Assembly (NCBI GenBank): GCA_021324155.1 | Contig: JAJPJQ010000047.1 | Span: 1 to 49,248 of the forward strand | DNA from: Pseudomonadota bacterium | Lineage (GTDB): Bacteria; Desulfobacterota; Binatia; UBA9968 | DNA: 49,248 bases | Direction: 5' to 3' | Part shown: positions 1 to 49,248 of the stretch, piece by piece | Position numbering within the stretch: position 1 is the first letter of the stretch | How the letters are laid out: each line of letters begins with the position of its first letter | Position numbers and translations under genes: made by a program | Notes under the pieces: generated by a model | Database searches by the model: none | What the model was told of the DNA's origin: nothing | Seen by the model: only the letters and a program-made list of their open reading frames with translations

Positions 1-255
1 ACCGAGACGATCAAGCAGACGATGGGCTCGGTGCAGGAGATAACGCTGGCGACCAGGCAGCAGGCGATCGGCGCCGATCAGGTCTCCGACGCCATGCGGG
101 CGATCGACCAGGGGATGAGAGAGACGGTTGCGGGAACCAAAGAGACCAACCGCGCGGCGGCGCAGCTCATGACCCTCGGCCGATCGCTGGAGCAGATGGT
201 GCAGCGGTTCAGGATCGTGGAGGAGAACAACGGCGGCGACAAGGCGGAGATGTAA
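1..255 (+). CDS. Methyl-accepting chemotaxis protein, C-terminal fragment (partial at window edge)
   Basis: The reading frame is open from base 1 and stops at 253-255, so only the last 84 residues are in the window. The peptide is a polar, Ala/Gln/Glu/Thr-rich helix with heptad spacing, including IDQGMRETVAGTKET and a final helix LGRSLEQMVQRFRI. This is typical of the membrane-proximal end of the antiparallel cytoplasmic signalling hairpin of chemoreceptors. In the family this domain relays ligand binding to CheA/CheW. The ligand-binding part lies outside the window, so the stimulus is unknown. Confidence 0.75.
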   Translation, partial: TETIKQTMGSVQEITLATRQQAIGADQVSDAMRAIDQGMRETVAGTKETNRAAAQLMTLGRSLEQMVQRFRIVEENNGGDKAEM

Positions 256-288
256 GGGCAGTATGGTCGCTAGTTAACGGGAAAGAGG

Positions 289-483
289 ATGGACGTCCTT
301 CATTCGCGTTTTGTATCGACTCTCATCTTACTTTTGTGCGCTATAGCTATCTACGTCCTGATCAACCGGCTGCGCATAAAAAAGTGTCGTCGCTGCGGCA
401 CACCGCTGCAAGGCGCGAAAAAATGCGCGCGCTGCGGTCATGAAGAGGACGCCGGTTGGTCCAAGCCGTTTTATGAGCGCTGA
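289..483 (+). CDS. Small single-pass membrane protein with a zinc-ribbon tail
   Basis: A 64-residue protein. Residues about 9-26 form one hydrophobic segment (TLILLLCAIAIYVLI). Two CxxC pairs follow (CRRCG near residue 35 and CARCG near 47), spaced as in a rubredoxin-like zinc ribbon. The tail is short and polar. A purine-rich GGGAAAGAGG sits just upstream of ATG 289. It lies 33 bases after the chemoreceptor gene and is followed by a strong terminator, so the two may share a transcript. Its function is not recognised; zinc binding is inferred from the Cys pattern. Confidence 0.7.
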   Translation: MDVLHSRFVSTLILLLCAIAIYVLINRLRIKKCRRCGTPLQGAKKCARCGHEEDAGWSKPFYER

Positions 484-532
484 ACAGGCCAGTAAATAAA
501 CTCTAAGCTCGATTCATCATCCCCAAAACGAC

Positions 533-580
533 TCCGGCCGGTCCAAGCTCTTTGCGAGCCTGACCGGCCGGATTTTTTTT
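533..580 (+). terminator. Rho-independent terminator
   Basis: Perfect 11-bp arms (tccggccggtc at 533-543 and gaccggccgga at 562-572) enclose a loop with a further 4-bp inner pairing (gctc/gagc). Eight T residues follow at 573-580. It ends the rightward transcript of the zinc-ribbon gene. Confidence 0.9.
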
Positions 581-593
581 GCTGCAGTTGATT

Positions 594-1115
594 CTACCGA
601 CCGACCGGCGGTCCGCCGCGCGGCGGCATCTGCTGCTGACCGCCCGGCGCTCCTTGCGGCTGGCCGGGCATGATCACGTCGCCGGGCTTCTGACCCGCGA
701 GACACGCGCCGAGCCATCTTCCCTCGACGACCGAGGAGCTGTCGCGCATGCCGTTTACCGGGGGATTGTACGTGCTTTTGACTTCCGCTCTGTAGTTGGT
801 GTCGAAGTTGCCGGTGATGACCGTGTGCGTCGTCACCGTCGTTCCCTCGACCGTGCAGACGGAGTCGCCGACGATCCGGTCGCCTTCGCGGCGCATGTCC
901 TTTTTGCTGCAGGACATATGGCTTTCCTGCTCCTTGCGCATAAGATCGTCGGTCTTCTGATCGATGCACTGCCGCATGACTTGGCCGCGCGGCACCTGCG
1001 CGTTCGACACCTTGGTCTCCCAGAGCCCCGATTTGCGCTTGGGAGGCTCGAAGGACGCGGCGGAGGCGCCGGCGGCCGTCAGCAGCACGAGCGATAGTAT
1101 CAGTGCGCGCATCAA
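594..1115 (-). CDS. DUF3617-family secreted protein
   Basis: A 173-residue protein with a signal peptide (MRALILSLVLLTAAGASA) and, just after it, the family hallmark KSGLWE near residues 28-33. Three Cys pairs or singles (near 50, 69 and 87) could form disulphides in the periplasm. The last 25 residues are Pro/Gly/Gln-rich and disordered. DUF3617 proteins are periplasmic and of unknown function. It lies 13 bases downstream of the HtrA protease gene on the same strand, so the two are probably co-transcribed and both act in the envelope. The start could be the second Met, one codon in. Confidence 0.8.
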   Translation of the reverse strand: MMRALILSLVLLTAAGASAASFEPPKRKSGLWETKVSNAQVPRGQVMRQCIDQKTDDLMRKEQESHMSCSKKDMRREGDRIVGDSVCTVEGTTVTTHTVITGNFDTNYRAEVKSTYNPPVNGMRDSSSVVEGRWLGACLAGQKPGDVIMPGQPQGAPGGQQQMPPRGGPPVGR

Positions 1116-1128
1116 CCCTCTACCGCGC

Positions 1129-2649
<1,521 letters not shown>

Positions 2650-2686
2650 TTACATTCTCCTTGAGTCTGTTGAATGGAATGATTGG

Positions 2687-3178
2687 TTAGAACCCCGCGA
2701 CAGCCCTCAAATAGCGCTGCGACTTCGTCCGGCCGTTGGTTTTCCGGTTCGGATGCGCCGTGCGCTGCGCGGCCTTGCCGCGCGCGCTCAGCGACTCGAT
2801 CTTCCACAGAACCAGCCGCTTGCGGATATATTTTGCCTCCAAACCCAAAAGATCGCAAATCTCGTTAAACGAGAAGAGCCACTTCGAGTCTTCCTCCATC
2901 AGCCACTCTTCGGCCTCACGGGAGAGATCCTGCTTCTTTTTGTCCTTGGCGCGCAGCCCGTTTTGAAAGCACCAGACCGCGTCTTCGAGCACCGCGAGCA
3001 TGAGCCGCTGCTCGGGATCGCGGTGCGTCTTGCTCTTGGTCGTCGCCAGGAACTGGCCGGGGATAAGTATATCCGGTTGAAAGAGCGAAAACACCTTATC
3101 TTCGACGGCCGGATTGCGGACAGCCGGGGTAAATTCCTGCTGGGCGGAAAATATATTGCGTTTTTGAACGGACGACAT
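2687..3178 (-). CDS. Hypothetical cytoplasmic protein with a predicted helix-turn-helix segment
   Basis: A 163-residue protein started by ATG 3178 with an ideal AGGAGG site 6 bases upstream. It has no signal or membrane segment. Residues about 70-85 (RLMLAVLEDAVWCFQ) and about 100-125 (FSFNEICDLLGLEAKYIRKRL) are helical. The second stretch reads like a helix-turn-helix, in which 'LGLEAKYIRKRL' would be the recognition helix. The C-terminus is very basic (Arg/Lys/Thr). I recognise the general type as an uncharacterised protein of deltaproteobacterial-like genomes, but no function is known to me. A DNA-binding role is inference. Confidence 0.65.
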   Translation of the reverse strand: MSSVQKRNIFSAQQEFTPAVRNPAVEDKVFSLFQPDILIPGQFLATTKSKTHRDPEQRLMLAVLEDAVWCFQNGLRAKDKKKQDLSREAEEWLMEEDSKWLFSFNEICDLLGLEAKYIRKRLVLWKIESLSARGKAAQRTAHPNRKTNGRTKSQRYLRAVAGF

Positions 3179-3289
3179 TTAAACCTCCTATGACCTCACA
3201 CACGCTGCGGGGCGCCCGCGCTTCCGGCGAAACGCAAAACGGTCGCCGGAGATGCAACCGGGCAGCAAAAGAACTCGCGAGCGATGAGA

Positions 3290-3676
3290 TCAAAGGATCA
3301 ATACGGTATGCGAAGCGAAACCGGAGACCCAGGTACCTTTGACAAATCCCTGACTCGCATAAATTTCCGGGCCCTTAGGTCCGAAATCGACCGGATTTCT
3401 CGCAATCCCGGTATGCTCTACAAGGCTCCGTACGGAGTCTTCCACCGGAATGACGTCTCTCTCGAGGCCCTCGAGAATACTGCCTTGTTGCGGCTTCGAA
3501 GCGACGGGATGAGCTAGGGCGGCGCCGGTCGGATGATGCGAGTGTTTGGCGTGGTGCAGGAGCATTCTCCACATTACGGGACCGCATATGGACATGCTCA
3601 CCGGCAGCAAGGCGACGCTGAAGAAGCAGACGAAGCCTACCGCTGCGACCGTCTTCCTCAAGATACTCATGGGCAT
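3290..3676 (-). CDS. Hypothetical protein with an N-terminal hydrophobic segment
   Basis: About 128 residues from ATG 3676. The frame also extends to an earlier ATG at 3718, but the later Met starts a signal-like segment, MPMSILRKTVAAVGFVC. A His-rich stretch follows (LLHHAKHSHHPTG) and then a polar tail without recognisable domain. No clear ribosome site is visible for either start. It may be an exported or anchored protein, possibly metal-binding through the histidines. It could also be a spurious frame, since coding evidence is modest. Confidence 0.42.
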   Translation of the reverse strand: MPMSILRKTVAAVGFVCFFSVALLPVSMSICGPVMWRMLLHHAKHSHHPTGAALAHPVASKPQQGSILEGLERDVIPVEDSVRSLVEHTGIARNPVDFGPKGPEIYASQGFVKGTWVSGFASHTVLIL

Positions 3677-3899
3677 CACTGACTCAAAAAAGCCTAGCAT
3701 CCCGCTTTGTGATGTCAAGCGGCTTTTTACCGGGGGAACCTTGAGGTTGATACCTGTTGGCCGTTAACTGCACCTATTCCCCCTTGGTTTATTTAGACGC
3801 TGGTCATCAAAAAACCGTTTACCCTCGACGCGACATTATTCTGTTCGACGAAGTAACGCGTCGGTGTTTCGGTAGGGCCTTATGCAGGCGGGAAAAATC

Positions 3900-4313
3900 T
3901 CATGAGTCGGACGGATTCGCTAAATCTTTTTCCGGGTTCCAGTCCCAGGTCTCGCGGGTCTCTATCGTAACGTCCGTGATGGCGTGTATGACGAGTCGAA
4001 ATGGCTTCTCATCGTGCATCCACGGCGTGCCTCGCGATTTATCGTCGGCGTTCACGACGATCTGGCTTTTCGGCCGCCCTAGCTCGTCCACGACGGGGCC
4101 GGCGCGATCTCGGAGCTGCGCCTTGCCGGAGAGAAACCTGACCCCCGCCGTGCCGAACAGGAATTCCCTTTGTTCGCCGGCCGGTATCGTAATCTTTATG
4201 CCGGGCTTAACGGTGCCGTCCGGAAGCAGTGGCGGTGGAGGCGCCGCCCCCAGAACGCCTGCGCACAGCAGGAGAAAGATCGTAAATTTGCGGCCCATAC
4301 AGCGACAATTCAT
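3900..4313 (-). CDS. Small secreted protein of unknown function
   Basis: A 137-residue protein with a signal peptide (MGRKFTIFLLLCAGVLGAA; the start may be the internal Met at 4298). The mature part begins with a proline run and contains beta-rich segments such as KPGIKITIPAGEQREFLFG. No domain is recognised. The gene starts 28 bases after the end of the extended PCYCGC gene on the same strand, so it is probably the third gene of the SHOCT-PCYCGC operon and may act with those envelope proteins. Confidence 0.65.
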   Translation of the reverse strand: MNCRCMGRKFTIFLLLCAGVLGAAPPPPLLPDGTVKPGIKITIPAGEQREFLFGTAGVRFLSGKAQLRDRAGPVVDELGRPKSQIVVNADDKSRGTPWMHDEKPFRLVIHAITDVTIETRETWDWNPEKDLANPSDS

Positions 4314-4341
4314 TCTATCGCCGCCGGGATCTCCCGCAAGG

Positions 4342-4833
4342 TCACGGCACGGGTGGCGTCGGCGTGGGTGGTCCGTACTTGCTGTACGTCGCGTCGATGG
4401 TTTGCCGCATCTCCTTTAGCGTCTTACCTTCGTCGATCATCTTCATCACGTCACGCGTGATGCCGATGCAGATGTCTCAAGCGAGACTCATGCGGTCGAA
4501 GCTGAGATTCCCGGGCTTGGAATCCGGTTTCAAGTAGCAGGAAGCATTGCTCGTGTGGCCTTGTTCACCGCATCCGCAGTAGCAAGGAATGTAGCGGAGC
4601 GTGTCTTGGTTCACGATGGCGAAGCGGTAAGCCTCGCGCACGTTCGCCGGCGCGCGCAGAATATCGGGCGCGAGAACTGACTCAGGCGCGAGCTTATACT
4701 TGCGAGGTTTTTCGGCGCCGCGAGCGGCGGGTAAAGCTCCGGCAGCGCCGAGCGCCACGAGCGCAAAGGCGCGGACGAGAAATATGCGTCGTGTATGAGG
4801 TGCCGCCGGAAGCGAGAAATCGCTACTGAACAT
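4342..4833 (-). CDS. PCYCGC-family exported protein, candidate selenoprotein (in-frame UGA at codon 119)
   Basis: A conventional reading gives 118 residues ending at the UGA at 4477-4479. It has a twin-arginine-like N-terminus (TRRIFLVRAFALVALGAAG), a lipid-free signal segment, and then the family motif IPCYCGCGEQGHTSNASCY at about 83-101. PCYCGC proteins (Pfam PF13798, best known as Bacillus lipoproteins) continue with a late CxxC and a helix ending in a Pro/Thr tail. Here the frame after the UGA continues 44 codons without interruption: DICIGITRDVMKMIDEG, then KTLKEMRQTIDATYSKYG, then PPTPTPPVP. That is the expected family tail, and the UGA falls on the first Cys of CxxC, giving U-x-x-C. 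GC3 stays high after the UGA. A SECIS-like hairpin lies just downstream. The gene overlaps the SHOCT gene by 11 bases. The alternative is a pseudogene with a Cys-to-stop mutation. The family's function is unknown; a thiol/selenol redox role is inference. Confidence 0.75.
4438..4468 (-). promoter_or_regulatory. Candidate bacterial SECIS hairpin downstream of the UGA
   Basis: On the minus strand, 9 nt after the UGA, an outer 4-bp stem (catc/gatg) leads through a 2x2 internal loop to a perfect 7-bp stem (catcacg/cgtgatg). The apical loop is CGUGA, starting 21 nt after the UGA. Known bacterial SECIS elements place a small apical loop, with a G among its first two bases, about 16-37 nt after the UGA. 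This hairpin meets those rules. It is also coding sequence, so its presence could be chance. Confidence 0.55.
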
Positions 4834-5104
4834 CTTTTTTCATGCGCTCGAAATCCTCTTGGCTGATCTCGCCTTTGGCGTAGCGCTTCTTGAGGATATC
4901 GAGCGCCGTATCGTTCTGTTCGGTCTTGTGCGCGCGCATCATGGCATTACATTGGTGCATCATGTTCATCATGCCCATCATACCGCCCATGCCGTCGCCG
5001 TGATGCTGTCCCATCATGCCCTGCATGGGAGAACTCTCCTGTTGCGCCACGGCGGCTGCGGACAGACCGAATATTAACAGTCCAATTAATAGAACTACCT
5101 TCAT
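4823..5104 (-). CDS. Met/His-rich exported protein with C-terminal SHOCT domain
   Basis: A 93-residue protein from ATG 5104, which has AGGAGGT 6 bases upstream and begins a signal peptide (MKVVLLIGLLIFGLSAAAVA). An upstream in-frame ATG at 5161 is less likely. The mature N-terminus is packed with Met and His (MQGMMGQHHGDGMGGMMGM, then MNMMHQCNAMM), a pattern seen in copper-handling periplasmic proteins. The C-terminus is a SHOCT motif (LDILKKRYAKGEISQEDFE), a short helical oligomerisation or C-terminal module. Its stop lies inside the start of the PCYCGC gene (11-base overlap), which implies coupled translation. Copper or other soft-metal binding is inferred from composition. Confidence 0.8.
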   Translation of the reverse strand: MKVVLLIGLLIFGLSAAAVAQQESSPMQGMMGQHHGDGMGGMMGMMNMMHQCNAMMRAHKTEQNDTALDILKKRYAKGEISQEDFERMKKDVQ

Positions 5105-5204
5105 CGGGATACCTCCTGGCCTTTTCCCACTACTAGATTTTACCACGATGCCCAAGGGCATACAGCCGCGCGAACGGATCGCGCGCAGTCTTCATCATAA
5201 AACC

Positions 5205-6347
5205 TCAATCCAGCGTCCGGTGGAAGCGCTTCACGCCGATCGCTAGCGCGACGGCCGTAAATAGCGCCATCGGCCAGATTTCCGGCGCGATGTCGGCGAG
5301 GCCGTTGCCCTTGAGCAGGATACCGCGCACGATGCGAAGAAAATGGGTGAGCGGCAGCGCCTCGCCCAAGATCTGGGCCCAGTCGGGCATGCCGCGGAAT
5401 GGGAACATGAACCCCGACAGCAACAGCGAAGGAAGAAAGAAAAAGAACGACATCTGCACCGCCTGCAGCTGGTTTTCGGCAATGGTGGAAAAAGTCAGGC
5501 CGACGGCGAGATTGGCCGCGACAAAAACGAGCGTGACCGCCAGCAGCAGCGCCAGGCTGCCGGCCATCGGCACCTCGAATAGCAGCTTTGCGGCGAGGAG
5601 AATGAGGCCGACCTGGACATAGCCGACGAGAATATAGGGCACGATTTTTCCGATCATGACTTCCAGCGGGCGCGTCGGCATCGAGAGGAGATTTTCCATC
5701 GTACCGCGCTCGCTCTCGCGCGTGATCGCGAGGCCGGTGATGACGATCATCGTCATCGTGAGCACGACGCCCATGAGGCCGGGGACGATGTTGTATTGCG
5801 TGATCGCCTCGGGGTTGTAGAGCGCGTGGACGCGCAGCTCGACCGGCGGCGCGTCCGCGGCGAGGTAGTCAACCGGCCCCTTGATGTCTTTTTCGAGCGC
5901 CGAATTGATCACGGTGCGCAGCGCGCCGATGGCGTTGCTCGTCGCCGCGGGATCGGTCGCGTCGGCCTCGACGAGGATCGCCGGCGTTTGCCCGCGCAGC
6001 AGATCGCGCGAGAAATTTTCCGGGATGTTGACGATGAACTGGACCTGGCCGCGCGCCAGCGCGCGCCGCGCCTCGGCTTCGGTCCGGATCTCGCGCACGA
6101 ACTCGAAGTAGCCGCTGTTCTCGATCGCGTAGAGCAGCGTGCGGCCCTGCGGCCCGTTGTCGGCCAGGACGATCGCGGCCGGCAAGTGCTTGGGATCGGA
6201 GTTGATCGCGTAGCCGAAGAACACGAGCTGGAGCAGCGGAATGCCGACCATGATGCCGAAGGTCAGCCGGTCGCGGCGCATCTGGATGAATTCCTTGACG
6301 GCGATCGCCCAGAAGCGCTTCAGAGAAAAATTCCAGCGCCCGTTCAT
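5205..6347 (-). CDS. ABC-2 type exporter permease (YbhR/YbhS type)
   Basis: A 380-residue protein with one N-terminal membrane helix (about 28-46), a large periplasmic domain of about 140 residues and five C-terminal helices (about 185-370). It contains the ABC-2 signature region ITRESERGTMENLLSMP. This is the usual layout of YbhR/YbhS/YhhJ permeases that export drugs or other hydrophobic compounds. Its ATG overlaps the ATPase stop as ATGA. It is the last gene of a TetR-HlyD-ATPase-permease operon. Only one permease is present, so it would act as a homodimer. The substrate is unknown. Confidence 0.9.
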   Translation of the reverse strand: MNGRWNFSLKRFWAIAVKEFIQMRRDRLTFGIMVGIPLLQLVFFGYAINSDPKHLPAAIVLADNGPQGRTLLYAIENSGYFEFVREIRTEAEARRALARGQVQFIVNIPENFSRDLLRGQTPAILVEADATDPAATSNAIGALRTVINSALEKDIKGPVDYLAADAPPVELRVHALYNPEAITQYNIVPGLMGVVLTMTMIVITGLAITRESERGTMENLLSMPTRPLEVMIGKIVPYILVGYVQVGLILLAAKLLFEVPMAGSLALLLAVTLVFVAANLAVGLTFSTIAENQLQAVQMSFFFFLPSLLLSGFMFPFRGMPDWAQILGEALPLTHFLRIVRGILLKGNGLADIAPEIWPMALFTAVALAIGVKRFHRTLD

Positions 6348-7318
6348 GAGAAATTATCCTCCGAGCGATTCATCAAATGAATGAACACGTCCTCGAGGCC
6401 CGGCTCGACTCGGCGCCAGCGATAGGGCTCTTTGCGATAGGGCGCGATCGCCGCCTCGAGCGCGGGCTCGTCGGACCCGCTGACATGCAGCTCGTTGCCG
6501 AAGGCGACCGCCTGCTCGACGCCGGCGCGGTTTCTGAGTTGCTCCGCGAGCTTTGGCAGCTCCGGCCCGTCGACCACCCATGTCGTGAGGCGCGCCTCGG
6601 CGATGACGTCCTCGACGGTGCCTTCCGTGAGCAGCTTGCCGTAAGAGATGAAAGCGAGCCGGTGGCAGCGCTCGGCCTCGTCCATGTAATGGGTCGCGAT
6701 CAAAAATGTCATTCCTTCGGCCGCCAGCCGGTGGATCTCTTCCCAGAACTCGCGGCGCGCCTTGGGGTCGACGCCGGCGGTCGGTTCGTCGAGCAGCATC
6801 AGCTGCGGGCGATGAATCAAGCACGCGGCGAGCGCGAGGCGCTGCTTCCATCCGCCGGACAGCTCGCCCGCGACCTGGTCCTTCCTGCTGGTGAGGCCGA
6901 GTCTGTCGAGGCTTTGCCGAACGATCTCGCGGCGGTTCGGGAGCGCGTACATGCGCGCGACGAAATCGAGGTTCTCCTCGATGCTCAGGTCCTCCCAGAA
7001 ACTAAAGCGCTGCGTCATGTAGCCGACGCGAAGCTTAATCTCCTCGGATTCTTCGATGACGTCGTAGCCGAGGCATTTGCCGCTGCCCTCGTCGGCTCGC
7101 AGCAAACCGCAGAGCATGCGGATGAAGGTCGTCTTGCCGCTGCCGTTCGGGCCGAGAAAACCGCAGATCTCGCCGGCGCGCACTTTGAGGCTCACATGAT
7201 CTACGGCGGTGCGCTCGCCGAAGCGCTTGGTCATGTCGCGCACGTCGATCGCGAAAGCGTCGCCGCCGTCCGCCGACTCCGCATGCATCGAAATAGTCGG
7301 CGTTTCCTGATTCGTCAT
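6344..7318 (-). CDS. ABC exporter ATP-binding protein (YbhF type, single nucleotide-binding domain)
   Basis: 324 residues from ATG 7318, which overlaps the HlyD stop as ATGA. The frame is open further upstream, but that part is antisense-free read-through inside the HlyD gene. Walker A is GPNGSGKTT (about 60-68), the signature is ELSGGWKQR (Trp in place of the usual Gln or Glu), and Walker B is LMLLDEPTAGVDP, followed by the H-loop ATHYMDEAERC. The C-terminal 80 residues are the usual regulatory extension of drug-export ATPases (VEPGLEDVFIHLM). It powers the adjacent permease. Confidence 0.92.
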   Translation of the reverse strand: MTNQETPTISMHAESADGGDAFAIDVRDMTKRFGERTAVDHVSLKVRAGEICGFLGPNGSGKTTFIRMLCGLLRADEGSGKCLGYDVIEESEEIKLRVGYMTQRFSFWEDLSIEENLDFVARMYALPNRREIVRQSLDRLGLTSRKDQVAGELSGGWKQRLALAACLIHRPQLMLLDEPTAGVDPKARREFWEEIHRLAAEGMTFLIATHYMDEAERCHRLAFISYGKLLTEGTVEDVIAEARLTTWVVDGPELPKLAEQLRNRAGVEQAVAFGNELHVSGSDEPALEAAIAPYRKEPYRWRRVEPGLEDVFIHLMNRSEDNFS

Positions 7319-8091
7319 GCACGCGCCTCCAATTCGACGTCCACGGGCTGCCCGGGATGCAGCTTCGCGCCGACGGCAGGATCGAAGAGTATCTCGATCA
7401 TGAATACGAGCTTGTCGCGTGTCTCGCGGCTGTAGATGACCGGCGGCGTGTACTCGGCTTTGGGCGAGACGTAGCTGATTTTCCCCGCGAGCGGCTGGTC
7501 CAAGCCGTCGACGACGACGCGCACGCCGTCGCCTGAACGATACTTGGCGATCTCGGTCTCGGGGACGAACGCGCGCACTTTGACGTGATCGGGCGGAAGC
7601 AAGGCGACGACCGGCCGTCCGGGCGCGACCCATTCGCCAACGCGGTAGAGCGTGTCGTAAACGAGGCCGGCCTGCGGCGCGTTCTGGCGCTTTTGCGACA
7701 GATCCCATTCGGCTTTCGTAAGCCGCTGGCGGTCCTGATCGCGCTGCGACCGCGCATGATCCAGATCCTGCATGGCGATGAGATTCCGCTTCGCGAGCTG
7801 CTCCAGGCGGACGAAATCCTTTTCCGACATGACGAGCGCGGCATTCGCCTGATCGCGCGCCGTGCGCTCGGCCGTGCTGTCGAGAACGAACAGAGCATCG
7901 CCGGCGTTGACTTGCTGACCGCGCTTCACGAAGAGAGACTCAAGGGCGCCGCCGAGCGGCGAAGCGACGTAGACGAATTCGCCTTCGACGTAGCCCTGGA
8001 GCCGGGGCGGCGCCGAGCGGTTGCAGGCGCCGAGCAGCGCCGCGATGAAAAGCAGGCAGGCGATTTTTCGCACGGCTTTTCCACGCTTCAT
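7315..8091 (-). CDS. HlyD-family periplasmic adaptor lipoprotein (YbhG-like)
   Basis: A 258-residue protein with a signal peptide ending in a lipobox (LLGAC, Cys about 23). A biotinyl-lipoyl half-motif follows (GGALESLFVKRGQQVNAGD), then a coiled-coil hairpin (about 75-135) and a beta-barrel half with the matching lipoyl strand. It would link the inner-membrane ABC exporter to an outer-membrane channel, none of which is encoded nearby. It overlaps the TetR gene upstream and the ATPase gene downstream by ATGA junctions. Confidence 0.9.
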   Translation of the reverse strand: MKRGKAVRKIACLLFIAALLGACNRSAPPRLQGYVEGEFVYVASPLGGALESLFVKRGQQVNAGDALFVLDSTAERTARDQANAALVMSEKDFVRLEQLAKRNLIAMQDLDHARSQRDQDRQRLTKAEWDLSQKRQNAPQAGLVYDTLYRVGEWVAPGRPVVALLPPDHVKVRAFVPETEIAKYRSGDGVRVVVDGLDQPLAGKISYVSPKAEYTPPVIYSRETRDKLVFMIEILFDPAVGAKLHPGQPVDVELEARA

Positions 8092-8744
8092 AGCGCGGCT
8101 CTCCCGGCGTCGGTGACGATGCCTTTCAAAACGACGTTGATGACGTTCATGTAAGCCTCGTTCGGAGAGAGGCGAAGCTCGGCGAGCTTCTGCGGATTGA
8201 CGACGGCCTCGGTCGCGCCGAGGAGAATCTCGATGATGACGTCGATGCGGATATCCCTGCGCACGAGGCCGCGCTCGCGGCCCTCGGCGAAAAAGCGGCC
8301 GAAGTAGCGGCGGATGAGCTCGCGCCGGCGCCGCTCGACGACGCCGAAAAGCTGCGGCGCCGAGCGGCGGATATCGCGGACGAACGGGGGTTGAATCTCC
8401 GCGGTATGATGCTGCATGCAGGCCAGCAGGCGCTTGAGATTTTCCAGCGCATCGCCTTCGGCTTTCTCAGCCAGAGGTTCGAGGTCGGCTTCGACGCTCT
8501 GGAACTTGTCCTTGAGCACGGCTTCGAGCAGCGCTTCCTTGCTCCGGAAAGAGGCGTAGAGGGTTTTTTTGCTCATGCCGAGCTCGGCCGCGAGATCGTC
8601 CATCGTCACGTTGCGGAAGCCGTGAGCGAAGAAGTGCCGCCGCGCCGCGGCGACGATGCGGGCGACGGCCTCGCTGTTGCCGGCAATATGGCGACTACCG
8701 GCGGCTTTCCGGTGGGGAGCGCGAGAGGATGCTTTGGCGATCAT
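8088..8744 (-). CDS. TetR/AcrR-family transcriptional regulator of the export operon
   Basis: 218 residues from ATG 8744. An upstream in-frame ATG at 8798 would overlap the -35 box, and a GAGG site precedes 8744. The N-terminal HTH (IVAAARRHFFAHGFRNVTMD, then LAAELGMSKKTLYASFRSKE) is typical TetR, and the C-terminal helical domain (about 85-215) binds ligand and dimerises. It is the first gene of the operon and its stop overlaps the HlyD start. A 28-bp palindrome covers its own promoter, so autorepression and repression of the exporter are likely, released by an unknown effector. Confidence 0.9.
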   Translation of the reverse strand: MIAKASSRAPHRKAAGSRHIAGNSEAVARIVAAARRHFFAHGFRNVTMDDLAAELGMSKKTLYASFRSKEALLEAVLKDKFQSVEADLEPLAEKAEGDALENLKRLLACMQHHTAEIQPPFVRDIRRSAPQLFGVVERRRRELIRRYFGRFFAEGRERGLVRRDIRIDVIIEILLGATEAVVNPQKLAELRLSPNEAYMNVINVVLKGIVTDAGRAAL

Positions 8745-8756
8745 CGAAAATACCTC

Positions 8757-8784
8757 GGAAACTGATTTAGTATTATCAGTTTCC
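8757..8784. promoter_or_regulatory. Palindromic operator, probably of the adjacent TetR regulator
   Basis: A perfect inverted repeat GGAAACTGA-N10-TCAGTTTCC (9-bp arms). It sits directly upstream of the TetR start and covers the predicted -10 box, as expected for an autorepressor site. Confidence 0.75.
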
Positions 8785-8798
8785 AAGAGGCGGGGCAA
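8770..8798 (-). promoter_or_regulatory. Sigma-70-like promoter of the TetR-HlyD-ABC operon
   Basis: On the minus strand, TTGCCC (8798-8793) and TAATAC (8775-8770) are separated by 17 bp, with TG one base before the -10 (extended -10). The -10 lies within the palindromic operator. The leader to ATG 8744 would be about 20 nt and contains the GAGG ribosome site. Confidence 0.55.
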
Positions 8799-8829
8799 GG
8801 CCGTTTCTTCGCTGTCGTTATCGTGCGAT

Positions 8830-9813
8830 CTACTGCCAGAGTTTCTGGATGAAGCCTTCGCGGTCGAGCTCTTGGAAGAAATGCGCGTCGATGAACTGCT
8901 CCGGCCGCGCCGCGGCGGCGCGCGGATCCTTGTCGGCCATCTGATCGAGCACGGTCTGGATCGATTCGGGCGAAGGGTAGGGCACCTTCGGGACGTAGCG
9001 CAGGACGTAGAGGTCGTAGAGTGCGTTGACGTATTCCGTGTCGTTGTTGTGAATATATTTTTTCAAAGTCTCGACGCTGGCGGCGCGGTTCGTCTTCGCG
9101 AAGCGGCTGCCTTCGACGAAGCCGCGGATGAACTTGCGCACGGTATTCTCGCTGCGCTTGATGTAGGACCGGCTCGTCACGATCGCGGAAGTCGGGAAGC
9201 TGAGTCCCATCGTTGACATGTCCGCGAGTTCTTTCAGACCGTCCTTGCGCGCGAGGATCGTGAACTCCGCGTTCACGGTGCCGGCGTCAATGGCGCCTGA
9301 CTTTAGCGCCTGCACGATCTCGGGCATGCCGCCCATCTGAATCACGGTGAAGTCGCGCCCGCGCTTAACCGGCCAGCGCGTTTCGCTGTAGCCGAGGGCA
9401 AAATCGGTGGCCGAGCCGAAGCGCGTGATGCCGACTTTCTTGCCTTTCAATCCCTCGAGCGACCGCACTTCCGGCCGCGCCATGAGGAAAAACGTGATCG
9501 CGTTCAAGCTGCTCGCGACGACGGCAAGGTCGGCGCCGGCGAAATTCGCCGTTACGACGGCGGCGCCGGTGAAGATGCCCATCGGCGCCTCGCCGGAAAG
9601 CACGACCTGCGCCGCGCGGCCGCCGCCGCCGACGTACAAGAGCTCGAGGTCGAGGCCGTATTTCCTGAAAATGCCCGCCTCATGCGGAATCCACACCGAG
9701 CTCTGCGACCCGCCGATCGCGCTGTAGATGAAGCGCATCTTCTCCATGGGCTGGGCGCGCGCGGCATTTACAAAGCACGCGAGAAGGAGCAGCGAGAGGA
9801 TGAGCGATCGCAT
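8830..9813 (-). CDS. NitT/TauT-type ABC substrate-binding protein, orphan
   Basis: A 327-residue protein with a signal peptide (MRSLILSLLLLACFVNAARA) and a type II periplasmic-binding fold. Family-like stretches include EAGIFRKYGLDLELLYVGGG (about 45-64), LKGKKVGITRFGSATD (about 122-137) and VQALKSGAIDAGTVN (about 165-179). Relatives bind nitrate, taurine, sulphonates or pyrimidine precursors (NMT1/THI5-like). No permease or ATPase for such a system is nearby. Orphan binding proteins of this type are numerous in Binatia/Rokubacteria-like genomes. The ligand cannot be predicted. Confidence 0.85.
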   Translation of the reverse strand: MRSLILSLLLLACFVNAARAQPMEKMRFIYSAIGGSQSSVWIPHEAGIFRKYGLDLELLYVGGGGRAAQVVLSGEAPMGIFTGAAVVTANFAGADLAVVASSLNAITFFLMARPEVRSLEGLKGKKVGITRFGSATDFALGYSETRWPVKRGRDFTVIQMGGMPEIVQALKSGAIDAGTVNAEFTILARKDGLKELADMSTMGLSFPTSAIVTSRSYIKRSENTVRKFIRGFVEGSRFAKTNRAASVETLKKYIHNNDTEYVNALYDLYVLRYVPKVPYPSPESIQTVLDQMADKDPRAAAARPEQFIDAHFFQELDREGFIQKLWQ

Positions 9814-9905
9814 GGAGCAGCCAGCATACGGCCGCGCCTAAAGCCGGTCAATATCGGTTGTTGACGTCGGAGTCGCCGAGCGATTATCCTCGGGTCGAAC
9901 GAATA

Positions 9906-11009
9906 ATGAAATCCTTCTTCATCATAAAGCGCCTCTCTTTGGCGATCATCCTCGTGCTACTGATTGCAAGCTCGCCGCGGGCGCAACCGGCCGAAGGCGA
10001 TCCGGTGCTCGGCGTCAGAATCGCCAAGGGCATAGCTGCGCAAGGCCGACTGTGGCTTCGCGGCACAAAAATGAAATCGCGCGACAGCCAGGCCGGCGGC
10101 CTTGTTTCGCTCGACCTCTCAAACGAAACAAGGCAGGCGCATTTCGAGGACGGTGTTTTCGATATCGAAAAGTCCGGGCGGGATTTGTGGGCCTTGCACT
10201 CGCTGCCGGGGGATCCGCGCACGCTCGCCGTCTCTGTTTGGCGCGCGCGCGCCTTCGAAGAATTAACACGGCTTACGCTGCCGGAAAATGACGCGGCAAT
10301 TGCGCTGCTCAACAAGGACGGTGCTCCAGTCATCCTCACTCGCAAGGCGATTCACGTGCTGGCGTCCGACAAACGTAGATGGCGAACGACGGCGTTGAAA
10401 GGAGAACTCAGTCGTGGGGTTCAGATCAGCGCCGCCACACCTATAAAGGGCGACGCAATCTATGTCGGTTTCAATATGGGCGAATTCGGCGGAGGACTTC
10501 AGCGGTTGAATATTTCGACCGGTGCCGTCGCTACTGTGGAGCACAGCGAAGGTCTCTGTGGCGGTTTGCTCAATACCGGTTGCAGCCCGGTAACCGGTGT
10601 TATTGCGGACCCTCAAAGTCCCGACTGCGTACTAGTAGCGGTAGGATTGGTCCATCTATCAATGTCAAAAGGACGAATCCTTCGGGTTTGCGGGCAAAAC
10701 ATTGCGTTTTTCTTTGAGAAGCCGATGAAAATAAGTCGTGGGAGTGGACCGGAGTTAACGATGTCAGAGGCCGTCTACGCTTTAGTACAATCTGAAAGTT
10801 CCGGCTTTTGGGCTGTCACTTGGCGCGCCGTATATCGTTTTATTGCCGGTCGACCGACAGAGCACTCTTTGCCGAAAAACTTTAAGCCTGTATCCGGCAT
10901 CTACATGAGCCGCGGGTTGCCTGGCGCTGTCGTCGTACAAACGGATATCAACTGGTCCGTCTCAACCAGCGGGTATACGCCTCTGGTTATTCCGCTGGAA
11001 GGTTCGTGA
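9906..11009 (+). CDS. Secreted protein of unknown function, possibly beta-propeller-like
   Basis: 367 residues from ATG 9906. An earlier in-frame ATG at 9858 would place 16 polar residues before the signal peptide. The signal segment is RLSLAIILVLLIASSPRAQ. The rest is beta-strand-rich with repeated Gly and Trp segments (GRLWLRGTKMKS, KSGRDLWALHSLPGDP, SSGFWAVTWRAVYRF), suggestive of a blade-repeat fold. Central Cys residues (GLCGGLLNTGCSP and later DCVL, RVCGQ) may form disulphides. No family is recognised. It stands alone between a leftward binding-protein gene and tatA. Confidence 0.7.
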   Translation: MKSFFIIKRLSLAIILVLLIASSPRAQPAEGDPVLGVRIAKGIAAQGRLWLRGTKMKSRDSQAGGLVSLDLSNETRQAHFEDGVFDIEKSGRDLWALHSLPGDPRTLAVSVWRARAFEELTRLTLPENDAAIALLNKDGAPVILTRKAIHVLASDKRRWRTTALKGELSRGVQISAATPIKGDAIYVGFNMGEFGGGLQRLNISTGAVATVEHSEGLCGGLLNTGCSPVTGVIADPQSPDCVLVAVGLVHLSMSKGRILRVCGQNIAFFFEKPMKISRGSGPELTMSEAVYALVQSESSGFWAVTWRAVYRFIAGRPTEHSLPKNFKPVSGIYMSRGLPGAVVVQTDINWSVSTSGYTPLVIPLEGS

Positions 11010-11045
11010 ACGGCCGACGCACGAATTAGGTCATTCGCTGTTAAT

Positions 11046-11074
11046 TTGACACCCTCTGAAAGGAGGGATACAAC
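11046..11074 (+). promoter_or_regulatory. Predicted promoter of tatA
   Basis: TTGACA (11046-11051) and TACAAC (11069-11074) are separated by 17 bp. The start site would fall close to the AGGAGGGG ribosome site at 11081, making the leader very short. That lowers confidence. Confidence 0.4.
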
Positions 11075-11094
11075 GCTTGTAGGAGGGGACCTAT

Positions 11095-11274
11095 ATGTTC
11101 GGACTCGGTGTCCCTGAATTGATCGTGATCGCGGTCATCGCGCTGGTGGTATTCGGCCCGGGCAAGCTTCCCGAGATGGGAAAGTCGCTCGGCGAGGCGA
11201 TCCGCGGCTTCAAGAAAGCGGTGGATGAGCCGGACGAGACGAAGAAGCAGGATCCGCCCGCCAAGACGCAATAG
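11095..11274 (+). CDS. tatA: Twin-arginine translocase subunit TatA/TatE
   Basis: A 59-residue protein started by ATG 11095 with AGGAGGGG 6 bases upstream. It has the family layout: a short N-terminal membrane helix ([20 protein letters not shown]), the [20 protein letters not shown] hinge and amphipathic helix, and a charged tail ([10 protein letters not shown]). The conserved FGP hinge and the Phe of the amphipathic helix are present. TatA oligomers form the pore that exports folded proteins with RR signal peptides. No tatB or tatC lies next to it, so it is a stand-alone copy here. The gene converges on cbpM. Confidence 0.93.
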
Positions 11275-11300
11275 CCAATTCGCCCGCCCCGTCCCGCAGA

Positions 11301-11594
11301 TTATTTCTTCAGCTCTTCGCTGAGCCGCCGCAACACCTCGTTGAACTGCCGCTGCATCGCGATCATCTGATCGCGCATGTGGAGCGCGACCTCGGCGCCT
11401 TCGAGATTGACGCCCATTTCGTCGATCAGTAAATGCGCGACGCGCACGCGCTCGACCTGCTCCGGCGGATAAAGCTTCTCCTCGTTCTCGACGATCGGCG
11501 CGACGAGGTGCTCGCGCTCGAGCGTGAGAATGAAATTTTCGTCGACGCCGCAGATGCTGACGACTTCGGTGATCTTAAAATATTTCGCCGCCAT
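11301..11594 (-). CDS. cbpM: Chaperone modulator CbpM (MerR-like)
   Basis: A 97-residue protein with a MerR-like N-terminal fold (KYFKITEVVSICGVDENFIL, then PPEQVERVRVAHLLIDEMG) and a C-terminal coiled helix (MRDQMIAMQRQFNEVLRRL). CbpM binds the J-domain of the DnaJ-like co-chaperone CbpA and inhibits it. It begins 3 bases after the stop of a dnaJ-family gene on the same strand, so it very likely regulates that partner. Confidence 0.85.
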   Translation of the reverse strand: MAAKYFKITEVVSICGVDENFILTLEREHLVAPIVENEEKLYPPEQVERVRVAHLLIDEMGVNLEGAEVALHMRDQMIAMQRQFNEVLRRLSEELKK

Positions 11595-11597
11595 AGC

Positions 11598-12767
11598 TTA
11601 CAACCGGATGTCTTTCCGCACGTCTTCTTTGTATGCCTTGTCGATCCGCTCGACGGCGTCGTCCGGCACGCCGTCGTCCGGCACGCGCACCATGAGGCGC
11701 AGGTAGAGATCGCCCGCTGCGGCTTTGCCGTGCGCCGGAACGCCTTTGCCTCTGACGCGGAGACGCCGTCCGCTCTGCGCGCCCGGCGGAATTTTGACAT
11801 TGACCGAGCCGCTCGGCGTCGGCACCGCGACGGTCGCGCCGTGTACGGCTTCGCCGACAGTGATCGGCAGGTCCATTTCGAGGTCGCGTCCGTCCCGTGT
11901 GAGAAACGGATGCGGGCGGATGCGCGGCGTAATGTAGAGGTCGCCGGCAGGCCCGCCGCGCGCGCCCGCCTCGCCCTTGCCGGGCACGCGAATGCGCTTG
12001 CCGGGCTCGGCGCCCGGCGGAATGTTGACACGCACGGTCTCCTGCCGCATCACGCGGCCGGAGCCGCCGCAAGTCGGACAAGGATCGCCGGGAATCTGCC
12101 CGGCGCCGCCGCAGGTCGGGCAGGTCTGCCGAAACTGCATCGGCCCTTCGGCGATCGCTATCGTCCCGCTGCCTTTGCATTGGGGACACGTTTTCGGCGA
12201 CGAGCCGGGCTTGGCGCCCGAGCCGTGGCATGTCTCGCATTCGACTGGACGATCGATCGTGAACGCCGTCTGAAAACCGCGCACGGCGTCGAGGAAGTCG
12301 ATGTCCATAGCCGCTTCGATGTCGTTCCCGCGCTGCGGTCCGGTGCGCGCGGCGCGTCCGCGCCCGCGACCGGCGCCGAACGCGCCGCCGAGGCCGCCGA
12401 AAATATCGCCGAGGTCGTCGAAATCGAATTCCTGCGCGTTGAAGCCGCCGCCGAATCCGCCGGCGGCGCCGCCGGGCCGCGCGCGCGACGCCTGCTCCTG
12501 CCATTGTTTGTAGCTGCGCGCCTTGTCGGCGTCGAAGCCGGAGGCGAGGCCCGCCTCGCCGAATTCGTCGTAGAGCTTGCGCTTTTGCGGGTCGCTCAGC
12601 ACGTCGTTGGCAACCGAGATATCTTTGAATTTGCTCTCGGCCTCTTTGTTGCCGGGATTGATGTCGGGGTGATACTTGCGCGCGAGCTTGCGGTACGCTT
12701 TGCGGATATCGTCGTCGGATGCGCCGCGCTCGACGCCCAGAATTTTGTAGAAGTCGCGGTCGGCCAT
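11598..12767 (-). CDS. dnaJ: DnaJ co-chaperone with full zinc-finger domain
   Basis: A 389-residue protein. The J-domain at about 4-70 carries the HPD motif (His33-Pro34-Asp35). A G/F-rich linker spans about 98-140, and four CxxCxGxG motifs follow (Cys177/180, 194/197, 216/219, 230/233). C-terminal substrate-binding beta domains extend to the end. The J-domain stimulates ATP hydrolysis by DnaK; the zinc fingers and C-terminal domains hold client proteins. It has the type I (DnaJ) domain set although it is paired with cbpM, which usually accompanies the finger-less CbpA. No dnaK is in the window. Confidence 0.92.
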
Positions 12768-12809
12768 GCTAACCTTGAAAGATAATTACGAAATCGGCGG
12801 TTGCAAGGC

Positions 12810-14012
12810 TCAGGCGCTTCTTTTCGGCAGGAGAACGGCCATGAGCAGTACGCTCACGAGCGAGGTCACGCCGAGCATCCAGAAGATCGTCGGCAATGTC
12901 GTGGCGACCAGGAGCAGGCCGACAACCGTCGTCGAGACGGTCTTGGACACCTGCTGGATCAGACGATCGAAGGAAATGATGCCGCCGCGAAGCTCGGCGG
13001 GCGCGTTCTGCGTCATCAGGCTTTTTTGCATCGGCGAGATCACCCCATTGGCGATGCCGTAGAAAAACAGCGCGCCTCCGACCATCCAAACGCCAGGCAA
13101 GAACGGCACCGCCACGAGCGCGACGCCGCTCACGACGAAGGAGGCGAAGAGAAGGCGGGCCTTGTCGCGGCCGGCGGCGAGGCGGCCGGCCTGGCTCGAC
13201 GTCACCATCGCGCCGACGGCGAAGAAGACATAGAGCATGCCGGCGGTCGCGGTTGAGATGTTATGCGTGCGCACCAGAAACAGCGGGAAATAGGTGAGAA
13301 AGCCGTAGTCGAGAAAGAAGCGCAGGAAGCCGGCGGCGAAAGCCACCATCAGCCGCGGGTGGCGCGTGAGCCGCGCGATGTCCTTCAGATATTTCCAGCT
13401 GTCGTCGTGGTCGGTGCCTTTGGTCTCCGGCATCCAGAAAAGCGCGGCGAGGCCGACCGGCACGACGATGAGATAGACGAGGAAGGGCCAGAACCACGCG
13501 ATCGCGGCGAGCGCGCCGCCGAGCGGCGGCAGCACGAAGTAGCCGACGCGGTCGAGAAAAACTTTGAGCCCCTGGCCGCCGATCTCCTTGTCGCCATCGA
13601 GGAGATCGCCGATCAGGACGATGGTGAGCGGGATAACGGCGCTGAAGCCGATGCCCTGAATACCGCGCAATATCAAAAGCCAGGTGAACGTCGGCGCGAA
13701 CGCGATCGCGGCGCCGCTCAAGCCGAATAACACGAGCCCCCACGCGAGCAGCAGGCGCCGGCCGTAGAGGTCGGCGACGACGCCGAAAATCGGCGAGAGA
13801 AAGATCGCCGGTCCGGTGTAGACCGTCATGATGAGCGCGAGCTCGGAGTCGCTCACGCCGAACGGCGCGGTCAGCGCGGGCAGCGCGGGCTGGATGAAGT
13901 TGACGCCCATCATCAGCGCCATGCTGGACGCGTAGACGATGGCGAGCGCGCGGCGCTTCTCCGCGGCGAGCTCGCCCAGTCCGAAGACGTTCGCGACCGA
14001 GAGCGTCGTCAT
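12810..14012 (-). CDS. MFS transporter, drug:H+ antiporter-like (12 TM)
   Basis: A 400-residue protein with about 12 membrane helices. The MFS loop signature between helices 2 and 3 is GVVADLYGRRLLLAWGLVLF (about 76-95), and a second half repeats the pattern less strictly. The central cytoplasmic loop (ETKGTDHDDSWKYLKDIARL) separates the two six-helix halves. It is probably an efflux or organic-solute carrier of the DHA1 type; the substrate is unknown. It lies 42 bases upstream of dnaJ on the same strand and diverges from nadA. Confidence 0.85.
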   Translation of the reverse strand: MTTLSVANVFGLGELAAEKRRALAIVYASSMALMMGVNFIQPALPALTAPFGVSDSELALIMTVYTGPAIFLSPIFGVVADLYGRRLLLAWGLVLFGLSGAAIAFAPTFTWLLILRGIQGIGFSAVIPLTIVLIGDLLDGDKEIGGQGLKVFLDRVGYFVLPPLGGALAAIAWFWPFLVYLIVVPVGLAALFWMPETKGTDHDDSWKYLKDIARLTRHPRLMVAFAAGFLRFFLDYGFLTYFPLFLVRTHNISTATAGMLYVFFAVGAMVTSSQAGRLAAGRDKARLLFASFVVSGVALVAVPFLPGVWMVGGALFFYGIANGVISPMQKSLMTQNAPAELRGGIISFDRLIQQVSKTVSTTVVGLLLVATTLPTIFWMLGVTSLVSVLLMAVLLPKRSA

Positions 14013-14084
14013 ACGCTGCCGAAATTAGACCACGCGGCGACCGCCGTCAACCGCCTTGACAAGCCGCGGCGTTTGTGTAAAGCA

Positions 14085-14101
14085 TACGCTTAGTAAGCGT
14101 A
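14085..14101. promoter_or_regulatory. 17-bp palindrome in the MFS/nadA divergent region, possible operator
   Basis: tacgctta-g-taagcgta is a perfect 8-bp inverted repeat around one base. It lies 73 bases upstream of the MFS start and 160 upstream of nadA. A TTGACA at 14056-14061 is nearby, but no good -10 follows at normal spacing. A site for a local regulator is possible; which one is unknown. No other feature is seen in 14102-14261. Confidence 0.4.
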
Positions 14102-14261
14102 ATGAATACGCAAAGTCGACGGAGGCGCGCGCGAGCGGGAAAACCTCGCGTAGCCAAAAGTCGGCTGAGACAGCGGCGCGGAAGCGAGGAGTCAGCCTTG
14201 GGAGTTCGCTATTTTGAGCCAACCCCATGGCCGAAGCCGATGGAATTAAAGGGAAAAATCG

Positions 14262-15278
14262 ATGTTGATTGACTCGAAGCCGACTCCGGAGGCCGACGCG
14301 CGCAGCCTTTACCGGCGCTTGGCGCGCCTCGGCGACGCGCACACGTACACGGCCGAGGCGTGCGCGGGCTTTGCCGGCGACATCGCCACGATCCGGCGTC
14401 TCAAGCGCGAGCGCAACGCCCTCGTGCTCGCGCACAACTACCAGCGCCCGGAGATCTTCGAGGTCGCCGACTTCATCGGCGACTCGCTCGAGCTCGCGCG
14501 CAAGGCGACGAAGGTCGACGCCGACGTCATCGTCTTCTGCGGCGTTCACTTCATGGCCGAGAGCGCCAAGATCCTCAATCCGGAAAAAACCGTGCTGCTG
14601 CCGGACCTGCGCGCCGGCTGCTCGCTCGCCGAGAGCGTTACCGCCGAGCGGTTGGCCGAGCGCAAGGCGGAGCTGAAGCAGATCTACCCCGACCTCGCCG
14701 TCGTCGCCTATGTGAACACGACCGCCGACGTCAAGGCGGAGTCGGACGTCTGCTGCACTTCGGCGAACGCGGTCAAGATCGTAAACGCGCTGCCGAACCG
14801 CCACATCTTGTTCGTGCCCGACGAGAACCTCGCGAGCTACGTCCAGCAAAATACGGATAAAAAAGTCATCGCGTGGGACGGCAACTGCTACGTGCATCAC
14901 CAGATCACGCCCGAGGAAATCCTCGCCGTCAAGGCGAAGCTCCCGCACGTCAAAGTGCTCGCGCACCCCGAGTGCCGCGCCGACGTGCTCGCACTCGCCG
15001 ATGCGGTCATGAGCACCAGCGGCATGGTCGACTACGCCGCGAAGAGCGCCGACAGGGAATTTCTCGTCGTCACCGAATGCGGCCTCTCCGACCGGCTGCT
15101 GCTCGAGCTGCCGGAGAAAAAATTCTACAAGGCGTGCAAGCTCTGCCGCTACATGAAGATGATCACGCTCGCCGACACGCGCGCGGCGCTCGAATCAATG
15201 CGCCACGAGATCGTCCTTGACGAGCAGGTCCGGCGCGGCGCCGAGCGCGCGCTCGCGCGCATGCTCGAGCTCGGCTGA
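14262..15278 (+). CDS. nadA: Quinolinate synthase A
   Basis: A 338-residue protein of normal length. NadA condenses iminoaspartate with dihydroxyacetone phosphate to quinolinate, the second step of de novo NAD synthesis, in the cytoplasm with a [4Fe-4S] cluster. Visible family motifs are LVLAHNYQRPEIFEVADFIG (about 55-74), VFCGVHFMAESAKILNP, LRAGCSLAES with Cys120, AWDGNCYVHHQ with Cys209, and CKLCRYMKMI with Cys292/295. Cys120, Cys209 and one of the last pair are the expected cluster ligands. No nadB or nadC is adjacent. Confidence 0.95.
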   Translation: MLIDSKPTPEADARSLYRRLARLGDAHTYTAEACAGFAGDIATIRRLKRERNALVLAHNYQRPEIFEVADFIGDSLELARKATKVDADVIVFCGVHFMAESAKILNPEKTVLLPDLRAGCSLAESVTAERLAERKAELKQIYPDLAVVAYVNTTADVKAESDVCCTSANAVKIVNALPNRHILFVPDENLASYVQQNTDKKVIAWDGNCYVHHQITPEEILAVKAKLPHVKVLAHPECRADVLALADAVMSTSGMVDYAAKSADREFLVVTECGLSDRLLLELPEKKFYKACKLCRYMKMITLADTRAALESMRHEIVLDEQVRRGAERALARMLELG

Positions 15279-15472
15279 ACTTAAAACTTTTTGACGGACT
15301 TTATCCGCCGCGCTATCTGTCAGGCTTCATCGAAAGAGCGGCGGATGGCGGTCGTCGGCACGACCTCGACCGCGCTGAACATCGCCCGCGCCGGCCGCAG
15401 CCACACCGTAGTCGAGAGTCGAGCTGGCCAGAGAAAAGCCACGGCGCCGGCAGCAATGAGCTCGCCGGCGGC

Positions 15473-15652
15473 TTATTCCTTCGGATCGCATTCGCCGAAA
15501 TGGCGTTTGGTGATGCATTCGAGGCAGAGGCTCCCTTTGAGCAGGTATTCGGGGTACTGCAGCTCCACGTAATTTTCCGCGGGCCATGACGAGCAGTTCG
15601 TGCAGAAATGCCAGCGATCGCTGCTCGTCATCCGCCGGTAAGTCGTAGCCAT
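15473..15652 (-). CDS. Small zinc-ribbon protein (59 residues)
   Basis: ATG 15652 opens a 59-residue frame, MATTYRRMTSSDRWHFC and so on, ending ECDPKE. Cys residues are arranged CTNC (about 17-20), CLEC (about 43-46) and a later Cys55, with a WHFC start typical of a treble-clef or zinc-ribbon fold. Acidic/aromatic residues lie between the pairs (ENYVELQYPEYLL). I recall similar short proteins in Rokubacteria/NC10-like genomes, without known function. It stands alone between nadA and the DsrE genes. Bases 15279-15472 hold no gene I can support. Confidence 0.6.
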   Translation of the reverse strand: MATTYRRMTSSDRWHFCTNCSSWPAENYVELQYPEYLLKGSLCLECITKRHFGECDPKE

Positions 15653-15844
15653 ACGCGAAAGCCGTAGGAAGTGTATTGCCGGAGCGTGTACGAAGAAAAC
15701 TAAATTCGCGCGGGGTATCGATCAATAGAGGATTATTCCTCAGCCGCGTTAAACATGAACGCAATCCGTGCCTCCGGCCCTTGACTCTTATGCCGCTTAC
15801 TATAAGACAAACTCCAGCCGCTTTAGCCCGGAATAGGAGGAAAG

Positions 15845-16171
15845 ATGGCAAAGTATCTGCTCATCGAATCACGCGATCCCTTCGACAGCGCCGACTCGCA
15901 GTACTTCGCGGAGCTGATCCAGGGGCTCGCCAAGCGCGGCAACGAGGCGACCGTCTTCCTCGTGCAGAACGGCGTGCTGCCGGTGCGGAAAGGCTCGAAA
16001 TACAGCACCGTCATCGCCGATCTCGTCAAGAGCAAGATCAAGGTCGTCGCCGATCGATTCTCGCTCAAGGAGCGCGGCATCCGCCAGCTCGTCGACGGCG
16101 TCGACACGGCGGACACGGACCGCTTGGTGGACTTGCTCGTCGAGCCGGGCACTAAAGCTATCTGGCATTAG
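15845..16171 (+). CDS. DsrE-family protein, first of three
   Basis: A 108-residue protein with AGGAGG 6 bases before ATG 15845. The Rossmann-like DsrE/F/H fold is suggested by KYLLIESRDPFDSADSQYF, the helix ELIQGLAKRGNEATVFLVQN and the loop GVLPVRKGSK. It ends in a C-terminal -IWH, like many DsrE proteins. It lacks cysteine altogether, so it cannot carry a persulfide itself. DsrE/TusD-type proteins form hexamers that relay sulfur. It heads a three-gene set of relatives and may be a structural subunit. Confidence 0.8.
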   Translation: MAKYLLIESRDPFDSADSQYFAELIQGLAKRGNEATVFLVQNGVLPVRKGSKYSTVIADLVKSKIKVVADRFSLKERGIRQLVDGVDTADTDRLVDLLVEPGTKAIWH

Positions 16172-16177
16172 GAGTGG

Positions 16178-16248
16178 TTCGACAGGATCACCACGAAGGA
16201 GTTTTTTGCTCGAATGAGTTTTTTCCGTTCGCTCTGAGCTTTGTCGAA
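16178..16248. repeat. Imperfect inverted repeat of the 'ttcgaca...tgtcgaa' dispersed type
   Basis: Arms ttcgaca (16178-16184) and tgtcgaa (16242-16248) pair, with further partial pairing inward (cacgaa near 16192 and ttcgctctgag near 16228). Two copies of gagtttttt lie in the loop. It resembles a widely dispersed intergenic hairpin with gttcgacagg and ctgtcgaag ends found in many bacterial genomes. Confidence 0.5.
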
Positions 16249-16282
16249 GGGCTCCGGCACGGAAGAATTTGAGGAGAATCAC

Positions 16283-16693
16283 ATGGCAGGCAAAACCATT
16301 ACCGTCGCGATCATGGACGCGCCGTACGAGTCCGCGAACTCGACGACCGCGCTGCGCATCGTGCAGTCGGCGCTCGCCAAAGGCCACAACGTGAACGTCT
16401 TTGCCTATGAAGGCGCGGTCAATTTGACGATGAAGGCGCAGGCGCCGCATCCGAATCCGGTCAAGGGCACCTCGGCCGAGCAGGAGGCGCACCCGACGAC
16501 CAAGGACTGGGTCGCCTCGCTCTTCAAGATGGCGAAGGACAAGGGCGTCAAGCTCGACTGGGTGAACTGCGGCCTGTGCGTGGATGAGCGCGGCGCGGGC
16601 GACTGGGTCGAAGGGCCGCGGCGCGGCGGGCCGAAGGATTTTCTCGACGCCTCCAACGCGAGCCAAGCGACGCTCGTGATTCCGACCAAATAG
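16283..16693 (+). CDS. DsrE-family protein with CGLC active-site loop, second of three
   Basis: 136 residues from ATG 16283, with GAGGAG 6 bases upstream. The frame opens earlier, but the repeat region precedes it. The beta-strand TITVAIMDAPYESANSTTAL and helix IVQSALAKGHNVNVFAYEGA match the DsrE fold. The key loop is WVNCGLCVDERG, with Cys96 and Cys99, positioned like the sulfur-carrying Cys of DsrE/TusD. It is likely the catalytic member of the set. It is followed after 11 bases by the third gene. Confidence 0.82.
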   Translation: MAGKTITVAIMDAPYESANSTTALRIVQSALAKGHNVNVFAYEGAVNLTMKAQAPHPNPVKGTSAEQEAHPTTKDWVASLFKMAKDKGVKLDWVNCGLCVDERGAGDWVEGPRRGGPKDFLDASNASQATLVIPTK

Positions 16694-16704
16694 GGGAGAA
16701 CGCC

Positions 16705-17088
16705 ATGGCGAAAATTTTAAACATCGTCGAGACCGCCTACCGCGGCACGATCGAAGAGCAGGACGACACCGTGCTCTGGCTCACGCACATGTTGAAAAAC
16801 GCCGGCGCCGACATCTCCGTGCTGCTCCGTGCCAACGCGGTCAACTACGCCTGCAAAGGGCAGGACGCCTCCGGCCTATCCTTCGGCGACGCCAAGATGA
16901 CCCACCCGCCCGAGATCGACAAGGACGTCGAGAAGATGATCGAGAAGGGCGTCTCGATCTACGTGGTCGAAGAAGACGCGCGCGAGCGCGGCCTCGGCGA
17001 CGACGATCTGCTCGCCGGGCTCCGCCGCATCAAGCGCCAAGGCATTCCCCAGCTCATCGACGAGCACGACCAGGTCTGGCACTGGTAG
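16705..17088 (+). CDS. DsrE-family protein, third of three
   Basis: A 127-residue protein. The N-terminal strand and helix (MAKILNIVETAYRGTIEEQD, then TVLWLTHMLKNAGADISVLL) fit the DsrE/DsrF-like fold, and the single Cys50 (VNYACKGQD) sits where related proteins carry an active Cys. The C-terminus DQVWHW parallels the IWH end of the first protein. Together the three genes resemble the DsrEFH/TusBCD heterohexamer, but no DsrC/TusE, sulfite reductase or thiosulfate genes are in the window. The 3' end of this gene is partly duplicated at about 18.97 kb. Confidence 0.82.
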   Translation: MAKILNIVETAYRGTIEEQDDTVLWLTHMLKNAGADISVLLRANAVNYACKGQDASGLSFGDAKMTHPPEIDKDVEKMIEKGVSIYVVEEDARERGLGDDDLLAGLRRIKRQGIPQLIDEHDQVWHW

Positions 17089-17108
17089 GGCTTCTGGTTC
17101 AGATGTAA

Positions 17109-18767
17109 TCACTCCTCGAACGCGCCGATGTCGCATTGCGCGCCCTGCGGGCGCGAGACGCCGCGCTGGTCTGCGGACGGACAGTCGGCGTCATGCGGCG
17201 ACGCGTCGATCGCCGGGCTGCCGGGAACGAGCGCGTGCGTATAGGTCGGGCCGCCGTTGTCGGCGAGCTGAGCGAGAATTGTCGTGATGGCGCCCGCTGG
17301 GACGATGTCGGATGCGCCCGGAGAAAAACCGCTGACGCCGGCATTCCCGCTCACGCCGAATAAATTGGAGTTGTTCGCGACAATCGTTGCGTAATTGTTT
17401 GGGAGATTGAAAATCTCCGCCGAAACAGTTGCCTTGTTGCCGGAAACGATCGTGCGATTGAGCGTGAAAGGATGGTTCTGATTGTATATGCCGCCGCCGA
17501 CTTTGGCCATGTTGCCCGTCACGGTTGTGCTGTTTAGCGTCACCGTTCCGCCGCCATTGAATATTCCGCCGCCCTGCGCACGACTCACGTTTCCCGATAT
17601 CGTACTATTCTGAGCAACGAAATATGAACCGCCAAGAGTATCGATGCCTCCGCCGAAACTGCCCGCCCGATTGCCGGCTACTATGCTATTCGAAAGTACA
17701 AAGCTCCCCGAACCATTCTCGATTCCGCCGCCATCGTAACGCGTACGATTCCCTGAAATTGTGCTGTTCGTTACGGTAGCGGTACCGAAGTTCGTGGTTT
17801 GTATCCCTCCGCCGCCATCGGCCGCATTGTTCGCTATAAGGCAGTCGTCGACGGTCATGTCGCCGTTCCAGCGCATGAGGCCACCGCCCACGTGAGCCTT
17901 GTTGCCGGAGACGACGCTGTTCGTGATCGTGAAAGTTCCGCCGTAATTGAGAACGCCGCCGCCATCCTCTGCAGCGTTTCCCGTGATTATGCTGTCGAAT
18001 ATATTAAGAGTCGAATTCGTCCAAGAGAGAACACCCCCTCCTCGAAAACCAGCTTTATTTCGCGATATCGTGCTGTTCTCGATCGTTAACGATCCATAGT
18101 TGAGAATCGCGCCACCGTCAAAGGCGGCGCTTCCGGTAAGCGTGATATTCTGTAATGTCAGATTTCCCGAGTTCTTGACTGTGAGGAGACGCGCGAGGCC
18201 GCCTTTTTTCGATCCCCGAAGTTTCCCGCCATTGCCGTCGATCGTGATCGCGCTGGTGATCAAAGGCAGGCGTGAGCCGTAGACCGCGTCGTAAATTCCG
18301 GGCACGACATGCGCGCTGGCGGCGGGCAGCATGATCGTATCGGTCCCGCTGCCTGCGACGCAGTCCGCATGCGTCGCCGCGTCGTTGTTCGAGTTGATGA
18401 TCGCCTCGACGAGGGAGCACTTCCCGTCGGCGGCAATCCTCGCGATATTCGTGTTGACGGTGATCGTCGCCGCTCGGCTTGCCTGCCCCAGCGCCAGCAG
18501 CAGCGCCGTGCCGGCCAGTGAGCCGGCGAGCTTCAGCTTCCACCCGGCCGGAACGGCGATTTCGCGAGAAGCGGTTACTTTGCGCTGGAGGTCGCGGCGC
18601 GCGCCGCGCGGCAGCCCGCGGAGGTCGGAATAATATTGGATGAAAAGCGGCAGGAGGTCGCGCCGAGATAATGTCTTCAACCACGGCTCTTCCGCGGCCT
18701 GCGCAAGTTGTGAATCCCAGGCGGCGAATGCATCCTCCGAACAAAGCGAAGGCCTGAAATAGTGCAT
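17109..18767 (-). CDS. Secreted right-handed beta-helix protein (CSLREA-like, polymorphic outer-membrane-protein type repeats)
   Basis: About 552 residues from ATG 18767, which has GGAGGGAC upstream; an earlier ATG at 18782 lacks a site. About 75 cytoplasmic-looking residues (MHYFRPSLCSEDAFAAWDSQ and on) precede the hydrophobic export segment LAGSLAGTALLLALGQASRA. Next is a CSLREA-like region (GKCSLVEAIINSNNDA) and about ten imperfect repeats of the type N-S-T-I-S-G-N-x-A-x-x-G-G-G-I, each one turn of a parallel beta-helix. The C-terminus (GGPTYTHALVPGSPAIDA, then CDIGAFE) is the usual end of such proteins. It is probably a surface or secreted adhesin or carbohydrate-binding protein. It runs opposite to the DsrE genes. 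Confidence 0.82.
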   Translation of the reverse strand: MHYFRPSLCSEDAFAAWDSQLAQAAEEPWLKTLSRRDLLPLFIQYYSDLRGLPRGARRDLQRKVTASREIAVPAGWKLKLAGSLAGTALLLALGQASRAATITVNTNIARIAADGKCSLVEAIINSNNDAATHADCVAGSGTDTIMLPAASAHVVPGIYDAVYGSRLPLITSAITIDGNGGKLRGSKKGGLARLLTVKNSGNLTLQNITLTGSAAFDGGAILNYGSLTIENSTISRNKAGFRGGGVLSWTNSTLNIFDSIITGNAAEDGGGVLNYGGTFTITNSVVSGNKAHVGGGLMRWNGDMTVDDCLIANNAADGGGGIQTTNFGTATVTNSTISGNRTRYDGGGIENGSGSFVLSNSIVAGNRAGSFGGGIDTLGGSYFVAQNSTISGNVSRAQGGGIFNGGGTVTLNSTTVTGNMAKVGGGIYNQNHPFTLNRTIVSGNKATVSAEIFNLPNNYATIVANNSNLFGVSGNAGVSGFSPGASDIVPAGAITTILAQLADNGGPTYTHALVPGSPAIDASPHDADCPSADQRGVSRPQGAQCDIGAFEE

Positions 18768-18848
18768 AACAGGTCCCTCCAACGGAAAATAATCGCCGTT
18801 ATATATAAAAGCCTGTTAGAAAAAACAAGAGTTGAAGTGTGAATTTAG

Positions 18849-18947
18849 CGTGGCGGCGGCCTCCTCGGCGCCTGGTACGCGATCGGAAAGGCGAGCAAGC
18901 CGAACCTAGAAGTGAGCGTCGAGCGTGTGGAAAAAAAGGAAGCGTGA
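18849..18947 (+). pseudogene. Possible 3' remnant of an unknown gene
   Basis: A short open stretch without start reads RGGGLLGAWYAIGKASKPN and then LEVSVERVEKKEA before a TGA at 18945-18947. Its Gly-rich, then charged composition looks coding, but it has no start codon and no ribosome site, and it sits among other gene fragments. It could equally be chance. Confidence 0.25.
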
Positions 18948-18960
18948 GGTTTAAGTTTCG

Positions 18961-19021
18961 CGCTGCGCCGCATCATTCCCCGGCTCATCGACGAGCACGA
19001 CCAGGTCTGGCATTGGCAGGG
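18961..19021 (+). pseudogene. Partial duplicate of the 3' end of the third DsrE gene
   Basis: Bases 18975-19021 match 17043-17089 with three mismatches and no gaps, covering the codons for IPQLIDEHDQVWHW. The upstream ctgcgccgcatca also matches 17026-17038 once about 11 bases are dropped. The original stop codon (tag) is changed to cag. The piece has no start and is not a functional gene. It lies on the far side of the beta-helix gene from the intact copy, so the two copies flank that gene in the same orientation. Confidence 0.75.
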
Positions 19022-19104
19022 GCGGGCAGAAGCCGTACGTTCGTAGCGGCTACACAGTGAAATGTCAACATTCAAGACCTGACCCTCAGAGACCCCGACC
19101 AAAG

Positions 19105-19305
19105 ATGCGCCAATTAATAATAATTGTGGTTTTTAGCGCAATAACTTTTCCAAAATCAGGACTCGGGTCAGATTGCCAAGCGACCGCGAATCAAAGGCAA
19201 ATCGACAACTGCCTACAAACTGAGCTTAATGTCACATCTCGACGTCTTGAGACGAAGTACAATACCTACTTAAAAACACTTTTGACCCAAGCGGGAGATC
19301 ACTGA
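19105..19305 (+). CDS. Truncated LprI-like (DUF1311-like) secreted protein fragment
   Basis: 66 residues from ATG 19105. A signal peptide (MRQLIIIVVFSAITFPKSGL) is followed by DCQATANQRQIDNCLQTELN and then a helix LETKYNTYLKTLL. The two Cys and the helical spacing resemble the N-terminal part of the lysozyme-inhibitor LprI family, which normally continues with another helix carrying W..R..EC. Here the frame stops early, and a different frame stays open across the break. A frameshifted or deletion-truncated gene is likely. Base composition is lower in GC than neighbours. Confidence 0.45.
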   Translation: MRQLIIIVVFSAITFPKSGLGSDCQATANQRQIDNCLQTELNVTSRRLETKYNTYLKTLLTQAGDH

Positions 19306-19649
19306 AGGACTTCAAATTATCCGTGTTCGAGTTGAAGCCGATAACGCAATCAGATTTCGTTTCTTTAGAGCCGAGTAATTCCATTGCTCTGGAATTTGAA
19401 GCTGTCCTCAGGGAGGATGAAATAGTAGACATCGAAAGCCGCAATTAAAAATATGTACAGGGGCCTTTTTTAGAATTCAGCGATGAGGATTCAGCAATTC
19501 TAATTCCGAAGCCTGGATTTTATACGATTCGGTTCAACTATGAATTTGAGCGGATGTTCGCAGATGACTGGTCGCGACAGTTCGGTTTCAGAAATTTATG
19601 GTCCGGAAGAGCGATTTCGCCTCCGGCGACGATTACGATTACGCGATAA
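19278..19649 (+). pseudogene. Decayed gene remnant with internal stop
   Basis: One frame reads TFDPSGRSLKDFKLSVFELK and on to IVDIESRN, meets TAA at 19446-19448, then continues 66 codons (YVQGPFLEFSDEDSAILIPK, GFYTIRFNYEFERMFADDW, FRNLWSGRAISPPATITITR) to TAA 19647-19649. Both halves have coding character; the last part resembles a beta-sandwich tail ending in 'LWSG...ITI'. No start codon exists for the frame, and its upstream end overlaps the LprI-like fragment in another frame. A broken gene of unknown function, in AT-richer DNA. Confidence 0.5.
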
Positions 19650-19740
19650 TTGCCACACCCGCCGCGTCGTGGATTTGGGGTGTCGTTTCGCGGCTGGTAA
19701 TCCGGATGAGCCCGTTGCGAGGCTCAACCGGGAGTGCTAT

Positions 19741-20235
19741 TTGACCGTGAGAGCCTTTCTGGCAAATATAGCTGATAAGATACTGAAACGACGGCAACAG
19801 CTGGGCCTCCGGGATGTTGATGTAGCAAAGCAATCTGGCATTGGGATAGATGCGTATTGGGATATCGAACATCATGCCGGTGAAATTTTTAGTACGGACA
19901 TTTCCGATATAAAGAAAATCAGTGAAGTTCTTGGTTTAGATGTGATTCGATTGCTTGAGGTTCAATGCGAGTTCTGCAGCAGTAAGATATCTTACGCGCC
20001 GGATTATCGCCTACCGCGCAACGAGTTGATCCGCAAACGTCGTATCGAGAGGGGATTAACGACAGAGAAGTTGGGTGAGGAGGTCGGTTTTTTTGAAATC
20101 GAGATCGTAAGATTGGAAAATGAACCTGAGCGCATAGAAAGCTGGAGATTAGAATTCGTTCAGAGCCTGTCAGAAAGCCTTGGCATCCCTCTTCCGATTT
20201 TATTAGGTGTGAAATGTAGCCAGTGCGGTCATTAG
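19741..20235 (+). CDS. Tandem XRE-type HTH protein with a CxxC after each HTH
   Basis: 164 residues from TTG 19741 (GGGAG 6 bases upstream; GTG 19747 is an alternative). The frame is open to an ATG at 19540, but that region overlaps the decayed gene. Two similar halves are visible. The first is ADKILKRRQQLGLRDVDVAK to LEVQCEFC; the second is RNELIRKRRIERGLTTEKLG to LLGVKCSQCGH. Each half is an XRE/Cro-like helix-turn-helix followed by L-x-x-C-x-x-C. The two CxxC pairs could jointly bind one Zn or an Fe-S cluster. It lies in a lower-GC segment with gene debris, suggesting acquired DNA. DNA binding is inferred; the target is unknown. Confidence 0.65.
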   Translation: MTVRAFLANIADKILKRRQQLGLRDVDVAKQSGIGIDAYWDIEHHAGEIFSTDISDIKKISEVLGLDVIRLLEVQCEFCSSKISYAPDYRLPRNELIRKRRIERGLTTEKLGEEVGFFEIEIVRLENEPERIESWRLEFVQSLSESLGIPLPILLGVKCSQCGH

Positions 20236-20392
20236 GTCTGCCCGCCGCGCGATCGAAGATCTAGATAGGCCCGATTTAAAAACTTGATGAGCGCTCCATC
20301 AACAATTTCCATCGACGTCATTTAAATTTTTGATCGAGTAAGTTTGGGGGCGGCTCGTTGGGGAGAGGGCGGGGTGAGGGGGTGCTTTCAGC

Positions 20393-20596
20393 ATGGACAG
20401 CGGCTTTTGGACGCTGCGCTGTCAATGCTGCGGTAACAGCTTTTCTGTGGAGCTTTCAGCGGGACAAAAGATCGTTAACGTTGCAGAGACATATCCGTGT
20501 CCGCACTGCAACAGCACGCCAGGCGATATAAAAAAGGAGAGCGCTTTTAATGCTTGGCACCGCGTAATCGAGTTCCGGCTGAGACAAAGAAGTTGA
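20393..20596 (+). CDS. Small zinc-ribbon protein (67 residues)
   Basis: The protein MDSGFWTLRCQCCGNSFSV and on carries CQCC (about 10-13) and CPHC (about 36-39), a classic zinc-ribbon spacing of about 22 residues. It ends in a basic helix (NAWHRVIEFRLRQRS). It lacks membrane or signal segments. It follows the tandem XRE-CxxC gene on the same strand after 157 bases that contain only a G-rich dispersed-repeat-like stretch. No specific family name can be given. Confidence 0.6.
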   Translation: MDSGFWTLRCQCCGNSFSVELSAGQKIVNVAETYPCPHCNSTPGDIKKESAFNAWHRVIEFRLRQRS

Positions 20597-20700
20597 GCGA
20601 CAGTTGGGGGCGCGGGCGAGCATGCCGCGGTCTTGACAGGCGGTTTTCGATGATTACTTTTTTCTCAGATAATAAATATCCCGAAAGGAGGAGGTAAATT

Positions 20701-21177
20701 ATGCGTAGTTTAATGGCTTGGAATCCCTATCGCGAGCTCACCAACTGGCATCGCGACATCGACGACCTCTTCCGCCGCTTGCTTTCCGATGACGAGGCGG
20801 GAGCCGGATCGCCGGGCGGTTATGCGCCGGCGATGGAGGCGTTCGAAAAGGACGGCCGCTTTATCGTACGGGCCGACCTGCCCGGGGTCGATCCCAACGA
20901 GGTCGAAGTATCGCTGCTGGACAACACGCTGACGGTCAAAGGCGAGCGGAAGCGCTCGAAGGACGTCAACGAGAAAGATTACCGCTACAGCGAGACGGTT
21001 TACGGCAGCTTCGAGCGTCGCTTCTCGCTCCCGGCGGGAGTCGATGCCGATAAGATCACGGCTAAGTTCGAACACGGCGTGATCGAAGTTTCGGTGCCGT
21101 TGCCGGAATCGTCGACGGTAAAACGGATTCCCATCGAATCCGGCTCGACTCAGCGGAAACAGATCAAAGCCGCCTGA
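20701..21177 (+). CDS. Small heat-shock protein of the Hsp20/alpha-crystallin family
   Basis: A 158-residue protein. Residues 1-45 form the variable N-terminal arm (MRSLMAWNPYRELTNWHRDI), and the alpha-crystallin domain spans about 48-140, with FIVRADLPGVDPNEVEVSLL, LTVKGERK, the conserved FERRFSLPAGVDADKITAKF and GVIEVSVPLPE. The C-terminal V-K-R-I-P-I matches the I-x-I type anchor used in oligomer assembly. It holds unfolding proteins without ATP. AGGAGGAGG lies just before ATG. A TTGACA at 20633 has no good -10 at normal spacing, and no CIRCE or clear sigma-32 box is seen. Confidence 0.93.
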   Translation: MRSLMAWNPYRELTNWHRDIDDLFRRLLSDDEAGAGSPGGYAPAMEAFEKDGRFIVRADLPGVDPNEVEVSLLDNTLTVKGERKRSKDVNEKDYRYSETVYGSFERRFSLPAGVDADKITAKFEHGVIEVSVPLPESSTVKRIPIESGSTQRKQIKAA

Positions 21178-21190
21178 GTCTATTCCTCCT

Positions 21191-21225
21191 AAAAAAGGGA
21201 AGGCGGCTTCGCCTTCCCTTTTTTT
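21191..21225. terminator. Strong intrinsic terminator after hsp20, possibly bidirectional
   Basis: AAAAAAGGGAAGGCG (21191-21205), a GCTT loop, and CGCCTTCCCTTTTTTT form a stem of about 14-15 bp with a T run on the plus strand and an A run on the left side. It can work in both directions, but only hsp20 needs it here. Confidence 0.9.
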
Positions 21226-21413
21226 CTATTAGACCCTTCCTTGGCTTCTGCCTGTCCTGGTGAGGCGATGGGCAGGAGTTCCGGATATTTCATTTAGACA
21301 ATTCCCCCGAACGAAATCATCGTCCCGGCGAGCGAGCGCGACCCGCCCGGGCTGAATCTGCTCTCACCGGGTGCTACACTTTATCCGTCATCACCGAGGA
21401 GAGGAGGGACTTT

Positions 21414-21887
21414 ATGAAGTCAGCTCTCGCGCTCGTCGCGCTTCTTTGTGCCGTCAATGTTTACGCGGCGCAGGAGGCCGGCGTGATCCGGAAGATGTCG
21501 GACAACAAATTCGTCGCGCAGCCCGGGCTGCCCGAGTGCGTCACGGTTGCGCCGCAGAGCGGCGACCCGGCGAAAGGGGCGTTCACGGTTCTCTTTAAGG
21601 CCAAGACGGGCTGCGCGGTGCCGTGGCACTGGCACTCGGGCAACGAGAGCGTGATGATCGTCGCCGGCTCGGCCAAGATCGAGACGAAGAGCAACGAGAA
21701 GGCGTCGGGGCTCGGGCTCGGCCCGGGCGGCTACGCGGTGCTGCCCGCCAAGCACGTGCATCAATTCACCTGCTCGTCGGCGTGCACGGCGTTCGTTACC
21801 TCCGACTGGGCGTTCGACATCCACTACGTCGACGCGGCCGGCAAGGAGATCCCGCCCGAGGAGGCGCTGGCGAAGAAAAAGAAATAG
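21414..21887 (+). CDS. Secreted cupin-domain protein
   Basis: A 157-residue protein with a signal peptide (MKSALALVALLCAVNVYA). The cupin core shows motif 1, WHWHSGNESVMIVAGSAKI, and motif 2, GPGGYAVLPAKHVHQFTC, with His/His/Glu and a later His as probable metal ligands. Cys residues (CVTV, GCAV, CSSAC) could form disulphides in the periplasm. The tail is Lys-rich. Secreted cupins of this size are found beside many pathways, and no enzyme activity can be assigned. It is monocistronic and converges on tupA. Confidence 0.8.
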   Translation: MKSALALVALLCAVNVYAAQEAGVIRKMSDNKFVAQPGLPECVTVAPQSGDPAKGAFTVLFKAKTGCAVPWHWHSGNESVMIVAGSAKIETKSNEKASGLGLGPGGYAVLPAKHVHQFTCSSACTAFVTSDWAFDIHYVDAAGKEIPPEEALAKKKK

Positions 21888-21953
21888 CGAAGGCGGCGAA
21901 ACCGGGCGGTGTCGATTATTAATATCCGCTTGCCGAAGCGGCGCGGACAGCGC

Positions 21954-22811
21954 TCACACGCCGAGGTCTTCCTCCCGTTTCCCCGCCACGGGCACGAACA
22001 GCGCCTGGCCGTACTTGTCGATGCCGTAGTTCTCGATGACCGCCTGTGTTTCCGGGGCGACCATGAAGTCAGCGAAGGCCTTGCCGGCGGCGGTGTTGAT
22101 GCGCGCGCCGTTGGCCGGGTTCACTTCCATCACCGAATAGATATTGAGCAGCGGCTTGTCGCGCTCGAGCAGGATCGGCAGCGCGACGCGCTTCCGAAAG
22201 GCGAGGTAGGTCGCGCGGTCGGTGATGGTGTAGGCGTTTCTTTCGTTGGCGATGCCGAGCGTCGCGCCCATGCCCTGGCCGGACTCGATGTACCATGCGC
22301 CCTTGGGTTCGACGTTCGCCTGCTTCCACAGCGCCTTTTCCAGATTATGCGTTCCGGAATTGTCGCCGCGCGAAACGAAGCGCGAGCGGCTCTCGGCGAT
22401 CAGTTTCATCGCCTGCGCGCTGCTCTTGGTCGACTTGACCTTGGCGGGATCGTTCTGCGGGCCGATGATGACGAAGTCGTTGTACATGACGAGACGGCGA
22501 TGGACGAGCTTGCCGTCGGCGACGTACTTCTTTTCCAGGCTCGGCGCGTGCACCAGCGCGACGTCCGCCTCGCCGCGCGCCGCGAGCTCCAGGGCCTGGC
22601 CGGTGCCGACCGAGACGGTCTTGACGCTGTAGCCGGTTTGCTTCTCGAACAGCGGCACGAGTACGTCGAGCAGCCCCGAGTCCTGCGTGCTCGTGGTGGT
22701 CGAGAGAATCATCGACTTGCTGCTCGGGGCTTGGCCGGCGAAAACCTGAAGCGCCGCCAGCACAATCAAAACCGGCGCGGGAAAAATCGCCGTTGAAAGA
22801 ATTCTTTTCAT
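21954..22811 (-). CDS. tupA: Tungstate (molybdate-like) ABC substrate-binding protein, orphan
   Basis: A 285-residue protein with a signal peptide (to about residue 25). The TupA-type ligand motif LSTTTSTQDSGLLD is near residues 36-49, with further conserved segments VSVGTGQALELAARGEADVA, FVSRGDNSGTHNLEKALWK and YTITDRATYLAF. TupA proteins bind tungstate through the TTTS loop and a downstream Arg. No tupB or tupC is beside it, so the permease must be encoded elsewhere. Some tungsten or molybdenum use, for example by formate dehydrogenase or aldehyde oxidoreductase, is implied. Confidence 0.87.
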   Translation of the reverse strand: MKRILSTAIFPAPVLIVLAALQVFAGQAPSSKSMILSTTTSTQDSGLLDVLVPLFEKQTGYSVKTVSVGTGQALELAARGEADVALVHAPSLEKKYVADGKLVHRRLVMYNDFVIIGPQNDPAKVKSTKSSAQAMKLIAESRSRFVSRGDNSGTHNLEKALWKQANVEPKGAWYIESGQGMGATLGIANERNAYTITDRATYLAFRKRVALPILLERDKPLLNIYSVMEVNPANGARINTAAGKAFADFMVAPETQAVIENYGIDKYGQALFVPVAGKREEDLGV

Positions 22812-22933
22812 GATCGCTGCTTCATTCGACCCGACGACAAGCGGGCGGCCGAAAAGAATAACTGTAAAATGACCTAAGACCGAAGCTTACTAAAAAGCGG
22901 GGCACAGAGCGAGGTCGCAAACACCGTCCAGCG

Positions 22934-25900
22934 TCAAGTATGCGAGGGGGCGTCGAGCGGCGGGCGCTTCTCCGGCGCGTGGAGCGCCGATGGATAGTTG
23001 AAAGCCAAAGGCAGCAGGACTGCGATGGTCGTTCCCCGCCCGAGCTCGCTGGTTATGCTGATTTCGCCGCCCAGCAGATCGGTGAATTTCTTGACGATGT
23101 ACAATCCGAGACCGACGCCGCCGTACGACCTCGTCTCCGAGCTGTCCACTTGGTGAAATTTTTCGAATATGCGCGACAATTCATTCTGCGGTATGCCGAT
23201 GCCATTGTCGGAGACTTGAAATTTCATGTTCCCGCCGTCATTCACCAATTCAGCCGATACGGTTATTTCTCCACCCGGGGCGAATTTCAACGCATTGTCA
23301 ATGAGATTCTGTAGGATTTGCCGCAGCTTGTTTTGATCGGTGACGATCACCGGCAGATCGGCGGCATGACTCCATTGTAAGCTTACATTTTTTGACGTCG
23401 AGGAATAATCCGCCTTCAAAGTCTGGAACAGGGTGGCGACATTGACGGGCTTCTTATCGATCAGCATGGAGAGGCTTTCCAGCTGGGTTGTCTGCATGAT
23501 GTCGTTGATGATGTTGAGCTGCTCCCTGCCGCGGCTTAGCATTTTATCCAGAATCTTTTCCTGCGCCTCCGTGATCGCGCCGGCCAGCCGGTCGCGCAGC
23601 ATTCCGGCGTAACCCATAATGACGCTGAGGGGCGTTCTAAGCTCGTGCGACATGACGCTCAGAAACTCGTCCTTGACCTTGTTCGCGGCATCCAAACTCA
23701 ACGCTTGGTTTTTGGTCTCGTCATAAAGCCGCGCATTTTGGATGGCCGCCGCCGCGCCGTTGGCGAATTGTTGCAATAGATCGATTTCTTCGGGCGAAAA
23801 CTCCCTTGGTTTGTAGGTAAGGACCCTGAGTACTCCGATCACTTCGTCTCCTTTGGAGCAGAGCGGAACGCCGAGATAGCCCCTCAATCCCAGCTCGCGT
23901 GTCGTATCGCCTGAAGGAAAACGGTCATCTTGAAAGCCGTCGGGAATCATCAGAGGCTTGCGGTTTTTAAAGATCCATCGCGCCCGGCCATGCACGGATC
24001 CGCTCTGCGCAGAGCGGATCACATGCGGATCGACGCCCGAGGCGCCCCGCACCTGCCAATGCTGACTGTCGCTTAATATCCGCACATCGCAGACGTCGAC
24101 GCCGAAAACGCCGCGGACGCCCGCGGTGAGCTTATTGAGCAGCGTATCGGTTTCAAGCGATAAAATGTCCTGGCTCAGGTCTTTTAAGACTTTTTGAACC
24201 TCCTCGCGCCGAATTAAATCCGCATTGGCTTTCTTCAGCGCCGCCGCGTGGACTTGCGTCTGATCGTAAAGCTGGGCGTTATGAATCGCCACCGCCGCCT
24301 GGCCGGCCAGGGTCTTTAAAAAGTCGACCTCCCCGGTATTGAATTCGTACTCGCGGCTTGTGTAAAGGTTGAGCACACCAAGAACCTCTTCGTGCGCTAT
24401 CAGCGGGACGGCGAGATAAGACACCAAGCCGTGCCTGCGATAAAACTCGACGTTGGTCGTTCGGGGATCTGTCAACACATTTCGCACGGTCATCGCCGTC
24501 TTGGTTTTGACGACGCTGGCCGCTCGGCCGCCTGACGCTGCCCGCACTTGGGATCGCCACTCTTGGTCGTCTACACCGCGGCATGCCAGCGATTGGAGTT
24601 CTCGGGTTTTAGGGTCGAACAGTCTTACTGTGGTCGCCGCCGCCATCGGCAGGAATATTTCGATTTTCTCTAGAAGGACATTCAGCACGGCATGCAGGTC
24701 CAGGCTGGAAGTGATGGCGCGATCGATCTCGTGCAACGCTTGGATGCGGTCAAGATTGCGCCGGATCTCTTCCTGCGCTCGCCTGCGCTGGGCGATCTCG
24801 TCTTTGAGCGATTGGTTGGATCTTGCCAGATCGGACGTCCGCTCCTGAACTCGTATTTCCAATTCACCGTGCAGGGTTCGCAGCGCCGCCTCGGCTTTCG
24901 CGCGACCGGCGATTTCCGCATTAAGGTGCCTCCATCGGCGATAAGAAAAGACACTCAGCACCATCACGAGAAAGACGAATGCGACCGCGACTTCATCGAG
25001 TCGCGGATGGTCGTTCAATATCCATGCGGTCGCTTTTGGAAACAAATCGAAATATCCGGCGGCCGCGTAGACCAGCGCGCTTACCAGGACGATGATTCCC
25101 AATTCGATCGAAGTTACAAGGTCGCTCCGGCGGACATCCCTTAAAGGTATCGCTCTGAGCGCTTCTTCAGCCCGCTTTTGCTCGGTGATGTCGCGTGCGA
25201 TCGAAGATCCTCCGATGAGATTGCCCTGAGCGTCTTTGACGGGAGAAACCGTGACCGAAACCGAAATATGCCTGCCATCCTTATGCCTTCTTACAGCTTC
25301 GAAATGATCGATGCGTTCGCCGTGCTTGAGTCTTTCGAGGATGTTGGGAAGCTCATCCGGAAGATCGGTCGGAATGAGTATCGAAAACGACCGACCGCGA
25401 GCCTCTTCGGCCGAATAACCGTAGAGCTGCTCGGCGCCGCCGTTCCAGCTCGTGATGATGCCTTCCAAGGTATATCCGACGATCGCCTCGGTCGCCGACT
25501 CGACGATCGCCGCAAGTTTGAGGATTTCCTCTTCTTTGCGCTTTCGGTCCGAGATGTCGCGGATATAGCCCGTGAACAGGGGCGGGCCGTCCATGTTGAT
25601 GCGGCTGATCGCGAGTTCGACGGGAAACTCGCTGCCATCGCTTCGGAGCGCCGTGACTTCCAGTCGCTTGCCGAGAGCCGGACCCTCTCCCGAAGCCAGA
25701 TAATGCGCCAGGCCCGCGCGATGTTTTCCGCGCAAGCCGTGAGGGATGATCAGCTCAGCCATGTCTTTCCCGACGGCCTCGCGGCTGCTATAACCGAACG
25801 CTTTTTCCGCGGCGGGATTGAATTCGACGATTTTGCCTTCGGCGTCCATCGTGACGATGCAGTCGAGGGCCGATTCAAGAATCGCGAACTTTCGCGCCTC

Positions 25901-26296
25901 CGTGCGAAGCTTTTCCGCGCGCAGCCTTTTGTCTTCCAACGCCCGCTCGACCGCCTGACCGAGGCGCGTCATGCGGTCCTTGAGAATATAATCGGCGGCG
26001 CCGTCCTTGATGCGTTGGGCGGCGACCTCTTCGCTGATGGTGCCAGTGACGACAATGCAGGGAATGTCCAAGCCGCTTTGCTTCAACAGCTCCAAGACTC
26101 TCGGCGCGTCCAATTCCGGAAGGTTGTGATCCGTCAAAATGACGTCGGGGTTCTTTTTGCATTCCGCGAGGTAGTCCGCCTCGGTTTCCACGCGCTGCCA
26201 TTCAGGCTCGAAGCCTGAACGGTTGAGTTCATAGACCATCAGTTCGGCGTCGGTGAGCCGATCTTCGACGATCAGAACCTTTAGAGGCTTTGACAT
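22934..26296 (-). CDS. Multidomain sensor kinase REC-PAS-PAS-2TM-GAF-GAF-HisKA-HATPase
   Basis: A 1120-residue protein. The N-terminal receiver (acidic pair Glu11-Asp12, phospho-acceptor Asp56 in ILTDHNLPELD) is followed by two PAS domains (about 140-260 and 265-385). Two membrane helices follow (about 397-420 and 437-460, GIIVLVSALVYAAAGYF and VAVAFVFLVMVLSVFSY). After a coiled-coil come two GAF domains (about 535-860), then HisKA (SVMSHELRTPL, His near 881) and HATPase (GGVGLGLYIVKKF near 1070). The receiver at the front suggests phosphorelay input. It starts 21 bases after an Rcp1-like regulator gene and ends the three-gene cluster. The signal is unknown. Confidence 0.9.
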   Translation of the reverse strand: MSKPLKVLIVEDRLTDAELMVYELNRSGFEPEWQRVETEADYLAECKKNPDVILTDHNLPELDAPRVLELLKQSGLDIPCIVVTGTISEEVAAQRIKDGAADYILKDRMTRLGQAVERALEDKRLRAEKLRTEARKFAILESALDCIVTMDAEGKIVEFNPAAEKAFGYSSREAVGKDMAELIIPHGLRGKHRAGLAHYLASGEGPALGKRLEVTALRSDGSEFPVELAISRINMDGPPLFTGYIRDISDRKRKEEEILKLAAIVESATEAIVGYTLEGIITSWNGGAEQLYGYSAEEARGRSFSILIPTDLPDELPNILERLKHGERIDHFEAVRRHKDGRHISVSVTVSPVKDAQGNLIGGSSIARDITEQKRAEEALRAIPLRDVRRSDLVTSIELGIIVLVSALVYAAAGYFDLFPKATAWILNDHPRLDEVAVAFVFLVMVLSVFSYRRWRHLNAEIAGRAKAEAALRTLHGELEIRVQERTSDLARSNQSLKDEIAQRRRAQEEIRRNLDRIQALHEIDRAITSSLDLHAVLNVLLEKIEIFLPMAAATTVRLFDPKTRELQSLACRGVDDQEWRSQVRAASGGRAASVVKTKTAMTVRNVLTDPRTTNVEFYRRHGLVSYLAVPLIAHEEVLGVLNLYTSREYEFNTGEVDFLKTLAGQAAVAIHNAQLYDQTQVHAAALKKANADLIRREEVQKVLKDLSQDILSLETDTLLNKLTAGVRGVFGVDVCDVRILSDSQHWQVRGASGVDPHVIRSAQSGSVHGRARWIFKNRKPLMIPDGFQDDRFPSGDTTRELGLRGYLGVPLCSKGDEVIGVLRVLTYKPREFSPEEIDLLQQFANGAAAAIQNARLYDETKNQALSLDAANKVKDEFLSVMSHELRTPLSVIMGYAGMLRDRLAGAITEAQEKILDKMLSRGREQLNIINDIMQTTQLESLSMLIDKKPVNVATLFQTLKADYSSTSKNVSLQWSHAADLPVIVTDQNKLRQILQNLIDNALKFAPGGEITVSAELVNDGGNMKFQVSDNGIGIPQNELSRIFEKFHQVDSSETRSYGGVGLGLYIVKKFTDLLGGEISITSELGRGTTIAVLLPLAFNYPSALHAPEKRPPLDAPSHT

Positions 26297-26317
26297 ACGA
26301 GCGTCCAGAGCGATTTA

Positions 26318-26758
26318 TCAGTTAGACGGCGCCTCATTAAGCAAGAGCCAATACAGACCGAGATTGCGCACCGCTTCGGTAAATCGTTCGAAATCAACGG
26401 GCTTGACGATGTAGCTGTTGACGCCGAGCTGATAGCTCTCGACGAGGTCGCGCTCCTCACGCGACGAGGTCATGACAACCACCGGTATCATTCGCGTGAT
26501 CGGATTGGACTTAACCCGCTTCAGCACCTCCAACCCGTCCACCTTGGGCAGCTTGAGATCGAGCAGGATCAATTTGGGCCGCCGCTCTCGGGACCGATGC
26601 GAGTAGGGGCCCGTCGCGAAAATGAAATCGAGCGCCTCTTCGCCGTCGCGCACGACTTCGATGATATTGGTGAGGTTGTTCTCCTTCAGAGCGTGCAGTG
26701 TCAGCTCCACGTCGTTCGGATTGTCCTCGACGAGCAAGATTTCAATGGTTTGCGTCAT
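26318..26758 (-). CDS. Rcp1-type single-domain response regulator
   Basis: A 146-residue protein consisting only of a receiver domain. It has the acidic residues in [11 protein letters not shown] (about 9-19), phospho-acceptor Asp67 in [15 protein letters not shown], the Thr/Ser switch in [10 protein letters not shown], and Lys in YIVKPVDF. The RERRPKL insert is typical of the Rcp1 subgroup that partners phytochrome-like kinases. It overlaps the upstream kinase gene by 17 bases and is probably its phosphorylation partner, passing signal to the REC-containing kinase downstream. No output domain is present. Confidence 0.93.
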
Positions 26759-28859
26759 GGTTCGATCCTTTCAGGGTGAAAAAGAATGTCGCGCCTTGAT
26801 CGACGTCGGCTTCCGCCCAAATGCGTCCTCCGTGCCGATGAATAACACGCTGAACGATGGCCAGCCCGACGCCGGTGCCCTCGTATTCTTCGGCGCGGTG
26901 CAAGCGCTGGAAAACGCCGAAAAGTTTATCGGCATATTTCATGTCAAAGCCGACCCCGTTATCCCGCACGTAATAGACGGGCGTGCCGTTGTCGTTGTGG
27001 CAGCCGACCTCGATGAGCGGTGACTCACAACGACGGGTATACTTCAGTGCATTCGAAATCAGATTGACGTAAACCTGCTTGAGTAAGGCCGGGTCGGCGT
27101 TGCATACAGCGAGATCCTTGACAGTAACAGAAGCCTGCTCGAACGATTGTACTTGAAGCTCGTGCAGCACTTGCCGGACGATTTCAGAAGGCTCCACCTC
27201 CTGCCGCTTCACAGGCTGACGGCTGAGGCGTGAAAACGAGAGCAGGTCATCGATGAGTTGGCCCATTTGTCTGGCATTGTCGCGTATGAGGTTTTGATAG
27301 CGCTTCGCGTCGGAAGACATCTCGGCGCCATATTTTTCCAGCAGGATGCGCGAAAATCCGTCCACCGCCCGCAGCGGCGCGCGCAGATCGTGCGAGACGG
27401 AATAGGTGAACGCCTCGAGTTCTTTATTCACCGCGATAAGCTGCTCGTTGAGGCCAAGCAGAGCGTCTTCCTGTTGCTTGCGTTCCGTTAAGTCCCGCGT
27501 CACCTTGGCAAACCCTTGCAGGACGGCGTTTTCGTCCCGAATAGCCGTGATGACAACGTCCGCCCAAAATCGCCTTCCGTCCTTTCGTACGCGCCAGCCT
27601 TCTTCCTCGACGCGGCCCTGCTCGGCCGCAAGCTTCAACAAGTCGCCGACGTGACCGCGCTCGTAGTCCTCTCTGGTGTAAAACAACGAAATATGGCGTC
27701 CGATGATTTCTTCTGCTCGATATCCCTTGATCCGCTCCGCACCCTCGTTCCAACTCATGATATTTCCATCTGCATCGAGCATTAGAATGGCGTAGTCTTT
27801 GACCCTGCTTATGAATACCCGAAAACTCTCCTCTTTCTGATGCAGTCGCTCCGCCGCGCTCCTGCGCTCGGCGGTGATGCGCAAAATCATCAGCGCCAAG
27901 ACGACGGCCAAAAGAGAAATCAATCCATACGCGATTAAAATTCGCCGCAGACTCGCATCGCGGACCGCGAACGCTTCTGCGGCGGGTTGTTGCGCGACGA
28001 TTCCCCAGCCATAGCCGGCAACCGGCTCGTAAGCTGCAATGCGCGCCTCTTTCTCGACCGGATTCCATCCGCTTTCGACGCCGCGTTGCCCGCTGAGCAC
28101 CTTGCGGACGACCGGGACGGAGCTGAAATCGATGCTGTCGCGATCTCCGGCGAATTTGGGGTGCGCAACCAGGTGCCCTCGCCGGTCGACGATGTAGATG
28201 AATCCCGAGCCGCCGATATCAAGCGTATTCAACCGTGACTCGATCAGCGAGCCGACCTGCACTTGAAGAACGAGAATACCAACGATTTTCGCTTCATCTC
28301 TCACGGGAACGGCGACGGCCACGACTTTGTGACGAGGCTCGGCCGTTCTTTGGTAGGCGTCTGATACGTACGGCTGCCAAGCGTGCGACACGCCGCGGTA
28401 CCAGTCGCGGAATGCAAAGTTTTTCCCCCGCACATCCGACAGCTCGGGCGTGTCGACCATCAAGGTGCCGCTGGGGTCGGTTAGAAAGAGCCGCTCTATG
28501 AACGGAAAGTTCTTCGGTATGGTGCGAAGAATTTCGATCGCCGCGCTCCATTTCCCATCCGCGACCAACTGGCGAAACCGGACACGGGTGGCAAGCGCGA
28601 CGCCGATGTCTTTCATGTAGTCGAGTCTTTGCCTGAGAGTGGCGGCGGCTAGATACGCCAGCGCCTGCCTTCGGTCCGAAGCATTATCGGTGAGATCATT
28701 ATACGTTTGGCGGTAATTGAAGGCGCCAATTAGCAGGACCGGGAGCAGGAGGAATACAAAAACGGCGCTGTTGAAGAGCCTTCGCCGCCGTACTATCGCC
28801 GAAGATAGCAGATCGACAGGTGAGCCGGAGAGTCCGGCGAATATCGACTGGAACGGCAT
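26742..28859 (-). CDS. dCache-PAS sensor histidine kinase
   Basis: About 705 residues from ATG 28859; an in-frame ATG at 28940 would add 27 residues but has no better site. A first membrane helix ([19 protein letters not shown]) and a second ([20 protein letters not shown]) bracket an extracytoplasmic dCache sensor of about 250 residues ([36 protein letters not shown]). A PAS domain follows ([20 protein letters not shown]), then HisKA with [13 protein letters not shown] (His about 488) and HATPase ([30 protein letters not shown]). The HisKA-HATPase pair is the phytochrome-kinase type that pairs with Rcp1 regulators, in agreement with the overlapping next gene. Confidence 0.88.
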
Positions 28860-28873
28860 AGAAATTCTTTTTA

Positions 28874-28902
28874 GCTCCGTAAAGGCGCTGACGCCTTGGA
28901 GC
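28874..28902 (-). promoter_or_regulatory. Hairpin enclosing the GGAGC site upstream of the Cache kinase
   Basis: On the minus strand gctcc-aaggcg-tcag-cgcctt-tac-ggagc forms a 5+6-bp stem with one bulge. Its last arm contains GGAGC, the only Shine-Dalgarno-like motif before ATG 28859. It could mask the ribosome site. If translation starts at 28940 instead, this is coding sequence. Confidence 0.35.
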
Positions 28903-28931
28903 GACACCGAAGCCTCCCTTTGCCGCTCTTC

Positions 28932-28967
28932 TAAGCACATGCCATGCCACGGGTCCCTTTGTGCTTA
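28932..28967. repeat. Inverted repeat taagcaca...tgtgctta in the divergent promoter region
   Basis: Perfect 8-bp arms separated by 20 bp, located just beyond the upstream alternative start of the kinase. A possible regulator site or mRNA hairpin; no T run follows. Confidence 0.35.
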
Positions 28968-29046
28968 AGTATCTGATCACGCATGCATTTATTGACGGTA
29001 CGAACAACGTCGAAGTGCGCAGAGGGTGACAAATTTGGTTCTTATT

Positions 29047-29062
29047 GGCGCGAAAGCGCGCC
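29047..29062. repeat. Small GC-rich hairpin between divergent genes
   Basis: ggcgcg-aaag-cgcgcc is a perfect 6-bp stem with a 4-base loop. It lies in the 28941-29165 intergenic region between the kinase and the DUF457-like gene, which otherwise shows no gene. Confidence 0.4.
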
Positions 29063-29165
29063 GCAAGTACGGTTTGGTGACATAGAGCCAAACGTGTCGC
29101 CGGTAAGACTGGCAAAACGAAATCGATATTTGCCTGTGATTGTGAGACAAAGCTAAGGCAGCGAT

Positions 29166-29666
29166 ATGGATATTTTATCCCACGGCCTCTGGGGGTCGCT
29201 CGCGTTCGGTAGGAAAAATCGCAAAAGCTTCTGGCTCGCTTTTTTCCTCGGCATGGGGCCGGACATCTGCGCGTTCGGCCCGTTTTTTCTTTTGACTTTT
29301 CTCGGCGTCGAGCAGCGGCCGCGGTTCACGACGGAGCCGCCCGACCCGGCCATGTTTCCGACGTTCGTCCACCAGGCTTACAATGTCAGTCACAGCCTGG
29401 TGATCTTCGTGGCAATCTTTGTTTTGCTGTGGTTGATCTTCCGGCGGCCGATCTGGGAATTCTCCGCGTGGGCGTTGCACATTGTCGTCGACATCCCGAC
29501 GCACTCGACGGCGTTCTTTCCTACGCCGTTTCTCTGGCCGATTTCAGATCTCCGCGTGAACGGTCGCCCGTGGTCCACGCCGGAGATATTTATTCCGAAT
29601 GTAATACTGCTGGCCACGCTCTATGCGTGGTATTTCGGAAGGCGGTATTTGAAGGCGGCGCGGTAG
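29166..29666 (+). CDS. DUF457/YdjM-like membrane-bound metal-dependent hydrolase
   Basis: A 166-residue protein with about four membrane helices. It begins MDILSHGLWGSLAFGRKNR; SHxL near the N-terminus is typical of the family. Further His/Asp residues lie in YNVSHSLVIF and ALHIVVDIPTHS, an H-x(3)-D-x(3)-H pattern, followed by FFPTPFLWPISD. These are the conserved residues of YdjM/DUF457 proteins, annotated as inner-membrane metal-dependent hydrolases of unknown substrate. It converges on a secreted-protein gene with a 7-base gap. Confidence 0.72.
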   Translation: MDILSHGLWGSLAFGRKNRKSFWLAFFLGMGPDICAFGPFFLLTFLGVEQRPRFTTEPPDPAMFPTFVHQAYNVSHSLVIFVAIFVLLWLIFRRPIWEFSAWALHIVVDIPTHSTAFFPTPFLWPISDLRVNGRPWSTPEIFIPNVILLATLYAWYFGRRYLKAAR

Positions 29667-29673
29667 CGTCGCG

Positions 29674-30306
29674 CTACATGGGCGGCATCGTGCCGCCGAT
29701 GCCGACGGTCACGCGCGTCGCAGTGATCGTTCCGTCGGCGCCCCGCACCGCCGGAATAAAGACGCCGGCGCCCGGCTTGAGCTGCGAGCGGTCGGCGGCA
29801 ACGTTTTTCACAACCGGCGTTCCCGGCGGGACGAATACCTTCTGCTCGCCGTCCTTGTATTTCAGCGTGAGCATCGGTCCTTGAACCTTCGCGACCGCGA
29901 CCTGCTCGACCTTCTCGACGTTGGCGTTGGTCATCGTCGAGCCGGGCTCGAGGTCCCACGGCCTGTGGCCTTCGCCTGTGCCGCGCGCGCTTTCGGGGAA
30001 GATATGCACCTCGAGCGCTTTCAAGTTGCCGTCGGCTTGCTTGACGGCGGTGGTGCCGACGAATTCGCCCGACTTGATGTCCGATAGCTGGGCGGCCTCC
30101 ACTCCGCCGATCCTGACATTGTCGGGAAGTTTAACCGTGACCTCGCCGCTCTTGGCCGTGACCTTGAGCGACTGGCCCTCGACCGAGGCGATTTTTCCGC
30201 GAATCGTCACCGGCTTGCCTTGCGGCGCCTGCGCGAAGGCGGATGTTTGCAAGCTAAAAAAGATGATTGCTGCTGCGTAAGTGGAAAGATAAATAAATCG
30301 CTTCAT
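29674..30306 (-). CDS. Secreted DUF5666-like beta-barrel protein
   Basis: 210 residues from ATG 30306, the Met that starts a signal peptide (MKRFIYLSTYAAAIIFFSLQ). The frame extends to 30387 without a ribosome site. Two repeat units of about 80 residues have the OB-like pattern seen in DUF5666: KPVTIRGKIASVEGQSLKVT and LPDNVRIGG ... LKALEVHIFPE, then VAKVQGPMLTLKYKDGEQKV and VFVPPGTPVVKN ... TATRVTVGIGG. The tail GGTMPPM is common in such proteins. A periplasmic location is likely; the function is unknown. Confidence 0.75.
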   Translation of the reverse strand: MKRFIYLSTYAAAIIFFSLQTSAFAQAPQGKPVTIRGKIASVEGQSLKVTAKSGEVTVKLPDNVRIGGVEAAQLSDIKSGEFVGTTAVKQADGNLKALEVHIFPESARGTGEGHRPWDLEPGSTMTNANVEKVEQVAVAKVQGPMLTLKYKDGEQKVFVPPGTPVVKNVAADRSQLKPGAGVFIPAVRGADGTITATRVTVGIGGTMPPM

Positions 30307-30453
30307 GATCGACTCCGTTCGAATTGGAATGACCTGCCCTATAAAACGGCTAGCGCCCCAAGGCCTGAGTGTCAATATACCCGACATGCCGGACGATCAC
30401 TCGAAAATCTTCGCGCAACCATGTTACTCTTGGCAGTTCGGACAAAGTGAAGT

Positions 30454-31572
30454 ATGACTCGCCTGAGTCCAATGCTGATCCGCATCCTTGCCTTACTTAG
30501 CCTTCTTTACTGCGCCGTTTTTTGTACTCCCGCCTCCGCCGACTGGAAGGACGAGTGGGAAAAAACGCTCCGCGCGGCGAAGCAGGACGGGTCGGTCGTT
30601 GTCTACACGTTTCCCGGCCACGAGCCGTTATTTCAGGCGTTTCAGAAAAAATTCCCCGACATCAAGGTCGTCGAGGTGACGGTGCGCGGCTCGGATCGCG
30701 TCACGCGCATTCTCTCGGAGCGGCGCGGCGGCAAGTACATTGCCGATGTGCTCATCGGCGGCGCCGGATCAGCGGCCATCGGCTTCATCAAAGGCGGCGT
30801 GCTCGATCCCGTCACGCCGGCGCTCATGCTTCCCGAAGTGCTCGATACATCCAAATGGTGGCAGGGAAGGCATCTTTACGCGGACGAAGAAGGCACGCGC
30901 ATCTTTTCGTTCGGCGGATCGCCGCTCCAATACTTTCATTACAATACCAATCTGGTGAAGCCGCAGGATTTCAAATCGTACTGGGACTTCATCAACACGA
31001 AGTGGAAAGGCAAGATCGTCATCGCCGAGCCGCTCTCCGGCGGCACGCAGGAGCCGCTGCAATTTTGTTATTTCAATCGCGAGCTCGGCCCCGACTTCGT
31101 CAGGCGCTTCTTGACCGAGATGGAGCCGGTCGTGAGCCGCGACATCCGCCAGATGGTGGATTGGCTTGCGCAGGGCAAGGTCGCACTCGCGGCGCTGCAA
31201 AACGCCGACCGCCTCGACATCTGGCAGGCGAAGCAGCAAGGGCTTCCGGTGGACTCGTTCATCACCGGCGGCTTCAGAGAGGGCGGCTTTGTCGGCTCGG
31301 GGGGCGGCAACGTCATGCTCGTCAACCGGGGGCCGCACCCGAACGCGGCAAAAGTTTTTATCAACTGGCTTTTGTCGCGCGAGGGACAGATAGCCTTTCA
31401 GAGGCTCGAAGGCGGCAAGAACTCTCTCCGTATCGACATCCCGAAGGACGACGTGCCCGAGCGCGCGCGCATCCTGCCCGGCGGCAAGTACGCGCTGCTC
31501 GAGGATCCGGCGTATGCGGACTTAGAAACTGTGCGGCGCTTCGTCGCCGAGCTGTGGAAGAAGAGGAGCTAG
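30454..31572 (+). CDS. Iron-type (AfuA/PotD-like) ABC substrate-binding protein
   Basis: A 372-residue protein with a signal peptide (ILALLSLLYCAVFCTPASA). The PBP2 fold shows QDGSVVVYTFPGHEPLFQAF, IADVLIGGAGSAAIGFIKGG, DFINTKWKGKIVIAEPLSGG and NRGPHPNAAKVFINWLLSRE, all characteristic of the family that binds Fe3+, spermidine, phosphonates or carboxylates. The ligand is not evident. It is followed after one base by a ThDP-enzyme gene and then another binding protein, without permease or ATPase. This suggests co-regulation with an aromatic or 2-oxoacid catabolic step rather than a complete transporter. Confidence 0.85.
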   Translation: MTRLSPMLIRILALLSLLYCAVFCTPASADWKDEWEKTLRAAKQDGSVVVYTFPGHEPLFQAFQKKFPDIKVVEVTVRGSDRVTRILSERRGGKYIADVLIGGAGSAAIGFIKGGVLDPVTPALMLPEVLDTSKWWQGRHLYADEEGTRIFSFGGSPLQYFHYNTNLVKPQDFKSYWDFINTKWKGKIVIAEPLSGGTQEPLQFCYFNRELGPDFVRRFLTEMEPVVSRDIRQMVDWLAQGKVALAALQNADRLDIWQAKQQGLPVDSFITGGFREGGFVGSGGGNVMLVNRGPHPNAAKVFINWLLSREGQIAFQRLEGGKNSLRIDIPKDDVPERARILPGGKYALLEDPAYADLETVRRFVAELWKKRS

Positions 31573-31573
31573 G

Positions 31574-33202
31574 ATGAAAGCGACCGTCGCGCGCTTCATC
31601 GTCGAATTGCTAAAGGAAGCGGATGTCGATACCGTCTTCGGCGTAACCGGCCATTCCGTCTTCGACATCACCGACGCGCTCTACGGCGATCCGGCGATCC
31701 GATTCGTGCCGGCGCTGCACGAGGGCTCCGCCGCCTATATGGCGGCGGCGTACGCCAAGGCGCGCCGGGCGCCGGGCGTCTGCCTCGTCTCGGCCGGAGC
31801 CGGCGCGACCAATCTGCTTACCGGCATCGCGTATGCTCATAAAGAATCGATCCCTCTGATCGGGCTCTCCTCGGACGTATGGGGCGAAGCGGCGGGGAAG
31901 GGCGCCTCGTCCTGGCACGAGATCCCCCAGCGCCAGATATTCGCGCCGGTAACGAAAATGAGCGCGACGTTGACGGCGGAGAATGCTGTCGAGATACTGC
32001 GCGATGCGTTCCGGCTCGCGATGATGCCGAGAAAAGGACCAGTCTACATCGGCGTGCCGCGCGACGTACAGCAGCGCGAGATCGAGCTGCCGGCCCGGCC
32101 GTGGACGCCGCAGTTTCCGCCGCCGGTGGCGCCCGACGCCGCCGCGCTGCGGCGCGCCGCCGAGGCGCTCAATGCGGCCGCGGCGCCGGTCGTCATCGCA
32201 GGCGGAGGCGTCCATTGGGCGGACGCGGCAGGCGAGGTACAGGAATTGGCGGAGATTTTGGGCGCGCCGTGCGCCACGACGCCCTCGCACAAGGGGCTTG
32301 TGCCGGAGAGTCATGCACTTTGCCTCGGCGCTCTCGGCTTCGGCGCGTTTCCCTTCGCGGGCGCTTTCGCGCAGGAAGCGGATTGCGTGCTCGTTGTCGG
32401 CGCGACCTTCAGCGAGGCGATGACGCTCGGCTACGGCCACAAAGTGCTGCCCGAAGGCGCCGCGATCATTCAGATCGATAACGATGCGGGCGAGGTCGGC
32501 AAAATTTATCCGGTCGCTTGTGGAATCGTCGGCGACGCGAAGCTCGCGCTGCGCGGACTCATCGATTTGCTGAAGCGCGCGGAGCGCAAAAAGAACTCCG
32601 CGCGCCTCGAACGCCTCGCCAACGAAAAGCGCGTCTGGCGCGACAAGCTCGCGTCGCGGGAATTCGCCGCGGACGCGCCGATCGATCAGTGGCACGTCTA
32701 TCGCGCGCTGCAGGAAACCGCCGACGAAAAGACGATCGTCGTCGGCGCGGGCGGAACGACGGAACTCATCCGGCGCTTCATCGCGCCGGCGTACGCCTAC
32801 CATTCGGGCGATTTCCGCGCGATCGGATCGGGAGTTGCGACCTCGATTGGCCTTGCCTTCGCCTGTCCCGGGAGGCATGTCGCGTGCGTCACCGGCGACG
32901 GCTCACTCATGCTGGAGACGCAGGAGCTCGCGACCGCAGCGCGAGAAAAACTCCCGATCACGATCATCGTCGTGCGCAACGAGGCGTACGGCAATATGAA
33001 GCGCGACCAGATCCGCCACTGGCGCGGGCGCGTGATCGGCACGGACCTCAATCTGCCCGATCTCTGCGCGCTCGCCGCCGCCTACGGCGTCGACGCGCGG
33101 AAAATCGAGCGGCCGCCGGAGCTGCGCCCGGCGTTCGAGCGCGCGTTCGCGCTGGGCAAGCCCTCGCTGCTCGAGGTCGTCTGTCCGATCGAGGGAATTT
33201 GA
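31574..33202 (+). CDS. Thiamine-diphosphate-dependent enzyme, acetolactate-synthase/decarboxylase family
   Basis: A 542-residue protein with the three-domain layout of POX-type enzymes. In the N-terminal PYR domain, catalytic Glu50 lies in VPALHEGSAAYMAAAY. The central domain has VVIAGGGVHWADAAGEV. The C-terminal PP domain has the ThDP-Mg motif starting at TGDGSLMLETQEL (about 440), with the trailing Asn in VVRNEAYGN. The sequence is closest in type to acetolactate synthase large-subunit-like, sulfoacetaldehyde acetyltransferase-like and benzoylformate decarboxylase-like enzymes. I cannot choose the substrate. GAGGAG precedes the ATG, one base after the binding-protein gene's stop. Confidence 0.85.
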   Translation: MKATVARFIVELLKEADVDTVFGVTGHSVFDITDALYGDPAIRFVPALHEGSAAYMAAAYAKARRAPGVCLVSAGAGATNLLTGIAYAHKESIPLIGLSSDVWGEAAGKGASSWHEIPQRQIFAPVTKMSATLTAENAVEILRDAFRLAMMPRKGPVYIGVPRDVQQREIELPARPWTPQFPPPVAPDAAALRRAAEALNAAAAPVVIAGGGVHWADAAGEVQELAEILGAPCATTPSHKGLVPESHALCLGALGFGAFPFAGAFAQEADCVLVVGATFSEAMTLGYGHKVLPEGAAIIQIDNDAGEVGKIYPVACGIVGDAKLALRGLIDLLKRAERKKNSARLERLANEKRVWRDKLASREFAADAPIDQWHVYRALQETADEKTIVVGAGGTTELIRRFIAPAYAYHSGDFRAIGSGVATSIGLAFACPGRHVACVTGDGSLMLETQELATAAREKLPITIIVVRNEAYGNMKRDQIRHWRGRVIGTDLNLPDLCALAAAYGVDARKIERPPELRPAFERAFALGKPSLLEVVCPIEGI

Positions 33203-33207
33203 AGAGG

Positions 33208-34227
33208 ATGGTTCGCTTCGCTGCTTTCGTTCTATCGTTTGTCGTCTGGGTGGCCGCCGCCTTCGCCGCGCCCGGTGAGGTGGTCATGACGCACGGCAGC
33301 ATGAGCACGACGTCGATTCCACTATGGGTAACCGAGGACCAGAACTTATTCGCCAAGCACGGGGCGAAAGTCAAAGTCGTGTGGGTGCGCGGCAACTCGA
33401 TGCAGATCGCGACGCTCGCCTCGGGCGAGACGCAGATCGCCTACGGCGGCGCCACCACCGCGCTGGCCGCCGCGGCCGGCGGCAGCGATCTGAAAATTAT
33501 CGCAAGCTTCACGAGCCGCGAATCGCTCGACCTCGTCGCGCGTCCGGGAATCGCGAGCCCGGCCCAGCTACGCGGCAAGCGCTTCGGTATCCAGAGCATC
33601 GGCGGCGGTGTATGGAAGACCGCCGCGGTCTGGCTCGAACACTTCGGCTTGGACGAGCGCCGCGACAACATCCAGATGATCGTCATCGGCGACGTCACCG
33701 TCCTGGCGCAGGCGCTGGAGAGCGGGAGAATCGACGCGACGGTGGTGCCCGGATTTCTGAGCCGCAGGCTCGCGGAGAAAGGATTCGTCGTCCTCGGCAG
33801 CAGCGAAAAGACGAAGCTGCCGTCGGTGGGCATGACCCTGCTCGCCGAAAACGCCTACGTACAGCAGAATTCCGATACGCTGCAGAACGTCCTGAAGGGA
33901 TTAATCGAGAGCATGGTTTTCGTCGGTCGGCCGGACAACAAGCCGGCGGTGCTGCGGACGATCGTCAAGCATTTCAAGATGACCGACTCCGCGGCCGCGG
34001 AAGGCGCGTACCAGGACGTGCTTTCGCTCGTCCGCCTCGAGGACAATCGCAAGCCGTACGTCTCCGTCGACGGGCTGCGGACTTTGCAGCGCTTCATGGC
34101 GGCGCAGAATCCGCGCATCGCCGACGTCAAGACCGAGAATCTGGTCGATGCATCGGCCGTCCGGCGATTGGACGAAAGCGGCTTTTTCGACCGACTCTAT
34201 ACGGAATACAGAGTAAAGCAGCCCTAG
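33208..34227 (+). CDS. NitT/TauT-type ABC substrate-binding protein
   Basis: 339 residues from ATG 33208 (GAAGAGG just upstream). The frame continues back into the ThDP gene, but the signal peptide MVRFAAFVLSFVVWVAAAFA marks the start. Family features are TEDQNLFAKHGAKVKVVWVR, ATLASGETQIAYGGATTALA, LRGKRFGIQSIGGGVWKTAA and LAQALESGRIDATVVPGFLS. It starts 5 bases after the ThDP-enzyme stop, so the two binding proteins and the enzyme form one operon. Substrate unknown. Confidence 0.85.
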   Translation: MVRFAAFVLSFVVWVAAAFAAPGEVVMTHGSMSTTSIPLWVTEDQNLFAKHGAKVKVVWVRGNSMQIATLASGETQIAYGGATTALAAAAGGSDLKIIASFTSRESLDLVARPGIASPAQLRGKRFGIQSIGGGVWKTAAVWLEHFGLDERRDNIQMIVIGDVTVLAQALESGRIDATVVPGFLSRRLAEKGFVVLGSSEKTKLPSVGMTLLAENAYVQQNSDTLQNVLKGLIESMVFVGRPDNKPAVLRTIVKHFKMTDSAAAEGAYQDVLSLVRLEDNRKPYVSVDGLRTLQRFMAAQNPRIADVKTENLVDASAVRRLDESGFFDRLYTEYRVKQP

Positions 34228-34337
34228 GCGGACGGCTTTTGGCCGCTCGTCTTTTTCTCCGCCATCAACTTCCGCATATCGCGCCGGCGCTTCTGCTGTT
34301 TCCGCCTGCGCCGGTTCTTTCGCGAGTTTTCGTTCAT
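34224..34337 (-). CDS. Very basic 37-residue microprotein
   Basis: ATG 34337 has AGGAGAC 7 bases upstream and encodes MNENSRKNRRRRKQQKRRRD followed by MRKLMAEKKTSGQKPSA, then TAG at 34226-34224. About 17 of 37 residues are Lys or Arg. The stop overlaps the convergent binding-protein stop by two bases. It may bind RNA or the ribosome; this is inferred from composition only. It could also be a non-coding frame, although the ribosome site is good. Confidence 0.5.
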   Translation of the reverse strand: MNENSRKNRRRRKQQKRRRDMRKLMAEKKTSGQKPSA

Positions 34338-34558
34338 CTCGATGTCTCCTTACATGATCGACTTCCTCTTGCCGAGAAAGGCGATGTCCGGCGATTATCC
34401 ACTCATATGCTCAAAAATGCCAGGCGGCTTACTGGAGCAACTCGACACCGTAATTCAATCGACGGCCGGTGGCGAGCTTGCACCGTCCACAAAAGTCAGT
34501 ATTTTACATATGGCGCCCGTCCGTTCAGGCGAGCGCATCCCATCCCGAGGAGTCTTTT

Positions 34559-36964
34559 TTGCTAAACTTACTGCAAGGCCGCCGCGCCTTCGGCGCTCCC
34601 GGCATCGCGCCCGCCTGGACGCATAGCCGCAAGGAGGGCGTCGGAACGGCCTATCATACGGCGAGCCGCGTCTGGTTCACGGCGTCGCACGGCATCCTGA
34701 ACGAGATTTACTACCCGCGCGTAGACATGCCGCAGACGCGCGACCTGCAATATCTCGTCACCGATGGCGAATCCTTTTTTCATGAACAGAAGCGCGATCT
34801 CGTCTACGAGGGCGACTACATCGACCATCACGCGCCGGGCTTTCGTCTGACCTCGCGCGATCCGCTCGGACGCTACGCGATTGCTCAAGAGATTATCTCA
34901 GACCCGCATCTCTCCTGTGTGCTCGTGCATACGCGCCTCGAAGGGCCCGAGGAGTTTCTCAAGAAGCTCCATCTCTATGTCCTGCTCGCGCCGCATCTCG
35001 AAGGCCGCGGCTGGGGCAACAACGCGGCGCGCGCCGAAGTGGGCGGCCGGACGGTTCTCGTCGCCTATCGCAACTGGGTCTATCTCGCGCTCGGCGCGAC
35101 CGCGCCGTTCAAGCGCACGTCGTGCGGCTACGTGGGCGCGAGCGACGGCTGGACCGATCTCCACGACAACTTCCAAATGGATTGGCAGTTCGACTATGCC
35201 GCCAACGGCAACGTGGCGATGATGGCGGAGATCGATATCTCCGCGTCGCGCGAATTCACGTTGGGCGTCGGCTTTGGCCCCGGTTTTCAGGCCGCGACGA
35301 CGACGCTGATGCAGGGGCTCGGCATCCATTTCGATGAGCAGCGCCGCCGCTTCGAGGACCAGTGGAAGCGCGTGCGCTGCCATACGCATCCGTTGGAGAA
35401 GATCGCGGGAGACGGCGGGCGGCTTTATTGCATCAGCCACACGCTGCTGCACGCGCACGAGGACAAGAGTTTTCCCGGCGCGCTAATCGCCTCGCTCAGC
35501 ATTCCTTGGGGCGAGGAGCGGAGCGACGAGGATGGCCTCGGCGGCTACCACCTCGTGTGGACGCGCGATCTCTGCCAGAGCGCGTCGGCGCTGCTGTCGA
35601 CCGGCGACACCGAAACGCCGCTCCGGGCGCTCATCTATCTCGCTGCGGCTCAGCGTCCCGACGGCGGTTTCAACCAGAACTTTTGGCTCGACGGAACGCC
35701 GCATTGGACTGGCATCCAGCTCGACGAGGTCGCGTTTCCGATCATTCTCGCTTGGCGCCTGAAGGAATTAGACGCGCTGCAAGAGTTCGATCCGACGCCG
35801 ATGGTGCTGAAGGCGGCGCGCTTTCTGATCGCTCATCCGCCGGCGACGCAGCAGGAGCGCTGGGAGGAAAACAGCGGCTACTCGCCGTCGACGCTCGCGG
35901 CGCACATCGCCGGTCTCGTGTGCGCGGCCGATTTCGCGCGGCGAAGCGGCGACGAAGCGAGCGCGCGCTTCATCGAAGATTATGCGGATTTCCTCGAGGC
36001 GCGCATCGAGCGCTGGACGGTTACGACCGAAGGCGCGCTCGTCCCGGGAATCCGCCGGCACTACATCCGCATCAACCCGGTCGATCCGAAAAATCCGCGA
36101 CCCATCGAAGATCCGAACCTGGGGATCGTCACGATCCGCAATCGCTCGCCGGGTGCGCAGGCCGATTTCCCCGCGCGCGACATCATCGATGCGGGATTCC
36201 TGGAGCTCGTGCGCTACGGCATCCGCCGCCCGCGCGATCCGTTGATCGAGGATTCGCTCGCTGTCGTCGATACGGTGCTGAAAGTCGATACGCCGTTCGG
36301 CCCGTGCTGGCGGCGGTATAATCACGACGGCTACGGCCAGCGCGACGACGGCCGTGGCTTCGACGGCTGGGGCGTCGGGCGCGCGTGGCCGCTGCTCACC
36401 GGCGAGCGCGCGCATTACGAGCTGGCCGCGGGCAGGCCGGCGGCGCACCTAATCCGTGCGATCGAGGGCTTCGCCACGAGAGGCGGCATGCTGCCGGAGC
36501 AGATTTGGGATCGCCCCGATGTGCCGGAGCGCGAAATGTATTTCGGCAAGGCGACCGGGGCGGCGATGCCGCTCATGTGGGCGCATTCGGAGTACATGAA
36601 GCTCCTGCGCTCGGCCTGGGACGAGGAGGTTTTCGACCGCATTGCTCTCGTAGAGCAGCGCTACGCGAACGGCACGCGCCGCGATCTGGAGATATGGAAG
36701 CCGAACCGGCAGCCCGTGCGAATATCGGCGGGAGCCGCGCTCCGCGTCCAGGCGTCCGCGCCGTTTCGTCTGCGCTGGACGCGCGACGAGTGGCGCACGA
36801 TTGCCGAGGACGACGCGCACGCGGTAGGCATTGGTCTGCATTACATCGACATCATGGTCCCGCCGACGCAACGCGCGCCGCTGCGCTTTACGTTCTATTG
36901 GACGGCCGAAAACAGGTGGGCAGGCGAGGACTACACCGTAGAGGTTGGACAACCCTCACGCTGA
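34559..36964 (+). CDS. Glycoside hydrolase family 15 glucoamylase/glucodextranase-like
   Basis: 801 residues from TTG 34559, chosen because GAGGAG lies 6 bases upstream and homology-like sequence starts there (LLNLLQGRRAFGAPGIAPAW). An in-frame ATG at 34469 has no site. An N-terminal glucodextranase-like beta domain (to about 260) precedes the (alpha/alpha)6 barrel, with HLVWTRDLCQSASALL (about 333) and the catalytic-base motif GGMLPEQIWD (Glu about 646). The last about 110 residues form an extra C-terminal beta domain. GH15 enzymes release glucose from starch, glycogen or dextran ends. No signal peptide is visible, so a cytoplasmic role in glycogen or trehalose turnover is possible. Confidence 0.9.
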   Translation: MLNLLQGRRAFGAPGIAPAWTHSRKEGVGTAYHTASRVWFTASHGILNEIYYPRVDMPQTRDLQYLVTDGESFFHEQKRDLVYEGDYIDHHAPGFRLTSRDPLGRYAIAQEIISDPHLSCVLVHTRLEGPEEFLKKLHLYVLLAPHLEGRGWGNNAARAEVGGRTVLVAYRNWVYLALGATAPFKRTSCGYVGASDGWTDLHDNFQMDWQFDYAANGNVAMMAEIDISASREFTLGVGFGPGFQAATTTLMQGLGIHFDEQRRRFEDQWKRVRCHTHPLEKIAGDGGRLYCISHTLLHAHEDKSFPGALIASLSIPWGEERSDEDGLGGYHLVWTRDLCQSASALLSTGDTETPLRALIYLAAAQRPDGGFNQNFWLDGTPHWTGIQLDEVAFPIILAWRLKELDALQEFDPTPMVLKAARFLIAHPPATQQERWEENSGYSPSTLAAHIAGLVCAADFARRSGDEASARFIEDYADFLEARIERWTVTTEGALVPGIRRHYIRINPVDPKNPRPIEDPNLGIVTIRNRSPGAQADFPARDIIDAGFLELVRYGIRRPRDPLIEDSLAVVDTVLKVDTPFGPCWRRYNHDGYGQRDDGRGFDGWGVGRAWPLLTGERAHYELAAGRPAAHLIRAIEGFATRGGMLPEQIWDRPDVPEREMYFGKATGAAMPLMWAHSEYMKLLRSAWDEEVFDRIALVEQRYANGTRRDLEIWKPNRQPVRISAGAALRVQASAPFRLRWTRDEWRTIAEDDAHAVGIGLHYIDIMVPPTQRAPLRFTFYWTAENRWAGEDYTVEVGQPSR

Positions 36965-37058
36965 CCCTCTCCCTAATAGGGCGAGGGAAAAATTGTGCTT
37001 GGTAAGGCTCGACCTCCATCCAAGGCCCTCTCCCTCTGGGAGGGGGATTGGGAGAGGG
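36965..37058. repeat. Two 'ccctctccc...gggagaggg' hairpins between convergent genes
   Basis: At 36965-36987 CCCTCTCCCT pairs with AGGGCGAGGG (one mismatch). At 37026-37058 CCCTCTCCC pairs perfectly with GGGAGAGGG across 15 bases. A related single-sided G-rich stretch (gggagagggcggggtgaggg) occurs at about 20360-20380. This matches a type of G/C-run intergenic repeat common in high-GC bacterial genomes. Terminator action is doubtful because no T run follows. Confidence 0.6.
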
Positions 37059-37062
37059 GAAT

Positions 37063-38142
37063 TCACTCCGCCCACAACATTCTCACACGCTTCAGCGCGT
37101 TTTCTTTCTCCGTCCGCTCTATCTTCGCGCGCTCGACTATTTTTCGTAAGGTTTCGATGGAGTCGTCGTAGACTTTCCGGTTGACGGGGTAGGGATGACC
37201 GTCCTTGCCGCCGTGCGCGAAGCTGAATTTCGCCGGGTCTTTCCAGGAAGCCGCAGTGCCATAAGTAATCTCGGAGATCAGCGCCAGCGCGCGCAATGTC
37301 TTCGCGCCGACGCCGGGCATGCCGAGCAGGGCTTCGAAATTCTCCGCCTGGCCTTCGTAGGTTTTAAGGAGAATCTTTTCGATGGATTCCGGACGCAGGT
37401 CGGCGACGGCGACCTGGTGATGCGCGGGCAGGTTCAGAGTTTTCATCTGTTTGATCTCGCGCACGATCTTCTCAGGACCCTCGTGCGAGAGCTCGGTCAT
37501 GACGTTCTGGGCCGGCACGCTCTCGCCCGCGACGAGATTGAGGACGCTGTCTTTCTTAACGCTCGTGCAGATCGCCGCGTGCGGGTCGACGGTGAGCGAT
37601 TCGGCGGCTCCGGAATGCCAATGGTAGCGGCGCGCGAAGCGCTCGCTCATGCCCTGCTGCACGACCGCCCAAGCGCCATCGAATGTAAAGAAAAAATTGT
37701 GATGATAGAGCTGGAAGCCGTCCTGGAGGGCGTTGTTGTCGATTTTCGCCGTGAGGCGGCTTAGATGGACGAGTTCGTTCGAATCGCGCGCGAGGCTGTA
37801 GCGCTCGCCCGCCGCGACGATCTCGCCCGGCGTTTTCCGCGACGTCGCTCCCTTGCCGCCCGCTATGACCAGGCCGAGCTCGCGCTCCATGCCGCGCAGA
37901 CCTTCCTTGAGCGCGCCGCAGACGGTGGTCGTAACGCCGGACGAATGCCAGTCGAAGCCTAAGACGCAGCCGAGGGATTGGAACCAGTAGGGATCGGATA
38001 TACGGACAAGAAGCTCGCCCGGGCCTTGGTCCTCGACGATCAGCCGGACGATCTCGCGTCCCAGCCGGACCATGCGCTGGAACAGCCAGGCCGGCGCTTT
38101 CCCGCCGTGCAGCGGCAGGTTGGCGATTCCGGTCTGGCGCAT
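37063..38142 (-). CDS. DUF763-family protein
   Basis: A 359-residue protein matching DUF763 at its start (MRQTGIANLPLHGGKAPAWL) and through the family (ISDPYWFQSLGCVLGFDWHS, MSERFARRYHWHSG). A helix-hairpin-helix-like segment is present (LLGMPGVGAKTLRALALISE) with YPVNRKVYDDSIETLR after it. The family is found in archaea and bacteria, is of unknown biochemical function, and has a fold suggesting nucleic-acid or nucleotide handling. It is leftward and convergent with the GH15 gene, and follows a small hypothetical gene by 12 bases. Confidence 0.88.
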   Translation of the reverse strand: MRQTGIANLPLHGGKAPAWLFQRMVRLGREIVRLIVEDQGPGELLVRISDPYWFQSLGCVLGFDWHSSGVTTTVCGALKEGLRGMERELGLVIAGGKGATSRKTPGEIVAAGERYSLARDSNELVHLSRLTAKIDNNALQDGFQLYHHNFFFTFDGAWAVVQQGMSERFARRYHWHSGAAESLTVDPHAAICTSVKKDSVLNLVAGESVPAQNVMTELSHEGPEKIVREIKQMKTLNLPAHHQVAVADLRPESIEKILLKTYEGQAENFEALLGMPGVGAKTLRALALISEITYGTAASWKDPAKFSFAHGGKDGHPYPVNRKVYDDSIETLRKIVERAKIERTEKENALKRVRMLWAE

Positions 38143-38154
38143 TTAGGGATTATA

Positions 38155-38400
38155 TCAGTCTTCGGAGTCCCCGAAGTAGTCCCTTAAGATTCTCTCCTTT
38201 ACATATTCGAGCGAGCCGAGATCCTGGATGATATCGCCGCCGCTGTCGTAGAAGATGATATCGCCGTCGCGGGTGCGCCCGACGGCTACTAGCCAATCGA
38301 GTTCGTGCCGGTCCTCCAAAAGGTAGTTGATCGCTTGGTCGGCGCCCTTGCTGCCGATGATGGTGACTTTGGGAGCAGGGTTTTTCTTCGCCTGTGACAT
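38155..38400 (-). CDS. Hypothetical protein (81 residues)
   Basis: The protein begins MSQAKKNPAPKVTIIGSKGA and has a compact alpha/beta look (LDWLVAVGRTRDGDIIFYDS), ending in an acidic tail DYFGDSED. AGGAGGA precedes the ATG and a good promoter is visible upstream. No family is recognised. It is probably co-transcribed with the DUF763 gene 12 bases downstream. Confidence 0.65.
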   Translation of the reverse strand: MSQAKKNPAPKVTIIGSKGADQAINYLLEDRHELDWLVAVGRTRDGDIIFYDSGGDIIQDLGSLEYVKERILRDYFGDSED

Positions 38401-38422
38401 CGAGTCCTCCTCTGCGCTGTGA

Positions 38423-38452
38423 ACTATACCAGAGGCGCCTCGGATATTACAA
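38423..38452 (-). promoter_or_regulatory. Promoter with a palindrome in its spacer
   Basis: On the minus strand TTGTAA (38452-38447) and TATAGT (38428-38423) are 18 bp apart. The spacer contains the perfect palindrome GAGGCGCCTC (38432-38441). It drives the small hypothetical and DUF763 genes. A palindrome between the boxes suggests binding by a regulator. Confidence 0.5.
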
Positions 38453-38509
38453 TGTAGTAATTTTTATGCACATTTACCCAAGGATAATCAGCAACTTACA
38501 AGGATTTCT

Positions 38510-39796
38510 TCATTCCAGCACGAGTTCCGCCAGGGCCTCGACGTGAAACGTATGGGGGAAGAGATCGACGGGGCGGACGCGCTTTAAAGCATACCCCTTT
38601 TTCGCCAGCGCCGCGAGGTCGCGGGCGAGGGTAGCGGGATTGCACGAAACGTACAAAATCGTGCCGGCCCCGAGGGCCGCCAGGTCGTCTTCCAGACCTT
38701 TCGCGCCCGAGCGCGGCGGGTCGAGAATCATTTTCGTGAACCTCTCGCCCGCCTCACGCAGACGGCGCGCGGCCTGAGGCGCGTGGGCCTGAATCCAGCG
38801 GATATTTTTGAAATCATATTTGGCACTGTTCTTTTTTCCGTTGACGACCGCGCGCGAATCGGCTTCGACAGCCACGACTCCGCCGGCGCGCCGGGCTATA
38901 GGCAGCGTGAAGTTTCCCGCGCCTGAATAGAACTCCAGCACACGGTCGGAAGGCCCGAATGCGCCCCAGTCTATCAGCTCGCGGGCGAGCAGCCGGTTGC
39001 CCTCTCGGTTTACTTGCGTGAAGACCTCGGCGTCGACTTCCATCGCGAGGCCGTCTTCCGCCTCGACGACGATTGTATCGGCGCCCCACGATCGCCGCGA
39101 GTTCTTGCCAAACAGAACTAGGCCGGCGACGTCGGGATGCTCGGCGAGGAAAACCTTCGCCGCGGCGGCGTCGTCGCTCGCGATCGCGCCGTCCACCTTG
39201 CCCGCGAAAACGGCGAGATCGCGAGCGTCGCTCTCGACAATCTCCAACTCGACGATATGAGACACCAGCCGCTCGATCCACGCGCGCGCGGCGTCAAGCC
39301 GGCGGTCGGCGTCGTCGCTCGCGATCAGGCACGAGGCGATCTCAATGAGCTGATGGCTGAAGAGCCGGTGATAGCCGAGGCGCCGGCCCGGGGCGACGTG
39401 CAGCCGGATGCGCCGGCGATATCGGTATTGTTCAGGCGAGGGGACGATCGGCAGTAGCTCGTAATTTTCTAATTTGCCTATGCGCCGGAGCGCGTCGGCG
39501 ACGCTTTTCTGCTTCGCTTGGAGCTGTGTCTCATAATTGACCATCTGCCACGGGCAGCCGCCGCAATCGCCCACGTAGGGGCAGGGCGGCTGCTGGCGCG
39601 CCGGCGCGGGAACGATGATCTCGGCGAGCGCGCCGATGGCGTAATTGCCCTTGTCTTCGACGATCGTCGCTTCGATCTCGTCGCCCGGTACCGTGAGCGG
39701 GACCATGACGACGCGGCCGTTGTGCCGCCCGATACCGTAAGGCCCGTAGGCGAGCGCGTCGATTTTGAGCCGGAGCTTCTCGATAGCGTCGTTCAT
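38510..39796 (-). CDS. rlmD: 23S rRNA (uracil-1939-C5) methyltransferase RlmD/RumA-like
   Basis: 428 residues from ATG 39796 (an earlier Met at 39817 is possible). An N-terminal TRAM/OB domain (about 8-62) is followed by an Fe-S site of Cys72, Cys78, Cys81 (CPYVGDCGGCPW) and a later Cys156. The SAM-binding domain has VLEFYSGAGNFTLPIARR, DPPRSGAKG and the catalytic nucleophile in YVSCNPATLARD. It uses SAM to methylate U to m5U in 23S rRNA; the target base is assigned by family only, since related enzymes modify U747 or tRNA U54. It diverges from the DUF309-ABC operon. Confidence 0.88.
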   Translation of the reverse strand: MNDAIEKLRLKIDALAYGPYGIGRHNGRVVMVPLTVPGDEIEATIVEDKGNYAIGALAEIIVPAPARQQPPCPYVGDCGGCPWQMVNYETQLQAKQKSVADALRRIGKLENYELLPIVPSPEQYRYRRRIRLHVAPGRRLGYHRLFSHQLIEIASCLIASDDADRRLDAARAWIERLVSHIVELEIVESDARDLAVFAGKVDGAIASDDAAAAKVFLAEHPDVAGLVLFGKNSRRSWGADTIVVEAEDGLAMEVDAEVFTQVNREGNRLLARELIDWGAFGPSDRVLEFYSGAGNFTLPIARRAGGVVAVEADSRAVVNGKKNSAKYDFKNIRWIQAHAPQAARRLREAGERFTKMILDPPRSGAKGLEDDLAALGAGTILYVSCNPATLARDLAALAKKGYALKRVRPVDLFPHTFHVEALAELVLE

Positions 39797-39847
39797 GGAC
39801 TGCATGTTATAAAACAAGATGGAATCCTATCGGAAATCATCCAAAAC

Positions 39848-40212
39848 ATGAACTCCGACGCGCGCCTCGATAAAGGCATCGAAGAGTTCAACCGCGGGCT
39901 TTTTTTCGAGTGCCACGAGACGCTGGAAGCGGTGTGGCTCGAAGAGCACGGCGAGGACCGCCTGTTTTATCAAGGCATTATCCAGATCGCGGCCGGATAT
40001 TATAAGTTGCAGCAGGGCGTGCTCATCGGCGCGATAAAGCTCTGGCGCACGGGACTGGAGAAGCTGGAGCCCTACGGCGCGGCGCATCTCGGCGTCGACC
40101 TCGCTTCGCTGGTGGCGCCGACGAAAGACAATCTCGTTCGCGCGGAAGCGGCGGAGCGGCAGGGCGCCGCGGTCGATCTATGCGCGCCGCAGATTCTCCG
40201 GATCGGCGGCGC

Positions 40213-40216
<4 letters not shown>
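39848..40216 (+). CDS. DUF309-family protein
   Basis: 122 residues from ATG 39848. The family motif is plain: FNRGLFFECHETLEAVWLEE with GEDRLFYQGIIQIAAGYYKL and LIGAIKLWRTGLEKLEPYG. DUF309 proteins are small helical bundles of unknown function with a conserved CHE motif. Its stop overlaps the ATPase start as ATGA, so it is the first gene of the DUF309-ATPase-permease operon. That arrangement hints at a shared role, but nothing more can be said. Confidence 0.88.
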
Positions 40217-40886
<670 letters not shown>

Positions 40887-40887
<1 letters not shown>

Positions 40888-43475
40888 TGCTGCGGCTTTT
40901 GCGTCTGGTGAGCTGGCGGCACGCCAAGCGCCACCGCCTTCGGACGCTCCTCACGTTTCTCGGCATCGTGCTCGGCGTCGCGGTGATCGTCGCGATCGCG
41001 CTCGTGAATCGCACGCTCACCGGCTCGTTCCAGCGCACGATCGATCTTATCGCCGGCAAGGCCGTGCTGCAGGTCGAAAACGGCGAGAGCGGCTTTCCCG
41101 AGACCCTCTACCCGACGATCCGCGATACGCCGGGGGTCGCCGACGCCGCGCCGGCGGTCGACGGGTTTCTGCCACTCGTCGATCGCAAAGCCGAGAAGCT
41201 GTACGTCTACGGCGTCGATTTCCTCGCCGATTCGTCGGTCCGTGAGCACGAGTTCGTCGGGGGCGCATCGGCGATGGAAGATGCGCTCGATTTCATCGCC
41301 AACCCGGACTCCGTCGCGCTCACGGAGACGTTCGCGCGCCGCTTAGATCTGCCCGTCGGCTCGAAACTTCGCCTGGCGACGAGCCGCGGCGTGCGCGAAT
41401 ACACGGTCCGCGTGCTGATGAGAGAGGAGGGCGCGGCGACCGTCTTCGGCGGCAGCTTCGCGCTCATGGATCTGCCCGTCGCGCAGATCGCTCTCGGGAA
41501 AGAGGGAAAGCTCGACATCGTCGATCTCACTACCGAGACGGGAGAATCGATCGATACCGTCCGACAGCGCCTCCAGACGCGCGTCGGCGGCGCGGCGCAG
41601 ACGGTGCGCCCGCGCGAGCGGGGCGAGCAGGTCGAATCGCTCATGACCTCATTCCGCGTTGGGCTATTCTTTGTCAGTCTTATTGCGCTTTTCGTCGGCT
41701 TCTTTTTGATCTTCAACACCGTTTCCGTTTCCGTCATCCAGCGTAAGCGCGAGATCGGCACGCTGCGCTGCCTCGGCATTCTGAGGAGGCAGATTTTATG
41801 CCTGTTCGTTCTGGAAGCGCTATTGCTTGCCCTCGCCGGCTCGGTCGTCGGCATCGGCGCCGGATTTCTGCTGGCGCAGGGCGCGCTCTATTCCGTCGGA
41901 CAGACGGTTAACAGCTTATTCTTTCATTTCGACTTCGCTTCGAGCGCCGCCGATCTGCGCGAAGTTTGGATCGGCCTTGCCGGCGGCATCGGTATCGCGC
42001 TGCTCGCGGCGGTTTATCCGGCGTGGCAGGCCGCGCGCGTGACGCCGCTCGAAAGCGCGCGCCAGGCCGTATGGCGCCCGCGGCGTGCAGGCGTGTCAGG
42101 CGCGACGATCGTCGGCATCGTCCTGCTATTGCTCTCGCCGGCTGTCGCGGTGATTAGTCCGGCGGGACTCGGCGGCGTGGGGAAGTTCACGCTCGGGGTG
42201 ATCGCCATGATGCTGTTCCTGCTCGGTCTCTCTTTTCTTGCGCCGCTTTTCGTGTCGTGGTGGGCGGGATTCTACTGGCGCGCGACCGGCCGCCTGCCTC
42301 CGCGCGCGGGTTTTTTGCGCAACGAGGCGCGGCTCGCTTGCGACAGCTTGCGGCGCGCGCCCGGGCGCTCGGGGATGACGATCGCGACGCTGATGATCAG
42401 CCTGGCGGCGATCTTCACCGTCGCTGCGTTCGTCGCGAGCGTGCGCGAGTCGCTGCTCGACTGGGTCGACCGTATGGTCACCGCCGATCTCGTCGTCCAT
42501 TCCGGCGCGCGCACCGCCGGGCCGCTGAACGTGCCGCTGCGCGAAGAGTTCGGCGCGAAGCTCGAAGCCGTTCCCGGCGTCGCTGTGGTCGATTATTATC
42601 GGTTGATTCGTTCCAATTACGAAGGCCGGCCGATCATGGTCGAGTCCTTTTCCGCGCAGCGCTCGGCGCGCGTGCGCACGCTACCGATACTGTCAGGCGA
42701 CGGCGCCGCAGCCCTGCGGGACCTCGCTCGAGAAAAAGGCGTGCTCGTGAGCGAGAGCTTTCAGAGGAAATTCGGCAAGAACGCCGGCGAGACGGTCCGG
42801 CTCGCGACGCCGAGCGGGCCGGTCGAATTCAAAATTGTCGGCGTGTACGTCGATTACACCTCCGACTCGGGGAGCGTGCTCATCGACCGGAGCCTCTACA
42901 AGCGCTTTTGGAAAGACGATCTGGTCGACGCCTTCGACTTATGGCTCGCGCCCGGCGCTGCGCCGGAGAGCGTCACCGCCGCGATTAATCAAAGATACGG
43001 CGAAGACTACCAGCTCTTCGTCAGTACGCACCGCGAGCTCAAGGCGAACGTTGTCCGCTTGATGGAGCAATCCTTCAGCGTCAACTACGCCGTCGAGATC
43101 GTTGCCGTCGTCGTGGCGATCTTCAGCGTCGTCAACACACTGCTGGCGTCGGTGCTCGACCGCACGCGCGAGATCGGCGTCCTGCGCGCGATCGGCGCGA
43201 CGCGCCGTCAGCTCCGCGGTACGATCATGGCGGAAGCCGGATGGCTCGGTATTCTAGGCGGCCTGCTCGGGCTTTTTGCCGGGGCGATCATGTCGTACCA
43301 CCACGTGGTCTATAACACGCGCTTTCTCACCGGCTGGAGCTTTCAATATTACTATCCCACCGAAGTCGCGGTCCTATCGCTCGCGGCATCGCTGGCCCTG
43401 TGCCTCTTGGCGGGCTACCTGCCGGCCAAGCGCGCCGCGGAGATTCCGATCGTCGAGGCGATCGGGTACGAATAG
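40887..43475 (+). CDS. ABC transporter permease with two FtsX domains
   Basis: An 862-residue protein with one N-terminal helix (FLGIVLGVAVIVAIALVN), a periplasmic MacB-PCD-like domain of about 200 residues and three helices (about 255-395). A loop and further helices follow, and then a second periplasmic domain (about 550-720) and three final helices (about 735-855). Both FtsX domains show the typical R-x-x-E-I-G-x-L-R sequence (RKREIGTLRCLG and RTREIGVLRAIG). This is the double-length YbbP/LolCE-like fusion. With the LolD-type ATPase it likely drives lipid or lipoprotein transfer or toxin export. It starts one base into the ATPase stop. Confidence 0.92.
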
Positions 43476-43487
43476 GGATAAATGTCG

Positions 43488-43526
43488 CAAAATTGTGCAA
43501 ACTTACGCTTATGTGCGCCAATTTTG
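43488..43526. repeat. Inverted repeat caaaattg...caattttg downstream of the permease gene
   Basis: Perfect 8-bp arms separated by 23 bases, 12 bases after the permease stop. It could be a weak 3' hairpin, but no T run follows. The rest of 43476-43669 shows nothing else. Confidence 0.4.
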
Positions 43527-43669
43527 TCCCTGCCGCGCCATCGATCCGCACGAATCGTCGCGAATCCCGGTCTAAAAGGAATCTTGGACCGTGGTACGGA
43601 TGTTGCTCGGCGGAGTTACTTGCCGGCCGTTAAATAGAATCGCAAACGCGCGGCCGAGAGGAGTGACAG

Positions 43670-43780
43670 ATGGAAGCCGAGCTGAATTATCTGGTCTCGC
43701 TAGTCGCGTTGGTGACACTGATCCTGGGGCTGGTCGCTCACAGCGACGGGCTCAGACGGCTTCGTCACAAACGCGGCTAG
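43670..43780 (+). CDS. 36-residue single-pass membrane microprotein
   Basis: ATG 43670 is preceded by GAGAGGAG 6 bases upstream and encodes MEAELNYLVSLVALVTLILG then LVAHSDGLRRLRHKRG. A hydrophobic helix at about 6-24 is followed by a basic tail, so the C-terminus should face the cytoplasm. Good site, clean start and membrane-plus-basic pattern support it. No family is recognised. Confidence 0.6.
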   Translation: MEAELNYLVSLVALVTLILGLVAHSDGLRRLRHKRG

Positions 43781-43852
43781 ACCGCAGAAAAATCTGAGTC
43801 TGCCAAGCGATCCACTACTGCGCTCGAAGAGGACGCACAGTTGTTCCCGGAT

Positions 43853-44749
43853 TCACTCGATAGCCTTGCCAATTCGCTCCAGCCGGATTAGCCGAGCCTC
43901 AGCGTCCCACGACCAGTAGATAACCGCCGCCTTGCCTTTGACGTCTGCTACGTCAACAAAGCCCCAAAAGCGGCTATCGTAGCTTTTGTCGCGGTTATCT
44001 CCCAGTACGAAGACGTGGTTAGCCGGAACCTTTTTCGGCCCGTAGTTGTCTTTCACGGGTATTCTTTCCGCAGTGGTTTCATCGTCGAAATAAGCGTGTG
44101 GATCATCGACGGTTTTACCGTCGATATAGATGTTTTTGTCCCGTATCTCGATCATCTCACCGCCGACGGCGACAACTCGCTTGACGAAATCTTTCGTTCG
44201 GTCTTCGGGAAAAATAAAGACGATCAGGTCGCCGCGCTCGGGCGTTCTGCACAGAATTAAACAAGAACCGGATATCGGAGCACGGATTCCATAACTCGAT
44301 CTACTGACCAAAATTCCGTCGCCAATCTCAAGCGCGGGGCGCATACTGGCATTCGGTATGTTGTATGGTTTCATCGCCGATAGAGATATTACGGTTCTTA
44401 CGAGCCGGCCGATCAACATGACTAAAATCAAGTATAGAATGAACTTCTTCGTCGTGAGCCGTGCGCCGCGTCTTCTTTTTGCAGTAATCGCGGCATCAAC
44501 AGCGATGTAGAGAAAAACCGATAGCCAGAGGACCGTCCCGCCGACGACATTGAAGGGTGCCAGTGAAATTCCGGCTATGACAATTAAGAAAAATACAGGA
44601 CCGATTAACAAGTAAATGGCGAAAAAGAAAAGCCCTCTACTTACTTCTCCGCTATAAATCTGCCCTAACCCTGGATTTAGAAGGGTGAGAAGGCTGGCGA
44701 TCCATGCCTTTGGTGGAGAGTTCCGGCTCGCTGCTTCCTCCGGCTGCAC
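43853..44749 (-). CDS. lepB: Signal peptidase I with an extra N-terminal membrane domain
   Basis: A 298-residue protein. The C-terminal part is S26 signal peptidase I: catalytic Ser135 in YNIPNASMRPALEIGDGILV, Lys190 in KDFVKRVVAVGGEMIEI, and the box VFVLGDNRDKSYDSRFWGFV. The first about 110 residues form three to four membrane helices beginning with LLTLLNPGLGQIYSGEVSRG, a motif of TM2/DUF5683-like small membrane proteins. The result is a fusion or unusual lepB variant. The family cleaves Sec and Tat signal peptides at the outer face of the inner membrane. The gene stands alone, leftward. Confidence 0.88.
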   Translation of the reverse strand: MQPEEAASRNSPPKAWIASLLTLLNPGLGQIYSGEVSRGLFFFAIYLLIGPVFFLIVIAGISLAPFNVVGGTVLWLSVFLYIAVDAAITAKRRRGARLTTKKFILYLILVMLIGRLVRTVISLSAMKPYNIPNASMRPALEIGDGILVSRSSYGIRAPISGSCLILCRTPERGDLIVFIFPEDRTKDFVKRVVAVGGEMIEIRDKNIYIDGKTVDDPHAYFDDETTAERIPVKDNYGPKKVPANHVFVLGDNRDKSYDSRFWGFVDVADVKGKAAVIYWSWDAEARLIRLERIGKAIE

Positions 44750-44780
44750 GCCGCTTAGTTAATCGATCTGAAATTCCCCG

Positions 44781-45548
44781 TCAACTCGTCAGCCGCCGGT
44801 CCATGTCGCGGCGGGCCCACAAGAGTAAGACCGCCGAGACTGCCAGGATATACGTGAGATCCCACAGCATGACCGGCGAAAACTCGCCCTGAAATGCCCT
44901 GCGCGCGAGACGCACGGGGTGCAGCAGGGGGAGGACCTCGGCGACCCAGAGCCAGTGCGCCGGCAGCCGCTCTCGCAAGGGAAAGAAAACGTCGGAGAAA
45001 AGAAACAGCGGCGTAAGAAACAGCGTGTAATAAAAACTAAAGAGATCGATATTCGGGATCCTGAGGGAGAAGACGAGGCCGATCGTGGCGAAAAGCAGGC
45101 CCGTCAGCGGCAGCAGCGGCAAAATCCATAATCCACCGGGCAGCGGCGCTAGACCCGCGGCGGCGACGACGATGAAAAAGCAGCCGCCGTAGATCAGCGC
45201 GCGCGTTACCGCCCATAGGACTTCGCCGGCGAGGACGTCGTCGGGCTCGATCGGCGTCGTCAGCATCGCGTCGTACGCTTTCTCGAAGGTAAGCCGCACG
45301 TAGATATTGTAGGTCACCTCGTAGCTCGCGCCGTTCATCGCCGCAACGCAGACAAGGGCCGGCGCGAGAAAGACGAGATAGGGCGTGCCGCCCATCTCGT
45401 TGATGTAAGCGCCGACGCCGAGCCCGATGGAGAGCAGGTAGAAGACCGGCTCGAAGAAGTTCGGCAGGATGTTGAGCTTCCAGGTGCGGCGGTACATCGC
45501 CGCGTCGCGGCGCCAGACCGCGAGCGCGTGCGGCAGGGAAAGACTCAA
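44781..45548 (-). CDS. ABC-2 permease, NodJ-like
   Basis: A 255-residue protein with six membrane helices and no large soluble domain. ABC-2 features are RRTWKLNILPNFFEPVFYLL at the start, YDAMLTTPIEPDDVLAGEVL in the cytoplasmic loop and PLFLFSDVFFPLRERLP in the last third. The NodJ/DrrB type exports drugs or lipo-oligosaccharides. It overlaps the ATPase gene as ATGA and ends the MFS-ATPase-permease operon. Substrate unknown. Confidence 0.9.
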   Translation of the reverse strand: MSLSLPHALAVWRRDAAMYRRTWKLNILPNFFEPVFYLLSIGLGVGAYINEMGGTPYLVFLAPALVCVAAMNGASYEVTYNIYVRLTFEKAYDAMLTTPIEPDDVLAGEVLWAVTRALIYGGCFFIVVAAAGLAPLPGGLWILPLLPLTGLLFATIGLVFSLRIPNIDLFSFYYTLFLTPLFLFSDVFFPLRERLPAHWLWVAEVLPLLHPVRLARRAFQGEFSPVMLWDLTYILAVSAVLLLWARRDMDRRLTS

Positions 45549-46462
45549 GCGGCCGCCTCCAGACTGGTGCCGGTGAGCGCCAGAAATACGTCTTCGAGGT
45601 TCGTCGGTCTGACGACGAGCGGCCGGCGATGATCCGCGGCGCGCACACGCTCGACGAGCGGGGCGGCGTCGCTCAGATAAAACGTCACGCGCCGCCCGAC
45701 GCGAAGGCGCCGTGCGGCGCGGATCGTTCCATCGAGCAACGCCGACTCTTCTTCGGGGGTACAGTCTACCTCGACCGCTTCCGGGGCGAGGTGCGCCGCG
45801 ATCAAGTCGCCGGGCGCGCCCTCGTCGACGACCCTGCCGTCGGAAACGATCGCGACGCGGTCGCAGAGGCGTTGCGCCTCGTCCATGTAATGGGTCGTCA
45901 GCAGCACCGTCGCCCCGTGCGCGCGCAGCTCGCGAATGCGCGACCAGAGCGCGAGTCTTACGGCGGGGTCGAGGCCCGTCGTCGGCTCGTCCATGATCAA
46001 GAGCTCCGGGCGGTTCATGAGCGACAGCGCGATCGCGAGGCGGCGCTGAAAGCCGCCCGAGAGCTGGCGCACCGGCATGTTGGCGTGCGAGCCGAGCTCG
46101 AGGAATTCGATCACTTCGTCGATGCGCCGCGAAAGCTCCGGCTCGCGCAGCAGATGATAGCGCCCGAATACGCGCAGGTTTTCGATCGGCGTCAGCGCCT
46201 CGATGAAAACGTTCTGCTGCAGCGTGACGCCGAGTCGCGAACGGACCGCGCGGAGATGTTTCTTGAGATCCAGGCCGAAGACCTCGATCGAGCCGGCGGT
46301 CGGGCGCGTAACGCCGTAAACCATTCGGAGCGTGGTCGTCTTTCCCGCGCCGTTCGGCCCGAGGATGCCGAAACAGAGGCCGGGCGGTACGTCGAGGTCG
46401 AGCGCGTTCACGGCGATGCGGCTGCCGAATATCTTCGAAACGGAGCGAAGCCGGACGATCAT
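45545..46462 (-). CDS. ABC transporter ATP-binding protein, NodI/DrrA-like
   Basis: 305 residues from ATG 46462, which overlaps the MFS stop as ATGA. The frame continues upstream through the MFS gene but is not coding there. Walker A GPNGAGKTTT (about 38-47), signature RQLSGGFQRRLAIAL, Walker B LLIMDEPTTGLDPAV and H-loop TTHYMDEAQRLCDR are intact. The C-terminal extension ends with RPTNLEDVFLALTGTSLEAA, typical of the drug/NodI group. It energises the NodJ-like permease. Confidence 0.92.
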   Translation of the reverse strand: MIVRLRSVSKIFGSRIAVNALDLDVPPGLCFGILGPNGAGKTTTLRMVYGVTRPTAGSIEVFGLDLKKHLRAVRSRLGVTLQQNVFIEALTPIENLRVFGRYHLLREPELSRRIDEVIEFLELGSHANMPVRQLSGGFQRRLAIALSLMNRPELLIMDEPTTGLDPAVRLALWSRIRELRAHGATVLLTTHYMDEAQRLCDRVAIVSDGRVVDEGAPGDLIAAHLAPEAVEVDCTPEEESALLDGTIRAARRLRVGRRVTFYLSDAAPLVERVRAADHRRPLVVRPTNLEDVFLALTGTSLEAAA

Positions 46463-47727
46463 GATTCGGTGCGAAGCCTTTCGGTTCTCATGGCGGGATC
46501 GACGACGAGCGCGTAAAGAAGCGCCGTAACAAGTAAAACGCCGATAAGCCCCCATAGCAAATGGACATAGCTGTGCGTGCTGTCGTAAGTCGCGCCCGCG
46601 ATGACCGGTCCGGCGACCGCGCCCCATGTCTGCACGAAGCTCATCGTGCCGCGAATCTTGGCGAAATGCTTGCGGCCGAAGAAGTCGCCGACGGCGGACC
46701 AGTTGACTGGAAAAGTCGACTCGACGACGGTGAACAGCGGCAGAAATATCCAGATCTGCCACTTCGTTTTACCGTAGATCAGAAATAACAGGGCGATCGC
46801 CGAGATGAGCATGCATATGGCCATCAAACGCGACTTGTCGAAGCGGTCGGCGATCCAGCCGATAAGCATATGCGATAACAGACCGAGAAACGCCTGCGCG
46901 CCGAGCATGACGGCGGCGGCCTGTTCGGTCATGCCTTTCCAGACCATGATCGGCACGTAATGCACATTGACAGCGCTCAGCGCCACGATGCGCAGCAGAG
47001 TGCCGATCGTCAGGAACCAGAACGCGCTCGTGCGCATTGCCGCGCGGAGCGTCGTGCTCGCCTCCTCGACGTCGAGTCTCGCGTGTGCGCCGCGCCCGAC
47101 GGCCGCAAGCGGCGGATCGCCGTCGGGACGGAGCCCCATGCTCTCCGGCGAGCGCCGCACGAGAGACGCCAGCGGCAGGCCGAGCAGAAGAAAGGCGACG
47201 CCATTGGCGATCGCCGCGCGCCGCCAGCCCCAGGCGTGTATCGCCTGCGACAATAACGGCGTCAGCAGAAAGCCGCCGAGGCCGACCGATCCGCTGATGA
47301 TCGCCATCGCCATCGTACGCCGGCGAATGAACCACGTGTTGGCGATCAACATTGGCGCGTCCATGAAGCCGGCATGAAACGAAAGCGAAACGAGACCCAT
47401 GTAGACGACGATCAGCATCGCGTAGGAATGCACGCCGGAGAGAATCATGTGGCCGATGCCGGTCAGGCAAATCGCCATGATCATCAGCGGGCGCGGCCCG
47501 TAGCGATCCATGAAGTAGCCGGCCACCGGACCTTCGAGCGCGCCCTGCGCGCGCGCGAGCGAGAAGACGAGTGAAGTCGCGGCGCGGTTGAGCCCGAGGT
47601 CCTGGCTCAAAGGCAGGAAGAAGACGGAGAAACCGTAGTAATAAAGTCCGCCGCCGAGCACGCGTAGCGCCGAGCCGACGGCGATCATGCGCCAGCCGTA
47701 GAATAAACGGGGAATTCTCGTGAGCAT
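46459..47727 (-). CDS. MFS transporter (OFA/monocarboxylate-like)
   Basis: A 422-residue protein with 12 membrane helices. It has the loop 2-3 type sequence VAGYFMDRYGPRPLMIMAIC and, in the second half, GWIADRFDKSRLMAICMLIS. It begins FYGWRMIAVGSALRVLGGGL, and the FYGWxxV start is typical of oxalate/formate and monocarboxylate MFS members. It is the first gene of an operon with a NodI-NodJ-like exporter, joined by an ATGA overlap. Its start lies 92 bases from the divergent dehydrogenase gene. A carboxylate substrate is inference. Confidence 0.86.
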   Translation of the reverse strand: MLTRIPRLFYGWRMIAVGSALRVLGGGLYYYGFSVFFLPLSQDLGLNRAATSLVFSLARAQGALEGPVAGYFMDRYGPRPLMIMAICLTGIGHMILSGVHSYAMLIVVYMGLVSLSFHAGFMDAPMLIANTWFIRRRTMAMAIISGSVGLGGFLLTPLLSQAIHAWGWRRAAIANGVAFLLLGLPLASLVRRSPESMGLRPDGDPPLAAVGRGAHARLDVEEASTTLRAAMRTSAFWFLTIGTLLRIVALSAVNVHYVPIMVWKGMTEQAAAVMLGAQAFLGLLSHMLIGWIADRFDKSRLMAICMLISAIALLFLIYGKTKWQIWIFLPLFTVVESTFPVNWSAVGDFFGRKHFAKIRGTMSFVQTWGAVAGPVIAGATYDSTHSYVHLLWGLIGVLLVTALLYALVVDPAMRTERLRTES

Positions 47728-47818
47728 GAGAGGCGAAACTCACAAGGTAACTGACGCGCTACGATTCTGCAAATCCACGAGCGATGTGCTACGCTGGCTG
47801 CGGAGGAATAGCAGCGAA

Positions 47819-48826
47819 ATGAACCATATTGCGACGCTGATACCCGGGGACGGGATCGGCCCCGAAGTCACCCGCCCGGCGCAGCAGATCATCAAAGCCG
47901 CCGGCGTCGAGATTGAATGGGAAAGCTACATCGCCGGAGCGGAGGCGCTCGAGCGCCAGGGAAAAACCGTCTCCGACGATCTGCTCGACTCGATCCGCAG
48001 AAATAAAGTCGCTCTCAAGGGGCCGCTCACGACGCCGGTCGGGGAGGGCTTCAGCAGCGCCAATGTCGAGCTCAGAAAATCGCTCGATCTCTATGCAAAT
48101 CTACGACCGGTGAAGAGCCTGCCGGGCGTTAGGAGCCGCTATGAAAACATTGATTTGATCGTCATCCGCGAGAATACGGAAGATTTGTATTCAGGCATCG
48201 AGCACGTCGTCGTTCCCGGCGTCGTCGAGAGTCTCAAGATCATCACCGAGCGCGCCTCCACCAAGATCGCCAAGTTCGCCTTCGAGCTGGCCCGTACCGA
48301 GAAGCGGAAAAAGGTCGCGATCGTGCACAAGGCGAACATCATGAAGCTCTCCGACGGCCTTTTCCTCAGCGCCGCCCGCGCCGTCGGCAAACGCTATCCC
48401 GACGTCGAGACCGGCGACGTCATCGTGGACAACGCCTGCATGCAGCTCGTGATCAATCCCCATCAATACGACGTGCTTCTGCTGGAAAACCTCTACGGCG
48501 ATATCATCTCCGATCTCGCGGCCGGTCTGGTCGGCGGCCTCGGGCTCGTTCCCGGCGCGAATATCGGCGACGAGTGCGCCATTTTTGAGGCTGTGCATGG
48601 CAGCGCGCCGGACATCAAGGGACAGAACAAGGCGAATCCGACGGCGATGATCCTCGCAACGATCATGATGATGAAATACCTCGGGGAGGCCGCGGCGGCC
48701 GAGCGCATTTATGCGGCGCTCGTCCGCGTCTTTACGGAGCGGAAAGTCTTCACGCGCGACCTCGGCGGCTCCGCGACGACGAAGGAATTCACTGAAGCGA
48801 TCCTAAAGGAGATCGAAGCCGGTTAG
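47819..48826 (+). CDS. Isocitrate/isopropylmalate-type dehydrogenase (NAD-dependent)
   Basis: 335 residues from ATG 47819, with CGGAGGAA about 10 bases upstream. Family motifs are TLIPGDGIGPEVTRPAQQII, the substrate loop GFSSANVELRKSLDLYANLR, LIVIRENTEDLYSGIEHVVV, the catalytic Lys segment VAIVHKANIMKLSDGLFL, metal Asp in YDVLLLENLYGDIISDLAAG, and HGSAPDIKGQNKANPTAMIL near the cofactor site. The ELRKSLDLYANLRPVK and ENTEDLYSGIEH forms are those of NAD-isocitrate dehydrogenases and homoisocitrate dehydrogenases rather than LeuB. It precedes a tautomerase by 16 bases. Confidence 0.9.
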   Translation: MNHIATLIPGDGIGPEVTRPAQQIIKAAGVEIEWESYIAGAEALERQGKTVSDDLLDSIRRNKVALKGPLTTPVGEGFSSANVELRKSLDLYANLRPVKSLPGVRSRYENIDLIVIRENTEDLYSGIEHVVVPGVVESLKIITERASTKIAKFAFELARTEKRKKVAIVHKANIMKLSDGLFLSAARAVGKRYPDVETGDVIVDNACMQLVINPHQYDVLLLENLYGDIISDLAAGLVGGLGLVPGANIGDECAIFEAVHGSAPDIKGQNKANPTAMILATIMMMKYLGEAAAAERIYAALVRVFTERKVFTRDLGGSATTKEFTEAILKEIEAG

Positions 48827-48842
48827 CGAAAAGGAGACCGAC

Positions 48843-49223
48843 ATGCCGCTTGTACGCATCTCGCTTATGCAGGGAAAACCCGCCGGCTTCGGCAAAAAAG
48901 TCGGCGAAATCGTCTATCGGACCATGATGGATACGATCAACGTGCCGCCGAAGGATAATTTCCAGATCATCACCGAGCACGATAAAAACGGCCTGGTTTA
49001 CGATCCGGAATATTTAGATATCCGGCGCAGCGACGGAATCATTTTCATTCAAATGACGATCAGCGAGGGCCGCACCGTCGAGGCCAAGAAGAATCTCTAC
49101 AAGACTATCGCCGAGCGACTGCATAGCGAGCTTGACGTGCGCATGGAAGATGTGTTTATCAACCTGGTCGAGGTCAAGAAAGAGAACTGGTCGTTCGGGA
49201 ACGGGATCGCGCAGTACACCTGA
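48843..49223 (+). CDS. Tautomerase-superfamily protein
   Basis: A 126-residue protein that starts MPLVRISLMQGKPAGFGKKV. Pro2 after Met removal is the catalytic base of the 4-oxalocrotonate tautomerase superfamily. The length and the two-fold beta-alpha-beta pattern (VRISLMQG ... and GIIFIQMTISEGRTVEAKK) match malonate-semialdehyde-decarboxylase-like and fused 4-OT members. The C-terminus has MEDVFINLVEVKKENWSFG. AAGGAGA precedes the ATG. It is in an operon with the dehydrogenase, suggesting a shared 2-oxoacid catabolic step. The specific activity is unknown. Confidence 0.87.
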   Translation: MPLVRISLMQGKPAGFGKKVGEIVYRTMMDTINVPPKDNFQIITEHDKNGLVYDPEYLDIRRSDGIIFIQMTISEGRTVEAKKNLYKTIAERLHSELDVRMEDVFINLVEVKKENWSFGNGIAQYT

Positions 49224-49248
49224 GACGCGCGAAGGCCGGGGAGGCGAG

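Follow-up and report, generated by a model that had tools for sequence, protein, structure and literature searches.

The minus strand of the window, the 49,248-nucleotide stretch of DNA analyzed here, encodes a protein of the PCYCGC family (PF13798) in which an in-frame UGA is very probably read as selenocysteine (Sec); judged from sequence comparison, the probability that this gene encodes a selenoprotein is about 0.88. The Sec reading is adopted because four lines of evidence agree: the exchange of UGA and Cys codons at one alignment column, selection on the codons past the UGA, a hairpin just downstream, and the Sec machinery encoded in the genome. The features of the locus are:

4342..4833, minus strand: candidate selenoprotein gene of the long-form PCYCGC type (PF13798), 163 residues with U119, terminal UGA at 4342-4344
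4477..4479, minus strand: in-frame UGA, residue 119, aligned with the first Cys in the family CxxC, putatively read as selenocysteine (relatives compared)
4468..4479, minus strand: U-D-I-C motif, residues 119-122 (translation and alignment)
4444..4462, minus strand: SECIS-like hairpin CAUCACG-CGUGA-CGUGAUG, loop start 24 nt past the first base of the UGA
4570..4584, minus strand: C-Y-C-G-C motif, residues 84-88 (translation and alignment)
4345..4371, minus strand: PPTPTPPVP (residues 155-163), a conserved Pro/Thr tail encoded past the UGA (alignment)
4714..4833, minus strand: N-terminal region with an RR-x-F-L (twin-arginine-like) motif, a pattern match only; the window copy is without a lipobox pattern
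4823..5161, minus strand: Met/His-rich SHOCT-domain protein, whose gene shares 11 nt with the start of the PCYCGC gene

The initial annotation had described a frame of 118 codons ending at a UGA and continuing for 44 further codons, with a family-like C-terminal part and a high GC3 that persists beyond the interruption, and the sequence agrees with it on each of these points. The UGA at 4477-4479 is the only interruption of the frame, and GC3 is 0.66 before it and 0.82 after it. The PF13798 match spans the UGA, running from residue 61 to 160 (E 6.9e-25, 88.2 bits, cut-off 25) and over profile positions 50-151 of 153, and a DNA-level profile search of the genome returned the same match, flagged as having one TGA inside. 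Both the PF13798 motif and the downstream Cys are present (PCYCGC at residues 83-88, H93, C99, U119, C122). A crude filter flagged four other frames in the window that continue through a UGA (at 1385, 2964 and 30448 on the plus strand and 40622 on the minus strand); these are probably adjacent genes or shadow frames.

PF13798 matches with a TGA inside were found at 33 of 79 places in the 145 genomes around the window's own (window included), at 28 of 114 places in 199 genomes around Evansella sp. AB-P1, and at 9 of 30 places in 201 genomes around a Chloroflexota MAG. All 28 and all 9 of the latter two sets have the TGA at the Cys column, whereas not all of the 33 do; L039, for example, is a Cys form whose TGA is the gene end. 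We examined 67 of the 114 Evansella-centered places (30 loci, 36 further ones and L074), including all 28 with TGA, 30 of the 79 places around the window's genome, and all 30 Chloroflexota-centered places, three of which were dropped. Together these gave 40 distinct UGA long-form genes, of which 28 come from Evansella and relatives, 9 from the Chloroflexota MAG and relatives, and 3 from the window's lineage; to judge from the center genomes, the first set would be Bacillota and the second Chloroflexota. The two nearest relatives of the window gene, L023 and L024 (L064 and L065 denote these two places as well), both have UGA and come from MAGs deposited as Deltaproteobacteria, which by our guess belong in Binatota. 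Three PF13798-matching paralogs in Evansella relatives (L187, L188, L189) lack PCYCGC and keep a CxxC.

As the initial annotation had stated, a Cys occupies the UGA column in other family members. Among 123 distinct relatives (133 rows before removal of 10 duplicates), the codon at this column is TGA in 52, TGC in 46 and TGT in 25. Membership in this set required a motif of CxCxC, His, Cys and (U/C)xxC uninterrupted by TAA or TAG, so that both the absence of TAA and TAG at the UGA column and the invariance of the motif residues are by construction. Six loci without the motif were also left out, one partly masked (L161), two short fragments (L163 and L164) and the three paralogs without PCYCGC. 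By architecture, the distinct long forms comprise 40 UGA and 58 Cys genes and the short forms 12 UGA and 13 Cys genes. On a quick tree (105 columns) the Sec/Cys label changes at least 10 times, 7 of them among long forms, with only 2 changes forced by well-supported branches; in the same tree the window gene clusters with L023 and L024 (SH-aLRT 99) and next with the Chloroflexota forms (84).

Pairwise comparison of the 44 codons past the UGA in the window gene, L023 and L024 gave differences at codon positions 1/2/3 of 4/5/20, 5/4/24 and 1/3/19, and NG86 dN/dS values of 0.06-0.11, with dS above 1 and hence near saturation. By this sequence measure the 44 codons are under purifying selection.

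The SECIS-like hairpin noted in the initial annotation is present, correctly placed and covarying across species, although the single-sequence shuffle test is weak. Counting from the first base of the UGA, a five-pair stem whose loop begins at 24 or 25 nt occurs in all 40 long-form UGA genes and in 2 of the 58 long-form Cys genes. With looser limits (at least 5 pairs, loop start 20-30), the figures are 40 of 40 and 16 of 58. Two-sided stem changes were seen across the long UGA genes (e.g., G-C in 13 and C-G in 13 at one pair, C-G in 14 and A-T in 12 at another). For one loop type all 26 genes form the inner five pairs, and for the other all 22 form the inner four; outer pairs are less frequent. 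Synonymous shuffling of single sequences, scored by energy, gave 0.017 for the window gene and 0.04-0.34 for other UGA genes, and some Cys genes outperformed UGA genes, two of them (L032 and L041) with values lower still. Three Cys forms (L137, L162 and L025) retain a SECIS-like stem at the equivalent place, possibly after a recent Sec-to-Cys change that left a relic hairpin. L137 and L162 are the two Cys exceptions in the strict count; they adjoin a UGA group in the quick tree, and their hairpins could be relics.

A search for the sel genes, proposed as a check in the initial annotation, showed that the window's genome encodes selA (603 bits), selB (412 bits), selD (392 bits) and a tRNA-Sec (selC, 74.8 bits, anticodon tca). 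Its SelD (L018, G000:C16:68287-69216) has an in-frame UGA of its own, in A-A-G-U-A-A-K, and is a Sec-type SelD. Among named genomes, SelB scored over the cut-off in four of the six that carry a UGA long form and in two of the five that carry a Cys form. It was not found over the cut-off in the L064 and L070 genomes among those six, for which mis-binned or missing contigs are a possible but unproved explanation. The L070 genome, a 2.1-Mb MAG, has only a weak C-terminal SelB-like stretch (25.8 bits), and the selA search returned only a 19-bit stretch. The L023/L064 UGA long form lies on a 5.8-kb contig (G011:C109) of a genome that is 96% complete and has neither selA nor selB over the cut-off, possibly a mis-binned contig or an orphan selenoprotein gene. 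SelB presence was also considered as a discriminator between Sec and Cys forms and fails as such, because selB is over the cut-off in 117 of the 145 genomes around the window's own.

Three features expected of a bacterial selenoprotein are found together here: a UGA at a Cys column, a stem-loop a fixed short distance downstream, and selA, selB, selC and selD in the genome. None of the three outcomes that the initial annotation had named as speaking against it (no sel genes, no relatives with UGA at this column, homologs that all end there) was encountered. The UGA might still be an ordinary nonsense mutation or a sequencing error that leaves a truncated pseudogene, since the frame formally ends at 118 codons and the genome is a draft of 53 contigs. 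We regard this as highly improbable, as the UGA stands at the identical column in 52 of the 123 distinct relatives, and purifying selection past it, the covarying hairpin and the full Sec machinery all argue against decay or error. Ordinary readthrough, in which a full-length product carries Trp, Cys or another residue and no selenium, would fit the fact that the exchange partner is Cys, a residue that near-cognate reading could in principle supply. It leaves unexplained that UGA genes retain the hairpin and Cys genes almost always lack it, that SelA, SelB, SelD and tRNA-Sec are encoded, and that UGA also serves as the terminal stop of the same gene, and we give it very little credence. Under the preferred Sec reading, SelB with Sec-tRNA(Sec) would decode the UGA at 4477-4479, helped by the hairpin.

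The initial annotation had further proposed an exported redox or metal-binding protein. Signs of export were found: pattern matching detected a lipobox-like pattern in 37 of 40 long UGA proteins and an RR-x-hydrophobic motif in 11 of 40, the window protein having only the latter, and we infer that it is exported. The copper/thiol role is drawn from neighbors and residues. Upstream of the Met/His-rich SHOCT gene in the window lie genes for an ABC-2 permease, an HlyD-type protein and a TetR regulator, and the SHOCT and PCYCGC genes appear to belong to the same operon. Within 5.5 kb of the window gene, the Met-rich SHOCT query matched only itself by tblastn, and the other 11 query proteins were not found. 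The same distance was searched around 68 long-form loci (39 UGA and 29 Cys, some cut by contig ends), with counts that include the queries' own loci (two for CopA, single loci for some other queries). A CopA-like ATPase (alignment of at least 250 aa) was matched at 12 loci (7 of 39 UGA and 5 of 29 Cys), CcdA at 15 (12 of 39 UGA and 3 of 29 Cys; ten of these, all UGA, are one related group), TlpA-like proteins at 8 and SCO1 at 3. A small, unmatched control covering 151 kb at 46 loci, including 30 CcmH loci, gave no CopA, SCO1 or CcdA match and gave TlpA in 24, which is expected because these loci adjoin ccm genes. At L053, the PCYCGC gene has a Met-rich gene (4581-4865) upstream and, next on its downstream side, one for a P-type ATPase containing YHS and HMBD domains. 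A gene judged CopD-like by eye, without a Pfam match, adjoins L054, L055 and L056 (short OS_HP4-type UGA genes of the window's family) and lies near 3 of 5 short UGA loci. The Parageobacillus Cys lipoprotein, as presented in PMC13068155, adjoins an Fe3+ substrate-binding protein, not a copper gene.

The CopA, SCO1, CcdA/TlpA and Met-rich neighbors suggest that the long form performs exported copper/thiol redox work, a role that, given these neighbors and the conserved residues, we put forward as tentative and somewhat short of even odds. In an AlphaFold model (12-row alignment, C for U) the protein is a small helical domain with a mean pLDDT of 84.6 and residue 119 just before a helix, and the tail segment that the initial annotation had read as a helix is modeled as one. 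The product would present U119-D-I-C122 within this domain together with C84-x-C86-x-C88, H93 and C99, and may be an envelope protein that combines selenol-thiol redox chemistry with metal handling, connected to copper traffic. In this scheme the U-C pair would alternate between a reduced and a selenenyl-sulfide form and, together with the CxCxC, His and Cys residues, could reduce, hold or transfer Cu(I) or partner thiols; CcdA/TlpA-type proteins would be a likely electron source.

Two other functions compete with this proposal. The protein could buffer metal without any redox cycle, Sec serving simply as a soft ligand; CxCxC, His, Cys and (U/C)xxC make a dense ligand set, and CopA, CDF and Met-rich neighbors would suit it. 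CcdA, TlpA and redoxin neighbors point the other way, as does the general observation that Sec in bacteria occurs mostly at redox sites, and we consider a pure buffer rather unlikely. Alternatively, it could be a CcmH-like thiol oxidoreductase of cytochrome c maturation and not a copper-handling protein, which CcdA/TlpA neighbors would fit. Foldseek and VIA place the periplasmic domain of CcmH (2hl7; E 1.3, Z 5.1, 74 residues, rmsd 3.2) first among matches to the model, followed by 2kw0 (Z 4.0), although a Z of 5 is within the range of unrelated helical folds. In hhalign, comparison with a CcmH profile (16 of 30 loci) gave probabilities of 61-81%, and none of 150 column shuffles scored as high for each of three profiles, a control that is lenient because shuffles lose helical patterning. 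A PDB sequence search with the 12-row alignment profile returned nothing better than E 0.42, and in Pfam scans up to E 10 none of the 12 aligned members matched PF03918. A distant tie between PCYCGC and CcmH is hinted at by fold and profile comparison and not by HMMER. The window's genome also has a CcmH of its own, and CopA and SCO1 neighbors occur in other genomes; we consider a role in cytochrome c maturation rather unlikely.

The initial annotation had supposed that selenocysteine was undescribed in this family, which does not hold: PCYCGC is a known selenoprotein family, and novelty at the family level fails. A table in PMC13188914 (2026) lists the "CYCXC family protein (hypothetical protein OS_HP4)" with PF13798, the motif UxxC and the entry 1, citing Zhang and Gladyshev (2007); a listing in PMC9312934 (2022) gives OS_HP4 as UxxC and no domain, and passages from PMC12013277 (the deep-Sep paper) name OS_HP3 and not the PCYCGC/OS_HP4 family. 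NCBIfam likewise holds a "CYCXC family (seleno)protein" model, NF041379. Against this model the window protein scores 55.1 bits, below the equivalog cut-off of 90, as do all 16 long forms tested (45.6-79.4 bits), whereas the short-form UGA relatives L028 and L046 in the window's taxonomic family score 124.6 and 119.8 bits. Long and short profiles align at 99.9% probability, and the two forms are therefore taken to be sisters. What may be new is this sister long form with a P-T-x-T-P tail below the OS_HP4 cut-off, UGA versions included; full-text searches of open-licence PMC papers, at the level of listings and of the passages cited here, gave no mention of the UGA long form.

As a widespread branch below the NF041379 cut-off whose copper/thiol context can be tested, the long form adds modestly to what is known. 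Because the long forms tested fall below the sole NCBI model that matched, those with UGA are probably stored as fragments of ~100-120 residues without half of the active motif. Possibly, though at somewhat less than even odds, long-form PCYCGC proteins are a separate, widespread and unlisted selenoprotein subfamily, cut at the UGA by current annotation, whose exported selenol-thiol chemistry is tied to copper export and copper-protein assembly. The copper/thiol neighbors make the function of the long form directly testable, and Evansella sp. AB-P1, a named Bacillota strain, offers a handle on this selenoprotein family.

Compared with known systems, the window protein shows a weak fold and profile likeness to CcmH (PF03918), a helix hairpin after a Cys pair, but the CcmH sequences examined have neither CxCxC nor the P-T-x-T-P tail, and there is no match at the Pfam level. 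With the Cys-type PCYCGC lipoproteins of Bacillota it shares the long architecture, the Cys set and the tail; these carry Cys where the window protein would have Sec and rarely form the hairpin (in 2 of 58 long Cys rows). For their main group, which takes up 78 of the 114 Evansella-centered places, PF13798 scores are 157-246 bits, compared with 88 for the window protein. With OS_HP4/CYCXC it has in common the superfamily and the UxxC motif (U119-D-I-C122), and it differs in its longer stretch between CYCGC and UxxC and in its P-T-x-T-P tail.
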